Source: a virus
Strand: one strand, 5' to 3'
Virus record (IMG/VR): IMGVR_UViG_3300020469_000054
Coordinates: 1 to 58,506 of that record
Length of the DNA: 58,506 bases
Each line of letters starts with the position of its first letter. The stretch's first letter is position 1. Of the stretch, positions 1 through 58,506 are shown in pieces. The position numbers were made by a program, and so were the translations under genes. The notes beneath the pieces were generated by a model. It was not told the DNA's origin. It searched no databases and saw nothing but the letters and a program-made list of their open reading frames with translations.

Positions 1-2804
1 GGAGCTTCTGTAGTACCACCAAGTTTAGAAACAGTAAGTTTATCGCCAGGAAGGTAATATGATCCAGTATCAGATAAAGTAGTTTGTTGAGCATCAACAA
101 TACCAACAATATTCATTACAACTTCTTCTGAAGTACCTCTATTAAGATAAATCTTGAAATTGGATCTAACTTCAGAAGCAGCATCCCAGTTCCTTGCAGT
201 TGTGCCAGATGATGCCCTAGTACACTCAATAAACTGGTTTAGAGACTTTTCTTTATATCTTATTATCTCATCATTAGCAATTACAATCTCACCGTTTCTT
301 TCTGGCCATCCAATAGTAGAGTCAACAGTAATAACGTCAGTTGTATCTATTAATCCTTCACCCAACTTTGTTTTGTAAGGAACAATGAAAGTACCTTCAA
401 TAGTTTCTTCAGATAAAACCAATTCATAAATTTCAAGGTCTGAAGTCTTAATTGCAATGTAATTTTCTACAAGAGCACTAGCATCTTTAACATTTTCGTC
501 TGCAATGTCCTCAAATTGCTGAACTAACGCATCTTTAATGTTTACTGGGTCACCACTTTCTAAAGTTGCCCTTAAAATCGTATTAATAGACCAAGTTGCA
601 CTAGAAGGTTTAATAATCTGATCTTTAGGGTAAGAAATCGAAACATCTTCACCATAAAGCAATTTAAAGAGATATGCAACACTATAAGAAGTACCTTTTG
701 TAGAATAGAAGGTTTTTATGTTCTTAATAGCATTTCTAACGTCAATACTTGCATAATCTAGTTTCGGAACGTCTGGTAAGTATTGTTCTGTATACTTATC
801 AAGTAATCTCTTAACAAATACTGCATCTAAGCAAGTAATAGCGTCATTTGTGGAATGTGTAGAAGCTACAGTCTCACCAGAGAATACAACGTCACCACTA
901 TTAGTAAATGAAGTAATTCCACTAGCAGCTCTAGCACATCCTTCAAATCTACACTTCTGATATCCAGATCCACCGTTAATTATCTCAAATCCAGTAACTT
1001 CACCTGTTCCAATTTCCACTGACGCTGTTGCTGAAGGTGGAGACTGAATAATAATTTTTGGAGGATTAGATTGACTATATCCAGTACCAAATTCAGTTAT
1101 ATTGATATCTGTAATCTGACCATTGAAGATTGCAGCAACAGCAGTTGCTCCTGATCCTCCAATAGAAGCACCAACATCATTAAGTCGATCATCAACAATA
1201 TAAACTGATGGGACATCATCATAACCACTTCCACCACTTAATATTTCAATATCAACCAATCTACCATCTGAATCAACCTTTGTTTCTAAAATTTGTGCTC
1301 CAACTGGATCAACAATCGCAATTCTAGGAGTTGTTGTATAACCTTGTCCCGCATTAAGAATAGTAATAGACTCAACTTCGCCTTTAGTATTCAATACAGA
1401 CTTAAAAGTTGCTATAATAGGATCTTCACCTGTTGGTTCATCCACATAAACTGTAGGAGCAGTAGTATATCCGCTTCCACCATCTGTAACAGACACTACA
1501 CCACTAAAAGATCCCCCAACGATAGTTGGAGTGCCTAAAGTTGCTCCACCTGGTTGTGCAAAGGTAACCCTTGGTATAAATGTATATCCACTACCAGAAT
1601 CTTCAACTACTATTTCAGATACTGTACCATCTACTACTTTAGCACTAAGTTTTGCTGGTGTACCACCTTCTTTTGTTGGAGACTGAATATTTACCGTAGG
1701 TGGGTTAGTTGTACTATATCCTTTACCGCCACCAAGTAACTGTGTGTTCTTAATACCATTAATTAATGATCTAACTGCGGCATTCGATCCTGTTTTAGAC
1801 TTAATACTAACTTTAGGTGCGTATTCAAACCTATAATCCTTTCCAGTTTCACTAATTTCAATATCTATGATTTCACCATTGTCATTAACACGGGAAAAAC
1901 CAACTCCACCTGATCCAAAAGACGGAATTGGTGCTTCAATAGAGAACAGTGCTAATTTTCTTCCAACTAAAGGTATGAAATTGAAAGAAATTGTGGTTTC
2001 ATCAAAAGTAAAGTCTGTTTTTGGTGTTAATAAATTACCATCATAAATTGCGATGATATACTCATCAACTACTGCTCGATAAGGTTGCGTATTCCTCGTA
2101 ATATTAAAACTCGTCTTATTATCACCAAAATCATTAGAAATATCGTCTAACGCTAAAATTGGGTCTTCAGAAAAACCTTTTAGATATGTAATATTTGTAG
2201 ATTCAAACCCATCAGAAACTGTCTTAGCTCTAGGTGGGGTAGTAAAGTTAATACTGTTATTACCAATAGTATAATCAACTCCACCCACTAAAACCTTATT
2301 ATAAACTTTTACAATAAGATGTTGTGGAGATGATGGACTTACAGGACTATTTTGTGATAGTAATGGAAATGAGTTCTTAACACCATCAAAATCATTAATA
2401 GGATTAGAAAGACCAATCCACTTTATTTTTACCTGATCATAAGAAATACCTGGACTTAAAGCAACACTAGGAGAAGGAATTGCACTCTCATAAAAAATTA
2501 CCTCATTATTAATTAAAATACTACCATTCTTATCAAGAAATGAGTCTACGTTTTCAACTGTTAATGTAGTAGAATCTACTGCAGCATCCTGTACAAGTTT
2601 TGTCGATCCATCAAGAATATCAATGTTTAACTTATCAATATTTAAATATTGTAAGAAATCATTTAAGATATTCTGACCATATCCCGTTTTTTCTTGGGAT
2701 TTATAGTAATATTCAAGTAATTTATTAAGAAGAGGGTGATTATCTTCAACAAACTGCGGTAACTGCTTGCTTACTACCTGAGAAACCTTATTTGTGGTCG
2801 TCAT
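1..2804 (-). CDS. Large GGSGY-repeat virion structural protein (C-terminus beyond window)
   Basis: The reading frame opens with ATG at 2804, seven bases after the gp6 stop, and stays open to the window edge, so about 934 residues are visible and the C-terminus is missing. Between roughly 940 and 1880 there are about eight copies of a 30-45 residue unit centred on G-G-S-G-Y (variants GSGSGY, GAGQGY, GFGTGY) followed by P-x-V-x-I/V. They are separated by beta-type segments, suggesting a string of small beta domains. The N-terminus is helical and polar. A long structural protein directly downstream of gp6 is usual in cyanomyoviruses, in the place where T4 has gp7/gp8, so a baseplate-wedge role is inferred from position. 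The gene is certain; the exact T4 counterpart is not. Confidence 0.82.
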   Translation of the reverse strand, partial: MTTTNKVSQVVSKQLPQFVEDNHPLLNKLLEYYYKSQEKTGYGQNILNDFLQYLNIDKLNIDILDGSTKLVQDAAVDSTTLTVENVDSFLDKNGSILINNEVIFYESAIPSPSVALSPGISYDQVKIKWIGLSNPINDFDGVKNSFPLLSQNSPVSPSSPQHLIVKVYNKVLVGGVDYTIGNNSINFTTPPRAKTVSDGFESTNITYLKGFSEDPILALDDISNDFGDNKTSFNITRNTQPYRAVVDEYIIAIYDGNLLTPKTDFTFDETTISFNFIPLVGRKLALFSIEAPIPSFGSGGVGFSRVNDNGEIIDIEISETGKDYRFEYAPKVSIKSKTGSNAAVRSLINGIKNTQLLGGGKGYSTTNPPTVNIQSPTKEGGTPAKLSAKVVDGTVSEIVVEDSGSGYTFIPRVTFAQPGGATLGTPTIVGGSFSGVVSVTDGGSGYTTAPTVYVDEPTGEDPIIATFKSVLNTKGEVESITILNAGQGYTTTPRIAIVDPVGAQILETKVDSDGRLVDIEILSGGSGYDDVPSVYIVDDRLNDVGASIGGSGATAVAAIFNGQITDINITEFGTGYSQSNPPKIIIQSPPSATASVEIGTGEVTGFEIINGGSGYQKCRFEGCARAASGITSFTNSGDVVFSGETVASTHSTNDAITCLDAVFVKRLLDKYTEQYLPDVPKLDYASIDVRNAIKNIKTFYSTKGTSYSVAYLFKLLYGEDVSISYPKDQIIKPSSATWSINTILRATLESGDPVNIKDALVQQFEDIADENVKDASALVENYIAIKTSDLEIYELVLSEETIEGTFIVPYKTKLGEGLIDTTDVITVDSTIGWPERNGEIVIANDEIIRYKEKSLNQFIECTRASSGTTARNWDAASEVRSNFKIYLNRGTSEEVVMNIVGIVDAQQTTLSDTGSYYLPGDKLTVSKLGGTTEA

Positions 2805-2811
2805 TTAACTT

Positions 2812-4857
2812 CTAAAAACAGGAGATGTTTGCCAAGTTGCCAGCATTATTAAGATCAGGAATATCAATAACAGTAGGGGTAATTTCAAAGTTTTCTGGCG
2901 TAAGACTATTTAGTGGGATAGTCGAAGGTAGATCTGTACCTAATGGAGAAACGGATATAGTTGGGACTATAATCTCAATGACGGTACCTGGATCTGGGGT
3001 GTATATGATGGATGGGTTGGATGGTATTGCTTGGACTGCAATCTGGAATACTTGTCCAGTAATAACAACTGTAGTCTCGTCAATATTACCTGAAAGATCA
3101 ATTACAGGAACATTTCCACCAGCACCAACAATGTTAACTGGTCCAAAGCATATTTGACCAGTATTGTAGTCAACTGTGCCTCCTTTTGGATTTGTAATAA
3201 TTTTTCTAGTACCACTGATATAGAAAACTACTAAATTGCCAAATCCATCATCCTCAAAGTATTGATCTATAGATGGTCTATCCGCAAGTCTAAATTTAGA
3301 CGATTTGATGATAGGTTCTTTTTTACATGCACTTGTTTCAGTTGTTGTAACAGTTGCGGTAATACCTTCAGTAATTTCGATATTTGGAGCACTATCTAGT
3401 AAAGGTGATCCAGTTGACACACAATATGTATTGGATGTATTACCAGTAGCATTAATATACTGTACAATTGAAATCTGGGTGGAAGTATCAGTTACGTTTG
3501 GATCTGAGGAAGTAACTGCTTTTTGGAATTTATTTAAACTGAAATTGTTATTAAAGTTATTAATTTCTTCCTGTTGTGCCCATTCAGTTATAGAATCTTG
3601 TATATTTGTTGAAATTGTAGATACATCTCTAGATGCAGTAGATGGATCATAGGTAGCAAAGACTCTAGGATAAACAAATAGGGTCTTAGTATCAACAATA
3701 ACAGGTTCAATAGATGCCATAGCATATGTTTTAAGCTGTGACACTAATTGGAGCTTTGTAGCATCGTTTAGGGATGATCCAGTCCTAGTTTTTATAGCAA
3801 TGTATACTTTTCCATAAACAGGAGGATTTAATTCATCTCCACCGTATGCAGCAACTGTTTTAGCATTTGAATATATCCTTTTTACGATAGTTTCGTAATC
3901 CTGAATAGTTACTGCCCTATTTTGTGCTGCATAGTACCTAGGAGCATTAAATTTAATAGATTCAACAGATTCTGCACTCTCTCCTAATTGTGCCTTATCA
4001 CCCAACGTAAGGGTCGCTACACTAGCACCATAACCTACGCCATTACTATCAGTAAACTTGCCTACAAAGGCAAATACGCTAGTATCGTTGCCCTTAGAAC
4101 CTTGAGTAACAATATATTCAAAATCAATAATCTCACCATCTACTAATTTCCTTCCAATAACTCCATCACCAAAGAAAACTTCAAATCTCTTATCTTCAGT
4201 TTCAGATAAGAAATATACTCTATCAGTACTCTTAACCTCAGTTATGTTCTCAACCAAATTATAACTATCAGAAGTAGTGCTACTTGCATTTGGACGCACC
4301 CTTACTGAAAGTGTTGAAGTATCAACATTCTCAGAAGTAATTATGTATCTCTGTTTTGCAAAGTTATCTACAGTGTAAGAATAGTTTATAATACTACCTT
4401 CTTGCACTTTCATATTATGAAAATTCGCTTTTCCTGTAGTTTGATCAACTTCTACAGTAACTGGATCTAAAATATTCCACACTAAGTTACCACCTGTTGC
4501 AGAAAGACCTTTTAGAAGAGTTATATTATTGGGATATGATCCTGAAGTCTGTGAAGTCTGCACTTCTATGTGTACACACGCTTTTGATGCAACAACAGAC
4601 CTTGGACAATAATCTAACAGTTTTGCAATATTAACAACATTGTCTCTAACAGTAGAAGAAGAAATGAATGCCTCATTCATGGACATATTTGCCATGAATG
4701 AAGAATAATATGTGTTATACGCTAACACATCAATCATATATGATAAACCTGACCCCTCAAAATCATAATCTATGAACTCATCTCTAGTTCTTAGATATGT
4801 TTTAATAGAAGATTTAATATCTTCAAACCCAAGTGTTGTTAAATTATTTGGTAACAT
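2812..4857 (-). CDS. 6: Baseplate wedge protein gp6
   Basis: This 681-residue protein is close in length to T4 gp6 (660 residues) and reads as a member of the baseplate J/gp6 family. The N-terminus has the family pattern of a helical start followed by 'YMIDVLAYNTYYSSFMAN', and the middle has beta-rich segments ending in 'FFGDGVIGRKL', a typical gp6/J signature. gp6 dimers form the inner ring of the baseplate wedge that links wedges around the hub. Its ATG at 4857 overlaps the gp25 stop by one base (TAATG), so the two are probably translationally coupled, and both are expected to be transcribed from the late box at 5305-5312. The C-terminal 130 residues are proline- and threonine-rich. Confidence 0.93.
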   Translation of the reverse strand: MLPNNLTTLGFEDIKSSIKTYLRTRDEFIDYDFEGSGLSYMIDVLAYNTYYSSFMANMSMNEAFISSSTVRDNVVNIAKLLDYCPRSVVASKACVHIEVQTSQTSGSYPNNITLLKGLSATGGNLVWNILDPVTVEVDQTTGKANFHNMKVQEGSIINYSYTVDNFAKQRYIITSENVDTSTLSVRVRPNASSTTSDSYNLVENITEVKSTDRVYFLSETEDKRFEVFFGDGVIGRKLVDGEIIDFEYIVTQGSKGNDTSVFAFVGKFTDSNGVGYGASVATLTLGDKAQLGESAESVESIKFNAPRYYAAQNRAVTIQDYETIVKRIYSNAKTVAAYGGDELNPPVYGKVYIAIKTRTGSSLNDATKLQLVSQLKTYAMASIEPVIVDTKTLFVYPRVFATYDPSTASRDVSTISTNIQDSITEWAQQEEINNFNNNFSLNKFQKAVTSSDPNVTDTSTQISIVQYINATGNTSNTYCVSTGSPLLDSAPNIEITEGITATVTTTETSACKKEPIIKSSKFRLADRPSIDQYFEDDGFGNLVVFYISGTRKIITNPKGGTVDYNTGQICFGPVNIVGAGGNVPVIDLSGNIDETTVVITGQVFQIAVQAIPSNPSIIYTPDPGTVIEIIVPTISVSPLGTDLPSTIPLNSLTPENFEITPTVIDIPDLNNAGNLANISCF

Positions 4858-5276
4858 TAGGATGGTCTCGCTAATACAAACTGAATGGTCTCCGTTATTG
4901 GCAAACCAATAATATTATATTCTAAACTCACAGTAACGGAATTATTATCATAATCAGGTATACATCTGAGATTCGTTACAGTAACTCGTTTTTCATAGTT
5001 ACTGATTGTGTTCCTAATCTCAACTTGCAATGAATCAATCATAAACGGATCTAGAGGCTCAAAAAGCATCTTATATACACTAGATCCAAATTTAGGATTA
5101 AATAATTTTTCACCAGGAGCAGTTAAAACTATATTTCGTATAGATTGCTTTATAGATTCTTCATTAGTCACTGGTGATATGTCATGAGTAAAGGGATTTT
5201 TAAGAATACTCATAGAGATATCCTTAAAAGCTCTAGACCTCTTTATGTCAGCACTGGTTATTGACTTTAACGCCAT
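4857..5276 (-). CDS. 25: Baseplate wedge protein gp25
   Basis: This 139-residue protein matches the gp25/GpW lysozyme-like baseplate family in size and pattern: 'SIRNIVLTAPGEKLFNPKFG' is the conserved core, followed by a C-terminal half on derivatives of 'VEIRNTISNYEKRV' and 'VSLEYNI'. In T4, gp25 sits with gp6 and gp53 in the wedge core and helps connect the sheath to the baseplate. It is the first gene of a late unit gp25-gp6-large structural protein, with a GATAAATA box 28 bases upstream. A minus-strand hairpin terminator lies between this unit and the small basic gene before it. Confidence 0.95.
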   Translation of the reverse strand: MALKSITSADIKRSRAFKDISMSILKNPFTHDISPVTNEESIKQSIRNIVLTAPGEKLFNPKFGSSVYKMLFEPLDPFMIDSLQVEIRNTISNYEKRVTVTNLRCIPDYDNNSVTVSLEYNIIGLPITETIQFVLARPS

Positions 5277-5304
5277 TTATAGAAAAAGATCTATTATTCT
5301 TAGT

Positions 5305-5312
5305 TATTTATC
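5305..5312 (-). promoter_or_regulatory. Late promoter box GATAAATA for gp25
   Basis: GATAAATA on the minus strand lies 28 bases before the gp25 start and just after a terminator hairpin. It matches the T4-type late promoter TATAAATA at seven of eight positions. Confidence 0.7.
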
Positions 5313-5321
5313 GGGGTTTTC

Positions 5322-5347
5322 AATAAAAAAGGACTCCGAAGAGTCCT
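5322..5347 (-). terminator. Intrinsic terminator after the 48-residue basic gene
   Basis: On the minus strand AGGACTC-TTCG-GAGTCCT forms a 7-bp stem with a UUCG-type tetraloop, followed by six T residues. It separates the PAAR/structural unit from gp25. Confidence 0.85.
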
Positions 5348-5352
5348 CTTGT

Positions 5353-5499
5353 CTATTTGCCTTGTCCACGAGGTCGTTTTGGTGCTTTATTACGAGATGA
5401 AGCAGTATACTTTGAATGTTTACCTTTTCCTTGTCTCGTCTTTTTGGGGATAGATTCTACATAACTACCACCGCTATTCCAAGCGACTTTCATTGCCAT
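5353..5499 (-). CDS. Small basic protein (48 aa), conserved cyanophage type
   Basis: ATG at 5499 to TAG at 5353 encodes 48 residues. The protein is strongly basic, with 'IPKKTRQGKGKHSKY' in the middle and an Arg/Gly/Lys-rich end, and it looks like a small conserved protein I know from cyanomyovirus genomes next to gp25. The gene starts four bases after the PAAR gene stop and is followed at once by a strong terminator. Function is unknown; the charge suggests nucleic acid binding or a packaged internal protein, which is inference. Confidence 0.75.
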   Translation of the reverse strand: MAMKVAWNSGGSYVESIPKKTRQGKGKHSKYTASSRNKAPKRPRGQGK

Positions 5500-5502
5500 A
5501 AT

Positions 5503-6006
5503 TTAAACTCCGATAAAAACATTAGGTGATCCTGTTGCAATCAACGATAGACATGGAGGTCCGAGTGGATCACCCACTCTACACGCTCGTCTAGCATTGA
5601 TGAACACGGTTTTGGTTGTTGCCAACGCTTTTCTAATATGAGCTCCTCCACCAGCAATATCTTCCACACAAAGAGTTTGTGTTGGACATGTGAGAGGTGG
5701 GGGTGGATATTTACATCCTGCTCGTATTACAATTTGTGTGCATGTTGGAGGGTGATTAGTTAAAAGATCTTGATCGACAATAGGAAAATTGCCGTTGATA
5801 ATAACATTACCCACAATTTGCATCACATTGAGAGGCGTTTGCGGAAATGGAGGCCATATATTAGTAGCATCCATTTGTGCGATGGACTTTTTGGGTGCAG
5901 TTTTGCACGTTCCACCGCAACTTACTGTAGCATGGACATTAGCTGGAATGCAACGTCCATGTCCACTATCACTTCCTATAAAAACTGCTGCTGATAATCC
6001 TGCCAT
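5503..6006 (-). CDS. PAAR-type tail spike tip protein
   Basis: I take ATG at 6006, giving 167 residues. It forms TAATG with the upstream stop, and the protein then begins 'MAGLSAAVFIGSDSGHGRC'; longer readings reach into the upstream gene. The Gly/Pro/Cys-rich short beta segments, His residues and the C-terminal pattern 'GSPNVFIGV' are characteristic of PAAR-repeat proteins that cap the central spike (T4 gp5.4 in phage, PAAR on VgrG in type VI secretion). It would form the metal-bound sharp tip beneath the gp5-like needle encoded at 38625-41171. Eight or more cysteines are unusual for a spike tip and may add metal or disulfide sites. Confidence 0.8.
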   Translation of the reverse strand: MAGLSAAVFIGSDSGHGRCIPANVHATVSCGGTCKTAPKKSIAQMDATNIWPPFPQTPLNVMQIVGNVIINGNFPIVDQDLLTNHPPTCTQIVIRAGCKYPPPPLTCPTQTLCVEDIAGGGAHIRKALATTKTVFINARRACRVGDPLGPPCLSLIATGSPNVFIGV

Positions 6007-8591
6007 TAGAAGGGGTTTCCGTATGCAGCCACTGTAGCTGCGTAAGTATTGGTTGATTTTGTCATATGATGACGTATATGTTGTTGACCTGATGCAGACC
6101 AACCTCTACATCCTGGACCTTGGACTTGACCTGACACAACATAACTGTATGTACTAGTTATACCAGTACTTCCATCATAAGTTGAAAAATCACTTGGTGG
6201 AGTAGGAGCACTACAAGTAAAATGCCCACATCCAGATTCAAGAGGTTCATGACCTAAAGTAACAGTAAAGTAGATATCCTTTCTAGGATCTGATCTATAC
6301 TGTTTCATATAATATTTAGTGCCTGGTGAAGCATGGGGCACATCAAGGAATCTACGCTGCACAGTCCTTACACTATTCTCATCATAGGTAATACTATCAG
6401 GTACACCAGTTACTTGAGTAATATTAGTTAATTGTTCTTGTATTTGACCATTATGTGCTCCATATGCATTTTTTAGATCCGTATCTAACTGATCCAATAA
6501 AGACCTATCAATCTCAATTTGATTTACATTTTCCATTAATGCTTCTTTTGGTATAGGTCTATCTAAAGGCACGACATTTTCACGCACTTTCGCAATCACA
6601 GATGGACTGTATAATCTTTGAGGAAGATCTATAACTCGTTTTACAAAAGGATCTACTTGCACTTCCGTGTTTGGATCAGGAATTGTCATATCTCTTGAAG
6701 ATTTTGACGCTTCTCTAACAGCTATAGTAGCATCCCAATAGGGGTTAGTTTCTGCAGGATTGATAATATAATCAATCAACTTCTTTTGATATGCAGTTTC
6801 TTCCTTATCAGTTGCTGCATAATCCCGAAATATCTGCATTAATTCATTATACTGGTCTTCTTCATCAGGAACACCATCCCAAACTGTGTTAGTTACCTCT
6901 GGATCAAAGTGTCTAATCCAAAAATCTGGTGGGTAATCCTGATTATACCCAGATCCAACGTCAATAATCGTTACTGCAGTAAGAACACCGTTAGTAAATG
7001 TGCCTTCTGCCTTCGCAGTCTTACCAGTAACGATTGGAGGACTTGAAATTTGTATCTCTTTCTTCAGATTTGATGGTAATTTGTCCCAAGATTGCCCTCC
7101 ATCGTTAATTGTAACGCCAGAAACGTATCCATTAGTGATTTGCACGCTAACATCGGGTTGTTCTATGTCAGTCCATACATTTGGAGCACCAGGTTTGACA
7201 CTATGAGTCGTATATTGGATAGATTTATCAAAAAACTCGAATAATCCACCGTAAAAAGCACGATCTTTGATGCCATGACCTGCAATTGCGGTAATTACGT
7301 GGTTACGACTTGATGTATACTGCGTATCTTTAGTGAAAGCACTCCCTCTTTCATCCAAATACGCTATATGGTAAGGAAAATTGTCTAAATCTGTATGTTG
7401 GACACGCATTACGAGGTGTCCATTGAGCATATCGCCAGGAATCATGACATCAAATGCAGCTCCACCACTTAAACTAGTGGTTGGGGCAAGTGCTGTAACC
7501 TTTAAGGCAATAGTAAAGGTAGTTTCATCACCACTTGGGTGTCTATGGGTATGCTGAATATTAAAAACATCGCCAACAGCATAGTTTTGACCTGGAGAAA
7601 TCATCTCCATTACCTCCCATTCTGTTCCTGTGATAGTAACTGGCTCATTTGTATCGTCAAGTGCTGGTCTAATTCTACATTTTACTGATAACCCAGTCTT
7701 AATTCCATTTTGAAACACTGGACCATCAAAAACTTCAAACGTTTGAAACTCAACCTCTGAGTTTTCCCATCCCATTTGATTAGTTGCAACAGGATCTGCA
7801 CTATAATCGTAGTTGCTCCACGCTGGTAAGTCTATAGATTGTTGAGTATATACGAAATTTAACCCTGAGACCCCATTAGGAACTGCTGTAGCAAGCTCAT
7901 CATACTGAAACACCACTTTATTGCTATCGGTGCCTATGGCGAATACAAGGGGATATGGGCAATCTGGGTCACCTGTCTCATCGGGACCATTATATGTGTA
8001 TCTAATATATGTTTGATCTGGAGTGCAATAGAAACCTGAGCATTGCTCACATTCTCCTTTTGTTGCTTCTGCTGTTGCTTGACCAGTTTGTACTAAACCT
8101 TCAGTCGTAACATGATAACAAGGCACTCCAATTATACCTGCATTGATTCCCATGTCATAAACATATCCAAACCAAGTATCACTATCCATTGGTTGAAAGG
8201 ATAGTCCGTTAGGGAAGAAGTCAAATAAGACTGCTCCACAATCAATCAACTTTAAGTTCTTACCACAGTTTGTTATACTTACACCATCATAGTTTGCTGG
8301 TGATCCATAATTCACTCCTCCACCATAAGTGGGTGGATAAGGAGATGATATTAGATTATTATAACAAACTGCATCTCTATCTTCCTCTTTTAAACCTGTA
8401 GGTTGCACAATAGGAGGATATACAGGTGCATCTATAATTCTAGCAGGACCAAACGAAGGGTCAGGCATACTTGCATGACAATGTGTTATTAGGTTTCCTT
8501 CACCACTATAGTAACCATCGTCTAGTCTTCCGATTTCTCTACACAATGACCCATCTGTATGGCAACCGCCTTGTCTTCTTTTAGTAGTCAT
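6006..8591 (-). CDS. Virion structural protein (861 aa), cysteine-rich N-terminus
   Basis: This long gene lies between a coiled-coil protein (4-base overlap, ATGA) and the PAAR gene (TAATG). The first 300 residues hold many cysteines and aromatics. The middle is beta-rich, and around residues 490-570 it contains two copies of the same GGxSG/VGSGY-type unit that is repeated in the protein at 1-2804. The last third is helical and then ends in a Gly/Ser/Thr-rich tail. No enzymatic motif is visible. Position just before the spike tip suggests a baseplate or tail-tip component, possibly host-contacting; this is inference. Confidence 0.75.
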   Translation of the reverse strand: MTTKRRQGGCHTDGSLCREIGRLDDGYYSGEGNLITHCHASMPDPSFGPARIIDAPVYPPIVQPTGLKEEDRDAVCYNNLISSPYPPTYGGGVNYGSPANYDGVSITNCGKNLKLIDCGAVLFDFFPNGLSFQPMDSDTWFGYVYDMGINAGIIGVPCYHVTTEGLVQTGQATAEATKGECEQCSGFYCTPDQTYIRYTYNGPDETGDPDCPYPLVFAIGTDSNKVVFQYDELATAVPNGVSGLNFVYTQQSIDLPAWSNYDYSADPVATNQMGWENSEVEFQTFEVFDGPVFQNGIKTGLSVKCRIRPALDDTNEPVTITGTEWEVMEMISPGQNYAVGDVFNIQHTHRHPSGDETTFTIALKVTALAPTTSLSGGAAFDVMIPGDMLNGHLVMRVQHTDLDNFPYHIAYLDERGSAFTKDTQYTSSRNHVITAIAGHGIKDRAFYGGLFEFFDKSIQYTTHSVKPGAPNVWTDIEQPDVSVQITNGYVSGVTINDGGQSWDKLPSNLKKEIQISSPPIVTGKTAKAEGTFTNGVLTAVTIIDVGSGYNQDYPPDFWIRHFDPEVTNTVWDGVPDEEDQYNELMQIFRDYAATDKEETAYQKKLIDYIINPAETNPYWDATIAVREASKSSRDMTIPDPNTEVQVDPFVKRVIDLPQRLYSPSVIAKVRENVVPLDRPIPKEALMENVNQIEIDRSLLDQLDTDLKNAYGAHNGQIQEQLTNITQVTGVPDSITYDENSVRTVQRRFLDVPHASPGTKYYMKQYRSDPRKDIYFTVTLGHEPLESGCGHFTCSAPTPPSDFSTYDGSTGITSTYSYVVSGQVQGPGCRGWSASGQQHIRHHMTKSTNTYAATVAAYGNPF

Positions 8592-8881
8592 TGTTGTAAT
8601 TCCTTTATCTTTGCGTATAACATATCAAAATTATCACCTATATTCATATATCCTTCTTCACCTACTGGTCTATACATGATCTTATCGGGTGTAGGTATCT
8701 TAGATAATGTCTTTTCAATCTCTTCTATACGATCAACAATTATCTTTTGATTAGAGGTAATCTTGATAATAGTCTCATTTACTACGTCAAAAGCATCTTT
8801 GGTCTCTTTAAAGGACTTTTCAATCTCTTTAAAGTTGGCCTCGATGGTCTTCATATCTTCAGATGAAAATTGCTTAGTCAT
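8588..8881 (-). CDS. Small coiled-coil protein (97 aa)
   Basis: Residues 1-60 are a continuous heptad-like helix rich in K, E, I and F ('MKTIEANFKEIEKSFKETKD'), then a short non-helical piece and a final helix. The stop overlaps the next start by four bases. The coiled coil suggests an oligomeric virion or chaperone role alongside the 861-residue structural protein. No family recognised. Confidence 0.7.
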   Translation of the reverse strand: MTKQFSSEDMKTIEANFKEIEKSFKETKDAFDVVNETIIKITSNQKIIVDRIEEIEKTLSKIPTPDKIMYRPVGEEGYMNIGDNFDMLYAKIKELQQ

Positions 8882-8913
8882 TTTAAGATTGTGGTCGCTC
8901 GGTGGGGAGGGTT

Positions 8914-9081
8914 TTATTCTTCAACTTTCTTCAGTGTAAAACTATTTGATACATCATCTACTTCAAACTCTAATTCAGTGCCTTCATACCATCCAAGGTC
9001 TTCACAAACTTCATCAGGTATATGTATGGATAACTCCTCAAATTCGTTGAGCTCAAGTTTAAGGGTGAATCTTTTTGACAT
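8914..9081 (-). CDS. AbrB/SpoVT-like swapped-hairpin protein (55 aa)
   Basis: ATG at 9081 to TAA at 8914. The short protein has the AbrB-fold pattern: a polar beta strand, then 'IPDEVCEDLGWYEGTELEFE' (the typical 'P-x-x-L-x-x-x-L-G-W-x-x-G-D/T' turn), then a closing strand ending 'TLKKVEE'. Such proteins are DNA-binding transition regulators or antitoxins; here it may be a phage transcription regulator. A CATAAATA late box lies 17 bases upstream. Family assignment is by pattern only. Confidence 0.68.
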   Translation of the reverse strand: MSKRFTLKLELNEFEELSIHIPDEVCEDLGWYEGTELEFEVDDVSNSFTLKKVEE

Positions 9082-9086
9082 GTCTC

Positions 9087-9296
9087 TTATAACCTATTAT
9101 TTATGGGATAGTTGGAAGGATGACCTGCTTTCCAATCTTCCCATGCACTAATAACTGCCTTAGAGTCTGTTGTCAGACCATCTAAGACACACTTATCAGC
9201 ACAGGCATAGATTCTACTGTCTAAGAAACCTTCATATTTTAAAATCTGCTCCATACACCATACACGATCATCTTGGTAATCTTGTCTAAAATTCAT
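9087..9296 (-). CDS. Unassigned small protein (69 aa)
   Basis: ATG at 9296. Contains two Cys (residues 14, 32-36 region) and a C-terminal 'SAWEDWKAGHPSNY'. It stands alone between an AT-rich spacer and the AbrB-like gene. I do not recognise the family; composition and codon use look like the neighbouring genes. Confidence 0.6.
   Translation of the reverse strand: MNFRQDYQDDRVWCMEQILKYEGFLDSRIYACADKCVLDGLTTDSKAVISAWEDWKAGHPSNYPINNRL
9098..9105 (-). promoter_or_regulatory. Late promoter box CATAAATA
   Basis: CATAAATA on the minus strand, 17 bases before the AbrB-like gene and inside the 3' end of the preceding gene. It could drive the unit 9081 to 5353. Confidence 0.55.
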
Positions 9297-9517
9297 AGTA
9301 GGCGTAAAATGTTCTTGGCGATTTTTTTATATGTATAAGGAAAAAATATTTTTAATAATATAACATGCCCTGTCGGGTACCTTTGTAGGTTAGGGTAGTG
9401 GCCGTTTTTAACATTTAAGGGGGTTAATTTAACTGCCTGATTAACATTTAAGAGAGGGCTAATAACCCTCTCTAAGTATACATCACTAACTGTTAATTGT
9501 CAACCTATTGTTTATAC
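9297..9517. other. 221-base AT-rich spacer with direct repeat and hairpin
   Basis: No reading frame with gene-like content was found here. It contains a poly-T stretch, a 12-base direct repeat TTAACATTTAAG at 9408-9419 and 9441-9452, a small palindrome GTTAATTTAAC between them, and an 8-bp stem AGAGAGGG/CCCTCTCT at 9451-9473. The hairpin has only a weak T-run on the minus strand, so it may or may not terminate. Confidence 0.6.
9451..9473 (-). terminator. Hairpin, possible weak terminator
   Basis: AGAGAGGG pairs with CCCTCTCT around a seven-base loop. On the minus strand it is followed by TTAAATGTT rather than a clean T-run, so termination is uncertain. It lies downstream of the small genes at 9518-9969. 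Confidence 0.5.
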
Positions 9518-9622
9518 CTATAGCACTGTATCTACTGTTGCTACGATATCATCCAAGACGGATAAGATTTCATTGCCATTGTTTGCATTTTCTAGAAGGA
9601 AGATTGCGAATGTTTGTGACAT
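9518..9622 (-). CDS. Possible 34-residue protein
   Basis: ATG at 9622 to TAG at 9518. It begins 'MSQTFAIFLLENANNGNEI' and has a hydrophobic first third and acidic end. There is no clear Shine-Dalgarno sequence; the frame is supported only by composition and the absence of any better reading in the gap. Confidence 0.38.
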   Translation of the reverse strand: MSQTFAIFLLENANNGNEILSVLDDIVATVDTVL

Positions 9623-9699
9623 TTTAATGATGTAAGTTAGGGGTCAATTGTGTAACTTTAGGGCAAACACATTCCACATTGATTGTTGTTACTAACTGT

Positions 9700-9969
9700 T
9701 TAGTTATTCTCGTCCTTAATTGATAAGTACCATCCAATCGATTTGATATAATCAAAACAGGAATGTCTCGGCAATTCTTTATACCTATCTCCTCTAGAGT
9801 TTCTAATAGCGTCCATGTACAATTCTAAGTCAGTTACTGAATAGAACGTGCCATGCAATTTGCCCTTTTCATCCTCAACGAGATACTGCATTTTGCCTTT
9901 CAAACTAACAGTCTTATTATAAACGGTTTCTGATAGTTTGTCAAGTGATTGGTGTTGGATTGTTAACAT
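9700..9969 (-). CDS. Unassigned protein (89 aa)
   Basis: ATG at 9969. Mixed alpha/beta composition with a central 'GTFYSVTDLELYMDAIRN' segment and a basic middle. It is a member of the early small-gene string; no motif tells its role. Upstream (9970-10110) is a 141-base spacer with GTGTTAA/TTAACAC inverted copies. Confidence 0.6.
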   Translation of the reverse strand: MLTIQHQSLDKLSETVYNKTVSLKGKMQYLVEDEKGKLHGTFYSVTDLELYMDAIRNSRGDRYKELPRHSCFDYIKSIGWYLSIKDENN

Positions 9970-10110
9970 TGGTTTCAGAGTAATTCGGAGTGTTAAGAGA
10001 TACTTGACTTTCGATAATTAACACGCTAAGACTACATTTTCTCCACAGGTTTTTCCACACTATCTAACACTCAACCTAGTTTAATTAACCATTTAATTGT
10101 TTTCAACATT

Positions 10111-10275
10111 TTACGGTAAGTTTTCCACATTGTTGTTAATAACTCTCCATAATCTGTGTTTTCTGATATACTCCCACTGCATAACGATTAACTCCTTAAG
10201 TGTTATCCAAACATAGTTAATCTGCTCTCCGTGGGTAACATCGTAGTGACTGTAATCCTTTTTGTTAGTTGTCAT
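10111..10275 (-). CDS. Small protein (54 aa)
   Basis: ATG at 10275 overlaps the stop of the upstream gene by four bases (ATGA), which strongly suggests coupled translation. The sequence is helical, rich in Tyr, Trp, His and Arg in its second half ('MQWEYIRKHRLWRVI'). Family not recognised. Confidence 0.6.
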   Translation of the reverse strand: MTTNKKDYSHYDVTHGEQINYVWITLKELIVMQWEYIRKHRLWRVINNNVENLP

Positions 10276-10550
10276 TGTGGGTCTCCATATCTTCCCTCTT
10301 GTGAATGATACAAATCCGCTAGTCTTTGTCCTTGTTGACTATTAGTAACTAACTCGCAATCCTTCCAATACTTATTATTAATTAGAAGGTTAATTTCGTT
10401 ATAAGGTGATATCGAGTGAGCAGCATCTTCAGGGGATTTGTTATACTTTCCCACAGTAAGAGTTATATACTCTTTGCAGATGAAATTAACGACCCCTTGA
10501 TCTTCTCCTCTCCTGACGATTTCACCCTTTACAAAATCATTAAATTGCAT
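10272..10550 (-). CDS. Unassigned protein (92 aa)
   Basis: ATG at 10550. N-terminal beta-type segment ('KGEIVRRGEDQGVVNFICKE') resembling a small SH3-like barrel, then a polar helical C-terminus. It overlaps the next gene by four bases. Function unknown. Confidence 0.6.
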   Translation of the reverse strand: MQFNDFVKGEIVRRGEDQGVVNFICKEYITLTVGKYNKSPEDAAHSISPYNEINLLINNKYWKDCELVTNSQQGQRLADLYHSQEGRYGDPQ

Positions 10551-10570
10551 GGATTCGCCTCTGATTGTTG

Positions 10571-10657
10571 TTAATTAGAATGTGGATTGTAGACGTAGAT
10601 AACAATCATTAATGATATTATACCACAGATTGTTATTAACGTGAGCAAATGTAACAT
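10571..10657 (-). CDS. Possible 28-residue single-span membrane peptide
   Basis: ATG at 10657 to TAA at 10571. Residues 3-22 form one hydrophobic segment ('LHLLTLITICGIISLMIVIY') followed by a polar tail. Three bases separate it from the upstream gene. Tiny membrane peptides occur in T4-like early regions; this one is supported only by its hydrophobicity and position. Confidence 0.4.
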   Translation of the reverse strand: MLHLLTLITICGIISLMIVIYVYNPHSN

Positions 10658-10660
10658 GAT

Positions 10661-10807
10661 CTATTTAATAACCTCCACAGAGATTGGTTTGTGTAGTAGT
10701 ATGTAATCGGACTCAATTTCAGTGAAGAAAGTGTTAATCTTCGCTTTCATTTCTCTCCAATTCTTTCTACTGTAGGGGATGTTTAAGTTCTTGTTAGATA
10801 GTGGCAT
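10661..10807 (-). CDS. Small protein (48 aa)
   Basis: ATG at 10807 shares one base with the upstream stop (TAATG). Basic N-terminus ('MPLSNKNLNIPYSRKNWREM') and acidic/aliphatic C-terminus. The tight coupling and good composition support a real gene; role unknown. Confidence 0.6.
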   Translation of the reverse strand: MPLSNKNLNIPYSRKNWREMKAKINTFFTEIESDYILLHKPISVEVIK

Positions 10808-11037
10808 TAATCCTCCGTTGGTTTAATTGATTTGTTTGCCTTATCATCAGTTGATTCTAATAACTTACCTACCCTATATTCATCTCCTTCTACATACTCA
10901 ACCTCTTCATAATGCTTGCAATGTTCAAAATCAGATGCGATTCTTTTCGCTTCTGTTTTATTATTAGCACCAACAGTTACTGAATAATATGTAATTCTCT
11001 TTGCCTCAAATGTGTAACTGTTTAATAATTCAGACAT
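10807..11037 (-). CDS. Unassigned protein (76 aa)
   Basis: ATG at 11037, two bases after the upstream gene. The pattern 'YSVTVGANNKTEAKRIASDF' (strand, then helix starting E-A-x-x-x-A) resembles small phage and plasmid proteins of the DpnD/PcfM-like type, which is a weak resemblance only. Acidic C-terminus. Confidence 0.6.
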   Translation of the reverse strand: MSELLNSYTFEAKRITYYSVTVGANNKTEAKRIASDFEHCKHYEEVEYVEGDEYRVGKLLESTDDKANKSIKPTED

Positions 11038-11039
11038 GA

Positions 11040-11267
11040 TTACACCCCCTTGATGTTAAGTGATCCAGCATGATTTGCTTTGTTAATTACACATGATTGA
11101 TGAATATTAAAGAGTAATTCATAATTAACTCCCTCCCAATCATCCCACTCTGAAACATAATCATCACAGTCAAAATCGCCTGTGCCGTCTACATTTAGTG
11201 GGCATGATTTGAAATCATTGTTATCATCAATCCAGAAGATTCTTCCGAAAGCGTCACTTGAATACAT
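11040..11267 (-). CDS. Unassigned acidic protein (75 aa)
   Basis: ATG at 11267. Very rich in Asp, Asn and Trp ('FGRIFWIDDNNDFKSCPLNV'), consistent with a compact beta protein. Lies two bases from both neighbours, so it belongs to one transcription unit 11638-10111. Function unknown. Confidence 0.6.
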   Translation of the reverse strand: MYSSDAFGRIFWIDDNNDFKSCPLNVDGTGDFDCDDYVSEWDDWEGVNYELLFNIHQSCVINKANHAGSLNIKGV

Positions 11268-11269
11268 GA

Positions 11270-11527
11270 TTAACCCTCCCAGTTGTTGATAAATTGGTCA
11301 AGAAGATTGATGTCTAATGTATCATCATCAAAATCAATCTTTGCTGCTGATGTTACACCCCACTCGCTCAATTCTTCAGTGAATTCTTGCCAGTTAGAGC
11401 AGTAACATGCCATGTTTTGAAAGTTATCAACCTCTTTAATTCGGTTGATTAGGATATCAGTTTTGTCATCAAGTCCGATGCGTAGAGTATCATTTTTGAT
11501 GAGTTGCTTATATTCAGTAATAGTCAT
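11270..11527 (-). CDS. Unassigned acidic protein (85 aa)
   Basis: ATG at 11527 with a good ribosome site AGGAGGG seven bases upstream, which lies in the 3' end of the preceding 36-residue gene. Acidic alpha/beta protein ending 'LLDQFINNWEG'. Family not recognised. Confidence 0.65.
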   Translation of the reverse strand: MTITEYKQLIKNDTLRIGLDDKTDILINRIKEVDNFQNMACYCSNWQEFTEELSEWGVTSAAKIDFDDDTLDINLLDQFINNWEG

Positions 11528-11638
11528 TTAATTGCCCTCCTTAGTTGTTGGTTTTGTTGGTTGAATTAAGAAGTAATACTTAACAACTGGTGATGCTTCT
11601 AGCAGTTGTTTGTATACTTTAGGATCAAGAGATTGCAT
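11528..11638 (-). CDS. Small protein (36 aa)
   Basis: ATG at 11638 to TAA at 11528; the stop directly abuts the next ATG. Sequence begins 'MQSLDPKVYKQLLEASPVV'. Its last codons carry the ribosome-binding site of the following gene, which fits a leader or coupled gene. Function unknown. Confidence 0.52.
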   Translation of the reverse strand: MQSLDPKVYKQLLEASPVVKYYFLIQPTKPTTKEGN

Positions 11639-11681
11639 GATGTGAGTAATAATTAAGGACAGAAAAAAGAGGTGCGTAGTG

Positions 11682-12029
11682 TTACGCTACCTCTAGATGA
11701 TCTGCGTCTATAAGTATCATCCCATCCCAGAAATCTTGTGTTTGTCCGTTATAAGAAACAAACCATTCCCAATTCTTTTGGAATACTTTAGCACCGTATT
11801 TGACCTCTTCTAAAATAGCATTTAGTCTTGATTTTGTGGTGTTTGTTGTATAACCACAAGATGACAATTTAACTGCTTTTAGATTATGATCAAAGGTCGC
11901 AATTAGATGACCATGTAGATAAACAGAAGAGCAATTTGTTGACTCGTTGTAAGAAACTCCTGTGTTAGATCCCGCCCAGTTGCCCTTGTTAGAGATGGCG
12001 AAATTCATTTGCTTTTCAAGTTTTCTCAT
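11682..12029 (-). CDS. Unassigned protein (115 aa)
   Basis: ATG at 12029. Beta-rich: 'GNWAGSNTGVSYNESTNCSS' then strands and a C-terminal helix. It reads like a small conserved cyanophage protein with an uncharacterised domain. Its promoter is the extended -10 at 12079-12084 that follows a terminator hairpin. Confidence 0.65.
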   Translation of the reverse strand: MRKLEKQMNFAISNKGNWAGSNTGVSYNESTNCSSVYLHGHLIATFDHNLKAVKLSSCGYTTNTTKSRLNAILEEVKYGAKVFQKNWEWFVSYNGQTQDFWDGMILIDADHLEVA

Positions 12030-12078
12030 TTGGAAAGTGTTTAGAGTGAATGTTGCGTGGTGTCTCTCCCACTTCTTT

Positions 12079-12121
12079 ATAATAGCAATAAAAAAGCACC
12101 CGTGGGGTGCTTGTGTGCCAC
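12079..12121 (-). promoter_or_regulatory. Boxed early promoter: TGC-TATTAT with GTGGCACA box
   Basis: On the minus strand the extended -10 TGC-TATTAT lies at 12079-12084 and the box GTGGCACA at 12114-12121, exactly 29 bases upstream. A terminator hairpin lies between them. No -35 hexamer is visible. It precedes the gene starting at 12029. Confidence 0.55.
12089..12111 (-). terminator. Intrinsic terminator
   Basis: AGCACCC/GGGTGCT stem (7 bp, loop of three) with a six-T run on the minus strand. It ends the 12135-12491 gene transcript and directly precedes the next promoter. Confidence 0.85.
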
Positions 12122-12134
12122 TTTGTCAACTGTC

Positions 12135-12491
12135 CTAGTTGAAAGCGGTATTGTATGAGGTTTTGATATAGTTAACAACATCAACTGCAATTTTACTTGC
12201 TGATTGATACATTGCAACTAAATCTGTGTTAAGTTCTTGTATCTCAAAGGAATGGATTTCCCATCTTACTTTGAAATCAGTGACGTAATCTTGAGCAGTT
12301 AAATGAGTTTTAACTGGTCTACGTCTTTGGACATTCTTAACAACTGGTGCTTCAACTTTCTTTACTTCCTTAACAACAACTGGTGCAGATTTAGGAGTAG
12401 TTGTTGATGCTTTTCTCGTGCGAGTCTTCCTCTTAGTTGTTGTTACTTTCTTTGCAGAATTAACAGCAGTTGTAGTAGACTTTGCTGGCAT
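12135..12491 (-). CDS. Lys/Thr-rich protein (118 aa), possible nucleic acid binder
   Basis: ATG at 12491. The first half is low complexity and very basic (Lys, Thr, Ala, Arg, Val; 'KKVTTTKRKTRTRKASTTTP'), resembling histone-H1-like tails; the second half is a regular helical domain rich in aromatic residues. A basic tail plus folded domain suggests binding to nucleic acid, which is inference. It is preceded by a roughly 115-base leader that contains the strong inverted repeat at 12521-12608, so it may be regulated through RNA structure. Confidence 0.65.
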   Translation of the reverse strand: MPAKSTTTAVNSAKKVTTTKRKTRTRKASTTTPKSAPVVVKEVKKVEAPVVKNVQRRRPVKTHLTAQDYVTDFKVRWEIHSFEIQELNTDLVAMYQSASKIAVDVVNYIKTSYNTAFN

Positions 12492-12520
12492 AAGATTCGA
12501 TGCAGTTTGTGTTAGTTAGC

Positions 12521-12608
12521 GAGTGAAACATTTGAGGTAAGTATTTTTAATTTATCGTCATGTCTCTGCTTCTAAGTCAGAGTAGATAAACCTCAAATTG
12601 TTTCACTC
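12521..12608 (-). ncRNA. Structured 5' leader or small RNA (18-bp stem)
   Basis: The segment 12521-12538 is an inverted copy of 12590-12608 with a single extra base, giving an 18-bp stem with one bulge. The 51-base interior holds a second hairpin CTCTG-N9-CAGAG and an outer TATC/GATA pair. The promoter -10 at 12613-12618 predicts a start near 12606, so the stem would form at the very 5' end of the transcript leading to the gene at 12135-12491. No reading frame of useful length lies inside. Either a folded regulatory leader or a short RNA. Confidence 0.5.
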
Positions 12609-12612
12609 TTAT

Positions 12613-12655
12613 AATATAGCAATAAAAAACCCCTAATGGGGTTTTAGTGTGACAG
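12613..12655 (-). promoter_or_regulatory. Boxed early promoter: TGC-TATATT with CTGTCACA box
   Basis: Extended -10 TGC-TATATT at 12613-12618; box CTGTCACA at 12648-12655, 29 bases upstream, with a terminator hairpin between them and no -35. It drives the structured leader and the gene at 12135-12491. Confidence 0.55.
12622..12643 (-). terminator. Intrinsic terminator
   Basis: AACCCC/GGGGTT stem with a four-base loop and a T-run on the minus strand, downstream of the gene ending at 12661. Confidence 0.8.
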
Positions 12656-12660
12656 TTTGT

Positions 12661-12834
12661 TTATTGTCCGTCTGTGTATGATCCTAAAACACAGTTTCCA
12701 TGTCTGACCTCAGCGTATCCAAACTCTTCGGATAAATCAAGACATAGACCCCAACAATCATCTAAATTAACAAATGATGAATTTTCATAGGGTGCGGATG
12801 GACAATGGACGGAGTATCTCATATCCTTAAACAT
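12661..12834 (-). CDS. Unassigned protein (57 aa)
   Basis: I choose ATG at 12834, where the gene overlaps the upstream 55-residue gene by eight bases; a longer reading from 12894 would lie inside that gene. The protein begins 'MFKDMRYSVHCPSAPYENSS' and has three Cys and several aromatic residues, suggesting a compact beta protein. Function unknown. Confidence 0.58.
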   Translation of the reverse strand: MFKDMRYSVHCPSAPYENSSFVNLDDCWGLCLDLSEEFGYAEVRHGNCVLGSYTDGQ

Positions 12835-12994
12835 AATCAAAAGGTTCGGGATCGGATACCCTCTCCCATAGATCATCAAAGATCTTAGGATCATCTTGAT
12901 GCTCTGTAAAGTCTGCTTGACAGCAGAATGAAAACATTTCGACTAAAACGTTTTCTTCTTCTTCTGATAGTCTGAGAATCCTTGTTGATGACAT
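12827..12994 (-). CDS. Small acidic protein (55 aa)
   Basis: ATG at 12994 to TAA at 12827. Helical and acidic: 'RLSEEEENVLVEMFSFCCQA' then 'KIFDDLWERVSDP'. The pattern looks like a small conserved cyanophage protein. It is first in a two-gene unit behind the promoter at 13024-13065. Confidence 0.6.
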   Translation of the reverse strand: MSSTRILRLSEEEENVLVEMFSFCCQADFTEHQDDPKIFDDLWERVSDPEPFDYV

Positions 12995-13023
12995 AAAAAG
13001 CGTAAATCATTTTCTACTCTTTA

Positions 13024-13065
13024 ATAATACATGAAAAAACCCCCAAATGGGGGTTTAGTGGACAG
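13024..13065 (-). promoter_or_regulatory. Boxed early promoter: TATTAT with variant CTGTCCAC box
   Basis: -10 TATTAT at 13024-13029 after the T-run of a terminator; box variant CTGTCCAC at 13058-13065, 28 bases upstream. Same geometry as the neighbours at 12079 and 12613. Confidence 0.5.
13033..13056 (-). terminator. Intrinsic terminator
   Basis: AAACCCCC/GGGGGTTT stem (8 bp) with T-run on the minus strand, following the gene that ends at 13082. Confidence 0.85.
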
Positions 13066-13081
13066 TTTATGTTCTGGCACA

Positions 13082-13372
13082 CTAAATCTCTTTACATAAC
13101 TCATCTAATCTATCATAGTGACTATCAACAACTGATTCTAATTTCTCAAAGATAGTATCAATTTCTGATACTAATTCTTCAAAGTTGTTGACATTCCCAA
13201 TATCATTTTTACCTTGCACATACCCTTCTAAAACATAAAGAATGGTGCTAATTTGATCTTCAGTTAGTGTTACTGGTAGATCGCAATCTGGGATAGTAGG
13301 TATCACAAACTGTGTAGCATCTAACTCACTATTTGTTGCATTAGGGTTTGCTGGTAGTTGATACTTAGTCAT
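13082..13372 (-). CDS. Unassigned acidic protein (96 aa)
   Basis: I choose ATG at 13372 rather than the TTG further up: it forms ATGA with the upstream stop and has GGAG eight bases before it. The protein starts 'MTKYQLPANPNATNSELDAT', then two helices with heptad-like spacing ('ELVSEIDTIFEKLESVVDSH'). Role unknown. Confidence 0.62.
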   Translation of the reverse strand: MTKYQLPANPNATNSELDATQFVIPTIPDCDLPVTLTEDQISTILYVLEGYVQGKNDIGNVNNFEELVSEIDTIFEKLESVVDSHYDRLDELCKEI

Positions 13373-13533
13373 GCTAATCTCCAAGAGGTTTTGTTAATGG
13401 AATGGTTGCAATTTTGGCAAGTTAATGCACTCCAACTGAAGTGAAATACTCTTGCTTTGTTATCACATTCGGGGCAAACTATGGTCTTCCCAAGTCTACC
13501 ACAACGAGTGTATCTTGTGACGCTATTTGTCAT
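13369..13533 (-). CDS. Zinc-ribbon protein (54 aa)
   Basis: ATG at 13533 overlaps the upstream stop by four bases and its own stop overlaps the next start by four. Two CxxC pairs ('CPECDNKARVFHFSWSALTC' then QNC) form a classic zinc ribbon, with an Arg-rich N-terminus. Zinc ribbons of this size in phages usually contact nucleic acid or RNA polymerase; which applies here is not known. Confidence 0.72.
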   Translation of the reverse strand: MTNSVTRYTRCGRLGKTIVCPECDNKARVFHFSWSALTCQNCNHSINKTSWRLA

Positions 13534-13781
13534 ACCGACACCTGTAATCTTGGGTTTTCAAGTATAATATCTCTCACTCTTTCTCTGTCTAATGTATCAC
13601 CATCACCCCAATAATAGTGAGCATATTCTAAGTCACCTTTTAAGATTCTATTCTTATATGTAAAGAAAGCATCATAAATGTGACCCTTAGTTAAACCTTT
13701 AATAGGGTAAAGATCGCTGTCTGGTGAATAGAAATCCCAAACATAGTTGACAAAAGTGTTAAGTTCTTTAATAGAAATCAT
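13530..13781 (-). CDS. Unassigned protein (83 aa)
   Basis: ATG at 13781 gives an ATGA overlap with the upstream gene; a GTG two codons earlier is possible but less likely. Aromatic-rich N-terminus ('FVNYVWDFYSPDSDLYPIKG') and a polar helical end with 'DTLDRERVRDIILENP'. It looks like a conserved small cyanophage protein. Function unknown. Confidence 0.62.
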   Translation of the reverse strand: MISIKELNTFVNYVWDFYSPDSDLYPIKGLTKGHIYDAFFTYKNRILKGDLEYAHYYWGDGDTLDRERVRDIILENPRLQVSV

Positions 13782-13957
13782 TGACACAATGCCTCAAATC
13801 TTTTCATAGTTTGTCTCTCTAATGCTACATTAGTGCCCTCACTAAATGAGCATAACTCATTCATCATTTCAACTGTTAACTTATTAGAAACCCTGAAATC
13901 TTCCCAGACTTCATCAAATAAGGTCTCTAATATCATTTCATTCTGTAAACAACTCAT
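13778..13957 (-). CDS. Small helical protein (59 aa)
   Basis: ATG at 13957 to TGA at 13778. Entirely helical and acidic with Met-rich stretch ('LTVEMMNELCSFSEGTNVAL'). Overlaps the next gene by four bases. Unassigned. Confidence 0.58.
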   Translation of the reverse strand: MSCLQNEMILETLFDEVWEDFRVSNKLTVEMMNELCSFSEGTNVALERQTMKRFEALCQ

Positions 13958-13958
13958 T

Positions 13959-14093
13959 TCAATACCTCACTCGTATATGTGGATTAGGTCTCACAATCTC
14001 GGCGGCATCTATCAAATAGTCTGAGATCACGTAACGTGCATCATTTGATTTGTAGATTAAGAAACCGAGTAGTAAGAGAAGGATCAAACGCAT
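13959..14093 (-). CDS. Small protein with hydrophobic N-terminus (44 aa)
   Basis: ATG at 14093. Residues 2-13 are hydrophobic ('MRLILLLLLGFLIYKS'), a signal anchor or signal peptide, followed by a polar domain of 30 residues. It is the first gene behind the promoter at 14119-14161, one base upstream of the next gene. Confidence 0.55.
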   Translation of the reverse strand: MRLILLLLLGFLIYKSNDARYVISDYLIDAAEIVRPNPHIRVRY

Positions 14094-14111
14094 AATAGTT
14101 TTTTTGTTTGA

Positions 14112-14140
14112 TACTCTTATTATAAAGACTGATAAGAGTA
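14112..14140. repeat. Inverted repeat around a -10 element
   Basis: TACTCTTAT at 14112-14120 and ATAAGAGTA at 14132-14140 are perfect 9-base inverted copies. They flank the -10 TATAAT of the promoter for 14093 and lack a T-run on either side, so this looks more like an operator or leader hairpin than a terminator. Confidence 0.55.
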
Positions 14141-14161
14141 AATGGTAAAACTGTGTGCCAG
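14119..14161 (-). promoter_or_regulatory. Boxed early promoter: TATAAT with CTGGCACA box
   Basis: -10 TATAAT at 14119-14124; box CTGGCACA at 14154-14161, 29 bases upstream. Drives the five-gene unit 14093-13082. Confidence 0.55.
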
Positions 14162-14165
14162 TATA

Positions 14166-15413
14166 TTAACTGGCATATGAAATAGGTGGGATGCCCTCTT
14201 TAAAGATAATATCAACAATGCCCTGTAATCTCTTAAGAGTTCTTGATGCTAACTTGCCTGACATTGGCACAGTTACATAACCACACTTCTTGCGATAAAA
14301 GTTAAACATACCAGCAGGAATACGTCCTTCTGATATATTTTTCCTATCCTCTGGATGTAATCTAATTACTCTACCTATCGTCTGTGCCATCTCAATAGTA
14401 GGCAAATTACGCAGTAGAATAGTATGAGTTAATCCAGGAACATCTATCCCCTCCGATAATATCGAATAGTGGAAGACTACGAAGCGTTTGTTATCATCAG
14501 CACCCCATTTTGTAAGGGTATCAAAGAATAATTGGCGACCAACTTTGGTCTTATTGATATACGCACCATGCTTAGATGTGATGTGTAGTATATCATAACC
14601 AGCAGAAGTTAAGTCACTAATTACACTTGTCTGACTCAACATTCTCCACAATACTTTAGTATTAGGGGCAGCAACTAGCACCTTGTGATTAACACCTTGA
14701 TCCAATGAATCTAGTATGTTAAGTAGATTTTCCGCATCAACATCATGTGCATTGTATCTATCACGCACAGTATCTGTGTCAAATGGGACTATCTGCGGAG
14801 ATAGAATCTTGCCACTATCTATTAACTCCTTAGCAGTAGTTTGCTCTAGGATGTTACCATAAACTCTGTTATTATCCATGCCTCTTGCTTTACTATCTCC
14901 TCTACCAATTCTAGGAGTAGCAGTAAAATAGTAACTACGATTAGCAAACTTAGATGTTGCTAACACTGCTTGATGAAAGTGTCTACCAGTGCTGTGATGT
15001 GCCTCATCAAAGTATATATTATCAATGATGATGTTAGCATCAACTACACGTTGCAAACTGTGGTAGGTAGTGAATATAATATGAGAGTGAATTAAAGCAC
15101 CATTTGTAATAACAATGTCACGCAATTCTCTTGCGTTTGTTGTGCTTAATCCGTCAACTTCGCCACTATGCACATGCACAGTAGTAACACTATTATCATA
15201 GAATCTACTAAATTCTGAATGTAATTGATTACTTAGTAGAATACGAGGTGCTACTACTACACTAATAGTAGGACGATTTGCAATCCTTAATTGATTAACA
15301 AGGTCTGCAATCATAATATAAGTTTTACCACCACCAGTAGGGATTATGATACGCCCACTGTTTTCAACTTGCATCATATCGTATGCACGTTGCTGATGTG
15401 GTAATAATTGCAT
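14166..15413 (-). CDS. SF2 DEAH-box helicase
   Basis: The 415-residue protein has the superfamily 2 motifs in order: Walker A 'PTGGGKT' (25-31), DEAH (136-139), TAT (164-166), and motif VI 'QTIGRVIR' (344-351), with 'LSEGIDVPGL' as motif V. It is the compact type related to the helicase subunit of type III restriction enzymes and to phage UvsW-like helicases, and would use ATP to unwind or remodel branched DNA in recombination and replication. It has no nuclease or methylase domain. It has its own promoter (15442-15470) and lies just downstream of a DNA methyltransferase gene. Confidence 0.88.
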   Translation of the reverse strand: MQLLPHQQRAYDMMQVENSGRIIIPTGGGKTYIMIADLVNQLRIANRPTISVVVAPRILLSNQLHSEFSRFYDNSVTTVHVHSGEVDGLSTTNARELRDIVITNGALIHSHIIFTTYHSLQRVVDANIIIDNIYFDEAHHSTGRHFHQAVLATSKFANRSYYFTATPRIGRGDSKARGMDNNRVYGNILEQTTAKELIDSGKILSPQIVPFDTDTVRDRYNAHDVDAENLLNILDSLDQGVNHKVLVAAPNTKVLWRMLSQTSVISDLTSAGYDILHITSKHGAYINKTKVGRQLFFDTLTKWGADDNKRFVVFHYSILSEGIDVPGLTHTILLRNLPTIEMAQTIGRVIRLHPEDRKNISEGRIPAGMFNFYRKKCGYVTVPMSGKLASRTLKRLQGIVDIIFKEGIPPISYAS

Positions 15414-15441
15414 AAGTAGGATAAATTCAAACTACAAACGT

Positions 15442-15483
15442 AGTATAGCAGATATTACAGGCAAATACAAGATTATGTGACAG
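15442..15483 (-). promoter_or_regulatory. Early promoter TTGTAT-N17-TATACT plus CTGTCACA box
   Basis: -10 TATACT (15442-15447) preceded by TGC, -35 TTGTAT (15465-15470) at 17 bases, and the CTGTCACA box at 15476-15483, 28 bases above the -10 and overlapping the end of the methyltransferase gene. It drives the helicase gene. Confidence 0.65.
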
Positions 15484-16396
15484 TTCTTAGACTGGCATAC
15501 AGTCCTAATCTCTTCTTAATTAACTCCCCATAGTCATCATGCAACTCACAACCAATATAATACCTACCCAAATCCTTTGCTACCACTGCGGTTGTGCCAC
15601 TTCCCATAAATGGATCTAGTATAATATCACCCTTATCTGATCCTGCTTTTATACAAGGTGTTATTAACTCTTCAGGATAAGTTGCAAAGTGTGCCCCCTT
15701 ATATGGTTTCTTGTTTATACTCCACACACTACGTTTATTCCTCTTTGAGTATGATTTAGTGAGACCAGAATGAGGTGTTAATCCACTACCTTCATTGTGA
15801 TATTTACCATTAGATCTATCACGAGTGCCCCAATCTTTCGCTGGTTCTTTAATAGCATCATTGTCATAATAGTAATTCTTGTTCTTACTTAGTAGGAAGA
15901 TATATTCATGGGATTTAGTGCATCTATCTCTTACACTTTCAGGCATTGGATTAGGTTTATGCCATATAATATCTTGCCTTAAGTACCATCCATCTGCTCG
16001 TAATGCAAATGCTAACATCCACGGAATACCAATTAAATCTTTCTCTTTATATCCTTTTAGTTTGTTACTTCTACGAGGTGTAGTTACAGGTAAATCTTGT
16101 CTATTATTAGAGAATGTTTGTTTAGGGATACATCCATCTTTCCTATAATTATAATAACTATCACCAATATTCAACCACAAAGTACCATCATCAGTAAGAC
16201 AATCTCTTACTAATCTGAATACATTTACCATCTCTTCAATATATTCTTCTGGTGATTGTTCCTGTCCTATTTGACTATCTTCACCTCCATAATCTCTCAG
16301 TCCGTAGTAAGGTGGAGATGTCACGCAACACCTTGCTTTTTCATCGAATTGTTTAAGTGTTTCTCTACAATCACCAAATAATATAGTATCTTTCAT
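15473..16396 (-). CDS. DNA methyltransferase, class beta (TSPPY)
   Basis: The 307-residue protein carries motif IV 'TSPPYYGLRDYG' near residue 26 and the SAM-binding motif I 'DPFMGSGTT' near 261, so the order IV before I defines class beta. TSPPY enzymes make N4-methylcytosine or N6-methyladenine; the base cannot be decided from sequence. It probably protects phage DNA against host restriction or marks it for a phage function. No cognate nuclease is adjacent, so it is an orphan type. The recognition sequence is unknown. Confidence 0.9.
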   Translation of the reverse strand: MKDTILFGDCRETLKQFDEKARCCVTSPPYYGLRDYGGEDSQIGQEQSPEEYIEEMVNVFRLVRDCLTDDGTLWLNIGDSYYNYRKDGCIPKQTFSNNRQDLPVTTPRRSNKLKGYKEKDLIGIPWMLAFALRADGWYLRQDIIWHKPNPMPESVRDRCTKSHEYIFLLSKNKNYYYDNDAIKEPAKDWGTRDRSNGKYHNEGSGLTPHSGLTKSYSKRNKRSVWSINKKPYKGAHFATYPEELITPCIKAGSDKGDIILDPFMGSGTTAVVAKDLGRYYIGCELHDDYGELIKKRLGLYASLRTVT

Positions 16397-16398
16397 AG

Positions 16399-16602
16399 TT
16401 AAAATGCAATGTAAAGTTCATTATCTTCTGATAAACATGATTGATATGCAGGAACATATCTATCGTTTGCTATATCATAACATACAACTTGATCTTTTAA
16501 TTGTTTATCATCCATCTCCTGTAATTGATCTAATAAATCTTTATAAGTCATGTTTCTAGTTGATTGTTGAGACCAAGGAATAAGTATCCAATTAAGTGAC
16601 AT
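16399..16602 (-). CDS. Small protein (67 aa), paralogue of 41196-41393
   Basis: ATG at 16602 has a strong ribosome site AGGAGG at 16609-16614, so I keep this start although the conserved part begins at a second Met ('MTYKDLLDQLQEM'). From there it is alignable with the protein at 41196-41393: M-x-Y-K/R-D/E-L, then D-x-V/L-V/M-x-Y-D about 20 residues on. Function unknown; a small regulatory or binding domain is possible. Confidence 0.62.
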   Translation of the reverse strand: MSLNWILIPWSQQSTRNMTYKDLLDQLQEMDDKQLKDQVVCYDIANDRYVPAYQSCLSEDNELYIAF

Positions 16603-16819
16603 TTATATCCTCCTTATTATAATATTGTCCTAATGCCCCACTCATTAAAGTTTCACTAATTTCACCATTTGGTGTAGTAATAGTAGGTTCTACGTGATCA
16701 TTTTTGTCACCAAACTTTCTCTTTGGTAGGGTAGATTCCCACGCACTAATTAATACTTCTAACTCTTTAATTCTATCTCTTGCAATAGAGATTTTCTCTT
16801 TTATGTTATTACTACTCAT
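16592..16819 (-). CDS. Unassigned coiled-coil protein (75 aa)
   Basis: ATG at 16819. The first 30 residues are a helix with heptad character ('EKISIARDRIKELEVLISAW'), the rest polar. Overlaps its downstream neighbour by 11 bases and its upstream neighbour by four. Unassigned. Confidence 0.58.
   Translation of the reverse strand: MSSNNIKEKISIARDRIKELEVLISAWESTLPKRKFGDKNDHVEPTITTPNGEISETLMSGALGQYYNKEDINVT
16609..16614 (-). promoter_or_regulatory. Ribosome-binding site AGGAGG that sets the 16602 start
   Basis: AGGAGG six bases before the ATG at 16602, inside the 3' end of the preceding gene. No such site precedes the internal ATG at 16551. Confidence 0.65.
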
Positions 16820-17478
16820 AGTGAATCTAAGTCAGAGTGACGTTGTTTATTTTTATAATATTCAGGATTTCTATTATTATCTATTAATACTGTTTCTCCA
16901 CCATCAGGTCTAGTAATATAATCAACTTTACTATAATCTCTAAACTGATCTCTATACATAAACTTTAACATTACATTACCTGACAATATTCCTCTTTTAT
17001 CATCAGTATTATTATCATCAACACCATGCTGTAACCATGCTGGAAATACTATAAAATCATTCTTTCTTTGCTCATCAGGATATATTTTATTATTATTACT
17101 ATCAATAAAGAAAAACAAGTTATCATCAGTTGGTTGTACAAAATGTACAAAAGAATATAATTCACCACCATAATAATGATCGTGTATTCTCATACTATTA
17201 CCACTAATATACACTTGCATCCATGTTGCCACCTGATATTCAGATCTATGAAATAATCCTAAATCTGTAGATGCTCTATTAATTATATTATTATAATATT
17301 CTGTGAATATAGTATCAGGACCAGATTTATTAATAGAATTTGTGAAATAACTGGTATAATACTCATCACCACATCTAAACTCTTTCTCTCCAGATAAAAT
17401 ATTATCTATAGTATCTGATAATAGTTCTTCATCTATAGGTATATTATCATACCATAAAATAGGATTAAATCTACTCAT
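16816..17478 (-). CDS. 2OG-Fe(II) oxygenase-like protein
   Basis: I choose ATG at 17478 (220 residues), which overlaps the upstream stop by eight bases. The double-stranded beta-helix metal site is readable: 'MRIHDHYYGG' (H99, H101) and 'FIVFPAWLQHGV' (H151), followed by K161-R162, the likely 2-oxoglutarate anchor. Cyanophages commonly encode several such small dioxygenases whose substrates are mostly unknown (peptidyl, nucleobase or small molecule). It belongs to the overlapping unit 17939-16399. Confidence 0.78.
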   Translation of the reverse strand: MSRFNPILWYDNIPIDEELLSDTIDNILSGEKEFRCGDEYYTSYFTNSINKSGPDTIFTEYYNNIINRASTDLGLFHRSEYQVATWMQVYISGNSMRIHDHYYGGELYSFVHFVQPTDDNLFFFIDSNNNKIYPDEQRKNDFIVFPAWLQHGVDDNNTDDKRGILSGNVMLKFMYRDQFRDYSKVDYITRPDGGETVLIDNNRNPEYYKNKQRHSDLDSL

Positions 17479-17713
17479 AAACATCATCCTTAATGTAACA
17501 TGGCACACCTTCAGGATCTAACCATTTAGTATATTCAACATCCTCAATTGCTTGTGCTAATTGCATACCATTATCACAAAGATACATATCAATATATCTT
17601 TTAGTGTATTCGTTATACTTTTGGATGCGAAAGTCTGGTCTACCATTACTATCTAGCACACCACATTCTACATAACGATAAGGAAAATGCTCTGCTAATG
17701 TATTACTCTTCAT
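17471..17713 (-). CDS. Unassigned protein (80 aa)
   Basis: I choose ATG at 17713, overlapping the upstream stop by 11 bases; a longer frame from 17752 would sit inside that gene. Begins 'MKSNTLAEHFPYRYVECGVL', Tyr/Asp-rich. Function unknown. Confidence 0.58.
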   Translation of the reverse strand: MKSNTLAEHFPYRYVECGVLDSNGRPDFRIQKYNEYTKRYIDMYLCDNGMQLAQAIEDVEYTKWLDPEGVPCYIKDDVYE

Positions 17714-17939
17714 CATCAATATCCTCATAATGTCCTCTAGCATCATCAGCATCTTCCATTAAGTTGTTGATAACAACATCATCAACTTCAGGAAATAATG
17801 TTTCTTCGATGTCAAACTCAAACATATAATAATCAGGAGAAACTCCTAGATTCTTAATATACTTCTTCCATGCCTTGTATGTTGGTTTGTCGTTAAACTC
17901 AACTACATGATGCTCAGTCTCAACAGTAAATGCTGTCAT
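17703..17939 (-). CDS. Unassigned acidic protein (78 aa)
   Basis: ATG at 17939, first gene after the promoter at 17974. N-terminal beta strands with a central helix and a very acidic tail rich in Asp/Glu ('DADDARGHYEDIDDEE'). An acidic tail like this can mimic DNA or recruit partners; that is speculation. Confidence 0.6.
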   Translation of the reverse strand: MTAFTVETEHHVVEFNDKPTYKAWKKYIKNLGVSPDYYMFEFDIEETLFPEVDDVVINNLMEDADDARGHYEDIDDEE

Positions 17940-17973
17940 GGTAAAGGATTTGTTGACTCTCTTAATATAGTGT

Positions 17974-18006
17974 ATTATAGCATGAAATGGTGGATTTGTG
18001 TGCCAC
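17974..18006 (-). promoter_or_regulatory. Boxed early promoter: TGC-TATAAT with GTGGCACA box
   Basis: Extended -10 TGC-TATAAT at 17974-17979 and box GTGGCACA at 17999-18006, here 19 bases upstream, ten bases closer than in the other copies (one helical turn). Drives the unit 17939-16399. Confidence 0.55.
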
Positions 18007-18010
18007 TATA

Positions 18011-18631
18011 TTAATTGACACATATATCCATGCCTAAGAGATCATCAAAATTACCTATTCTACCAGATGGAAATGCGTTAAATGATATTGTATATCTAAT
18101 ATCATCACTCCTATTAATATCAACTTCATGACCTAATGATGATGGAAATATAATCATATCACCAGCAATTGCTGATTGTTGATGATATATTTTATGACTA
18201 TCTGAATCACCATGCCATAAACGTATATTACTATATGAAGGATTAGTCCATATACTATCAATATTAAATATAGTTCCAGACTCAGAATCATTCAAGTATA
18301 TAATACCACTTACAAATGAATTAGGATGACTATGTTCTGTATGATACTGTCCTATCTCTGATTTATTACCCCATGACTGCACAACTTTCAATTCATCACA
18401 ATTAAAACCTAAAGTATCTTTCAATTCTTGTAAACAATCGTAAACCCAATCAAATAATATATTATATCTAATATCTTTATTTAATTGTACATTAACAGTC
18501 CTACTATTACGCTGTCTATCAGAATAAAAAAACCACTGCTCATTGCTAAGTAATTCTAATGCACTAGATGTTACCTCACTAGTACATTTAAACTTAGCAA
18601 TAGACTGTGGTAATATATCAAGTCGTTGCAT
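18011..18631 (-). CDS. 2OG-Fe(II) oxygenase (PF13759-type)
   Basis: The 206-residue protein shows the family signature: 'QYHTEHSHPNSFVSGIIYLN' (iron ligands among H97-H102), then 'MIIFPSSLGHEVDINRSDD' (H168) and R179 followed by 'YTISFNAF'. This is the usual arrangement in cyanophage dioxygenases of unknown substrate. It is the last gene of the unit that begins at 20643, followed by the promoter at 17974. Confidence 0.85.
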   Translation of the reverse strand: MQRLDILPQSIAKFKCTSEVTSSALELLSNEQWFFYSDRQRNSRTVNVQLNKDIRYNILFDWVYDCLQELKDTLGFNCDELKVVQSWGNKSEIGQYHTEHSHPNSFVSGIIYLNDSESGTIFNIDSIWTNPSYSNIRLWHGDSDSHKIYHQQSAIAGDMIIFPSSLGHEVDINRSDDIRYTISFNAFPSGRIGNFDDLLGMDICVN

Positions 18632-18645
18632 TATATTATAGTATT

Positions 18646-18807
18646 TTATTCTATTTCATTACCTTCAGCATCACAATTCACTTCTCTAAATTCTAAGATA
18701 GATTCACCTGATTGAAGGTCATTCTCTATCGCTGCTTTCAACCATCCTTCTGCTTTAGGTCTATCATCATTAGCAGTGATTACAACACTTACAAATTGTT
18801 GTTTCAT
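18646..18807 (-). CDS. Small protein (53 aa)
   Basis: ATG at 18807 to TAA at 18646. Single alpha/beta domain: 'MKQQFVSVVITANDDRPKAE' strand then helix and an acidic end. Unassigned. Confidence 0.58.
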   Translation of the reverse strand: MKQQFVSVVITANDDRPKAEGWLKAAIENDLQSGESILEFREVNCDAEGNEIE

Positions 18808-18852
18808 TTTCTTGAGTAATTACGTGTACTATATATCTATTTATTAGTGATA

Positions 18853-18978
18853 TCAATTATTAAGGATATCACTAACTAAGTCCTCTTCAGACCCTAAAAG
18901 ATCAGTGATCCACTCATCTTCATTCTCTTGGCATAGATCATAATTCTCATCATAATCAACATGTAGTTTTTTAGACAT
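18853..18978 (-). CDS. Small acidic protein (41 aa)
   Basis: ATG at 18978 overlaps the upstream stop by eight bases. Very acidic ('DENYDLCQENEDEWITDLLG'). Supported by overlap and composition; function unknown. Confidence 0.55.
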   Translation of the reverse strand: MSKKLHVDYDENYDLCQENEDEWITDLLGSEEDLVSDILNN

Positions 18979-19165
18979 CGTAACCGAAACCTCCATTTTG
19001 TATTTGGCGTGCTTGTGTTTGCACAGTGAGTAGTTTATTTAAAGAGCGTTTCATAAAGATTAACTCTTCAGTTTCATATAGCATAGGATTGTCATCAGAT
19101 GCTTTAATTGCCTCCTTAAGACGTTTTATTCTTTTGGTAAGCAATTCAGTTTCATTAAGACGCAT
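18971..19165 (-). CDS. Small helical protein (64 aa)
   Basis: ATG at 19165 lies inside the end of the methyltransferase gene (11-base overlap). Basic amphipathic helices ('ELLTKRIKRLKEAIKASDDN'). It may be an accessory of the upstream cassette, by position only. Confidence 0.58.
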   Translation of the reverse strand: MRLNETELLTKRIKRLKEAIKASDDNPMLYETEELIFMKRSLNKLLTVQTQARQIQNGGFGYDV

Positions 19166-20012
19166 TGTCTACCTCAACTAGATTGTTTAATAAATGTGGA
19201 GTCGTATCTAATACTCTTTGCTCACACATTGTGTGGTATTGTGTATCAACTTCAAACCCAATGTAATTGCGTTCTTCTTCGATACACACCTGAGCAGTAG
19301 TGCCCGACCCCATAAAGGGATCTAACACTAAGTCACCCTTGTTAGACCACGTGAGTATGTGCCCACGTGCTAACTCTTCGGGCATTGTTGCTGGATGTTT
19401 ATATGCTGCTTTACTTGACTGACCAAATCCACCACTATTCTTAATCCTCCAAATATTAGTCCTTACACCATATTCTCTAATTGGATTACTCCTTTTACCA
19501 GGTTTATTTGTTGTCCCATCTCTCTTTCTACTTGTTGCCTCACCCCATGATCGTATACCTGCCCACTTATTCTTTTTATCTTGAATAAGATTAATTGTCT
19601 TGGGTTTACCCTTACTAAGTATAAAACAATATTCAAATATCTGTGTATATCTAACACTCTTCGGACCAGATGCAAACGCAGTGCCAGTCTTCTCATATAT
19701 CATAGTATCATGCAACCTGAAACCTTTATCCATAAAGTATAAACATTGCCTGAAAGATGATCCTGTCTCACTACCATTTACTGTAGCATCACCCACATTC
19801 CACATAACAACACCACCATCAGCAACCTTCTCTTCTAATAGTGTTGCAACATCTTTGAATACATTATAATCCCATTTACTACTATCATTATAAGTTCTTA
19901 GATCATCATAAGGTGGGGATGTAACAACTAAGTCGATACATCCATCATCCAACTTTGACATACCGTCAATACAACTCTCGTTGTATATTTTATTAATAGG
20001 TAACATCGACAT
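19155..20012 (-). CDS. DNA methyltransferase, class beta (TSPPY), in nuclease-like cassette
   Basis: I place the start at ATG 20012 (or 20006), both inside the end of the upstream gene. Motif IV 'TSPPYDDLRTY' is near residue 31 and motif I 'DPFMGSGTT' near 235, so it is a class beta N4C/N6A methyltransferase of about 285 residues, clearly different from the one at 15473. It overlaps by 20 bases with a gene carrying a PD-(D/E)XK-like motif, the arrangement of a compact restriction-modification pair. The middle, 170-215, is basic and likely reads the target sequence. Confidence 0.88.
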   Translation of the reverse strand: MSMLPINKIYNESCIDGMSKLDDGCIDLVVTSPPYDDLRTYNDSSKWDYNVFKDVATLLEEKVADGGVVMWNVGDATVNGSETGSSFRQCLYFMDKGFRLHDTMIYEKTGTAFASGPKSVRYTQIFEYCFILSKGKPKTINLIQDKKNKWAGIRSWGEATSRKRDGTTNKPGKRSNPIREYGVRTNIWRIKNSGGFGQSSKAAYKHPATMPEELARGHILTWSNKGDLVLDPFMGSGTTAQVCIEEERNYIGFEVDTQYHTMCEQRVLDTTPHLLNNLVEVDNAS

Positions 20013-20643
20013 AATCAGTTTGTACAAATGTGCATAGTCTCTTTTGATTCTTTACATTAGTCCTAGCAGTGCCATAGATGGATGTAACGCAATCAATATC
20101 ACTGATATGCACTTTAAGACCAGAGAATCCGTTATTGTTCTTACCTGATGATGTTACTTTATCATCCCATCCACTATCTTTATGCTTTAAATTTGGCACA
20201 TCAACTAATGCTGCAAAGACCTCAGTAAATACATTACCATCATGCTTCAACTTCAATACAAAGTGAAGTGAATTCTTTACCTTACTGTGATTGTTACCTG
20301 TTGCAAATTTACCATTGTCATCACCTAAAGTCATCTTCTCTTCAATAGTGATAACTCCATTATCATCCATTTCTACATCATATCCGTTACCATCAACAAA
20401 CTTGTATGGTATGCCCACTATCTCTGCTGCATCCTCAAATGCGAATGGTGCAAAGTTTGCTAATAGTTTAGTCTTTTGTACTGTAGAATTACCACCAGTA
20501 CCATAAATTGTTGTTAGTGTGACTTTTCTACCACCAGCAAGAATCTCTAGTGATTTGTCAAGTCTCTCTGTAAGTAATCGTAATGCTTTAGGGATGATTG
20601 AATGATAGTCATCACGAATCTTAGAATAATCTCTTAGTGTCAT
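19993..20643 (-). CDS. Putative PD-(D/E)XK endonuclease (restriction-like)
   Basis: The 216-residue protein has no family I can name outright, but residues 87-103 read G-Y-D89-V, a short acidic turn, then 'ITIEEKMTL' with E101-x-K103. This is the D...(D/E)xK spacing of PD-(D/E)XK nucleases, followed by 'TGNNHSKVKNSLHFVLKL', a strand/helix step also common in type II enzymes. The gene has its own TTGACA-N17-TATTAT promoter and overlaps a DNA methyltransferase by 20 bases, which supports a restriction-modification or host-DNA-degrading role. Nuclease assignment is inference. Confidence 0.6.
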   Translation of the reverse strand: MTLRDYSKIRDDYHSIIPKALRLLTERLDKSLEILAGGRKVTLTTIYGTGGNSTVQKTKLLANFAPFAFEDAAEIVGIPYKFVDGNGYDVEMDDNGVITIEEKMTLGDDNGKFATGNNHSKVKNSLHFVLKLKHDGNVFTEVFAALVDVPNLKHKDSGWDDKVTSSGKNNNGFSGLKVHISDIDCVTSIYGTARTNVKNQKRLCTFVQTDYVDVTY

Positions 20644-20666
20644 TGGAAAGTTGCTTCAATAATAAT

Positions 20667-20695
20667 ATAATAAAGGATAAATGAGATTATGTCAA
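20667..20695 (-). promoter_or_regulatory. Early promoter TTGACA-N17-TATTAT
   Basis: TTGACA at 20690-20695 and TATTAT at 20667-20672 with a 17-base spacer, 23 bases before the nuclease-like gene. Near-consensus host sigma-70 promoter. Confidence 0.78.
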
Positions 20696-20724
20696 TCCCA
20701 TCTATCCAGTTTGCCAAGTGGCAC

Positions 20725-21684
20725 TTACTTATCCTTTGCTGGATAAGCAAACCTAGAGTTGCCACCTAGTGCCTTGTTGGATAACTTATCCAACAACTTA
20801 TTGCCAATGTTAATAGCATCAGGGGTATCATTATACCACCCAAGTATATCATGTAAGATAAATTGTGCAGATGCTCCTGTTGCTCTACCTTTAGTAAGTG
20901 CCTTAAGTGTTTTGAAATTTGGTAAGTCATCACGAACAAACTTTTCAAATGCAACCTTCTTACCATTGGTAAGAGCATCAATAAACTCTGATACTAAGCA
21001 AAATGCTCTAAGTGCATCACCTTTAACAGTAGTCTCATTAGGATATAAGTCATTCAATAACTCAAATCCATCACCAATCTTACTTACTTGAGTAGGATAA
21101 TCACCAGTGCATAACAGATAGAAATGTGTAAACACTTCTAACTCTTTAGCATCATCTTTTACAGATCCAAGATTATCAATAGTAAGATTAAATGTCTCTA
21201 ACATATCAAGAATGTGTAGAGATTTGGCATCCTTACTGTATATACCAGCACGAACTTCATCCAACTTAGTAGGTTTCTTACCTAAAGTATTCAACTCATG
21301 GAATAATCTTGCTTCAAATTCTATGCACTGTTCAAGTGTAGCATCTTCAGCATGAGTATAAACAGAGCATGGAACTGTGCCAGTGTAGTTACTCTTAATC
21401 ACTCTTAAGCAACGGTGTTGCCCATCAATAACAAAATCCCCCTTGTCTTCATCATCAAGGTGATCTGGTCTCCTTGCTATGACAGGTGGGATTAACTTTG
21501 TTAGATCTAATGCTCCACCCTTACGAATATATCCAGGTGAAACGTGTCTTTGATACTTTGCGTCTAACTTACAAAGTCTTACATCTAATTCTTCTATTGG
21601 TAAAAACTTACCACTATACTCCTTTGGAATCTTAAGGTTATAATTGTTTAGAACATCCCTAAGAAAGTTGGACTTATTTGACAT
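20725..21684 (-). CDS. DGQHR-domain protein (DndB/ParB-like fold)
   Basis: The 319-residue protein contains 'FVIDGQHRCLRVIK' with the DGQHR motif at 87-91, preceded by 'YQRHVSPGYIRKGG', the layout of DGQHR-domain proteins that share the ParB-like fold and include the phosphorothioation regulator DndB. Conserved acidic residues follow in 'FEARLFHELNTLGKKPTKLD'. It may act as a regulator or nucleotide-using enzyme of the downstream nuclease/methyltransferase pair. Its leader carries twin hairpins with identical loops close to the start codon, and its promoter is fused to a terminator. Confidence 0.8.
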   Translation of the reverse strand: MSNKSNFLRDVLNNYNLKIPKEYSGKFLPIEELDVRLCKLDAKYQRHVSPGYIRKGGALDLTKLIPPVIARRPDHLDDEDKGDFVIDGQHRCLRVIKSNYTGTVPCSVYTHAEDATLEQCIEFEARLFHELNTLGKKPTKLDEVRAGIYSKDAKSLHILDMLETFNLTIDNLGSVKDDAKELEVFTHFYLLCTGDYPTQVSKIGDGFELLNDLYPNETTVKGDALRAFCLVSEFIDALTNGKKVAFEKFVRDDLPNFKTLKALTKGRATGASAQFILHDILGWYNDTPDAINIGNKLLDKLSNKALGGNSRFAYPAKDK

Positions 21685-21692
21685 TTAAATAA

Positions 21693-21740
21693 ACGAGTTA
21701 ATATCTCGTGTGATACAATGAAGAAGTTAATATCCTCTTC
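21693..21740 (-). promoter_or_regulatory. Twin leader hairpins with identical AUAUUAA loops
   Basis: In the transcript, hairpin 1 (21720-21740) has a 7-bp stem GAAGAGG/CTTCTTC with one G-U pair, and hairpin 2 (21693-21709) has a 5-bp stem ACGAG/CTCGT. Both enclose the same seven-base loop ATATTAA although the stems differ. Hairpin 2 ends eight bases before the ATG at 21684, where a ribosome site would be, and none is visible. This is the layout of a translational operator bound by a protein recognising the loop. Confidence 0.6.
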
Positions 21741-21745
21741 AGCAC

Positions 21746-21753
21746 TATTTATA
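21746..21753 (-). promoter_or_regulatory. TATAAATA box (late-type, doubtful)
   Basis: A perfect TATAAATA on the minus strand, but 61 bases from the start codon and overlapping the -10 of the early promoter at 21751. It could give the DGQHR gene a late start or be coincidental. Confidence 0.35.
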
Positions 21754-21779
21754 ATCGCATAAAAAAGAGGGTTTGTCAA
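21751..21779 (-). promoter_or_regulatory. Early promoter with -35 in terminator loop
   Basis: -35 TTGACA at 21774-21779 overlaps the loop of the terminator hairpin; the 17-base spacer is the hairpin's downstream arm plus T-run and ends in TGC; the -10 is GATTAT at 21751-21756. Same architecture as 58389-58417. Confidence 0.6.
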
Positions 21780-21786
21780 CCCTCTT
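21761..21786 (-). terminator. Intrinsic terminator fused to a promoter
   Basis: AAGAGGGTT/AACCCTCTT, a perfect 9-bp stem with a four-base loop and six T residues on the minus strand, ending the unit 22735-21792. Confidence 0.88.
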
Positions 21787-21791
21787 AACAG

Positions 21792-21986
21792 TTATACATA
21801 TTGCTCGTTGAGATGCAATACGTCTACTATTTCACTTATAGTACTCATACACTCTTCATACTCATCATGAGTAAGACTCTTCGTCTTATAGTATTTCCTT
21901 TGTACATCAGAGACATACTTGAAAATACATTGTCTAAGCACCTCTTTTTGCATTTTACTTAAAATTGCAGTTTTTAAAAATGTCAT
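21792..21986 (-). CDS. Unassigned protein (64 aa)
   Basis: ATG at 21986. Basic N-terminal helix ('ILSKMQKEVLRQCIFKYVSD') with an acidic second half. Two bases after the upstream gene. Unassigned. Confidence 0.58.
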   Translation of the reverse strand: MTFLKTAILSKMQKEVLRQCIFKYVSDVQRKYYKTKSLTHDEYEECMSTISEIVDVLHLNEQYV

Positions 21987-21988
21987 AC

Positions 21989-22183
21989 CTATCTCCTTAA
22001 GGTAGTAAGGTAATCTAACACTTGTTGTCTCACATCCATTAGTTCATTAAAGCACTTTTGGTTATGGGCACAACCTCGAAGGTGAGTGTCTGGTTTATGG
22101 ACTGACTCTATGTAGAGATCAAGTCCACGATTCCATTTATCGTTAGGACTTTCATCCTCATGGATACTGTTTTGATCTTTCAT
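21989..22183 (-). CDS. Unassigned protein (64 aa)
   Basis: ATG at 22183 shares a base with the upstream stop (TAATG). Helical, with Asp/His and two Cys ('HLRGCAHNQKCFNELMDVRQ'). Unassigned. Confidence 0.58.
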   Translation of the reverse strand: MKDQNSIHEDESPNDKWNRGLDLYIESVHKPDTHLRGCAHNQKCFNELMDVRQQVLDYLTTLRR

Positions 22184-22278
22184 TACTCCTGTGTAGTATA
22201 TTCAAGATCATAGTCTATAGATCCATCGTCATATTCTAGATCTTCATCTAGAATTTCTAGCATTTCATCTTCATTCAT
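22183..22278 (-). CDS. Very acidic peptide (31 aa)
   Basis: ATG at 22278 to TAA at 22183. Half of the residues are Asp or Glu ('EMLEILDEDLEYDDGSIDYD'). AGGAG in its last codons is the ribosome site of the next gene. Role unknown. Confidence 0.5.
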   Translation of the reverse strand: MNEDEMLEILDEDLEYDDGSIDYDLEYTTQE

Positions 22279-22450
22279 AATCTTTAACATCGTAAGGTTT
22301 GTTTTTAGTTAATTTCTTTGAATTATGTGAATCTTTGTATTCCCATGAGGTGCTTTTATTTGAAGATCCTCGTTGACGCTTATCTCTAAGTGATTTGCCT
22401 GGTGAGGAATAACCTCTCTCAGCACCACCTCTTCTAAATGTCTTTCCCAT
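22271..22450 (-). CDS. Small basic protein (59 aa), conserved cyanophage type
   Basis: ATG at 22450. Begins 'MGKTFRRGGAERGYSSPGKS', Arg/Lys/Ser-rich, a sequence I recognise as typical of a small conserved cyanomyovirus protein. It overlaps the acidic 31-residue gene by eight bases, so a basic and an acidic partner are made together. Unknown role. Confidence 0.68.
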   Translation of the reverse strand: MGKTFRRGGAERGYSSPGKSLRDKRQRGSSNKSTSWEYKDSHNSKKLTKNKPYDVKDYE

Positions 22451-22492
22451 TGTTTAGTTGGAATTAATGCGTGACGACGTAATGTATATATG

Positions 22493-22735
22493 CTATTTGT
22501 TGTTTATCCTATTTGCCCGAATAAATGAGACTTTATCCTTTAGCAATTGGTCATAGTCATAAGGATCAGAATCCTCATAATCACTAGGCATTTTAACCTC
22601 CAATTCATCAAATACAAAACCAACGCCTTGTAAGAAATCCGAGGTCTTATCAACCACATCCACTAGATAATTGCTATCAAATTGTTTCTCTGATCGAGTA
22701 CCATCAGAGTCAATACACGTTAAAGTAAATTTCAT
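22493..22735 (-). CDS. Unassigned protein (80 aa)
   Basis: ATG at 22735. N-terminal beta hairpin ('MKFTLTCIDSDGTRSEKQFD') then helix and acidic stretch. First gene behind the promoter 22757-22798. Confidence 0.6.
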   Translation of the reverse strand: MKFTLTCIDSDGTRSEKQFDSNYLVDVVDKTSDFLQGVGFVFDELEVKMPSDYEDSDPYDYDQLLKDKVSFIRANRINNK

Positions 22736-22756
22736 GGTTAATATAACTACTCTGTA

Positions 22757-22798
22757 ATTGTATCATGGATTTTAAAATATGCAACCCACATGTGACAG
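22757..22798 (-). promoter_or_regulatory. Boxed early promoter: TGA-TACAAT with CTGTCACA box
   Basis: -10 TACAAT at 22757-22762 with a TG two bases before it; box CTGTCACA at 22791-22798, 28 bases upstream. No -35 seen. Drives the unit 22735-21792. Confidence 0.55.
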
Positions 22799-22809
22799 TA
22801 TCCTCATTG

Positions 22810-23454
22810 TCATGTTTCAGGATCATAAGCATAATGTGATCTAATGCCATCCTTTAAAACATAATGGAAGAAAGCATTATGATAATATGATCCATCAGGT
22901 GACTCAGGAAATGGTGGTCTCCAATGTATTCTCTCAGTTCCTTTATATACAATACAATCACCAACATCTTGATATATTAAATGATCATTTCCATCACCAT
23001 CTTCAATACCAAATGCCCATGGTTCTTTTATATTAGATGATATATGTATTGAACATGATATTTCACAAGCATCTCTATCACAATGAGGAGTTAAGAAAGA
23101 TCCATTATAATAATACCTATCAAACCAATAACTATTATATAATTGTTTACCTATTTCTTTTTGGATACATTGTTTAACTTTTAAATATGCTCTTGCAAAT
23201 ATAGGAACATTACGTCTTGAATGTCTTTCATATCCTGTTGTTTCTAATTCACATTCTTCTGCTACTACTACGTTACCATTTGAATGATCATAATAACCAT
23301 ATTTTTCTGATATCTCTTTATTGAAAGGACTTACATCTATAATATTCTTTATAACAAAGAAACCATCTCTATCATATACAACGTGATTAGTACGTGAGGT
23401 ATTTCTTCTATTTTCAATTTCTTGTCTTAGATTATTATCAATCTGCATAATCAT
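22810..23454 (-). CDS. 2OG-Fe(II) oxygenase-like protein
   Basis: Start taken at ATG 23454 (ATGA with upstream stop; ATG 23448 is also possible). About 214 residues. The iron-binding site is 'LTPHCDRDACEISC' (H124-x-D126) and 'ERIHWRPPFP' (H177), as in dioxygenases of the phytanoyl or PKHD kind; Y/H-rich segments follow. It is co-transcribed with the preceding dioxygenase from a perfect early promoter. Substrate unknown. Confidence 0.78.
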   Translation of the reverse strand: MIMQIDNNLRQEIENRRNTSRTNHVVYDRDGFFVIKNIIDVSPFNKEISEKYGYYDHSNGNVVVAEECELETTGYERHSRRNVPIFARAYLKVKQCIQKEIGKQLYNSYWFDRYYYNGSFLTPHCDRDACEISCSIHISSNIKEPWAFGIEDGDGNDHLIYQDVGDCIVYKGTERIHWRPPFPESPDGSYYHNAFFHYVLKDGIRSHYAYDPET

Positions 23455-24059
23455 CTCCAACGAGGACCAGATACCCAACCAACTAATGCTTCTCTCTGCC
23501 CTTTAGTTATTTTAGTAACTCTGTGTCTATACCTAGAATCAAATATGAATAAAGTACCTTTTGTTCTTGGTGCAATGATCTTTTTAAAACTATCATCTGA
23601 TTGTATTTCAAAATTGCCTCCTTCATAATCATATGGATCACTCAGTTGAAAGGAGAATGATAACTTCCTTGACTTTTCACAATTTTCTGACATAAAATCA
23701 TTACCAATATTACCAGTAGTTTGACTATACATCTCCAAAGCAGTATCAGTATGCCACCTATAATGACCATCTAATCCATAATGAGTATATTGAATAGCAT
23801 CACTTTCAATTTCTTCTATATCATATTTAAAATTTTCTCTATTTGCTTTTAGAACATACGAATATATAAAACCACCTATCCATGTAGTTGATGGAATCCA
23901 AGATACTTCTGATTTTCTTATATTATTTGGTGCTACTTTATCAACCATACCTACCTTTGATTGTTCCAAAGGATTCATATGATACTTACAATCAGAAATT
24001 ACCTGATCAATTATGATATCAGGTAAACCAGTATAATACCATACTATAGTATTTGCCAT
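23451..24059 (-). CDS. PKHD/prolyl-4-hydroxylase-like 2OG-Fe(II) oxygenase
   Basis: 202 residues from ATG 24059. 'YGLDGHYRWHTDTAL' gives the HxD pair (H103, D105), 'FIFDSRYRHRVTKITKGQRE' gives H179 and R189, and 'RKLSFSFQLSDP' is the conserved strand before them. This is the typical PKHD (PiuC-like) dioxygenase found in many cyanophages. It uses 2-oxoglutarate, oxygen and iron to hydroxylate a protein or other target that is not known. Confidence 0.87.
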   Translation of the reverse strand: MANTIVWYYTGLPDIIIDQVISDCKYHMNPLEQSKVGMVDKVAPNNIRKSEVSWIPSTTWIGGFIYSYVLKANRENFKYDIEEIESDAIQYTHYGLDGHYRWHTDTALEMYSQTTGNIGNDFMSENCEKSRKLSFSFQLSDPYDYEGGNFEIQSDDSFKKIIAPRTKGTLFIFDSRYRHRVTKITKGQREALVGWVSGPRWR

Positions 24060-24081
24060 CAAACAACATCAATTATATTGT

Positions 24082-24110
24082 ATTATATATTATTTCTACT
24101 TGATTGTCAA
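24082..24110 (-). promoter_or_regulatory. Perfect sigma-70 promoter TTGACA-N17-TATAAT
   Basis: TTGACA at 24105-24110 and TATAAT at 24082-24087 with a 17-base spacer, immediately after the adhesin gene stop and 22 bases before the dioxygenase pair. Confidence 0.85.
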
Positions 24111-24986
24111 TTATATTGGTTGCATCCACTCAATTCGTGCATAAGAACTATTATTACCTGGACCAGAAGAAGTATTTTGTAGACTGAGATTACTTCCATG
24201 ATATCCAGGTGCATTACCGTTTGGGAGACCTCCAATATAATTGGATCCTCCTCCACCGCCACCAGCACATCCTGTGCCTCTGCCGCCTTCCCAACCGCCA
24301 CCGCCGCCACCGCCGCCGTAGTAACCATACCCACCAGGTGATCTTCCTCGGAATTCTGCAAACCAAAATGTTCCTCCTGATCCGTAACTTAAGAAACCAC
24401 CATTATATGCGTTTCCACCAGGTCCACTATAAAATTGTCCATGTTGTCCACCTTGTCCAGACTGGTATCCCCAAGTTGTGCCACCACAAGCACCACCTCC
24501 ACCACCCCAACCTTGTTGGTTTCCACATGATCCTCCACCACCACCTCTAGCACCTTGAGGGTATCCAGCAGATCCACCACCTTGACATCCATTAGGTGCT
24601 CTAAGACCTGCCATCATAAACATTCTTGGAGAATAACTAGGTATACTATTTGGAACAGATCCAGTTACCATTGTTGAAGCAGTCCAACCATTATTTCCTT
24701 GTCCTTGTCGCTGATAAGTAAACGTATCACCAACTCTAATTACAAACTCACCAACACTATAACCACCATCAGACTCAATTCTTAATCGTAATAATGCTTC
24801 AGCACCAGCACCACCTGTTACTTGAATATTACTAGTCCAACTATAAGTATCCCAGTTTGACACACTAAAATCATGTACAGTGCCATTCCAGTTAAGTTGT
24901 ATATCAGGAGTAAGGTTTCTGGTGGGTCCACCAAAACCTCTCATCCTTGCAGCACCACCGTGAGATAATTGAGAGAAAAATGACAT
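24111..24986 (-). CDS. Glycine-rich tail-fibre adhesin (gp38-like)
   Basis: 291 residues. Residues 1-120 form a beta domain; 125-270 are dominated by glycine runs broken by aromatic, Cys and Asn residues ('GWGGGGGACGGTTWG', 'YYGGGGGGGGWEGG'), then 'GGGGGGSNYIGGL'. Polyglycine sandwiches of this kind make the receptor-binding tip of T2/S16-type gp38 adhesins and related glycine-rich domains. It is the last gene of a late unit with a paralogous pair of small fibre proteins, so it is a good candidate for the host-range determinant. Four cysteines may lock the fold. Confidence 0.75.
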   Translation of the reverse strand: MSFFSQLSHGGAARMRGFGGPTRNLTPDIQLNWNGTVHDFSVSNWDTYSWTSNIQVTGGAGAEALLRLRIESDGGYSVGEFVIRVGDTFTYQRQGQGNNGWTASTMVTGSVPNSIPSYSPRMFMMAGLRAPNGCQGGGSAGYPQGARGGGGGSCGNQQGWGGGGGACGGTTWGYQSGQGGQHGQFYSGPGGNAYNGGFLSYGSGGTFWFAEFRGRSPGGYGYYGGGGGGGGWEGGRGTGCAGGGGGGSNYIGGLPNGNAPGYHGSNLSLQNTSSGPGNNSSYARIEWMQPI

Positions 24987-24991
24987 AATCT

Positions 24992-25582
24992 TTAATTCAT
25001 GTTAGATTGATTTGCTAATACTAACCAGTCGTAATTTCCTGTGCCAGTAGAAATGATTGTAAATTGGTAAACATCGTAACCACCATCACCTCCCCTTTCA
25101 TCAGGTGCTTCACCATCTGCCCATTCAACAGTTTGACCATAACCATCGATATTACACCATGCAGTATAACCAGATCCAGTATTAGTAGGTGAGATCAAAG
25201 TTTGTACAATAGCATCACGATTATTCATCTTTGCACGTAAGGTGCTACTTTCAAACACAAAATTAGGTGTCCAGTTTCCATTATTAGTAGATGTATACCG
25301 ATGAATAGATCCTCTATTACAATAGACGGTAGTGCTACTATTAGTTGAACTACTGACCACATCCACTTTTTCTATCATTGGATGTGCTGCCAGATACATC
25401 CCATCTGTTCCAGTAACATGGAGATCCATCTCAGGTGATGCTGTATTGATACCTATACGATTGTTAGCGGTATCAATATATAAAGTATCAGTATCGAAGG
25501 AATAGTTACCTCCTGTTAAAAATTCTAAAGCGGGACCAGTTCCTGCTCGGTTTTTTATTTGATCTACGTTTAACTGTGACAT
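24992..25582 (-). CDS. Small tail-fibre-type structural protein
   Basis: 196 residues beginning 'MSQLNVDQIKNRAGTGP', a common phage fibre opening, followed by 'LYIDTANNRIGINTASPEMD', the repeat found before chaperone or adhesin modules in fibre proteins. The C-terminal 50 residues align with those of the next gene (E/Q-W-A-G/D ... G-Y-D-x-Y-x-F ... W-L/I-V-L), so the two are paralogues in that domain. Late promoter GATAAATA lies 22 bases upstream. Confidence 0.75.
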   Translation of the reverse strand: MSQLNVDQIKNRAGTGPALEFLTGGNYSFDTDTLYIDTANNRIGINTASPEMDLHVTGTDGMYLAAHPMIEKVDVVSSSTNSSTTVYCNRGSIHRYTSTNNGNWTPNFVFESSTLRAKMNNRDAIVQTLISPTNTGSGYTAWCNIDGYGQTVEWADGEAPDERGGDGGYDVYQFTIISTGTGNYDWLVLANQSNMN

Positions 25583-25604
25583 GGATACTTACCTACTATG
25601 AATC

Positions 25605-25612
25605 TATTTATC
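25605..25612 (-). promoter_or_regulatory. Late promoter box GATAAATA
   Basis: 22 bases before the start at 25582; it overlaps the stop codon of the preceding gene. Confidence 0.7.
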
Positions 25613-26339
25613 AGTTTTGATGTCCGAAGGATCCCAATACTATCCAAGAAGCAGATCCAGTTTTCTCAATATAAAAAGTATATGAATCATAACCAGAAGT
25701 ACCACCTGGACCTGCGGTATCAGGAGTACCATCAATTGGATTATCTTCACCTGCCCATTGAATAGATCCTGTTGCGTTAACACCATCAATAGAAAATCCA
25801 TTAGATGCCAGCGTACCTGAAGAACTATTAACTGGGAATATAATCTGTATCATGATAGCATCACCAGTCTCCAATCTGTCATTCAATGACATATCTGATC
25901 CACCACTAGTACCAGGAGCATTACTTATATTAAAAGTGTAATTTCCTGCAGGAGTACCAGTAAAATACTGAGTGCTACCATATTCAAGATAATAATTATT
26001 TGTATCAGAAACAGAACCATTAGTTCTATAAGATAACTCTTTCATGAAACTACCAGAGTTATAATTTCCAGAGTCAACCAATCCTTCATGTTTAAATCCT
26101 GTTCCTGCTACCTTAAATGACGCTCTACTTTGAGCAGTCATAGGAGCACTACTATTTCCCAACAAAACTTTACCAGCAACTCCAACTCCAGTTGAAGATT
26201 GAATATCAGCGTTAACTGCTGGAGTACCTGCTCCTATTGGATTTAAATAAAAGTTAGTACCAGCATTAGTAATCTCCAATCCAATTATGGATGCCACCTT
26301 ACTATGCTGAAACTTATCTACGTTTACTTGTGATGCCAT
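25611..26339 (-). CDS. Small tail-fibre-type structural protein
   Basis: 242 residues beginning 'MASQVNVDKFQHSKVASIIG'. Ser/Thr/Gly-rich beta protein whose C-terminal domain is shared with the product of 24992-25582. Co-transcribed with the gene before it; no enzymatic motif. Probably a fibre or fibre-associated trimer domain. Confidence 0.72.
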   Translation of the reverse strand: MASQVNVDKFQHSKVASIIGLEITNAGTNFYLNPIGAGTPAVNADIQSSTGVGVAGKVLLGNSSAPMTAQSRASFKVAGTGFKHEGLVDSGNYNSGSFMKELSYRTNGSVSDTNNYYLEYGSTQYFTGTPAGNYTFNISNAPGTSGGSDMSLNDRLETGDAIMIQIIFPVNSSSGTLASNGFSIDGVNATGSIQWAGEDNPIDGTPDTAGPGGTSGYDSYTFYIEKTGSASWIVLGSFGHQN

Positions 26340-26348
26340 GTTAAATTC

Positions 26349-26774
26349 TTAGAAGATTGACCAGGTTACACCTTGACCAACAGTAACACTGAAACCATCA
26401 GCAACAGTGATTATTGGACCTTTAGAGAAGGAGTTTTGAAATGTTGGATCTGATGAAACATCAGGTATTACTAGATTTTCATCTATTAGTGCAGGGTTAC
26501 CACGAATATAACTATATTGACCTAATCCACCTCCACCACCTGCAACCTCTGTCCAACCAGGATTGCCATCACCATCTTCATCAGCAACATAGACTTCGCA
26601 TTTATCCTCTTCAGTATTGAAACGCATAGTTCCAACACTAATACCAGTAGGTCTAGTAGCAGTATCACCAGAAGGCAATCTAAACACACTATCAGTATTC
26701 AAAAATGATAATTTAGTAATAACTGCTTGTGTAGTGGATGCTATCTGATTGTCACTAATTTTTGTGATTGCCAT
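26349..26774 (-). CDS. Tail-fibre-type structural protein (141 aa)
   Basis: Begins 'MAITKISDNQIASTTQAVI', then 'RPTGISVGTMRFNTEEDKCE', the common phage motif in which a fibre segment describes its attachment ('G-x-M-R-Y/F-N-T'), then a Gly-rich hinge and a beta end. Late promoter TATAAATA 22 bases upstream. Confidence 0.75.
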   Translation of the reverse strand: MAITKISDNQIASTTQAVITKLSFLNTDSVFRLPSGDTATRPTGISVGTMRFNTEEDKCEVYVADEDGDGNPGWTEVAGGGGGLGQYSYIRGNPALIDENLVIPDVSSDPTFQNSFSKGPIITVADGFSVTVGQGVTWSIF

Positions 26775-26796
26775 TTATTTAGTTACACCTATACTT

Positions 26797-26804
26797 TATT
26801 TATA
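26797..26804 (-). promoter_or_regulatory. Late promoter box TATAAATA
   Basis: Exact T4 late consensus, 22 bases before the start at 26774 and two bases past the preceding stop. Confidence 0.82.
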
Positions 26805-26805
26805 A

Positions 26806-29800
26806 TTATATTGGTAATTCAAGAATATGAATGGTGTCAGTTGCTAATGGTGCATCACCAGCAGTGAATACAACATTAGATCCATTTGCATCTACTGTAT
26901 AATTAGTACCTGCAATTTGTGCTACACCATTTAAAAACACAAGGACTGAATTCTCAGTATGTTTAATATTGTTAGTGTATGTAGAGATTGCAAATGTTAG
27001 TGTTGATGCGTCACCAGTATATGTTTTAGTCACATACTTATCAGATCCAACACCACCTCTACCAGTAACAAGCAAGTTACCATCAACTTTAGTATCACCT
27101 GAAATAGCAAGTCTAAAGTTTGCTATGGCATCTTGTCCAATACCAAGATTAACCTGACCATTAAATGTTTGAATATCAAACACACCAGTATCAGTTAGAC
27201 CAAACTCAACCCAACTGCCCTGATAATATATCCATCCAAGCATTTTACCTGGAGTCCAGTTAATATTATAAACTAAGTCACCATCAGCAGGAGTATCATA
27301 TCCTGTAACATTAGTAAAGTCTGGTTGATCACTTGCATCAGATGGTGCTAGTAATGTTTGTTTAATAACAGTACCATCTTGGTTATAATAAGAGATTCTC
27401 CTTGCTTGAATTTGCTCAGTAAATGTAGTTAATGCTTGGAATGTAACAGGACCAGCGAATATAGATTCTAACTGGTTAGATGCTCCACCAATTACAGTTA
27501 ACTTATCGGTTAATACTAACTCAGAGAATGTTTCAATAGTTGTATCTTCTTCACCAATAACATTCAACTGTGCAATATCTTCATTAGTGATCTGACCTGT
27601 AACTGGGTTAATAATCTGGTTACCAATGAATAGGTCACCATTAGAGTTAAGACCAGAATAGAAAGCAACACCTGCTTCTTCTTTAATAGACTGAGAGAAC
27701 TTAACCTGATTGCTTGATAATGTCTCAACCTGTGTTTGAGGGAAGGCAGTTGAATAGTTACCTGGACCAAAACCGAGATACTCAAACGTATGGTTACCAG
27801 ATCTTAGAATTGAATGTCGTCTAAACTCAACAGGAATAGGAGCAACAGCACCTTGGTTATCCTCACGGATATTAATCTTCCGTTCTTCCTCATCACCAAT
27901 ACGATCAGTGATCCTAACATTAGATAGTCTCTGGTTTACAGAGTCATAGTTTGGTGTTGTTCCTGGTTGTGTCCAACCAGAATCTGCTAATAAGAATAGT
28001 GTTGACTCCTTAGTAATAGATCTTTGTGGATCTTTTGCAGCAGGTGTAGCACCATCAGTTGAATATACTAAACCGATAGTTTGGTTGTCAGCGACGGATA
28101 TAGAAGGATCAGGGTCACCAAGAGGGTTGTCTCTGTCAAACGTAGGATAGACTTCGTTGACGTTTTGACTGAACTTCCTGTCGTTAAAATTAGAAGTTGA
28201 AGGTGAAATAGATGCACAAAGGAAGGTAATGTAATAGATTCCATCGTTAACGCCTCTCTCAAATTCTTGTATAATTTCGATATCATATATGTAATAACAC
28301 TTATCCAATTTATAAGAAGTTGAATCACTATTCAATGGTTGCATTACATAACCAGAGATAGGATCTCTTGGAAGTGGATTAGTCTTATCCTTATCGATTA
28401 CATATCTTACACGATATGTCCTATCTTGTAAATCCCTCTTGTCAGGTATTCTCTTAAAGAATGTAGTAGGAGTAAAGTTTGCGTTTTGATATAATGTTGT
28501 ATTAGTTGTTATTGTTGTATAGATGTCATTATTATTAGAATCAACTGTTAAATACCAACCACCAACAGACTCAGCAGTATTATCTCCATCTAAGTCATAT
28601 AATGTAGCATCATATTGTAATGGTGATCCAGCAACACCAGCAGAAAGACCAGAAACTGAAGGTCCATAAGGTGCAATGTTAGCAGTGTGTACACTTGCCT
28701 CAGTAGCACCATTAGCAGTCAACAATACATTCAACTTATCTGGTACTGCAGCATTTCCTTCACCATCTTGTCTAGCACCGATTGTGAAACCCTGTACTCT
28801 AGTAGATGGTGGTGCATTTGAAACTGTATAACCATATAGATACAATCTTGTTCCTGGAACTTGACCTAATCCTGCTAATGCTTGGTTGACCTGAATTGTT
28901 CTTTGAATATCTATGTTTGTCCAGTTAACAGATACTTCCTCACCAAATATAATATTACCTGTAACTGTACCAGTATTATTAGCACTTAAAGTAACCGCCC
29001 TTGTGCTAGTGTTAAAACTAACAACTGTTGTAGATCCAGGAATATTGGAATTATGTGCTGTCATTCCTTCTTGAAGACCTTCCACAGATCCATCATTTGC
29101 TAGTGTAACTGTATTAGAACCCTGAGTACCAGTTGCAGTAGTTGAAATAACTCCTAATGCTTTAGGTGGAATGATATGAGTTATAGCACCTGCTTTATCT
29201 TTAGAGAATGATTTTGCTTTAAATCCAGCAGATCTAAGTGCAGTGTTACCAAAGTTAGAGTTACTATTAGTAATTGACATGTCACCACCTCTTTCAGCAG
29301 TGAAGTGACCAAAGTATCCAACAGCGAACACCGAGACCGCCTGTATAAATGCATCATCTGTTGCAAGTATATGTCTGTGACCCCATCCTTTTCTATATTC
29401 AGCGTAACCATCTAGGTGAGCACCATCACCAGCAGTTGCTACATCATAATTACCAGTTGATTCATTATATCTTACAAATGCTCTGTCATCCTTTTGTAGT
29501 GATAGACCTGTAAACTGTGCCACAACCATTGATTTGAAACCAGTTGCTTTAGCACCGTTAGCGTGCATACCATTCATACCCCACACACTTCTCAGTGATA
29601 GGTTAAAGGCATAAGGTGATGCTGAGTCAACAGTGTCAATCTCAGTCTTAACAGCAATGTTTGAACCTATAGCATTACCTGTTGGTTCTTCTGTCATCTG
29701 ATAGGTAAATACATTACCACTAGCAGATGTTACAGTAAAGGATCCATTGTAAAGACCACCATCTGCTTCAGACTGTGGACCTGTTGATCCAGTAACACCA

Positions 29801-30774
29801 CTAATATTAATGTTAACACCAACAGAGAATCCATGATTTCTTGGGTTATCAAATTCATCAACAGTAACAGCAGTTGCAGTGTTACCATTACGAGTTATCT
29901 GTAGTACCCTATATTCATCAGAAATCGGACCAACAATTCTGTTTTCCTCAACCCTTTCCTGAATTTGGTCAGTTGCTGGATCACCAGATGTATCAGGAAT
30001 TGTTGCAAATGCTTTAGATATCTTCTGATAATATATCTCTAGGTCAGTCCTTTCTAATATGTTAGGAACAGCAGAGTAATCTGCATTAGGAACAGATCCA
30101 TCTGAAATAAGAGTTGATAATGGATTTAAACCATCAGCAAACTCAAAACAAGTTAACTTATGGTGTGAGAATTTTGGTGATATAGTTTCTATACTGTCAG
30201 GTTTGAAATATACGCCTTCTTCTGCTCCATCAAAGAATGAGAATTGCCAGAAATAAGTACCACCAGTTACTTTAAAGATTGCTGTACTGTGTGGTGCTTG
30301 CTCCTCTGTATTAATACCTTTTGCTGCATATACTGTAGGATATGGAATATACTTAGGTCTGACTTTAGTACGTCTAAGGTCTGTACCAACTAATGAACAA
30401 CCTCTGGGAACTATACATCCACCTTCTACTGAATTATATCTATAAAGAACATTGTTGGGTGATGTAATATCTAAGTTTGAGTTCTCGTCAATAGGTGCTA
30501 CGTTAGTATATAAAACATCTCCAGGTCTATTATCAATCAGATACTCAGCAGGATAGAGCATGATACTAAAAGCATCAAACTCGTCATTACTTAATCCAAC
30601 TCTATATGAAAATCTTGCTACTTCTAAAAACGCCCTTTGTATCGTCTTAAACGGACGCAATGCCGAGTTACCTCTGTTATCAATAGCATCAGATGCATCG
30701 AAATCATCAGGGTTAACGTAAATAATACGTCCAGTTCTGGACGTAATAATATTCTTGAGTCTAGTTAGTGACAT
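26806..30774 (-). CDS. Very large tail-fibre/baseplate structural protein (1322 aa)
   Basis: The largest gene in the window. The first 250 residues look like a right-handed beta-helix or pectate-lyase-like domain ('IIYVNPDDFDASDAIDNRGN' then 'PFKTIQRAFLEVARFSY'), the standard start of cyanophage fibre or wedge proteins. The rest is beta-rich with Thr/Asn/Gly and ends in a small domain with 'LVFLNGVAQIAGTNYTVDAN', a fold seen at the tips of many phage fibres. It probably forms the long fibre or a gp10-like wedge-to-fibre connector. T4 counterpart uncertain. A TATAAATA box lies 22 bases upstream. Confidence 0.78.
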   Translation of the reverse strand: MSLTRLKNIITSRTGRIIYVNPDDFDASDAIDNRGNSALRPFKTIQRAFLEVARFSYRVGLSNDEFDAFSIMLYPAEYLIDNRPGDVLYTNVAPIDENSNLDITSPNNVLYRYNSVEGGCIVPRGCSLVGTDLRRTKVRPKYIPYPTVYAAKGINTEEQAPHSTAIFKVTGGTYFWQFSFFDGAEEGVYFKPDSIETISPKFSHHKLTCFEFADGLNPLSTLISDGSVPNADYSAVPNILERTDLEIYYQKISKAFATIPDTSGDPATDQIQERVEENRIVGPISDEYRVLQITRNGNTATAVTVDEFDNPRNHGFSVGVNINISGVTGSTGPQSEADGGLYNGSFTVTSASGNVFTYQMTEEPTGNAIGSNIAVKTEIDTVDSASPYAFNLSLRSVWGMNGMHANGAKATGFKSMVVAQFTGLSLQKDDRAFVRYNESTGNYDVATAGDGAHLDGYAEYRKGWGHRHILATDDAFIQAVSVFAVGYFGHFTAERGGDMSITNSNSNFGNTALRSAGFKAKSFSKDKAGAITHIIPPKALGVISTTATGTQGSNTVTLANDGSVEGLQEGMTAHNSNIPGSTTVVSFNTSTRAVTLSANNTGTVTGNIIFGEEVSVNWTNIDIQRTIQVNQALAGLGQVPGTRLYLYGYTVSNAPPSTRVQGFTIGARQDGEGNAAVPDKLNVLLTANGATEASVHTANIAPYGPSVSGLSAGVAGSPLQYDATLYDLDGDNTAESVGGWYLTVDSNNNDIYTTITTNTTLYQNANFTPTTFFKRIPDKRDLQDRTYRVRYVIDKDKTNPLPRDPISGYVMQPLNSDSTSYKLDKCYYIYDIEIIQEFERGVNDGIYYITFLCASISPSTSNFNDRKFSQNVNEVYPTFDRDNPLGDPDPSISVADNQTIGLVYSTDGATPAAKDPQRSITKESTLFLLADSGWTQPGTTPNYDSVNQRLSNVRITDRIGDEEERKINIREDNQGAVAPIPVEFRRHSILRSGNHTFEYLGFGPGNYSTAFPQTQVETLSSNQVKFSQSIKEEAGVAFYSGLNSNGDLFIGNQIINPVTGQITNEDIAQLNVIGEEDTTIETFSELVLTDKLTVIGGASNQLESIFAGPVTFQALTTFTEQIQARRISYYNQDGTVIKQTLLAPSDASDQPDFTNVTGYDTPADGDLVYNINWTPGKMLGWIYYQGSWVEFGLTDTGVFDIQTFNGQVNLGIGQDAIANFRLAISGDTKVDGNLLVTGRGGVGSDKYVTKTYTGDASTLTFAISTYTNNIKHTENSVLVFLNGVAQIAGTNYTVDANGSNVVFTAGDAPLATDTIHILELPI

Positions 30775-30796
30775 TACCTACGACGCTCTATGTGAG

Positions 30797-30804
30797 TATT
30801 TATA
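30797..30804 (-). promoter_or_regulatory. Late promoter box TATAAATA
   Basis: Exact late consensus 22 bases before the start of the 1322-residue gene; overlaps the preceding gene's stop. Confidence 0.82.
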
Positions 30805-32254
30805 TGCTATAACCAATGGTAAACTCATCGGAAGTCTCTGAGAAACCATTTAAAATAAACGTATTGTGTTGTGTTGCACTATTAACAACAATACTTTCAC
30901 CTGGTCCCAAAATAATAGCAGTTTGTTTTTCAGTTGCATTGGCAGCAAGATCTTTTGTATTTACATAATATTGATCATCACCAATACCAGTAGCATCAAC
31001 AGTAACACTACTTACAGTTGCAGTTGTTTGTGATGCAATAGCATTAGGAGCATCAGAGAATGTATCTGTTCCTGAGAAACCAGCAGATCCCTCACCAAGA
31101 ATAACATCAAGATTTTGTCCTGTAGCATCCCAATCTCTTACATATCCATAAGATCCAACTGTCTTAGACTGTAAAGTAAATGCACTACCATTAAAACTAA
31201 ATGCAGTGTTATTTGCCCATAAACCTTCAACATTATACACATTAATTTGTGTATATGTATATGCTAAGGATACAGTAAGCATTCTATCAGATCCACCATA
31301 ATTTGCATTAGCAGCAGTACCAGTGCCGCCATCATAGACATATAAATTATCTGCTGCTCCTTGTGGAGTAAATCCATACTGAACATATGCTCCACCCGAT
31401 CCAGCAGTACCACTAGTAGTTTTATTAAGAGTAAATTCACTACCATTATCTACATCACCTGCTCCACCATCAATAATGCCATCTGGACCCCACTCACCAT
31501 TAACAGTAACAGAAAGTTTAAAGTCTCTACCACTCATTGATGAATCAGCAACATCAAATTTATATGTCCTATCATTAAAGAATGAAATTGTGCTCTGGAC
31601 ATAAGTGCTATAAACTCCACCAGCAGTTGTAGTTGAGAATACAAATTCATTTTGTGCTGCAGAAATACCACCAGCAGCAATAGTACCACTACCACCAGAA
31701 GTAAACTGATTTATATCACCATCTGCAAAAGTTGTACCATTACCATTAACTGTTTCAGGTCCAACGTGGACTATCATATTCTCTCCACTTTGATAAACCT
31801 CATACACAAGACAAGTTGTAGTATCACCACCAGCACCTTTAGTTATTGTATCACCAACACTCATAGCACCAGTAGTATTACCTATTGTAAATGTCCTTAT
31901 GGATATAGATTTAACAAAAACCGTTGTTAAAGCAGGAATAACATAACGATTGAATTTAGCTTTATTAGCACCAAGTGGATCTAGTATGTCAACACCAGCA
32001 GTTGCTCCTGTAGGTATCGGAGTCGTTGATGTAAATGTATAATTTGATATTACATATCCTTTATTAAAGGTATAAGTACCTGCATCTAAATTCAATCGCT
32101 GGTCATAACCTTTAAGACCGATAGAATATGCTGCTCCAGTACCAGAGTTTGCTACATTAAGCACCGCACTAATACTGGAAGTTGGATCTGCTCTGAAAAG
32201 TAATGCTGAACCATTTGGTTTTGCCTTACCTAATATGCCTGATTTGACTGTCAT
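30800..32254 (-). CDS. Virion structural protein (484 aa)
   Basis: Gly/Thr/Ser-rich beta protein beginning 'MTVKSGILGKAKPNGSALLF', with repeated short strands and a C-terminal 'GPGESIVVNSATQHNTFILN', a pattern of virion proteins with a small beta-sandwich end. It lies nine bases after the 440-residue gene and shares its promoter. Tail fibre or fibre network component by position. Confidence 0.7.
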   Translation of the reverse strand: MTVKSGILGKAKPNGSALLFRADPTSSISAVLNVANSGTGAAYSIGLKGYDQRLNLDAGTYTFNKGYVISNYTFTSTTPIPTGATAGVDILDPLGANKAKFNRYVIPALTTVFVKSISIRTFTIGNTTGAMSVGDTITKGAGGDTTTCLVYEVYQSGENMIVHVGPETVNGNGTTFADGDINQFTSGGSGTIAAGGISAAQNEFVFSTTTAGGVYSTYVQSTISFFNDRTYKFDVADSSMSGRDFKLSVTVNGEWGPDGIIDGGAGDVDNGSEFTLNKTTSGTAGSGGAYVQYGFTPQGAADNLYVYDGGTGTAANANYGGSDRMLTVSLAYTYTQINVYNVEGLWANNTAFSFNGSAFTLQSKTVGSYGYVRDWDATGQNLDVILGEGSAGFSGTDTFSDAPNAIASQTTATVSSVTVDATGIGDDQYYVNTKDLAANATEKQTAIILGPGESIVVNSATQHNTFILNGFSETSDEFTIGYSI

Positions 32255-32263
32255 GGTGATTAA

Positions 32264-33586
32264 TTAGAAACCTGCGTAGAAAAATTGTTGGAGTCTTGTA
32301 CGACCTACTAAAGTTGCTGCTCCAATACCAGCACCGAATTGTACATCTTCCAGAGATGTGTTTTCAGTAGATAGTAGTGTTGCGTCAGCATCTGGGAATT
32401 TGATTGTCCTAGTACCAGTAATATTACTAGTATCTAGTGTTACTTTAGTAGAATTACCAGCAGCAGTTTTAAGTTCTGGTGTAATCAAAACCTTATTTAA
32501 AAGGTCTTGTGATGCCAATTCTGTAACAAGGACGTTTGTTATCGTTGTATTATTTAGCGTATCATTCTGTGGGAATCCAAACGGTGTTGAAGATGCTGGA
32601 TTCATATTATCCAGATCAATCGTTACCTTCTTGGACTGATCATTATCATCAGCAAATATTGGATTGATATAAGTTTTATTCTCAAAGCTTTGAGTTGCAA
32701 CTATTCCTGCAAGAGTTATGTCTAAATCAGGAACAGTAATAGATCTGTTAGTAGTTAAATTAGATGTATTTAAAGAAACAAATGATGTTGTGTCTTCTGC
32801 GTTAGATGTAAATTTAACATCAACAAACTTCTTAGATAATACAGTCTGCTCAGTTTTAGTATCCAATAATGTAGAACTAGTCGCTGTTGGTTCAAGTGTT
32901 GTTGTAACTGGTCCAGCATCAGGTAAAAAGTATGCTCTCCTAGTACCTGTAGTAGTGCTCCAATTTATTTGGAATTCTGCTTCCTCCTCTCCACTGTTTA
33001 TAACAAAGTTATCTTCATCAACGAAAATAGTTTTATTCCTTAGTGTCTGTGTAGTGTCATCTCCTACAACTGTAGTACCTTGCCCAATACTAATTTGAGG
33101 TAAAGTAAATATCCTTGTAGTAGAACCTGCACCAATATTACCAATTTCAAATCTTGCCTTCGGACCTTGTGCATCTTCCAATATAAAAGATCCATCATTA
33201 ATTGTAAATTGTCCAGTAACCCTTACAGTTCCTGTCCCTTTAGGTGCTAAAACAATATTAGCATTATCAGTTACTTCATCAACAGCAGTCAAATATAATG
33301 AAGATTGCTCACTAGCATCTTGAATACGAGTCATATAGACTCCTCCATCACCAAAACCTATGCCAAGTTGGTCATATGCATTTTGATAGAACCCAGTGTC
33401 CCTGTCCAAGTCAAAGGCTAGACCAGGAGAATCTTTTGTGCCCTGTGCTACACCACGAAATAATTGATTAATTTTTACCTTACGGTTAGGTATCAATGGA
33501 TCAGAAACAACTACAGGTAAAATACCTTCACCTGATATATTGGAGTCTGAGATTGTATCTAACTGAGATATTTTTCTGGTACCCAC
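32264..33586 (-). CDS. Virion structural protein with repeated beta units (440 aa)
   Basis: Begins 'MGTRKISQLDTISDSNISGE', then a long array of loosely repeated units of about 50 residues containing 'T-L-x-N-K-T/V-I/L' and 'D-x-S-N-L/I-T-x-x-R-T/S-I-x-x-P-D', which recur four or more times. Such arrays build the shaft of phage fibres. Late promoter TATAAATA 25 bases upstream. Confidence 0.75.
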   Translation of the reverse strand: MGTRKISQLDTISDSNISGEGILPVVVSDPLIPNRKVKINQLFRGVAQGTKDSPGLAFDLDRDTGFYQNAYDQLGIGFGDGGVYMTRIQDASEQSSLYLTAVDEVTDNANIVLAPKGTGTVRVTGQFTINDGSFILEDAQGPKARFEIGNIGAGSTTRIFTLPQISIGQGTTVVGDDTTQTLRNKTIFVDEDNFVINSGEEEAEFQINWSTTTGTRRAYFLPDAGPVTTTLEPTATSSTLLDTKTEQTVLSKKFVDVKFTSNAEDTTSFVSLNTSNLTTNRSITVPDLDITLAGIVATQSFENKTYINPIFADDNDQSKKVTIDLDNMNPASSTPFGFPQNDTLNNTTITNVLVTELASQDLLNKVLITPELKTAAGNSTKVTLDTSNITGTRTIKFPDADATLLSTENTSLEDVQFGAGIGAATLVGRTRLQQFFYAGF

Positions 33587-33611
33587 GAATTATCACACTA
33601 TGCTACAAGGT

Positions 33612-33619
33612 TATTTATA
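33612..33619 (-). promoter_or_regulatory. Late promoter box TATAAATA
   Basis: 25 bases before the start at 33586 and directly against the stop of the auxiliary operon's last gene. Confidence 0.82.
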
Positions 33620-33790
33620 CTAATACAGGTTGTATAATTTATATTCATGTTTATATCTTTGCAGATACGATTCAACATGCTCGATACGCTGAAACCAGCA
33701 CTTCTTATTATCAGTGATATCTTCCATAAAAAAGGGGAATGTGTCTCCATGTGGGAATAATGCTTTCTTACGAGTCTTCGTTACTCGCAC
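33620..33790 (-). CDS. Small protein (56 aa), GTG start
   Basis: I start at GTG 33790, preceded by AAGGAGG about 12 bases upstream; a longer continuous frame from 33937 is the wrong frame of the neighbouring gene. The protein has 'KALFPHGDTFPFFMEDITDN' and a Tyr/Lys-rich end. Conserved-looking cyanophage protein, last in the auxiliary operon. Function unknown. Confidence 0.65.
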   Translation of the reverse strand: MRVTKTRKKALFPHGDTFPFFMEDITDNKKCWFQRIEHVESYLQRYKHEYKLYNLY

Positions 33791-33944
33791 CTCGTCTTTC
33801 TTCTTCCTCCTTCTCTTGGATGTATTCTTTGAGAGCGTTGGAGAAGTCTTCTTGCGACCAGTCGTTGAAGATGCTTTCGTAGGGGTCTTCTTTGTCCCAC
33901 TCGATTGTGAAACTCCCGTCTTCGTTTGCCTTGACATCAGCCAT
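33768..33944 (-). CDS. Small acidic protein (58 aa)
   Basis: ATG at 33944 to TAA at 33768. Starts 'MADVKANEDGSFTIEWDKED' and continues as an acidic helix, the pattern of a small cyanophage protein. It overlaps both neighbours (8 bases upstream, 23 downstream). Confidence 0.72.
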   Translation of the reverse strand: MADVKANEDGSFTIEWDKEDPYESIFNDWSQEDFSNALKEYIQEKEEEERRGASNEDS

Positions 33945-34098
33945 TACGATCCTTTATTTTTTTATGACCATATTCTAGCACAATTTTCTCATATGCAACA
34001 CCCTTACTATCATAACAATCATGAAAACTTAATGTTCCGTCTAAATCCTTAGACATATCAATAAGCATTTGTTTGTAATCTTCTGGTATTTTACTCAT
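33937..34098 (-). CDS. Small protein (53 aa)
   Basis: ATG at 34098 to TGA at 33937, overlapping the dioxygenase stop by eight bases. 'MSKIPEDYKQMLIDMSKDLD' helix then a short beta segment. Unassigned operon member. Confidence 0.62.
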   Translation of the reverse strand: MSKIPEDYKQMLIDMSKDLDGTLSFHDCYDSKGVAYEKIVLEYGHKKIKDRNG

Positions 34099-34741
34099 AA
34101 TGTTTGCCAACGTTGTGTAAATTAAAACTCATAGTAACTCTTTTAACATCACTACTGAAAGGATAAACTCCATGTAGTAAACTTGATGGAAATAACATAA
34201 TCTGTTTAGACTTTGGACTAACTAACCAATTCCTATCGTTACACCAAAAATCAACTAATCCACTATTAGAATTTGGTAAACCATTTTCTCTATTATACAA
34301 TCTTTCTTCTTCAATCTGTTTAGGTATATCAATAAAAATAATTGCACTCAAGTCTCCACTATGACGATGTATTGGATTATATTCATTTGGGTTCATAAAA
34401 TTAACCCAAGGTCCAAGATCACCAAAATCATAAGTTACATAGTTTAATTTTCGTTGTTTATATTGAAGTGTTTGCATCCACTCTGAATCATTTAGTTTTA
34501 TAAAACTATATGATCTATGGTATTCTTGAAAATATTCTTGTACATATGGATTAAGATAATCATAGAATAAATCTATATCATATACAGCACCCTTTTGATT
34601 TTGTATATTACCAGCTAATTTTGCATTGTAACTGTTACCATTATAAGTCTCATCAAGACCATCCATAAGAAACTCATGGAATCCATCTGATATGGTGTCC
34701 CTACAAACTAAGGGACTAAACGGATACAGATTTTCCTGCAT
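34091..34741 (-). CDS. 2OG-Fe(II) oxygenase (PF13759-type)
   Basis: 216 residues. 'NEYNPIHRHSGDLSAIIFI' provides H125 and H127, 'IMLFPSSLLHGVYPF' provides H190, followed by R201 and 'VTMSFNLH', the standard signature. It overlaps the end of the heme oxygenase gene by 26 bases, so the two are tightly linked; a role in bilin or tetrapyrrole modification is conceivable but unproven. Confidence 0.85.
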   Translation of the reverse strand: MQENLYPFSPLVCRDTISDGFHEFLMDGLDETYNGNSYNAKLAGNIQNQKGAVYDIDLFYDYLNPYVQEYFQEYHRSYSFIKLNDSEWMQTLQYKQRKLNYVTYDFGDLGPWVNFMNPNEYNPIHRHSGDLSAIIFIDIPKQIEEERLYNRENGLPNSNSGLVDFWCNDRNWLVSPKSKQIMLFPSSLLHGVYPFSSDVKRVTMSFNLHNVGKHYE

Positions 34742-35408
34742 TAGTTAATGTATTCCATAATATTTTACCTAATGATTTGGTAGCACTACCTTGCAATTCA
34801 TCAAACATATACATGTTTAACCTAAATGCATAATTTGCTTCAACTATTATAGCATTTCTTTGTTCCTCGTCAAGTTCTAAACCATCCAACACTGCTCTAT
34901 AATTCTGTTTAAATACTTTAGCATCATCTATGTAAGGAAAATTGTAGAAATGTAATCCTTCTCCTTTTGGTGGAGTTAATGCTTTCTCTGCAATACCTTT
35001 AAGTATTTTACCACCAGACAAATCACCAATATACCTAGTATAATGATGTGCTATAAGAAGATATGGATCTTTTTCTGCTACTTCATTAAGTCTATAACAA
35101 TATGTATTACATGCTTCTGAAGGAATCATCATCTCCCTAAACATAGGACCATAATAATACCTAAGATCTCTTTGTAGAAAAGCTGTACGGAATAGTTTTA
35201 CATTCCACTGTTGAAGTACTCTGACTAAAGGATCCTTAGATTCTTGGATCCTCATCTCCATTGTGTCATAGACATAATAGAAATCAGTAATCAATTTACG
35301 ATACTCTTCAGGATTTAATACACCCTTAAGAAATTGAGATACAAATTTAGTATTCTCTGCTGCGTTATGAGACTTACTAGTACCTTCCTTCAATTCAAGA
35401 CTAAACAT
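34716..35408 (-). CDS. ho1: Heme oxygenase
   Basis: 230 residues, the usual length. The heme-iron ligand is H14 in 'GTSKSHNAAENTKF', and the distal helix carries 'YIGDLSGGKILKGIA' (GDLSGG 128-133), both hallmarks of HO-1. It opens heme to biliverdin IX-alpha using ferredoxin electrons, releasing CO and iron; cyanophages use it to feed phycobilin synthesis in the infected host. It shares an operon with a halogenase and two dioxygenases and overlaps its neighbours at both ends. Confidence 0.95.
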   Translation of the reverse strand: MFSLELKEGTSKSHNAAENTKFVSQFLKGVLNPEEYRKLITDFYYVYDTMEMRIQESKDPLVRVLQQWNVKLFRTAFLQRDLRYYYGPMFREMMIPSEACNTYCYRLNEVAEKDPYLLIAHHYTRYIGDLSGGKILKGIAEKALTPPKGEGLHFYNFPYIDDAKVFKQNYRAVLDGLELDEEQRNAIIVEANYAFRLNMYMFDELQGSATKSLGKILWNTLTNAGKSVSV

Positions 35409-35538
35409 CGGTTTCTTTTTTCTCCTTTTTGAGTTGTTTTTTCATCATCTTGGCATAATATACATCCTTCTTACTATACCAATCTGGATGTTTCTTTGCA
35501 AGTTTAATTATTTTCTTTGCTGCTTTAAGATCCTTCAT
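35401..35538 (-). CDS. Small basic protein (45 aa), conserved cyanophage type
   Basis: ATG at 35538, overlapping the gene before it by 14 bases and the heme oxygenase start by eight. Lys-rich helix 'AAKKIIKLAKKHPDWYSKKD' that I recognise as a common small cyanomyovirus protein. Its constant overlap with ho1 suggests translational coupling. Confidence 0.7.
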   Translation of the reverse strand: MKDLKAAKKIIKLAKKHPDWYSKKDVYYAKMMKKQLKKEKKETDV

Positions 35539-35758
35539 TCAAATTAACTTTATCTCTACCTCTGAAGTAGGTATTTATAACTTCAACTTGATCTTGGTAC
35601 TTAGCAATCATGTTTAACTCCTCTTCTATTGCTCCTACTATATCAGAGTGTTCTCCAATACCAGTAGGATTATTTAAGTAAACTTCAACATTTGCAACAT
35701 GTTTTTGAATGTCACCTTTAGCATGTGCTAAAAGTGCTTTAATTAAAGTATCTCTCAT
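35525..35758 (-). CDS. Conserved cyanophage protein (77 aa)
   Basis: I choose ATG at 35758, giving 'MRDTLIKALLAHAKGDIQKH', a sequence typical of a well-conserved but uncharacterised cyanomyovirus family. All-helical, with 'NPTGIGEHSDIVGAIEEELN' in the middle. Role unknown. Confidence 0.78.
   Translation of the reverse strand: MRDTLIKALLAHAKGDIQKHVANVEVYLNNPTGIGEHSDIVGAIEEELNMIAKYQDQVEVINTYFRGRDKVNLNEGS
35572..35579 (-). promoter_or_regulatory. Possible internal late promoter TATAAATA
   Basis: Exact TATAAATA inside the 77-residue gene, 33 bases before the 45-residue gene that precedes ho1. The spacing is longer than at the structural genes, so this is tentative; it would let ho1 be expressed late as well. 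Confidence 0.4.
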
Positions 35759-35760
35759 TT

Positions 35761-35946
35761 TTACCATTTGTTTACAGGACATTTCATTTGGGGTACTCTC
35801 GCTTTAATTGCTAAAATACACCCACACTTATTACATATACCCCAAGGGTTGTAATGTTCACATTTATGACAGATTGCAAGTCTTTCTTGAGCTAATTGTG
35901 ATGGTGGTCTTTCCAAAAAATCCTTTATCTCCTCGAATACGTCCAT
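35761..35946 (-). CDS. Zinc-ribbon protein (61 aa)
   Basis: ATG at 35946. The C-terminal half has 'CHKCEHYNPWGICNKCGCIL' plus a final C-P, i.e. two CxxC pairs and extra Cys, a small treble-clef or ribbon zinc site like those in conserved phage proteins of unknown role. Helical N-terminus. Confidence 0.75.
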   Translation of the reverse strand: MDVFEEIKDFLERPPSQLAQERLAICHKCEHYNPWGICNKCGCILAIKARVPQMKCPVNKW

Positions 35947-35947
35947 A

Positions 35948-36514
35948 TTATGTAGCACCTCTTATCTTATATAAATTAAATGCAACTGATATTCTATCTT
36001 CATTAGATTTACTAGGTTCTACATCATGTTCCAACCAAGAAGGAAAATATATTATCATTCCTTCCTCTACATTAATATAATTATATTCATGTCCATCATT
36101 AAAATAACGATTGTCTGTCATTGAATGCTGTAATACACCTCTAGGATCCCACAATCTAATCCTACCACAATTTTTTGGTGCTTTAATATAATATACACCA
36201 CATAAAAATATACGACTATCAAGATGTGTATGTCTACTATTATAATTTCCTTTCTTATTAATATTAATCCAGTTATGAATAGAGAAGTCCTCTGATTTAA
36301 AAGGTTTATCTTCTCTCATTGGTACATGTTCTATAACTTCTCTAGCAAATTCCGTATCTTCTAATTCAACAGGGGATTGCCACCCACCAACATTAGATAC
36401 ATTAGCAGACTCATGCTCAGATTGTAGTTTATATACTTGCTTCGTTAATTTTTCATTATCTAGATTGAGATGATCAATCCAGACAGGAGTTGAAAAAAGA
36501 GATTCAATATACAT
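35948..36514 (-). CDS. 2OG-Fe(II) oxygenase (PF13759-type)
   Basis: 188 residues starting one base inside the halogenase stop (TAATG). 'NYNSRHTHLDSRIFLCGVYY' gives H95 and H97, 'IIYFPSWLEHDVEPS' gives H163, then R174 and 'ISVAFNLY'. Closest to the textbook pattern among the six dioxygenases in the window. It follows the halogenase so closely that a shared pathway is plausible. Confidence 0.88.
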   Translation of the reverse strand: MYIESLFSTPVWIDHLNLDNEKLTKQVYKLQSEHESANVSNVGGWQSPVELEDTEFAREVIEHVPMREDKPFKSEDFSIHNWININKKGNYNSRHTHLDSRIFLCGVYYIKAPKNCGRIRLWDPRGVLQHSMTDNRYFNDGHEYNYINVEEGMIIYFPSWLEHDVEPSKSNEDRISVAFNLYKIRGAT

Positions 36515-38004
36515 TAAATAGACTCTAAATATTCTTTATGATTTATAGATGACATGTATATCTGATGCTTAAGATGTTGCAACGCATCATGTGTGTCTTT
36601 AGCCATTTCCATTACACCTCTATTTTCTAAAATCTTAGAATAACTTTCTTTATTACACTTACCATGACCATTTGTAACCTTAAAGAAATTATCATGATTA
36701 AAAATATCAAAAGGCATAGAATCTACATTTAAAAAATCTTCTGATATTTTATCAGACATAGTTTTAATTTTATCTGGTCTCTCATGCGTCATATACCTCC
36801 AAAAATCTGAATCTGTCCTACCAGAATCATAACAATATCTCAAGAACAAATAGACTCTATCATAAAAATTTCTCATCTCTTGATTGTAATTATCAATATC
36901 AAATTGAAATATTTTAAAATTAAATCTATTAGTAAAATTTTGCATCTGATAAATTGCATGATGTACATTGGTAGCCTCTAATGGTTCTGTAAATCCACTT
37001 GATAAACCAACGCACATACAATTTCCTATCCATTGGTCATGCCAATATCCACTTTCAAATGGTATTATCTTATCAGTACTTAAATTTGTATCATAATTTT
37101 CTTGTAAGAATATATCAAATTTATCTAATGCTTCTTGATCACTTGTAAACTCCGTTGAAAATAGATAACCTGCTCCTATTCTATTTCTCAATGGAACTTG
37201 CAATATCCATCCATTATCTGTAGCTTCTGATGTAGTAGTAACTGGTATTGTTTTATGTTCACGAAAAATTGGATTTGGAATACACCTATTTAAAGGCAAC
37301 CAATCACTTGTATCTAACCACTTATTATTATCTAACTTTTTAAAGAGTAATTTACTAAAACCTGTGGCATCAATAAAGAAATCACCATCATATTCACCCC
37401 TATTGCCAATTACTTGTTGTATATGCCCATTTTTATCCTTAGTAATATCTACAATTATATCATCAATGATGGTGAGTCTATCTTTATACTTGTCAAGTAT
37501 ATACTTACTAGTTAATACTCCATCTATATGTAAGGTATATGAACCTGAATTCAGGATATTTAATGGTACTCTATTATCATCCAATAACTTATTACTATAA
37601 GTATCATCATTATCATAACAATCATTTGCTACTCCATACGCTCCTTCAAATCCATAAGTATTCCATCTCTCATCAAGACAAGCAAAAGGATGATAGAAAT
37701 GACTACCATCCCCAGTCCAATTTTTAAACTTCAACCCTAATTTTACTGTTGCATTACAATTTTTGATTAATTCTTCTGGAGTTATCCCAACACGTTCTAA
37801 ATACGTTATCATCATCGGTGTTAGACTCTCACCTATGCCTATATTCGGCTTAGCATGATTATATACAACTGATACTTCGACTGAATCCCCCCAATACGCT
37901 TTTAACCAAGTTGAAACTATTGCTCCTGCTGTTCCTCCACCGACTACTACGAATTTATAAGGGGCACTCTTTCTACTTAGAGATCTTTTGTACTCCCCCA
38001 TCAT
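36514..38004 (-). CDS. FAD-dependent halogenase, VirX1-like
   Basis: 496 residues of the tryptophan-halogenase fold. The FAD loop 'VVVGGGTAGAIVSTWLK' (GGGTAG 22-27), 'GIGESLTPMMITYLERVGI', the catalytic lysine K88 in 'NATVKLGLKF' and the glutamate E343 in 'FTEPLEATNVHHA' are all present, so it should form hypohalous acid and a lysine haloamine. The WxWxIP motif is altered to 'GWILQVPLRNR' (W266, L268, P271). VirX1 of cyanophage Syn10, a described viral halogenase of broad substrate range, is the natural comparison. Native substrate unknown. FADH2 must come from a host or phage reductase not seen here. Confidence 0.9.
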   Translation of the reverse strand: MMGEYKRSLSRKSAPYKFVVVGGGTAGAIVSTWLKAYWGDSVEVSVVYNHAKPNIGIGESLTPMMITYLERVGITPEELIKNCNATVKLGLKFKNWTGDGSHFYHPFACLDERWNTYGFEGAYGVANDCYDNDDTYSNKLLDDNRVPLNILNSGSYTLHIDGVLTSKYILDKYKDRLTIIDDIIVDITKDKNGHIQQVIGNRGEYDGDFFIDATGFSKLLFKKLDNNKWLDTSDWLPLNRCIPNPIFREHKTIPVTTTSEATDNGWILQVPLRNRIGAGYLFSTEFTSDQEALDKFDIFLQENYDTNLSTDKIIPFESGYWHDQWIGNCMCVGLSSGFTEPLEATNVHHAIYQMQNFTNRFNFKIFQFDIDNYNQEMRNFYDRVYLFLRYCYDSGRTDSDFWRYMTHERPDKIKTMSDKISEDFLNVDSMPFDIFNHDNFFKVTNGHGKCNKESYSKILENRGVMEMAKDTHDALQHLKHQIYMSSINHKEYLESI

Positions 38005-38132
38005 TTAATAATACCCAATTTGCGTTTAAGTGATTGAAGTCTCGCTTTAGAGTTCTTCATTGCAACAGGACTTTTAGGTGACTTAGTGTTGCGTCCTCGT
38101 TTTCTCGGTGTTTCGTGACTTTTGAGGTGCAT
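38001..38132 (-). CDS. Small very basic protein (43 aa)
   Basis: ATG at 38132 to TGA at 38001, overlapping the halogenase start by four bases. Arg/Lys/Ser-rich throughout ('TPRKRGRNTKSPKSPVAMKN'), suggesting nucleic acid or membrane surface binding. First gene of the auxiliary operon. Confidence 0.65.
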   Translation of the reverse strand: MHLKSHETPRKRGRNTKSPKSPVAMKNSKARLQSLKRKLGIIK

Positions 38133-38151
38133 CGTCTTGCCCTGTGTGTGT

Positions 38152-38180
38152 ATTATATAGTAATTATTCCTCCTTGTCAA
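38152..38180 (-). promoter_or_regulatory. Perfect sigma-70 promoter of the auxiliary operon
   Basis: TTGACA (38175-38180), 17-base spacer, TATAAT (38152-38157), 19 bases before the first gene. The -35 lies in the last codons of the upstream gene. Expected to be active early with unmodified host polymerase. Confidence 0.88.
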
Positions 38181-38385
38181 CTAGTAATTCTTTTCGGAAT
38201 TCCTCTACCTGACTCATGACTTCTTCATCTATAGGTGGACCAGACTGAATCATAGGACTCAATAGAGAAACAGATCCATCTTCTTGAACAATTCTCCACA
38301 CAGTACGGTTTCTAGTACACATAGACAACATAAAAGATAAATTCTTCTCTGCCTCTTTTTGTGTAACTTCTTGAATGTCAACCAT
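38164..38385 (-). CDS. Conserved small protein (73 aa)
   Basis: ATG at 38385 sharing one base with the upstream stop. Helical with 'CTRNRTVWRIVQEDGSVSLL' in the middle and an acidic end. Looks like a conserved small protein found after gp5 in cyanomyoviruses. Unassigned. Confidence 0.68.
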   Translation of the reverse strand: MVDIQEVTQKEAEKNLSFMLSMCTRNRTVWRIVQEDGSVSLLSPMIQSGPPIDEEVMSQVEEFRKELLVDKEE

Positions 38386-38579
38386 TATTCAACTGATGCA
38401 ATTTGATAAGTGCGTTGCTCTGGATCAGTAACTGCTTCGATAGTTTGCACTGTTTCAGCAAATCCTTCAGATCCTTCTCGATCCCATTTCCAAGCTACAG
38501 TTTTTAAATCACCCTCAGATGATTCAAGGGTAACTTCCCTTGTAGAAATATTGATGTAAACGTGTTCCAAGTAAGACAT
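38385..38579 (-). CDS. Conserved small protein (64 aa)
   Basis: ATG at 38579 with GGAGG about eight bases upstream; a frame two codons longer is possible. Beta-rich: 'INISTREVTLESSEGDLKTV' then 'WKWDREGSEGF'. Follows the gp5-like gene. Function unknown. Confidence 0.68.
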   Translation of the reverse strand: MSYLEHVYINISTREVTLESSEGDLKTVAWKWDREGSEGFAETVQTIEAVTDPEQRTYQIASVE

Positions 38580-38624
38580 CCTCAACTACCTCCGTAGTGT
38601 AACATAAGATGTGGGTGCTGTCAA

Positions 38625-41171
38625 CTAGTTTAGGAAAATAGTTCCTGCAGTGACTTTGCATGTAGCACCAGCAGTCAAAGTCATTACACCTGCTGCACAA
38701 GTTAATGAAATCGCACCCGATGCACAGTTTATTGTAGCAGCACCAGCAGCAACATTGACCGCCCAAGCACCAGCAGCAACATTCATTGAAATACCTGCTG
38801 CAGCAGCATTGAAGACCATTGGTCCTGGTGTGGACGCTGTAAATGGTGGTAAACCACCTGTCAGTGCTGGTGTTTGAAGGAATGTTATAGGTCCAGCAAC
38901 AGTACAAGTATAACCACCCAACCCTATAGGATTAGTAATATTAATTGCCTGTGTTAATGTTTTGGTATTCATTGTAATTGCATTACCAGCATTCATTACT
39001 ATCTCACCACCAGAGAAAGTCATAGTTTGCCCTAAGTTTTCATATGAACTACAAGCAACCTTCATATCTCTTGATCCAAACTCTGTAGCAATGGCATTCA
39101 ATTTAAAGTCAGCACCATTAACCGCAACATCTAAATCGGATCCGAATGCTATTGTATGCTTTTGAATCTTATCACTATTATCCGCATTACTTCCGTTATT
39201 ATCTACTTGCTTAGGTGCTCCTTGTGCATTCATAAAGAATCCACCACCAACTTCAAGATGGCAGTCACCAGTAACCTTTAAACGATAGTCACCATCTATA
39301 GTCCTACAATAATCTCCATCAATAGTTTTACAATCATCGCCATGCACTTCTTGAGTATGATTACTTGGATATGAAGTGTGGTCAGCAACAAAGTTTGCTT
39401 CTTGGTCTGATGATGAAGATGAATTTGCCGTTATATAAGCATCCACTTTCTGTTGTATTTCTACATCACTAAGATCAGGATTTTGCATCCGAATCTCTTT
39501 CAATGCTTTAAATCGTGCTGTATCAGAATTATTTTGTTTAATTGATGTAGTTGTTTTACCAGATGCATCTTTAACAATAGTTGCTTGTCTTCCTGGTGTA
39601 CCCATTTGAAGGTTGTAAGCACCATTAACAAAGTTCTTAGCAGTTGTTAAATATGGATCTGCTTCTTCAAAGAATGAGTCTAAAAATCCACCACCAGAAG
39701 ATTTATTATTAGTCCTACTTCCATCACCACAAGCACCATACCCACTACCTATTGGTAATTCTGCTAATGCCTCTGGAGTACAAGATGTCGTGCCAAAGAA
39801 AGGATACCAACCAACATCATTTTTACCACCATGTGCTTCACGATTACAACCAAAATCAAATAAACTAAGGAATAGTGTTAATATTCCAACCAATCCATCA
39901 ATACCATTAGCTACAACATCCATCCCTTTAGTAAAGATGGCACTACCCTTTTCCCACATCTCAATAATTTCTTTTGCCCTGCCACCCAAATCAGCAATTG
40001 ATTTTACTTGCTGAATAATACCCAAGACCTGACCAAGGATATTTTGCACTGAACAAATAATTGAATCGATGACATTTTGGACACCTTGAAGAGCTGCTTC
40101 TGCCTTAGAAATTAATCCTTCAACAATACCATCAATAATACCAGTCAAAGCACCGATAGGATCGTTAATAAAACCCATAATTTTATTATCAATACTACAA
40201 ATAACACTTAATATCGCACTAAGGGCACTTTTAATAGCAGCAAAAGTTACACCTGGTATACCAAGGAATGATGTTGTAGTTACTGCTACTTGTGTAAGTT
40301 TTTGCACAAGTATATCAAGTTCTTGTCTAAGAGCTGAAACAACCTGAGCAAACACAGCACTCATAAAGTTTTTAATCTTTCCTAATAGTTTATCTAATGT
40401 TACAACTTTATTCTCAATAACATCAATAAAACTACCATCATCAGCTTTGACTAAGTTACCAGCAGATGCTGCAAGATCCTCTAACAAATACGTTAGTTTA
40501 TAATCCAACAACTTCATAGGACCACCAGTACCTGATGCAGTAGGAATAGGTTTAGATGGTGCGAAAGGTTTCTGAGTATTAAAACTCGATCCATTAATAC
40601 CAGGATGATTACCTATACCAAAAGGTGATCCATGTCCTCCTGGACCATCACCTTGTTCTGGTGTTGATCTAACACTATTGTTATCTATTTTATCCTGATT
40701 TTTGGTATCTGTAGTATCAGTTACACCTGGACGAACAGTAGATGCATTAGCTTCAGTACCTTCTTCTATCTTTTCACCTGTCAACAAATACTTTTTCTCT
40801 TCATCAGTTTCACCCTTTCTGACTCTCAATACACCCATAACAACAGGCATTTGTGCTGCTTCCCCATCCATGAAGAATCCCATAACAATTGCACGAGGTT
40901 GCAACTGCCCAGATGATTCCCCTTGCAAGTCATTACCTGCTTGACAAGTATGTTGCAATACTGTTGCCCAAGGTAGGTTGTCTGTTGGTAAATTTGAAAC
41001 AGAGGATCCTTGAGGATTAGTATAATAATTTATTATGCGTACTTTAACCCTATTACAATTTAATGGGTCTTCATTAGATTCAACTTCACCAATCCACCAG
41101 TAGAATCCATCTTTACCAGCGAAAGATGTATTCTGCTCATTAATAATACCATCAACTGTAGCTAAGCTCAT
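38625..41171 (-). CDS. 5: Baseplate hub/needle protein gp5-like, without lysozyme
   Basis: 848 residues. Residues 20-140 form an OB-fold ('GFYWWIGEVESNEDPLNCNR', 'VKVRIINYY', 'LPWATVLQH') as in T4 gp5 and VgrG. The middle is helical, and from about 600 there are V-x-G-D/GDY-type repeats ('CKTIDGDYCRTIDGDYRL') building the triple-stranded beta-needle. The lysozyme domain that splits T4 gp5 is absent; a lysozyme-like domain is found instead in 43540-45666. It would make the membrane-piercing spike, capped by the PAAR protein. Late box CATAAATA 21 bases upstream. Confidence 0.85.
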   Translation of the reverse strand: MSLATVDGIINEQNTSFAGKDGFYWWIGEVESNEDPLNCNRVKVRIINYYTNPQGSSVSNLPTDNLPWATVLQHTCQAGNDLQGESSGQLQPRAIVMGFFMDGEAAQMPVVMGVLRVRKGETDEEKKYLLTGEKIEEGTEANASTVRPGVTDTTDTKNQDKIDNNSVRSTPEQGDGPGGHGSPFGIGNHPGINGSSFNTQKPFAPSKPIPTASGTGGPMKLLDYKLTYLLEDLAASAGNLVKADDGSFIDVIENKVVTLDKLLGKIKNFMSAVFAQVVSALRQELDILVQKLTQVAVTTTSFLGIPGVTFAAIKSALSAILSVICSIDNKIMGFINDPIGALTGIIDGIVEGLISKAEAALQGVQNVIDSIICSVQNILGQVLGIIQQVKSIADLGGRAKEIIEMWEKGSAIFTKGMDVVANGIDGLVGILTLFLSLFDFGCNREAHGGKNDVGWYPFFGTTSCTPEALAELPIGSGYGACGDGSRTNNKSSGGGFLDSFFEEADPYLTTAKNFVNGAYNLQMGTPGRQATIVKDASGKTTTSIKQNNSDTARFKALKEIRMQNPDLSDVEIQQKVDAYITANSSSSSDQEANFVADHTSYPSNHTQEVHGDDCKTIDGDYCRTIDGDYRLKVTGDCHLEVGGGFFMNAQGAPKQVDNNGSNADNSDKIQKHTIAFGSDLDVAVNGADFKLNAIATEFGSRDMKVACSSYENLGQTMTFSGGEIVMNAGNAITMNTKTLTQAINITNPIGLGGYTCTVAGPITFLQTPALTGGLPPFTASTPGPMVFNAAAAGISMNVAAGAWAVNVAAGAATINCASGAISLTCAAGVMTLTAGATCKVTAGTIFLN

Positions 41172-41192
41172 TTGTCCAAGAAGGTTTAAATT

Positions 41193-41200
41193 TATTTATG
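41193..41200 (-). promoter_or_regulatory. Late promoter box CATAAATA for gp5-like gene
   Basis: 21 bases before the start at 41171, overlapping the stop of the preceding small gene. Confidence 0.75.
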
Positions 41201-41393
41201 CAGGTCTGCTATAGAGCTCATCGTGATACATCTCCATATAAATCAATGGAGGAAAATCAGGATCTATATTATTAACTATTAATTTAGAAAGAGGATGATA
41301 ACGACCTGATTTATCATCATACAACATGACCTCAGAGTCTAATTCAGATTCTTTAAGAAGACCTATCTTATCTCTGAGTTCTCTGTAATTCAT
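41196..41393 (-). CDS. Small protein (65 aa), paralogue of 16399-16602
   Basis: ATG at 41393, directly abutting CpeT. Begins 'MNYRELRDKIGLLKESELDS' and continues E-V-M-L-Y-D, matching the protein at 16399-16602 in its core. Function unknown; co-transcribed with CP12 and CpeT. Confidence 0.65.
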   Translation of the reverse strand: MNYRELRDKIGLLKESELDSEVMLYDDKSGRYHPLSKLIVNNIDPDFPPLIYMEMYHDELYSRPA

Positions 41394-41849
41394 TCATTTA
41401 CCTCGTTTAAATTTATATAGTGAATTCCCACCAAAGATTTTATTCCCTTCAGTATCTTCACCTCGGTCTCTACTATTAAGACCATCTCCAGTTAAATGAA
41501 TCTCAGCAATAAGTTTAGCACCTCTAACAATACACTTATCTTCAGATAGGAGCTTCCCGTGCCATCCATTATCACTTCGTTTAAAAATCATATCACAATT
41601 TTCACATCTTGTCCACTTAAGATCATAATTTTCAACAATTACTTCAGTATCAGATATCTCTACAATCCTATGATGTCTTTCCCTATAAGGTTTATTAGGT
41701 CCATCTCTTCTATAATAGTTCTTAGATCTATACCCACCATCAATCTCTTCCCACGAAACACACAGTTGAGCATATTCTGTAGGATTTGATTGTGCTTGTC
41801 TTATATTATTATAATTTCCTAAAAGGTATTCTTCAAAATCACTCGTCAT
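41394..41849 (-). CDS. cpeT: CpeT-like phycobiliprotein lyase
   Basis: I take ATG at 41849 (151 residues; 11-base overlap with CP12), since the longer frame adds only translated overlap. The family pattern is readable: 'EEYLLGNYNNIRQAQSNP' (G-x-F/Y-x-N-x-x-Q-A), 'PYRERHHRIVE' (Y-R-x-R), 'VENYDL' and the C-terminal 'DTEGNKIFGG'. CpeT-type proteins attach or chaperone phycoerythrobilin on phycoerythrin; phage homologues are truncated and their activity is unclear. It sits in a cassette with CP12. Confidence 0.85.
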   Translation of the reverse strand: MTSDFEEYLLGNYNNIRQAQSNPTEYAQLCVSWEEIDGGYRSKNYYRRDGPNKPYRERHHRIVEISDTEVIVENYDLKWTRCENCDMIFKRSDNGWHGKLLSEDKCIVRGAKLIAEIHLTGDGLNSRDRGEDTEGNKIFGGNSLYKFKRGK

Positions 41850-42105
41850 ATACTCTACATTCAAAAGCATCAGGATGATTGTCACAATAGACTTCTAAAT
41901 GTGAATCTTCATGCCTTGTATGGTAATCATTAATCTTACCATCATTCTTATCTACTTTATCATCCTTATGATATTCATCATACTCTGCATGGACATCTTT
42001 TAGATCTGCCTCACTATACTCTAACATACCATGATTGATATGCTCTTTGTGATCTTTAGGATCAAGATAAACTTCATGATCTAAATCGTGTTGTTTTTCT
42101 GTCAT
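41839..42105 (-). CDS. cp12: CP12-like Calvin-cycle regulator
   Basis: 88 residues, His/Asp/Glu-rich and probably disordered up to residue 68. It ends 'LEVYCDNHPDAFECRVYDE', the C-terminal CP12 element: two Cys separated by eight residues followed by R-x-Y-D/E, which docks into the active site of GAPDH. CP12 clamps GAPDH with phosphoribulokinase; phage copies are thought to turn down the Calvin cycle so that NADPH feeds nucleotide synthesis. The N-terminal Cys pair that binds phosphoribulokinase in many CP12s is missing. First gene of a late unit with CpeT. Confidence 0.8.
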   Translation of the reverse strand: MTEKQHDLDHEVYLDPKDHKEHINHGMLEYSEADLKDVHAEYDEYHKDDKVDKNDGKINDYHTRHEDSHLEVYCDNHPDAFECRVYDE

Positions 42106-42127
42106 AATTAGAGTGTATCTGCTGAAT

Positions 42128-42135
42128 TATTTAGA
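42128..42135 (-). promoter_or_regulatory. Late promoter box TCTAAATA of the CP12-CpeT cassette
   Basis: 22 bases before the CP12 start, the same distance as at fibre genes. Confidence 0.68.
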
Positions 42136-42145
42136 TATTATAGCA

Positions 42146-43540
42146 TTAGGTTGGATTTTGTGGTATCGAATCTCTGTAAACCAACATTTCGGTATCCATA
42201 CTCTTTCCATCATACTTATGTCTAACTCCTCCAATAACATATCTACCACTATACTTTCTATCTCTCACCATCTTATCACCCTTAAGTTTTGTTGCAGGGA
42301 TATTGATATCTACACCATATCCAGCATATAAATCCACATTTCCAGGAACAGTTATTAATAACTGAAGATTCTTAAGTGACTGCACTCTTAAATGCTGGTA
42401 GGCAGCCATTGGTGCTGCATTATTATAGACTTTAGTATCTCCTGTCTCTTTTGCTTTATCAAATATTCTATTAGGTTTTAAAACATACTTAATTCTTCTT
42501 GGATGTAAAACCATTCCCCTAGTAGCAGTTCCATATGACTCTACTGGGTTAGATCCACCTGTAATATGAGACATCTTAGACCACTCATCTGATATATTAG
42601 TTACATATGTTGGTCCTGCAGTATTATGCTCTGGTGATACCTCAGAATTTGGAATAGCAATTGGATCTAAAGCAACTACATTAACTGCCCATGCACCATT
42701 TCGCATTCCACGTAGATAGTTAGTTTCTTCTGGGAATACTATACTCTTAATTCTCAAATGATCATTTCCTATATCATCACTTTGTTTAGGTTCATAACTA
42801 TACCGATATAATCTTGCTATACCTTGTGCTGGATCAGTCTTAGTATCATAATCTTGATTATTAACATCCTCAATTATTTTATCAATAGATTTGAAATGAA
42901 ATCCAAAAGTATTCTCCCAGAATAAGTATCCATTTTGATCTTGACCTCTAACAGATCTTTGTCCTATCCAATAGATTGTATCAAATGCTCTCCAATTGCA
43001 AGCAATAAACTTATGATCATTATTAGAATCTTCAATATAAACCTTTTTACTAGTTAATTTTGCACCACCCCCATCTGGTTGACCTTGCATACCACCAGTA
43101 CCTAAAAGATAAGTAACCATATCTTTTGCTCTATTTGAACCAGAATCTTTAAATATTACCTCAGATGCCCCAAATATATTAGTACATTCATTAAGTAGAA
43201 ACTCATAACTTACAGCTTTTACAATATATGCCTCTGCATTACCAGATCTTGCTCTACTATCAATAGAATATGTAACAAGAGACCATGCTTTAGCTCCTGT
43301 AGATGTATCAATTCTAATTATCCATTCTTCACTACCAGTAAAACTATTAATTAATCCTGCACTATCCTGCAAAACAATCTCTGCAGAGATACCTGCACTA
43401 TCAATACCTTCAGTAATATTACATGCCATAACAAAATCTTCTAAACTACTGGCACCGTCAGAGTTTTCTAAGAATTGCCCATCTCTCCTAACCTTAAGAG
43501 AAAAACTTACATCACTAGCACTTTGCCTTAAACTTGCCAT
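42146..43540 (-). CDS. Baseplate hub protein, gp27-like
   Basis: 464 residues. Begins 'MASLRQSASDVSFSLKVRRD', with repeated tail-tube-like strands and a central mixed domain. Position is that of T4 gp27 (391 residues), between the tape-measure-like proteins and the gp5 needle, and gp27-type hub proteins pair with gp5. The call rests mainly on position and size. Stop and start overlap by one base with its upstream neighbour. Confidence 0.65.
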   Translation of the reverse strand: MASLRQSASDVSFSLKVRRDGQFLENSDGASSLEDFVMACNITEGIDSAGISAEIVLQDSAGLINSFTGSEEWIIRIDTSTGAKAWSLVTYSIDSRARSGNAEAYIVKAVSYEFLLNECTNIFGASEVIFKDSGSNRAKDMVTYLLGTGGMQGQPDGGGAKLTSKKVYIEDSNNDHKFIACNWRAFDTIYWIGQRSVRGQDQNGYLFWENTFGFHFKSIDKIIEDVNNQDYDTKTDPAQGIARLYRYSYEPKQSDDIGNDHLRIKSIVFPEETNYLRGMRNGAWAVNVVALDPIAIPNSEVSPEHNTAGPTYVTNISDEWSKMSHITGGSNPVESYGTATRGMVLHPRRIKYVLKPNRIFDKAKETGDTKVYNNAAPMAAYQHLRVQSLKNLQLLITVPGNVDLYAGYGVDINIPATKLKGDKMVRDRKYSGRYVIGGVRHKYDGKSMDTEMLVYRDSIPQNPT

Positions 43541-45666
43541 TAGTTAAACACCTTTAGAGGATTATTTCCAGAATTTAATGCAGCAATTAAATCCTGTGTA
43601 TGTGTATCACCAGTAGGTATAATAGTTGGTTTCCTACTCTTTGCTGCATTCTCTGCCGAAGCAGTTTGTTCTGCATGTTTAGCAGCAACCAATTTAACCT
43701 TTTCATTGGCCATTTGAGCAAGTTCTTGGACTTTCTGAATCATAGTAAGTTGTGCTTGCTTCTTCTCTGTCTTTGCAGAATCAACATTTTCTTTAGTATC
43801 CTTGATGGTCTTTGTGCTATTAAACGATCCAGTACTCTCATTATATTTAATATTAGCTAATTGCTCTTTAAGGATAGTGGGATTAAATGCTTGACTAAAA
43901 GCATTCGATAACGAAGAAATTTGAGATTGTATACTACCACCAGTTTTTTCACTTTGATCTTTACTATCATCACCTTTATTAAAGGCATCATCAAATTGCG
44001 TTGCCATAGTTTGCAATGCATTTGCTGGATCTTTAGATGTATCAGCTTTAATCTCAGACTTGATAGGTCGTCCACTAACATTACTCATAGCCTTATACAT
44101 CATTTCTGGTGTAATATGTGCTTTATTAACTCCATCTCCAGCATAATAACTTTCACCCTTTGAAACTTCACGGAAATGTCCTTGCATATTCCCAGGAACA
44201 GGAATTGCTGCCCACACTCTAGATAAGTTTTCCATAGCCTTAGCAGGGTTATTCCGCATCATATCAGGTGTTACTTGTGCTTGACCTCTACCAATTAGAT
44301 ATTCTGCAATCTTTGTTTGATTCTTCTTATTATAAATGTCTTTCTTAGGATCTAATCCAACTGCCCTTGCTCTTTCATTCAAAAATCGTGGTAAGTTTTG
44401 ATACATACCAACAGCACCTGTTGCTTGACTTGCAACATCAGATATTGTCATCTTAGACGCACCTTTAAGTTCTGTATTAGGATACATAGAATCCCATCCA
44501 GCAGCACCACCTTCATACTTTGCAATAAGATCTAATACTGGAGCATATACATGTCCACCCTCTTCAAAACCAGCATCAATTACACGTGAATTGCCACCAA
44601 AGAAAGTATCCATATTGAATCCCATATTCTGACCTTCGGTCATCCTTTGACCCATCAAATCAGGATTCACTCTTGTTGCTGGTGTATCAATAGGAACTAC
44701 ATAACCACCACCTGCTCTTTGTGCAACATATTCTGTGCCGTGACCTATAAATGCAGTAGATTTACCACCGTCTAATGACACTGGATATCCAGACATCGGT
44801 CCTTGAATAAATCCACCCTTTGCCATCTCTATTACACCATCTCTTCCAGGAGCTCCATCAGCACCAGCAGCAGATTCTTCAAGATCTCCTTTAGTCATTG
44901 CTTGATAGGCTAACAAACCACCACCTATAAGTAGACCAGCTACACCTGCTCTCTTTAATGCTTTCTTCAATTTCTTCTTACTTCCTGTTAGAGCTTTAAC
45001 TAGCAATTTAAATACAGCACCCATATCATCTAATATTTTTAGTGGATTTGTCAACCATCGAATTGCAACAAATAATCCTGCAAAATCAACAAGTCCTCCC
45101 ATCAATCCCTTTAATCTATCCCACCAATTATTAGAAGGATCAAAAAAATTGTATAGATTATCAATTAACCCAACTATTCGATCACCAAGAAATGTTGCTA
45201 CTGATTTAAAAAACTTTCCTAAAACTTCTACAGTCTTCTTTATCTTAGCAGTATTTTGAGGATCACTCAACCACTTCATAATAGGTTGAGCAAGAGCCAA
45301 TACCATAAAATCTTTAAACAAATTAAATATCGCTTCCAAGAAACCAGGCATTTTTGGTCCTTCTAACTCTTCAACCTCTACAATTTCTTCGTCATCATCA
45401 GTTTGAGGTTTTATAAATGAAGGAGTAAATCCAGTATCAATATCTGAAGTTATACTCTCAAATATACGTCTTTGCGAATCAACAAAATCCTTAAGAACAT
45501 TTCCAATAGAATTTATAGTTGACCCTTGATTATTAGTTGCTTGTATATTTCTATTAAGAGATTCTACCAATCCTTTCTGTGCTGGATCTTTTGTACGAGC
45601 TTTCTCAGGTTTTACAAACTTGTAAAAATCAATCTTTGCTGGTTTTTTAGCGACTACTTTTGGCAT
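43540..45666 (-). CDS. Tape-measure-like hub protein with lysozyme-like domain
   Basis: 708 residues. Residues 100-230 are hydrophobic helices shared with the next gene (W-L/I-S/A-D-P-x-N ... W-x-R-L-K-G ... L-x-N-P). Residues 280-330 hold a 'GPMSGYPVSLDGGKSTAFIG' / 'EYVAQRAGG' segment typical of tape-measure ends. Residues 375-525 look like a lysozyme or transglycosylase: 'LDLIAKYEGGAAGWDS' with candidate catalytic E385, then 'GAVGMYQ' and 'IAEYLIGRGQ'. It would open peptidoglycan during injection, the job of the gp5 lysozyme in T4. Confidence 0.78.
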   Translation of the reverse strand: MPKVVAKKPAKIDFYKFVKPEKARTKDPAQKGLVESLNRNIQATNNQGSTINSIGNVLKDFVDSQRRIFESITSDIDTGFTPSFIKPQTDDDEEIVEVEELEGPKMPGFLEAIFNLFKDFMVLALAQPIMKWLSDPQNTAKIKKTVEVLGKFFKSVATFLGDRIVGLIDNLYNFFDPSNNWWDRLKGLMGGLVDFAGLFVAIRWLTNPLKILDDMGAVFKLLVKALTGSKKKLKKALKRAGVAGLLIGGGLLAYQAMTKGDLEESAAGADGAPGRDGVIEMAKGGFIQGPMSGYPVSLDGGKSTAFIGHGTEYVAQRAGGGYVVPIDTPATRVNPDLMGQRMTEGQNMGFNMDTFFGGNSRVIDAGFEEGGHVYAPVLDLIAKYEGGAAGWDSMYPNTELKGASKMTISDVASQATGAVGMYQNLPRFLNERARAVGLDPKKDIYNKKNQTKIAEYLIGRGQAQVTPDMMRNNPAKAMENLSRVWAAIPVPGNMQGHFREVSKGESYYAGDGVNKAHITPEMMYKAMSNVSGRPIKSEIKADTSKDPANALQTMATQFDDAFNKGDDSKDQSEKTGGSIQSQISSLSNAFSQAFNPTILKEQLANIKYNESTGSFNSTKTIKDTKENVDSAKTEKKQAQLTMIQKVQELAQMANEKVKLVAAKHAEQTASAENAAKSRKPTIIPTGDTHTQDLIAALNSGNNPLKVFN

Positions 45667-47645
45667 TACTTACTAAGCAAAGGTGAAGGTCTTGTTACAA
45701 TTACTTCTGCAGGACTATTTATTGGTACCGCAGTAGGTACTGCTTCTGCAAACGCAATTGGAATTGGAACAGGAACAGATTCAATCTCATTAGACATCAT
45801 AGCAAACTGTGCAGAGAATGAAGGGATCTTCTTCTCAACACTTTTAAATGGTGATGCTGGAGAAACCCCACCAACTGAAGTTGGATTTATAAACGATGGT
45901 GAAGGTTGACCATGATTACTAGAAGATCCTATTAAACCACCCATTGACTTCTCTTCCATCTGACTAGGAAACATTACTGCACCTTTACTTTGTCCAGCAA
46001 GCATAGTTACAAGTTCTCCTAAATCAGGCAATTTACTTATAACACCCTCAATCTTACCTTTAACACTCATTGCACCAGGTATTAGATCTATCAAACCTTC
46101 TTCTGCTCCCATTACACTCTCAGGAAACATATCTCTACCAAACATATAAGCATCAAGTGCTAAAGAACCTGGCCACATACCAGCAATATCCAATGCTCCA
46201 GATATTGATTCAATTATACCTCCAACTAAATCTCCACTAGCAAATCTATCATAAGCAAAAAGTAAGTTAAATAAACCACCAATCCAAGGCAATGCTTTAG
46301 CACCCATTTTCTTAGCTATACTTCCAGCACCCTCAAGAGAAGTAAGACCAATTCCCTTCAACAACTTCTCTAAACCAGGAATCTTCATCAAATTTTTGAT
46401 CAATGAATCTTTCATAGCTAAGATGGGTTTCATAGGTGCTTCTAAGAATCCCATAAGAGGAGTCATTATTTTTTTACTAATACCATCCTGTACGTTTTTA
46501 GCCTGTTTACCAAACCAATCGCCAGCAACTGCTGTTGCATTATCATATTGTTTTCTTAAACTTTGACCAAAATCGGCCATCCGTTTCATATTGTTATTAA
46601 AACCTTTAACAGCCCAATCACTCACAGAATCAATAAGATTGCCAGTAGAAGTTGTTATTTTATTCCACCAACCACTCTTAGGTTTTACACCTTTAATCTT
46701 TCTTGCTTGACTAAGTGCATCCTTTACATTAGCTCCACCATCTCTTGCTTTTCTAAATGCACGTATTTGATCATCATCTAAACCCAAATCAGAAAGTTTA
46801 ATTTCCGACTTAAGTTTCTTTCTTATAGTGCCATCAGCATCAACTATATTCTTCTTTCGTACCTGTTTAAAATTACCATCCGCATCTACCCCACCACCTT
46901 TCTTCTTTGTTTTTACTCCATCATCTGCATCTGGTCCTTTAAATGGGTTTATATCTGATAACAGACCAGCAATCCAAACAATATCACCAATTAATGAAAA
47001 AGGATTCAGTAGATACTTTATTCCTGCAAGACCTACTAACAGTTTCCCAAAACCTTTTAATCGTGACCAAAAATCAGCTTCTGGATCTATTAAAGTGGTA
47101 AATCCATCAAGTACATTACCAGCAAAACCTCCCATCCATTTAGCTAGAGTGCCAAATACAACACCTGCTTTTTCAAGAGTATCTCTAAGTCTCTCACTAT
47201 TAGCAGGATCTGCTATCCAAGCAAGAACATCCTTAGCAATAATTAAACCAACAATATCCTTTAAGAAACTAACAAATGGTGCTATTGCATTATTAATCCA
47301 TTTCATAAATGGATTTTCTATTTCTTCTATCTCTTCTTCTTCATCATCTGTAGGTTCAGGTTTAGTAGATGTAGTTGTTACAGGTTTCTTACCTTCCTGT
47401 CTGTTTTCTGCTGCCTGATCCCTTTGACGACGTAATTTCTTTTTCTTTTTTTTCTTTTGTTCGTCTAAAAATTTTATATAAGCATTATTAGATATCACAG
47501 CAACTTCTAGTGTTGCTCCAATCCCCTCTACAGTTTTCCCAATCCTATTCTGAGCAACTACAAGGTTACCTGAAGCTTTAGTCGCAGCAGTAGCAGTAGA
47601 TGCCACTATTGGACTCACAAATTTATATGATACTATTTTAGCCAC
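45666..47645 (-). CDS. Tape-measure-like structural protein (659 aa), GTG start
   Basis: Starts at GTG 47645, eight bases inside the tail of the gp26-extension frame. A helical N-terminus is followed by a poly-Lys/Arg segment ('EQKKKKKKKLRRQRDQ'), an acidic linker, then the helical membrane-like domain shared with 43540-45666, and amphipathic helices to the end. Place in the tail module, directly after the chaperone-like gene, fits a tape measure or hub core (T4 gp29 analogue). Paralogous to its downstream neighbour. Confidence 0.72.
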   Translation of the reverse strand: MAKIVSYKFVSPIVASTATAATKASGNLVVAQNRIGKTVEGIGATLEVAVISNNAYIKFLDEQKKKKKKKLRRQRDQAAENRQEGKKPVTTTSTKPEPTDDEEEEIEEIENPFMKWINNAIAPFVSFLKDIVGLIIAKDVLAWIADPANSERLRDTLEKAGVVFGTLAKWMGGFAGNVLDGFTTLIDPEADFWSRLKGFGKLLVGLAGIKYLLNPFSLIGDIVWIAGLLSDINPFKGPDADDGVKTKKKGGGVDADGNFKQVRKKNIVDADGTIRKKLKSEIKLSDLGLDDDQIRAFRKARDGGANVKDALSQARKIKGVKPKSGWWNKITTSTGNLIDSVSDWAVKGFNNNMKRMADFGQSLRKQYDNATAVAGDWFGKQAKNVQDGISKKIMTPLMGFLEAPMKPILAMKDSLIKNLMKIPGLEKLLKGIGLTSLEGAGSIAKKMGAKALPWIGGLFNLLFAYDRFASGDLVGGIIESISGALDIAGMWPGSLALDAYMFGRDMFPESVMGAEEGLIDLIPGAMSVKGKIEGVISKLPDLGELVTMLAGQSKGAVMFPSQMEEKSMGGLIGSSSNHGQPSPSFINPTSVGGVSPASPFKSVEKKIPSFSAQFAMMSNEIESVPVPIPIAFAEAVPTAVPINSPAEVIVTRPSPLLSK

Positions 47646-47829
47646 TAACTTGTTGCTCCTTGTAACGTCGTTCCTCTTCTTTTAGGAATGTTATTAACAT
47701 ATTAACGTAAATTTCCTTCTCCCAAGGCATCAAGTTTTCAATATATTCAATATTCCACTTGTGGTGGTGCATTAATGCAAAATTAGCCTCATAATAGGTT
47801 CTTAAGTTATTGTGTAGAAGGGCTACCCG
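47638..47829 (-). CDS. -1 frame extension of gp26 (tail-chaperone-like)
   Basis: Open -1 frame beginning at the slippery heptamer in gp26 and ending at TAA 47638, 63 residues. It contains 'LRTYYEANFALMHHHKWNIE' and 'ENLMPWEKEIYVNMLITFLK', the pattern of the C-terminal part of frameshifted tail-assembly chaperones. There is no ATG, GTG or TTG in the first 19 codons, though the conserved-looking sequence begins there; ATG 47772 would lose it. Best read as a gp26 fusion of about 299 residues by -1 frameshifting; a separate 44-residue protein is the alternative. Confidence 0.62.
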   Translation of the reverse strand, partial: RVALLHNNLRTYYEANFALMHHHKWNIEYIENLMPWEKEIYVNMLITFLKEEERRYKEQQVSG

Positions 47830-48536
47830 AAAAAACTGGATAATCCCTCAAGAACAACTTCAGATTTCACTTTTGTTTTGGGATTGGTCACTTCAATGGT
47901 GTGTGATAATTTAGGCATTGTTTCAAAAAAGGTTTGAATCAATTGAAACTGCTTAGTATTCATATCACCAAAGAATTCCATTAATTCCTTCTTTGGTTGA
48001 TCCTTACATGGATAAACTTGCTGAGAATCAGCAATACTTTCAGCACAACCTGCTGCAAGCTCAAATATTTGATCCATATCAGTTGCACCTTCACCTGTAA
48101 AGTTTGATTTAACAAACATATCCAAACTAGGATATCCCATCGTTAAAATAACATCATCACTCAATTTAAGAGTTTTAGTATGTGTTGGATCCTTTCTAAC
48201 TTCAATATCATCTAATGGAATTGTTACTTTCACATCAGTCTCATTATCATCTGGACATGTAACAGATACATCAACATTCTCACCAACAGATCTGGTGCGA
48301 ATTTTCAAGAAAAGAAATTCAATATCGAATGTAGATAAATTATTTACACTCTTCAAATTAGTGCATGATAAAAGAATATTCTTAACTGCGTTGATTAGAT
48401 CTTTTTGCTCACCTGTTTCCATTGCAAGAAATAGAAGTTTTTCTTCTTTTACTAGAAATGGTCTATATTTAACAGTTTTACCAGACGAAGGTAATTTTAA
48501 ATGATATTCAGGTACATTTAGCTTTGGTAATGCCAT
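47823..48536 (-). CDS. 26: Baseplate hub assembly protein gp26-like
   Basis: 237 residues, near the size of T4 gp26 (208). Begins 'MALPKLNVPEYHLKLPSSGK' and contains 'YRPFLVKEEKLLFLAMETG' with the acidic and Cys-bearing middle typical of the T4 baseplate gp26 family. Acts in hub assembly before the tape measure. The last codons contain a T-TTT-TTC heptamer, so a fraction of ribosomes may read on into the -1 frame (see the extension). Late box CCTAAATA 22 bases upstream. Confidence 0.82.
   Translation of the reverse strand: MALPKLNVPEYHLKLPSSGKTVKYRPFLVKEEKLLFLAMETGEQKDLINAVKNILLSCTNLKSVNNLSTFDIEFLFLKIRTRSVGENVDVSVTCPDDNETDVKVTIPLDDIEVRKDPTHTKTLKLSDDVILTMGYPSLDMFVKSNFTGEGATDMDQIFELAAGCAESIADSQQVYPCKDQPKKELMEFFGDMNTKQFQLIQTFFETMPKLSHTIEVTNPKTKVKSEVVLEGLSSFFG
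47829..47835 (-). promoter_or_regulatory. Candidate -1 frameshift site T-TTT-TTC
   Basis: On the minus strand the gp26 frame reads AGT-TTT-TTC-GGG-TAG. TTTTTTC fits the X-XXY-YYZ slippery rule, with a stop six bases after it and a small GTAG/CTAC stem just downstream. Confidence 0.6.
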
Positions 48537-48558
48537 ATAAAATTCAATTCAGTACTTA

Positions 48559-48566
48559 TATTTAGG
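48559..48566 (-). promoter_or_regulatory. Late promoter box CCTAAATA for the gp26 hub unit
   Basis: 22 bases before the gp26 start and overlapping the stop of gp54. Expected to drive the hub genes 48536-42146. Confidence 0.65.
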
Positions 48567-49341
48567 AGTTATTCTGATCTTGTTGTAAATCAGCTGCAAC
48601 ACCAGTTTCACCTGTTGTAAGATATGATCTACCTAAGTTATCGATAGAATCAGCACCATAAAATCTATACCTCTCATAAAAGAATCCAATATCAAGTTTC
48701 AATAGAGATGCTTGCTCATTAGTCAATGCCATTGTTCCAATATTCATTGGGAATGCATTTCTTATATCATATATACCAACTAACTGATCATCTCTATATC
48801 TCTCAACATCAGATATCTTAACTCCAATCTTTCTTAAGAAAGCTTTAACTGCATCAGGTAACGTTATCTTTTCTCCTCCACCTCTCTCCCATTTGAAGAT
48901 ATAAAGATGAGGACAAGTATAGTTCTCATAATAATCAGTCATTTGATTGGAATCAGGAGACATAAGTTGAATCCATCTTTCAAAGATCATCCTAGTCTTA
49001 TGATTTCTAGGTAATGTGAAACTAATGTTTATCTGACTAAATGAAGATGATGTTGCATAATTATAAGCTGATCCAATATTTGTAATTGATGCTGTAGTTA
49101 CTTGCTTACTTGGTAAATTGACCGTATCAGCATATAAATTCAAATATTTGGCATTATCACCAGTTTCCAACAAATAATTACTAGTAGGATAATAAAAACC
49201 AGACCTAAACACAATAGGAGTACTAAATTGCACTGAATACCTATTACTGAAGCTAGGGTTATTGTTATTACCCTTAAACCATTCAGAGAATTCTGTTAAC
49301 CTTGCTCTAGGGGTTTGTTTAGATGCTCCGTTTAAATCCAT
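48562..49341 (-). CDS. 54: Tail tube initiator gp54-like
   Basis: 259 residues. 'NRYSVQFSTPIVFRSG', 'YADTVNLPSKQVTTAS' and 'INISFTLPRNHKTRMIFERW' are the pattern of the gp54/gp19-type tube fold, and 'DIRNAFPMNIGTMALTNEQ' is the conserved end. gp54 joins the baseplate hub to the first tube ring. Lies four bases after gp4. Confidence 0.8.
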   Translation of the reverse strand: MDLNGASKQTPRARLTEFSEWFKGNNNNPSFSNRYSVQFSTPIVFRSGFYYPTSNYLLETGDNAKYLNLYADTVNLPSKQVTTASITNIGSAYNYATSSSFSQINISFTLPRNHKTRMIFERWIQLMSPDSNQMTDYYENYTCPHLYIFKWERGGGEKITLPDAVKAFLRKIGVKISDVERYRDDQLVGIYDIRNAFPMNIGTMALTNEQASLLKLDIGFFYERYRFYGADSIDNLGRSYLTTGETGVAADLQQDQNNS

Positions 49342-49345
49342 AGTT

Positions 49346-49765
49346 TTAGATCTTTAGTTCCTTCTCAGTTATTATCATAAATTTCCAATTATGGTCTTTG
49401 CAGAATTTAGTTGCTGCTTTCCACTTTGCACTATTTACACTCCAAGTCACAACTTCACGAATATAAGTCTTGGTGATTTTCTTTTGAGTTTTAGGTTCTT
49501 TCGTCTGCCTGAATGGTTTTACTTCGACTAGATACTTCTTGTTAGCAATCTTAAGATAGAAATCAGGATAATATCTATGTTTTTTACCATCAGTAGGAGA
49601 AACATAAGGAATTATAATTTCCTCACTACCCCACTCTTCCACAGAAGGTGTATCATCACACCATCTCATAAATTTATATTCCCAAGATGACCTGTAAATG
49701 ATGTTTTTGGGATCACCTTTATACTTTCTTGGTCTCGAAGGTGTATAACGACCCTGATACCTCAT
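49346..49765 (-). CDS. 4: Head completion protein gp4 (TnsA-like fold)
   Basis: I take ATG at 49765 (139 residues) rather than 49774, because the late box then lies 24 bases away and the protein begins 'MRYQGRYTPSRPRKYKGDPK'. 'IIYRSSWEYKFMRWCDD', 'YPDFYLKI' and 'YLVEVKPFRQ' give the D...ExK core of the TnsA-like nuclease fold that T4 gp4 (gp50) has. It acts on packaged DNA ends or the head vertex before tail joining. Confidence 0.85.
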   Translation of the reverse strand: MRYQGRYTPSRPRKYKGDPKNIIYRSSWEYKFMRWCDDTPSVEEWGSEEIIIPYVSPTDGKKHRYYPDFYLKIANKKYLVEVKPFRQTKEPKTQKKITKTYIREVVTWSVNSAKWKAATKFCKDHNWKFMIITEKELKI

Positions 49766-49770
49766 AAATA
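49763..49770 (+). promoter_or_regulatory. Late promoter box CATAAATA for gp48 (plus strand)
   Basis: 26 bases before the GTG of gp48; its first three bases are the complement of the gp4 ATG. Confidence 0.7.
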
Positions 49771-49789
49771 ACATTGTAAGTGCTGATTC

Positions 49790-49797
49790 TATTTAGG
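49790..49797 (-). promoter_or_regulatory. Late promoter box CCTAAATA for gp4 (minus strand)
   Basis: 24 bases before the gp4 ATG at 49765; its outer base is the G of the gp48 GTG start codon. Confidence 0.65.
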
Positions 49798-50849
49798 TGG
49801 CTTCTACAATTCTTAAATATCCATTAAAAGCCCCTGTCGAAGGAGACTATCTTGATAGTGAAGATGCTCCCACAGGAAGAACCGATTATTTGAGGATACA
49901 AAGGTTTAGAACAAACTACGCACAATCCGAAAATGGGTATGGTGGAGATAACCTTCCAAACAATAACGTTTCCACATCTTTAAGTTCCAATATTGCATAT
50001 CTGAATATACCTCCTAGTCTAACTACTAGTTACCAAGGAGATTATGACCAGATCAATATGGGTCAACTTGGTGTTCTAGCAGCACAAACTGCTGCTGGTA
50101 TTGCTGGTGGTGGAAATGCAACAGATACAATTACATCATCATTACAATCAGCAGCATCATCGGCATTTCCAGAAATGGCGTATAATAAAGGTGCTTCTGC
50201 TACTCAAAGTCTTGGATCATTAACTGGTCTTGAGACTGGTGTTACTGGTGGTGCATTACAAGCTCTAACAAAGGGAAGGATTATGAATCCTTTTACAGAG
50301 CAAGTTTATAATGGTATTCCTTTTAGGAATCACACTTTTGACTTTAAGATGTTTGCTCGTAATAAAAAAGATGCAGAATCTATCATGAGTATTATTAAAT
50401 ACTTAAAAATGGGTACTGTGCCTTGTCTTGGAGATGCAGATGCTGCAGAACTTGACTTATTATCACAAGGTACTAGTGGAGATACAACTAGTAATAGTAA
50501 TGGTAATACTAATGGTTTCACTTCACAAACTACCACAAGTCAAATTAACACATCTGGTAGATTTCTATTAGTCCCAGATAAGTTTTTATTGGAATTTGTA
50601 AGAATGGATCCAAGAACAGATTCAATTACAAGATTACCACATTATAGATTTCACCCATGTGTTTGCACTAATGTTAGTGTAAATTATACACCAGATGGTC
50701 AATATGTATCCTTTAAAGATGCTATTGCAGATTTATCATATGATGAGACTACAGGATCAAGACAGTTACTTGTACCTGCTGTCCAACTAACTCTAAATTT
50801 CTCAGAGACTAGGATTATGACTAAACAAGACATTATTGCAGGATACTAA
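49797..50849 (+). CDS. 48: Baseplate tail tube cap gp48-like, GTG start
   Basis: 350 residues (T4 gp48 has 364). Starts with GTG. Begins 'MASTILKYPLKAPVEGDYLD', has an Ala/Gly/Ser-rich middle, then 'GIPFRNHTFDFKMFARNKKD' and 'FLLEFVRMDPRTDSITRLPH', the tube-like domain, ending 'QLTLNFSETRIMTKQDI'. gp48 and gp54 cap the hub and start tube growth. First of the only plus-strand unit in the window. Confidence 0.85.
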   Translation: MASTILKYPLKAPVEGDYLDSEDAPTGRTDYLRIQRFRTNYAQSENGYGGDNLPNNNVSTSLSSNIAYLNIPPSLTTSYQGDYDQINMGQLGVLAAQTAAGIAGGGNATDTITSSLQSAASSAFPEMAYNKGASATQSLGSLTGLETGVTGGALQALTKGRIMNPFTEQVYNGIPFRNHTFDFKMFARNKKDAESIMSIIKYLKMGTVPCLGDADAAELDLLSQGTSGDTTSNSNGNTNGFTSQTTTSQINTSGRFLLVPDKFLLEFVRMDPRTDSITRLPHYRFHPCVCTNVSVNYTPDGQYVSFKDAIADLSYDETTGSRQLLVPAVQLTLNFSETRIMTKQDIIAGY

Positions 50850-50851
50850 AA

Positions 50852-51763
50852 ATGGCATATTTCGATCAATTACCAGATGTATTTGTTGCAGATTCAGGTC
50901 AAGAAGAAAAAGTACGGTATAAGTTAGTAAAAAATATCTTTAGGAGAGTAATTCTTCCTGAAAAGATGGCAAAATATGCCACTCTATTTAATGAATACTA
51001 TATTCCTGATGGAATGAGACCTGATATGGTCGCACAAAAGTTTTATGGTGATCCAGAGTTGGATTGGATTATTTTACTATCTAACAATATAACTGATGTA
51101 TACACTCAATGGCCAAAAAGAGAAAATAACCTAACTTCATTTGTTTCCAATAAATATGATGATCCAGATTCAATACATCACTGGGAAACTATGGAAGTGA
51201 AAAGTGGTGATATATCAATAGCAAAAGCTGGTATTGAAGTTAATGAATCTTATAGAGGTATTGATATAGACGGTAATCCTTTAACTAAAGAGCAATCAGT
51301 ATATCCAGTATCAAACTATGAACATGAATCCTACTTAAATGAAAAGAATCGATTAATTTCAATACCAACAAGTAGATTAGTTGATTTCTATGAAGAACAA
51401 TTTAAAGATTTAGTTGATTATAAACCTCATGATGAAGTTGATGACTTTGGACGTAAGAGGACACATATTTCACTAGCATCTGCATTCTTGGATAGAGATG
51501 CATTTAGAAGAAGTGCGTTATCTAATATACAAGCAGCAATTACAAATACTAGTGGATCCGTCACATTCGACTATGGAGATGGTAATCTTGTGCAAGGAGT
51601 TGCTGGTACTACTGCTACTGTAACTGTTGATAATACATCTAGCACTTCATCCACATCTAACACTTCATCCACATCTAGCACTTCATCTACATCTAACACT
51701 TCATCTAGCAGTAGTAGCAGTAGTAGTGAATCTTCATCTAGTGGGTCTGGATATGGTTACTAA
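50852..51763 (+). CDS. 53: Baseplate wedge protein gp53 with Ser/Thr-rich tail
   Basis: 303 residues against 196 in T4. 'MAYFDQLPDVFVADSGQEEK' and 'MVAQKFYGDPELDWIILLSN' are the gp53 signature; the wedge core ends near residue 230. The extra C-terminus consists of an 18-base tandem repeat encoding T-S-(S/N)-T-S-S four times, then a serine run and GSGYGY. The tail is probably disordered or exposed. Two bases after gp48. Confidence 0.85.
   Translation: MAYFDQLPDVFVADSGQEEKVRYKLVKNIFRRVILPEKMAKYATLFNEYYIPDGMRPDMVAQKFYGDPELDWIILLSNNITDVYTQWPKRENNLTSFVSNKYDDPDSIHHWETMEVKSGDISIAKAGIEVNESYRGIDIDGNPLTKEQSVYPVSNYEHESYLNEKNRLISIPTSRLVDFYEEQFKDLVDYKPHDEVDDFGRKRTHISLASAFLDRDAFRRSALSNIQAAITNTSGSVTFDYGDGNLVQGVAGTTATVTVDNTSSTSSTSNTSSTSSTSSTSNTSSSSSSSSSESSSSGSGYGY
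51635..51706 (+). repeat. 18-base tandem repeat in gp53
   Basis: Four perfectly spaced units of ACATCTAGCACTTCATCC with G/A at position 8 alternating unit by unit and C to T at position 18 in the last two, suggesting a 36-base duplication. In frame, coding for T-S-S/N-T-S-S. Confidence 0.9.
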
Positions 51764-51766
51764 ATA
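51759..51766 (+). promoter_or_regulatory. Late promoter box ACTAAATA
   Basis: Overlaps the gp53 stop and lies 21 bases before the next plus-strand gene. Confidence 0.58.
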
Positions 51767-51787
51767 CTTATCATATGAGGAGGAGAA

Positions 51788-52315
51788 ATGAAAACATTTA
51801 ATCAATTCATAAAAGAAGGAAAGGGTTATCAACCAGAAATAGAACATAGTAAAATGGGTGATGCCAAAAAGAAGGCAGACAAGAAAAGAGAATCTAGTTT
51901 ACCACCTCATCTACAAGGAGATGCTATTGGTAAGATGAAGAAAGCATTTGCTACTGAAGGTAAGGATGGTCTATGGGATAACATCCGTCAAAAGAAAGCA
52001 AGGATGAAGTCAGGATCTGGTGAGAAGAAAGCAAAACCAGGTGACAAGGACTATCCAAAGACACTTAATGTAGAAGGTGCTGCATGGACAAAAAAATCTG
52101 GTCAAAACAAAGAAGGTGGTTTAAATGAAAAAGGAAGAAAGTCCTACGAGGCAGAGAATCCAGGAAGTGACCTTAAAGCTCCTTCAAAGAAACCTGGCAA
52201 CAAGCGTAGAGCGTCTTTTTGTGCGAGGATGAAAGGTATGAGGAAGAGACAGAAACCTTCCAACAATACTGGAGATGATAGATTATCTAAATCGTTAAGA
52301 GCTTGGAACTGTTAA
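51788..52315 (+). CDS. Basic protein (175 aa), DUF6321-like
   Basis: A strong ribosome site GAGGAGGAG lies just upstream. Lys-rich throughout; the C-terminus 'KRRASFCARMKGMRKRQKPS' and 'LRAWNC' are typical of a phage family I associate with DUF6321. Begins 'MKTFNQFIKEGKG', a common opening of phage virion-associated peptides. Could be an internal head or DNA-associated protein; not established. Confidence 0.72.
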   Translation: MKTFNQFIKEGKGYQPEIEHSKMGDAKKKADKKRESSLPPHLQGDAIGKMKKAFATEGKDGLWDNIRQKKARMKSGSGEKKAKPGDKDYPKTLNVEGAAWTKKSGQNKEGGLNEKGRKSYEAENPGSDLKAPSKKPGNKRRASFCARMKGMRKRQKPSNNTGDDRLSKSLRAWNC

Positions 52316-52337
52316 AAAACCTACAGGCAAAAAAATA

Positions 52338-52362
52338 CCCCGACTTTTTTTCGGGGTTTTTT
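52338..52362. terminator. Bidirectional terminator between convergent genes
   Basis: CCCCGA/TCGGGG stem with a seven-base loop, followed by TTTTTT on the plus strand and preceded by seven A (TTTTTTT on the minus strand), so it can end both the 52315 and 52387 transcripts. Confidence 0.88.
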
Positions 52363-52386
52363 GTGAACTAAAGATTGAATAATATA

Positions 52387-52560
52387 TCAGTCTTGCATGG
52401 GACTTCCAGTCCTATACCTTGCATTAACTATCATGGATTCGATTTCTAGAATATAATTCGTGTCTATCCATCTATCCTCTTTAATTTCATCCATTGCTTG
52501 TGATGCTTTACAAGGCAAAGGTGGTTGTTGATCATTATGTGAGAAAAAATCTCCTGACAT
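52387..52560 (-). CDS. Unassigned protein (57 aa)
   Basis: ATG at 52560 to TGA at 52387. Pro-rich start 'MSGDFFSHNDQQPPLPCKAS' and a helical C-terminus. Isolated between two terminators. Unassigned. Confidence 0.6.
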   Translation of the reverse strand: MSGDFFSHNDQQPPLPCKASQAMDEIKEDRWIDTNYILEIESMIVNARYRTGSPMQD

Positions 52561-52599
52561 TTGGATTGTGTTGAATTCTACACACTATTTTATATGAGA

Positions 52600-52620
52600 A
52601 AACCCCCATAAAGGGGGTTT
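52600..52620 (-). terminator. Intrinsic terminator
   Basis: AAACCCCC/GGGGGTTT stem with a five-base loop, downstream of the secreted-protein gene that ends at 52648. The minus-strand T-run is short (TTTT). Confidence 0.75.
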
Positions 52621-52647
52621 CTTTATACTATCTTTCGGTTTGATCAA

Positions 52648-52929
52648 TTAATCGTAACGATGTATATGATCTCGATAATAGTGGTAGTGGCGATGAGGAT
52701 CATGATACTTTCTGTAACAGGACACTCTCACTTGCTCATAATAATAGAAAATGTGTCCTTCTGGGTTCCTTGATTCTCTGTAAACATTATCATAACACAC
52801 TCTTCTACCATGATATTGGCGAGGATGGTGATGACTTTCTTCTACAAAGGGTTCCCAAAACTCTTTCCATGTTAGTGCGTTAGCAGGTGATGCTAACGAT
52901 AACAGAGCCAGAGGTATCAGGAATTTCAT
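52648..52929 (-). CDS. Secreted His/Tyr-rich protein (93 aa)
   Basis: ATG at 52929 in TAATG overlap with the gp32 stop. A clear signal peptide 'MKFLIPLALLSLASPANALT' (cleavage after A-N-A) is followed by a mature part with about ten His and many Tyr and Arg ('HYHYYRDHIHRYD'). Two Cys could form a disulfide. An exported, metal-binding-looking protein made from the gp32 operon is odd; possible periplasmic or envelope role. Confidence 0.72.
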   Translation of the reverse strand: MKFLIPLALLSLASPANALTWKEFWEPFVEESHHHPRQYHGRRVCYDNVYRESRNPEGHIFYYYEQVRVSCYRKYHDPHRHYHYYRDHIHRYD

Positions 52930-53846
52930 TAGTCTTCTTCAGCAAGTTGTGCGAAATAAGATAATGTATCACCTTCTGCTTCTACTGGGGAAGAAGCAAC
53001 TGCTTTCTCTTGAAAGTTTTTAACTTCCTGACCCCAAGGTTTTGCAACAACTTCTTCCTGTGACTCATCAACACGTGGTGCTGGAGCAATAGGTGGAGTT
53101 ACTTTACCAAGTACAAGATTCAAACGCCCTTGTAATTGTTCGAAGGTCTTAAAATTCTTAGGATCTTCAAATTCAGCAAGAGGGAATGCTTGTTTCCAAA
53201 TTCCCTCAAGTGCTTTATCATCCTCAAGTAGAGGAGCAGGTGTAGCGAATTCAGACTTATCATAATTCCAATAACCATCAACCTTGCGGATCTTTAGTTT
53301 GAAATTAGCACCAGTCCAGAAGTTAAATGGATCTAGTGGAGTCTCATCAGCAAATGCAGGTTGCATTGCTTCAATTAGTTTGTCAAAGATTTTCTTTCCA
53401 AACTTGTAAAGGAATACCTTTCCTTCATTTTCTGGGTGAGCTGGGTCACTGACAACGTAAATGTTAGAGTAGTAAGAAAGCTTACGCTTCTGTGCTCTAG
53501 CAGTTGCTTTATCTTGATCCCGACCACTGTTCCAAAGACCTCTATTCAAATCAGATACTGGATCTTCTTTACCAAGAGTAGTTAGTGAGTTTTCAATGTA
53601 CCACTGACCACCAGGTCCTTTGAAAGCGTGTGACCATACTTTTGCCCAAGGCATGTCTTCCCCATCGGGTGCAGGGAGGAAACGTACTACTGCGTAACCG
53701 TTTCCAGACTTATCCAACTCAGGTTTCCATAGTCTCTCATCGGGACCGCTAGAAGCTTGTGGTTGGTTAATCTTTTCGATCTCTCTAGTCAACTTAGCAA
53801 GAGTATCTCCCTTACTAGATGCCTTTTTGAGTGATGCGAATGACAT
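52929..53846 (-). CDS. 32: Single-stranded DNA-binding protein gp32
   Basis: 305 residues, T4 gp32 length. A basic N-terminus (cooperativity), OB-fold core with 'GYAVVRFLPAPDGEDMPWAK', 'GPGGQWYIENSLTT', 'RKLSYYSNIYVVSDP', and an acidic C-terminal tail. It coats ssDNA in replication, recombination and repair. H73 is kept but the three zinc-binding cysteines of T4 are absent and the protein has no cysteine at all, as in other cyanophage gp32. Both an early and a late promoter lie upstream. Confidence 0.93.
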   Translation of the reverse strand: MSFASLKKASSKGDTLAKLTREIEKINQPQASSGPDERLWKPELDKSGNGYAVVRFLPAPDGEDMPWAKVWSHAFKGPGGQWYIENSLTTLGKEDPVSDLNRGLWNSGRDQDKATARAQKRKLSYYSNIYVVSDPAHPENEGKVFLYKFGKKIFDKLIEAMQPAFADETPLDPFNFWTGANFKLKIRKVDGYWNYDKSEFATPAPLLEDDKALEGIWKQAFPLAEFEDPKNFKTFEQLQGRLNLVLGKVTPPIAPAPRVDESQEEVVAKPWGQEVKNFQEKAVASSPVEAEGDTLSYFAQLAEED

Positions 53847-53888
53847 AATCGTATTCTCCGTATTGTGTGTATGAATTGCTACTGAGTA

Positions 53889-53917
53889 ATCGTAGCATAC
53901 TATTTAGGTGTTGTCAA
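53889..53917 (-). promoter_or_regulatory. Early promoter TTGACA-N17-TACGAT for gp32
   Basis: TTGACA 53912-53917, TACGAT 53889-53894 preceded by TGC. The late box sits inside its spacer. Confidence 0.75.
53901..53908 (-). promoter_or_regulatory. Late-type box CCTAAATA upstream of gp32
   Basis: Within the spacer of the early promoter, 54 bases before gp32. Its distance is larger than at structural genes, so it may be weak or coincidental. Confidence 0.45.
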
Positions 53918-53918
53918 G

Positions 53919-54248
53919 CTACTCAATAATCTCATTGGTAGCAGCTTTATCAAGTGTCTCTACCATAGCATCTAGACACTCAAACATATCTCTATACCCA
54001 AATGCACTAGTAAGTGAATTAATCTTTTCCTTCATCTCAAATGCCTCTGGATCTTCTGCAGCAGACAATGATAAACGTGTATAGAATGTTCTTTGCTTAT
54101 CAATTAAAACTTTACAGTCATCTATATGCTCTAACCTATCTTCTCGTTTCATCGTGCCTAACTGTGATGTCTTATGTGCAACATACTGATAGGTATCAAA
54201 TATAGTTTGCAACTCTGCTTGTACTTGGTCTGACTGGAAGAAAGTCAT
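53919..54248 (-). CDS. DUF1825-like cyanobacterial-type protein (109 aa)
   Basis: ATG at 54248 overlaps gp33 by four bases. 'MTFFQSDQVQAELQTIFDTY' followed by 'DKQRTFYTRLSLSAAEDPEA' matches the DUF1825 family, found mainly in cyanobacteria and their phages. All helical. Likely acquired from the host; function unknown, but its place between gp33 and gp32 hints at replication or transcription. Confidence 0.78.
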   Translation of the reverse strand: MTFFQSDQVQAELQTIFDTYQYVAHKTSQLGTMKREDRLEHIDDCKVLIDKQRTFYTRLSLSAAEDPEAFEMKEKINSLTSAFGYRDMFECLDAMVETLDKAATNEIIE

Positions 54249-54508
54249 AAAGGTAATACTCCTTTAGATGTTTTTTTCATGTAATTATACTTCTGTGCCT
54301 CATGCTTTAATCTTTCCTTTAATGGTTTAGATAAAAGTTTTGGGACACTATCTATTTCAAGATCATTTTCATTGCAGTAAGTAACTACTGCTTCGATGTA
54401 AGATATTAAACCATTGCTGGTTTTAACTAACCTTTCAATTTCCATAGAAAACTTTGCGGATGTCATGAAGTTCTCTTCAGGATTAACTTTTTTCTTATCC
54501 TTTGGCAT
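54245..54508 (-). CDS. 33: Late promoter co-activator gp33
   Basis: I choose ATG at 54508 (87 residues): the protein then begins 'MPKDKKKVNPEENFMTSAKF' and continues 'IEAVVTYCNENDLEIDSVPK' to 'MKKTSKGVLPL', the typical cyanophage gp33. Longer readings lie in the exonuclease gene. It bridges RNA polymerase and the sliding clamp to activate late promoters, matching the many ATAAATA/CTAAATA boxes in the window. Its gp55 sigma partner is not in this window. Confidence 0.88.
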   Translation of the reverse strand: MPKDKKKVNPEENFMTSAKFSMEIERLVKTSNGLISYIEAVVTYCNENDLEIDSVPKLLSKPLKERLKHEAQKYNYMKKTSKGVLPL

Positions 54509-55172
54509 TAGAGAACTCTTCGATATAGGATTTAAGCAATTGTAAATAGTCATCAAGATTATACTTTTGGAATACTTGGATTGAACCATCTTCAACCGCA
54601 ATTAATGTAACGATCTTCTTCACCTCAATACCAGATCTTTCAAGAAACATTGCTGCGTATGCAGTCTCTTGCACATAATAGTGCTCGATGTATTGTTCTT
54701 GCTTCTCTTTAGTTGAAGTTTTAAAATCAATCACTGCTAACTCACCATCAAACTCTGCAATACAGTCTACTCGACCAGCGAGTCCAAGGTAATGTGAGTA
54801 TAAGAAAGTTTCTAAGCAGTGGATGTTATTAATACGATCAAGAGTAGTCTTGGCCGACTGAAACATTCTAACAGATAATGGATTATTTGCCAAGTATCTA
54901 TCAGTATTCAAATCATCTTTGAAATAATCTTCAGCCATGCTATGGAATGCTGTGCCTCTTTGTGTGGCACGTGATGTAATTCTATTAGCTTCCTCTTCAC
55001 CAATTCTCTTTCTCCAACCTGCGAAGAATGCTGCGTTCTTAAACGATGTGATTGAGGTAACGCTCGGATAATATTTATCAGCACCTGGTATGGGGTAAAA
55101 TCTCACCCCATTCTCACTCACTGGCTCAACATCAATCTCTTTAAGAGATACATCAACAAAATTAAATGGCAT
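54495..55172 (-). CDS. Cas4/RecB-like exonuclease
   Basis: 225 residues. 'RGTAFHSMAEDYF' (H77), 'GLAGRVDCIAEFDGELAVID' (D136), 'DFKTSTK' (149-155, D...K) and 'YYVQETAYAAMF' (Q168, Y172) are the PD-(D/E)XK exonuclease motifs seen in MGME1/RecB-type nucleases. Cyanophages carry it in place of the T4 exonuclease near gp32/gp33. It probably degrades host DNA or processes ends in recombination. Overlaps PhoH by one base. Confidence 0.88.
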   Translation of the reverse strand: MPFNFVDVSLKEIDVEPVSENGVRFYPIPGADKYYPSVTSITSFKNAAFFAGWRKRIGEEEANRITSRATQRGTAFHSMAEDYFKDDLNTDRYLANNPLSVRMFQSAKTTLDRINNIHCLETFLYSHYLGLAGRVDCIAEFDGELAVIDFKTSTKEKQEQYIEHYYVQETAYAAMFLERSGIEVKKIVTLIAVEDGSIQVFQKYNLDDYLQLLKSYIEEFSNAKG

Positions 55173-55936
55173 TAGAAACCTAGATTATATTTGGCAATTA
55201 GATAGGCTTTAACAAGACCTGATCTAACAATGTCATCGATACCCATTTCTACACAAGTAAAGTCTTGCATTGACTGAAGTATCTGTATGAAGTCTGAGAT
55301 ACCAGACTTCTCATGCTCTCTAGTAAGATCTGACTGGGTTACATCACCACATAACATAATCTTAGAGTCTTCTCCTATACGAGTAATCATAGAGTCTAAC
55401 TCATGGAAATTCAAGTTACTGAATTCATCTACAATAACGATAGCGTTATCAAGAGTAACACCACGAATAAAACTTGTAGACCAGAAACTAATTGTTTGCT
55501 GTGCTTTGAGGTTGTCATATAACATTTCAAATGAATTGTCATCAGGCATACTAAACATATACCTTACCATATTTTTATATGGTACTTGATAAAGCATTGA
55601 CTTGTCTTCGTGATCTCCTGGTAGGAAACCAATCTCTCTAGTAGGAACTAAAGATCTTACAATGTATATTTTATCATATGGTGTGGTTTCGTCAAGTACT
55701 TCTTTTAATGCAAGATATAATGTAATAAAAGTCTTACCTGTACCTGCTGCCCCATGCAATAGTATATTTTTACCATTCTTATAAGAGTCATAAACCAATT
55801 CTTGATTTGGTGTCAAGGGTTTGATAGGTACCATATAGGAACTATCAATGGGTTTTTTTCTCTTCATATGTTTTTTAGACATAGGTTGAAGTGGTGCAGT
55901 ACCATTACCATTAGTTTTCTTTCTTGCTCTTGGCAT
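55172..55936 (-). CDS. phoH: PhoH-like P-loop ATPase
   Basis: 254 residues with Walker A 'GAAGTGKT' (62-69), Walker B 'IVIVDEFSN' (VDEF 169-172) and the PhoH core 'RSLVPTREIGFLPGD' and 'MLCGDVTQSD'. A basic, disordered N-terminus of 35 residues is usual in phage copies. PhoH is a widespread marine phage marker gene with ATPase/helicase-like activity and no settled role. Confidence 0.93.
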   Translation of the reverse strand: MPRARKKTNGNGTAPLQPMSKKHMKRKKPIDSSYMVPIKPLTPNQELVYDSYKNGKNILLHGAAGTGKTFITLYLALKEVLDETTPYDKIYIVRSLVPTREIGFLPGDHEDKSMLYQVPYKNMVRYMFSMPDDNSFEMLYDNLKAQQTISFWSTSFIRGVTLDNAIVIVDEFSNLNFHELDSMITRIGEDSKIMLCGDVTQSDLTREHEKSGISDFIQILQSMQDFTCVEMGIDDIVRSGLVKAYLIAKYNLGF

Positions 55937-56166
55937 TATGTAAACCTACTCAAGTTTGCACGAGGATGTTGTTCTTGAACTTTGGACATCACCTCTTTAA
56001 ATCCATCTTCCATTTTAGGTTTGCCATATGTGACACCACCTACACCAGCAGTCCAGTCTTTATCCCAGTCAGGATTGTCATTTCTCCACTGATCATACTC
56101 TGTCATTGTCATAGAGAGTTCTTTCTTCTCTTGAGTATTCTTATTTATTACAGGATAAGTAGGCAT
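55936..56166 (-). CDS. FmdB-like small protein (76 aa)
   Basis: ATG at 56166 (TAATG with ThyX stop), giving 'MPTYPVINKNTQEKKELSMT', the start of the FmdB-like family in cyanophages but without its usual Cys pairs. Continues with 'WDKDWTAGVGGVTYGKPKME' and a helical end. Role unknown; coupled to thyX and phoH. Confidence 0.7.
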   Translation of the reverse strand: MPTYPVINKNTQEKKELSMTMTEYDQWRNDNPDWDKDWTAGVGGVTYGKPKMEDGFKEVMSKVQEQHPRANLSRFT

Positions 56167-56888
56167 TAGTCTATTCGTAATGAGGGTGGTAGGTCTGACC
56201 AATCTAAGCATCGGTCTTCAGATTCAACTTGACATTCACATTCTTCTTCTGGACACCAACCAAGTGCATCAGCAATGATAGGAAACTCACAAATGAATTG
56301 TTGTTTACACAACTCAGCAATTTGTGAGTGCTCCTTCTGAGTGCCATGTGAAGAACGTAATTCTATATAGTGCATCCATGATCTAACAGATCCAGTCATA
56401 TAGAGTTTAGTAGGAGTAGCAAGAGGTAGTACAAACCGAGCACACTCTTTTGCTATACCATTAGCAAGGAGCTCGTTGTAAAGATCCATTGAATGAGTAA
56501 AGTGTTCAGCAATCCTTTCTTGAAGATCTTGCTTCTTATTATCTGGTATGTCATCAATACTATTCTGACGATTCTTTGTATCCTGACTACGAAGATCAAT
56601 CATAGGTATCTCTTCTGCTAATAAATTAGTATCAGCATACCTTTGAGAAAACTCTTGGAAAGTAAACGATCTATGACGTAGTATCTGTGCAGCAAGACCA
56701 CGTGTGGTATCAATCTGCAAAGTCATATGTGCTTGCTCAAAGATAGACCAATGACCATGCTTAATACAATACTTTAATAAACCAGCAACCTTTGGGTTGT
56801 CTTGGTTGTTTGGGTTAGATACTCTAGCAACGTATCCAATAGTTTTTTCAGCGTCAGGAGTGACAGAAACTAAACAGACTTTACTCAT
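56166..56888 (-). CDS. thyX: Flavin-dependent thymidylate synthase ThyX
   Basis: 240 residues. The ThyX motif is 'RHRSFTFQEFSQRYAD' (R71-H72-R73 ... S81-R83, with T at the middle serine). It makes dTMP from dUMP with FAD and methylene-tetrahydrofolate and NADPH, supplying DNA precursors. The second conserved segment 'WMHYIELRSSHGTQKEHSQI' is present. Confidence 0.95.
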   Translation of the reverse strand: MSKVCLVSVTPDAEKTIGYVARVSNPNNQDNPKVAGLLKYCIKHGHWSIFEQAHMTLQIDTTRGLAAQILRHRSFTFQEFSQRYADTNLLAEEIPMIDLRSQDTKNRQNSIDDIPDNKKQDLQERIAEHFTHSMDLYNELLANGIAKECARFVLPLATPTKLYMTGSVRSWMHYIELRSSHGTQKEHSQIAELCKQQFICEFPIIADALGWCPEEECECQVESEDRCLDWSDLPPSLRID

Positions 56889-57184
56889 GATTTAACATTC
56901 TTAAATAAAATAATTGACATCAATAATAATCCCCACGATTTAAAGTAACCTATTAAAGGGAGTCCAAAGATTGCTGGCATTAACCAATTCCATAATAGCA
57001 TAAACCCTACAGGAACTGCAACTAATGCACCAATTATAACACCAACTTTATTAGCAGTAGATCTAGGCTTCGGTGTAACCTCTTCCTCTTCTTCCTCTTC
57101 TGCTCTACGATCTAGGTAGACGGTGGTGCCTTTCTCTTTGGTTTGTTTTCTTTTTTGGAATTTTTTGAAGGGGCTGTTGTCCAT
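56885..57184 (-). CDS. Membrane protein with acidic linker (99 aa)
   Basis: ATG at 57184, overlapping the upstream gene by 73 bases. Basic N-terminus, an acidic run of seven Glu, then two hydrophobic segments ('VGVIIGALVAVPVGFMLLW' and 'GLLLMSIILF'). Two-span inner membrane protein of unknown role. The long overlap makes the exact start uncertain. Confidence 0.62.
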   Translation of the reverse strand: MDNSPFKKFQKRKQTKEKGTTVYLDRRAEEEEEEEVTPKPRSTANKVGVIIGALVAVPVGFMLLWNWLMPAIFGLPLIGYFKSWGLLLMSIILFKNVKS

Positions 57185-57372
57185 AATCTTGGGTTGACCA
57201 TACCGTCAGTTTGTTTGAGTGATTTAAAACCCTTTTTGTATAAGTCATAGTAATAATCAAAGATTCTAACTTGAGAATCTGCTATTACTATATCATATTT
57301 GGGGGTTTCACCATTGTCATCCATGTAATGAACAAGATAAGCAGTATAAGGTAACGACTTATCCTCTGCCAT
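57112..57372 (-). CDS. Conserved cyanophage protein (86 aa)
   Basis: I choose ATG at 57372 (longer frame from 57420 possible). 'YDIVIADSQVRIFDYYYDLY' and 'KGFKSLKQTDGMVNPRLW' read like a conserved cyanomyovirus family; the last 25 residues are Lys/Ser/Pro-rich and lie in the overlap. Function unknown. Confidence 0.72.
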   Translation of the reverse strand: MAEDKSLPYTAYLVHYMDDNGETPKYDIVIADSQVRIFDYYYDLYKKGFKSLKQTDGMVNPRLWTTAPSKNSKKENKPKRKAPPST

Positions 57373-57401
57373 CTTAGGATCACAATTCGCATGAAGAATC
57401 T

Positions 57402-57866
57402 TCAAGAGCGACCACCCCATTCTATCTGAGGAAATGCCTCAGATACCACTGCCTTAGTGATACGCTTATACTTCTTATTCATTTGCCCATCTTTAACTAA
57501 GACAAGAAGCTCTGCTTCTTCAGCAGAGAGTCCTTCTAAGAGTTGTACAAACATAGACTCTCTCCTTAAAGAAGGAAGTTTAGCACCACCCTTAAAGAAT
57601 CTATAAAGTCCTTTAAATTCATGCTCTAATCGTGTGTGATCAGTGCCTACAGGTGCATCATTAGGTGTGTAAGGCACATCACCTTCTGGCATCAAAGATA
57701 CAACAGAATCATCAAAGTTTACAATTAATAACTGCCGTAACCCTGATGAATTGTTTTCTCTAAGTAGTTTAATTTTTTCTGCTTTAGTTTTAGCATTACT
57801 AACCTTTCTAAGAACCTCAGAAATTAATAGTTTGCTACCACTATTATATGTTGCTTGTTTAGCCAT
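57402..57866 (-). CDS. Conserved T4-like protein (154 aa), DUF6433-like
   Basis: 'LLISEVLRKVSNAKTKAEKI', 'LRQLLIVNFDDSVVSLMPEG' and 'PYTPNDAPVG' match a conserved family of T4-like phages that I associate with DUF6433. Helical, with a basic end. Lies near PhoH and ThyX. Function unknown. Confidence 0.75.
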   Translation of the reverse strand: MAKQATYNSGSKLLISEVLRKVSNAKTKAEKIKLLRENNSSGLRQLLIVNFDDSVVSLMPEGDVPYTPNDAPVGTDHTRLEHEFKGLYRFFKGGAKLPSLRRESMFVQLLEGLSAEEAELLVLVKDGQMNKKYKRITKAVVSEAFPQIEWGGRS

Positions 57867-57880
57867 AGTTTAAATCCAAA

Positions 57881-58108
57881 TCATTCAGTGTCATCTTCTA
57901 AATCATCTTCGAGATAAGTTGTGCGAAGATAGATTAAATCATCATGTATGATGTTTCCATTTTCATCCAGCATTTCTGGATGTATAACACCCTTAGCATA
58001 AGCAGCGTTTTCGATGTAATCTTCAACGTATCCTTTTGCTAACCATGATACCGTAATACCAAGTATAAAGGCACCTACTATTCCTAGTACAACGAGTGCG
58101 ATTTCCAT
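57881..58108 (-). CDS. Single-span membrane protein (75 aa)
   Basis: Residues 3-24 are one hydrophobic segment ('IALVVLGIVGAFILGITVSW'), followed by an acidic soluble domain ending 'TYLEDDLEDDTE'. N-out or N-in cannot be decided. Late-type box 20 bases upstream. Confidence 0.68.
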   Translation of the reverse strand: MEIALVVLGIVGAFILGITVSWLAKGYVEDYIENAAYAKGVIHPEMLDENGNIIHDDLIYLRTTYLEDDLEDDTE

Positions 58109-58128
58109 AAGTATCTCCCAGCTATTTT

Positions 58129-58136
58129 TATTTAGA
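58129..58136 (-). promoter_or_regulatory. Late promoter box TCTAAATA
   Basis: 20 bases before the start at 58108 and overlapping the glutaredoxin stop. Confidence 0.55.
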
Positions 58137-58368
58137 TGAGTTTTTGCTCTCTCAAATATTTTACTGTGTCAGTACAACCACCAAGGTTCTTACCATCCAG
58201 TATTACTTGAGGAAATGTTGATCCAGCACCAAACTCTTGATAGAATGTGCGTCTTCCAAAATCCTGATCTAATACTTTCTCAGTAAAAGTATAACCCTTA
58301 GCTGATAGTACTTGCTTAACTTGTGTGCAGTATGGACAACCACCACGTGTATATACAGTAAAGTTCAT
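58132..58368 (-). CDS. nrdC: Glutaredoxin
   Basis: 78 residues with the active site 'GGCPYCTQVKQVLSAKGY' (C11-P-Y-C14) and cis-proline in 'STFPQVILDG'. It reduces disulfides, most likely feeding electrons to ribonucleotide reductase as T4 NrdC does. It has the fused terminator-promoter at 58389-58425 upstream. Confidence 0.93.
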   Translation of the reverse strand: MNFTVYTRGGCPYCTQVKQVLSAKGYTFTEKVLDQDFGRRTFYQEFGAGSTFPQVILDGKNLGGCTDTVKYLREQKLI

Positions 58369-58388
58369 AAGAACATATTATTTTTTAA

Positions 58389-58417
58389 ATTATAGCATAA
58401 AAAAGGAGGGGTCGCAA
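58389..58417 (-). promoter_or_regulatory. Early promoter with -35 in terminator loop
   Basis: -35 TTGCGA at 58412-58417 is the terminator loop plus closing pair; spacer of 17 bases is the hairpin arm plus T-run ending TGC; -10 TATAAT at 58389-58394. Drives glutaredoxin. Confidence 0.65.
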
Positions 58418-58425
58418 CCCCTCCT
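58398..58425 (-). terminator. Intrinsic terminator fused to a promoter
   Basis: AGGAGGGGT/ACCCCTCCT perfect 9-bp stem, loop of four, six T on the minus strand. Ends the gene at the right window edge. Confidence 0.88.
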
Positions 58426-58468
58426 GTATGTTCCGATTGTAGAGACCGCACGAACGATGTCTCAATCC

Positions 58469-58476
58469 TATTTAGA
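58469..58476 (-). promoter_or_regulatory. Late-type box TCTAAATA
   Basis: Overlaps the stop of the edge gene; 100 bases before glutaredoxin and with a terminator between, so its role is doubtful. Confidence 0.3.
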
Positions 58477-58506
58477 ATGTGAACTTAGCACCGATTTTAG
58501 CACCCC
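58472..58506 (-). CDS. 3' end of a gene cut by the window edge
   Basis: The last codons read 'GAKIGAKFTF' and then TAA. A terminal Phe with alternating hydrophobic residues at -3, -5 and -7 is the C-terminal signal of outer-membrane beta-barrels. Ten residues are too few to name a family, but a barrel or porin-like protein is possible. Confidence 0.5.
   Translation of the reverse strand, partial: GAKIGAKFTF

Follow-up and report, generated by a model that had tools for sequence, protein, structure and literature searches.

Phage P2, which has a contractile tail, makes its E and E+E' products by −1 frameshifting at T_TTT_TTG in the gene that precedes the tape measure, and the slippery site of lambda G/G-T, a system unrelated in sequence to gene 26, is G_GGA_AAG. 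The lambda system likewise yields a short chaperone and a −1 extended long form, and a 2016 recoding review described this G-T tail frameshift as widely conserved, with T4 as the exception (PMC5009743). A GTTTTT motif marks the TAC locus of other phage families, Vandenendeviridae and Andersonviridae (PMC12846349). For T4-like phages, Vladimirov, Gautam and Davidson (2022, Virology 566:9-15) described a short TAC gene alongside a longer, fused one, as related in PMC10885494, and poly-T slippery sequences in TAC-N genes, as related in PMC12846349. So far as these two papers convey it, the chaperones concerned, gp26 and gp51, belong to the same protein families as those analysed here, although the title of the 2022 study stresses a mechanism other than frameshifting. 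Since tail chaperones of T4-like phages have, like poly-T slippery sites, been reported before on that account, the novelty of the present locus is limited; the core idea of a frameshifting T4-like gene 26 has probably been largely described already, contrary to the initial annotation, which knew of nothing of this kind for a T4-type gp26.

We analysed a viral DNA stretch of 58,506 nucleotides (IMG/VR record IMGVR_UViG_3300020469_000054), referred to in its full length as the window. Gene 26, a tail gene of this marine cyanomyovirus, lies in a locus with the following features.

47823..48536, minus strand: gene 26, encoding gp26, the short form of 237 aa (gpG-like / TAC-N), with PF12322 and phrog_150 matches
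47844..47849, minus strand: SD-like GAGGGA, 8 nt upstream of the heptamer, a possible stimulator judged by GAG and SD-match enrichment
47829..47835, minus strand: slippery heptamer T_TTT_TTC, read from the sequence and in phase in all one-gene relatives of the main set (176/176)
47823..47825, minus strand: zero-frame stop TAG of gp26, read from the sequence
47638..47835, minus strand: −1 frame from the heptamer to its stop, carrying the gp51 domain (T-like / C-terminal extension), assigned by phrog_634, alignment and pN/pS
45666..47645, minus strand: next gene, with a GTG start at 47645 overlapping the end of the gp51 frame, from the sequence and PHROG matches

The 3' end of gp26 (minus strand, 48536..47823) reads GAG GGA TTA TCC AGT TTT TTC GGG TAG, so that a single GGG codon separates the heptamer (47835..47829) from the stop. 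The −1 frame is open from 47847 and continues for 63 codons after the heptamer to a stop at 47640..47638, giving a predicted gp26-gp51 fusion of 299 aa. The 19 codons past the junction contain no ATG, GTG, TTG, CTG, ATT, ATC or ATA, and, counting from the heptamer, the first start is the ATG at codon 22 ('ALMHHHK'). The coordinates and counts of the initial annotation, including the heptamer at the gp26 end, the 63 open codons and the 19 −1-frame codons devoid of a start, were thereby confirmed. Profile matches placed gp26 in PF12322 over the whole domain (residues 9-236, E 1.1e-72) and in phrog_150 (E 3e-83), and assigned the −1 frame to phrog_634, 'gp51 baseplate hub assembly catalyst' (E 7.1e-31); a search of NCBIfam returned nothing useful. 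The extension is thus not a new tail but belongs to the known gp51 family.

Conservation of the heptamer was assessed across relatives. In all of the first 79 viral contigs, with gp26 35-95% identical, the gp26 gene ends in NNT TTT TTC or NNT TTT TTT and the −1 frame continues uninterrupted into the gp51 domain; the heptamer was present in 80/80 additional contigs as well as in 16/16 more freshwater contigs. In the main set, an in-phase T_TTT_TTY was found in 176/176 one-gene relatives, with the variant T_TTT_TTG in two representatives, phiM9 and P10VF. The isolates bearing the heptamer comprise Syn33, S-ShM2, P-SSM2, S-PM2, phiM19, nt-1, D490 and phiM9 together with P10VF, Milchi, Aeh1, S13, DLP6, YB07, Cr30 and Melnitz. 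The conservation of heptamer and −1 frame that the initial annotation had proposed to look for was therefore found in the main set and again in the 16 contigs. Loci that lack the heptamer and keep the downstream frame with a good start of its own, named there as the pattern speaking against a frameshift, were absent from the main set and occurred only in Pseudomonas Cygsa01, Vibrio D493 and GR28A, where an ATG overlaps the gp26 stop.

Among the 102 representatives at 80% identity, the codon supplying the first T of the heptamer varies between AGT, TCT, GAT, GCT, AAT and ACT, indicating that the T is retained while the amino acid changes. Clustering at 50% identity left 22 representatives, all of them with the heptamer. 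The naive probability of such conservation derived from codon usage, which ignores relatedness, was ~1e-42 for the 102 and ~1e-11 for the 22 representatives. The conservation of the heptamer thus exceeds chance. It is also not forced by the protein, as T4-type two-gene phages with Glu-Phe-Phe retained at the gp26 end use GAR TTC TTT for it; among their readable gp26 ends, T6 included, the heptamer was found in 0/9. Within the gp26 genes of the 102 representatives, internal Phe-Phe pairs took the form T_TTT in 4/113 cases, fewer than the 21.8 that codon usage predicts, and slippery runs at such internal positions are seemingly selected against.

Upstream of the heptamer, a conserved Glu four codons before it is encoded by GAG in 63/87 representatives vs 28% elsewhere, and the following Gly by GGA or GGG in 63/101 vs 36%, a preference that creates an SD-like GAGGGA at a distance of 8 nt from the heptamer. 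A 5-nt SD match upstream of the heptamer was present in 52 representatives vs 26.5 expected, and the GAG/GGA enrichment, weaker at 50% identity, persisted there (p about 0.01). This 8-nt spacing resembles that reported for dnaX. Just 3' of the site, RNA stability showed a family-wide peak with a mean z of −1.95 at +12 against a background mostly of −0.8 to +0.4, and downstream hairpins are found in many relatives in clade-specific form, e.g. in P-SSM2. A single universal downstream stem was considered and rejected, since RNAalifold gave no consensus across all representatives or within the largest groups. Compared with the three-part dnaX-type cassette, the SD-like element is thus present and enriched in the family, whereas the stem-loop signal is family-wide (z −1.95) but absent in the window, whose downstream RNA structure is not unusual (z +0.83).

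Alternatively, gp51 could be a separate protein, started near the gp26 stop by translational coupling or reinitiation. Such an ATG, overlapping the stop or a few bases from it, does exist in many relatives (P-SSM2, nt-1, phiM9, YB07), and databases annotate gp51 as a separately started gene. However, 29/102 representatives, the window included, have no ATG, GTG or TTG before −1-frame codon 14 and yet show conserved residues there. Across 37 distinct loci whose −1 frame lacks these starts up to codon 20, pN/pS over codons 4-20 was 0.39 in that frame and 1.13 and 1.64 in the remaining two, showing that in these loci purifying selection acts on the −1 frame before any start codon is reached. Moreover, the first possible start wanders from codon index 3 to 28 across representatives while the heptamer stays fixed, and for the later starts the SD-like element lies too far upstream. 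Selection at loci devoid of starts, together with the wandering start, disfavours independent initiation as the shared mechanism, and we regard a separately initiated gp51 as improbable; in relatives with an ATG at the gp26 stop, coupling may add a separate gp51 to the frameshift product.

An extra U introduced by transcriptional slippage on the T6 run would join the same two frames, and a run of T6-T8 occurs at the site in every main-set case. Six Ts are, however, short for slippage by RNA polymerase; the run stops at six and is followed by C in 86/102 representatives, and the SD-like element 8 nt upstream is a translational signal, making this explanation a shade less probable even than separate initiation. 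Homopolymer runs are also error-prone in sequencing and assembly, which could split what is really one ordinary fused gene. All main-set relatives nevertheless share this layout, as do the complete genomes of the isolates Syn33, S-PM2, P-SSM2 and Aeh1; such an error is already refuted by these independent genomes, and its probability is vanishingly small.

The relation to T4 was addressed by profile comparison. T4-type gp51 aligns through residues 4-200 with residues 10-235 of the window-family gp26 (E 5e-10) and through residues 197-244 with the −1 domain (E 3e-6); the two alignments meet at the FF of the heptamer. Likewise, in T6 gp51, residues 1-201 match PF12322 and residues 147-246 match phrog_634, and T6 gp26 and T6 gp51, both PF12322 members, are related to each other (E 7e-5). 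Judged by these alignments, T4-type gp51 is a gp26-like domain joined in frame to the same C-terminal domain that the −1 frame encodes. As the two parts meet at the heptamer site, T4 gp26 and gp51 would correspond, respectively, to the predicted short and long products of the single gene in cyanophages and other relatives, and the 'hub assembly catalyst' gp51 can be read concretely as the long form of the chaperone. In Cronobacter phage leB, gp26 and gp51 genes lie in tandem. Predicted models of the window gp26 (pLDDT 86) and of a natural T4-type gp51 (pLDDT 84), the latter modelled in place of the predicted gp26-gp51 fusion, have a similar order of elements with extra C-terminal helices in gp51, and a fold search with gp51 retrieved gp26 proteins. 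A fold link to solved chaperones was not significant, HK97 included: 2ob9 (HK97 gp13) scored highest against gp26 among the PDB matches listed, with a probability of 0.30-0.35, E 2-3 and a TM of 0.39 by target.

The signature of a programmed −1 frameshift is present, as comparison among relatives shows, and a frameshift at T_TTT_TTC by which gene 26 would yield both gp26 and gp26-gp51 is very probable. This reading, already put forward in the initial annotation, is upheld by the conservation of the heptamer, the selection ahead of any start and the in-frame T4-type gp51 fusion with its junction at the heptamer. Most ribosomes would stop at the TAG, releasing gp26 of 237 aa, while a minority would slip by −1 on T_TTT_TTC, the Phe-Phe tRNAs re-pairing on TTT TTT, and produce the 299-aa fusion; frameshift efficiency and fusion protein are what we infer from the signature. 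Family membership and analogy suggest a chaperone function for the gene 26 products. If lambda G/GT and P2 E/E+E' are a guide, the short form may form a coat on the tape measure or hub core, with the long form perhaps recruiting tail subunits through its C-terminal domain. More tentatively, and with somewhat less than even confidence, we propose that a dnaX-like cassette of GAGGGA, T_TTT_TTY and often a hairpin resides in gene 26 across most of the T4 supergroup, that T4 gp26 and gp51 arose by duplication and in-frame fusion, and that an Ackermannviridae-type branch reaches the −1 frame otherwise. As to the order of events, the duplication would have started from a frameshifting ancestor.

The loci lacking the heptamer belong to a small branch at greater distance (Ackermannviridae, Cygsa01, D493). 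Besides Cygsa01, D493 and GR28A, the canonical heptamer is missing from Vibrio Kuja, Salmonella PM10 and Klebsiella Magnus, which also have no ATG at the gp26 stop. In these Ackermannviridae (Kuttervirus PM10, Taipeivirus Magnus, Kujavirus), a gp51-like domain follows gp26 in the −1 frame; the annotations of PM10 and Magnus omit it. The frameshift reading also implies that many cyanophage gp51 genes carry wrong start annotations or were overlooked (Aeh1, S13). At the Aeh1 locus (L183, 2759-2926) and the S13 locus (L184, 2720-2884), the gp51 domain lies in the −1 frame with a heptamer and is unannotated.

The initial annotation had placed tape-measure-like genes directly downstream of gene 26, a placement that was not confirmed: the two downstream genes match PHROGs labelled 'endolysin'. 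They are adjacent large genes at 43540-45666 and 45666-47645 (minus strand) with matches to phrog_790, phrog_1200 and others, each matching both sets. Their products may be related hub or tape-measure-like proteins, the family name being misleading. The tape-measure annotation in Caulobacter phage Cr30 falls on the gene that follows the next small ORF. Elsewhere in the window, a gene for a CpeT-like antenna protein (41394-41885, minus strand; phrog_488), related to host photosynthesis, lies amid the tail genes. A tryptophan halogenase-like gene (35948-38004, minus strand; phrog_2928) adjoins a 2OG-Fe(II) oxygenase gene (phrog_81), and a gp53-like wedge gene (50852-51763, plus strand; phrog_232) carries a long Ser/Thr repeat tail at its end.
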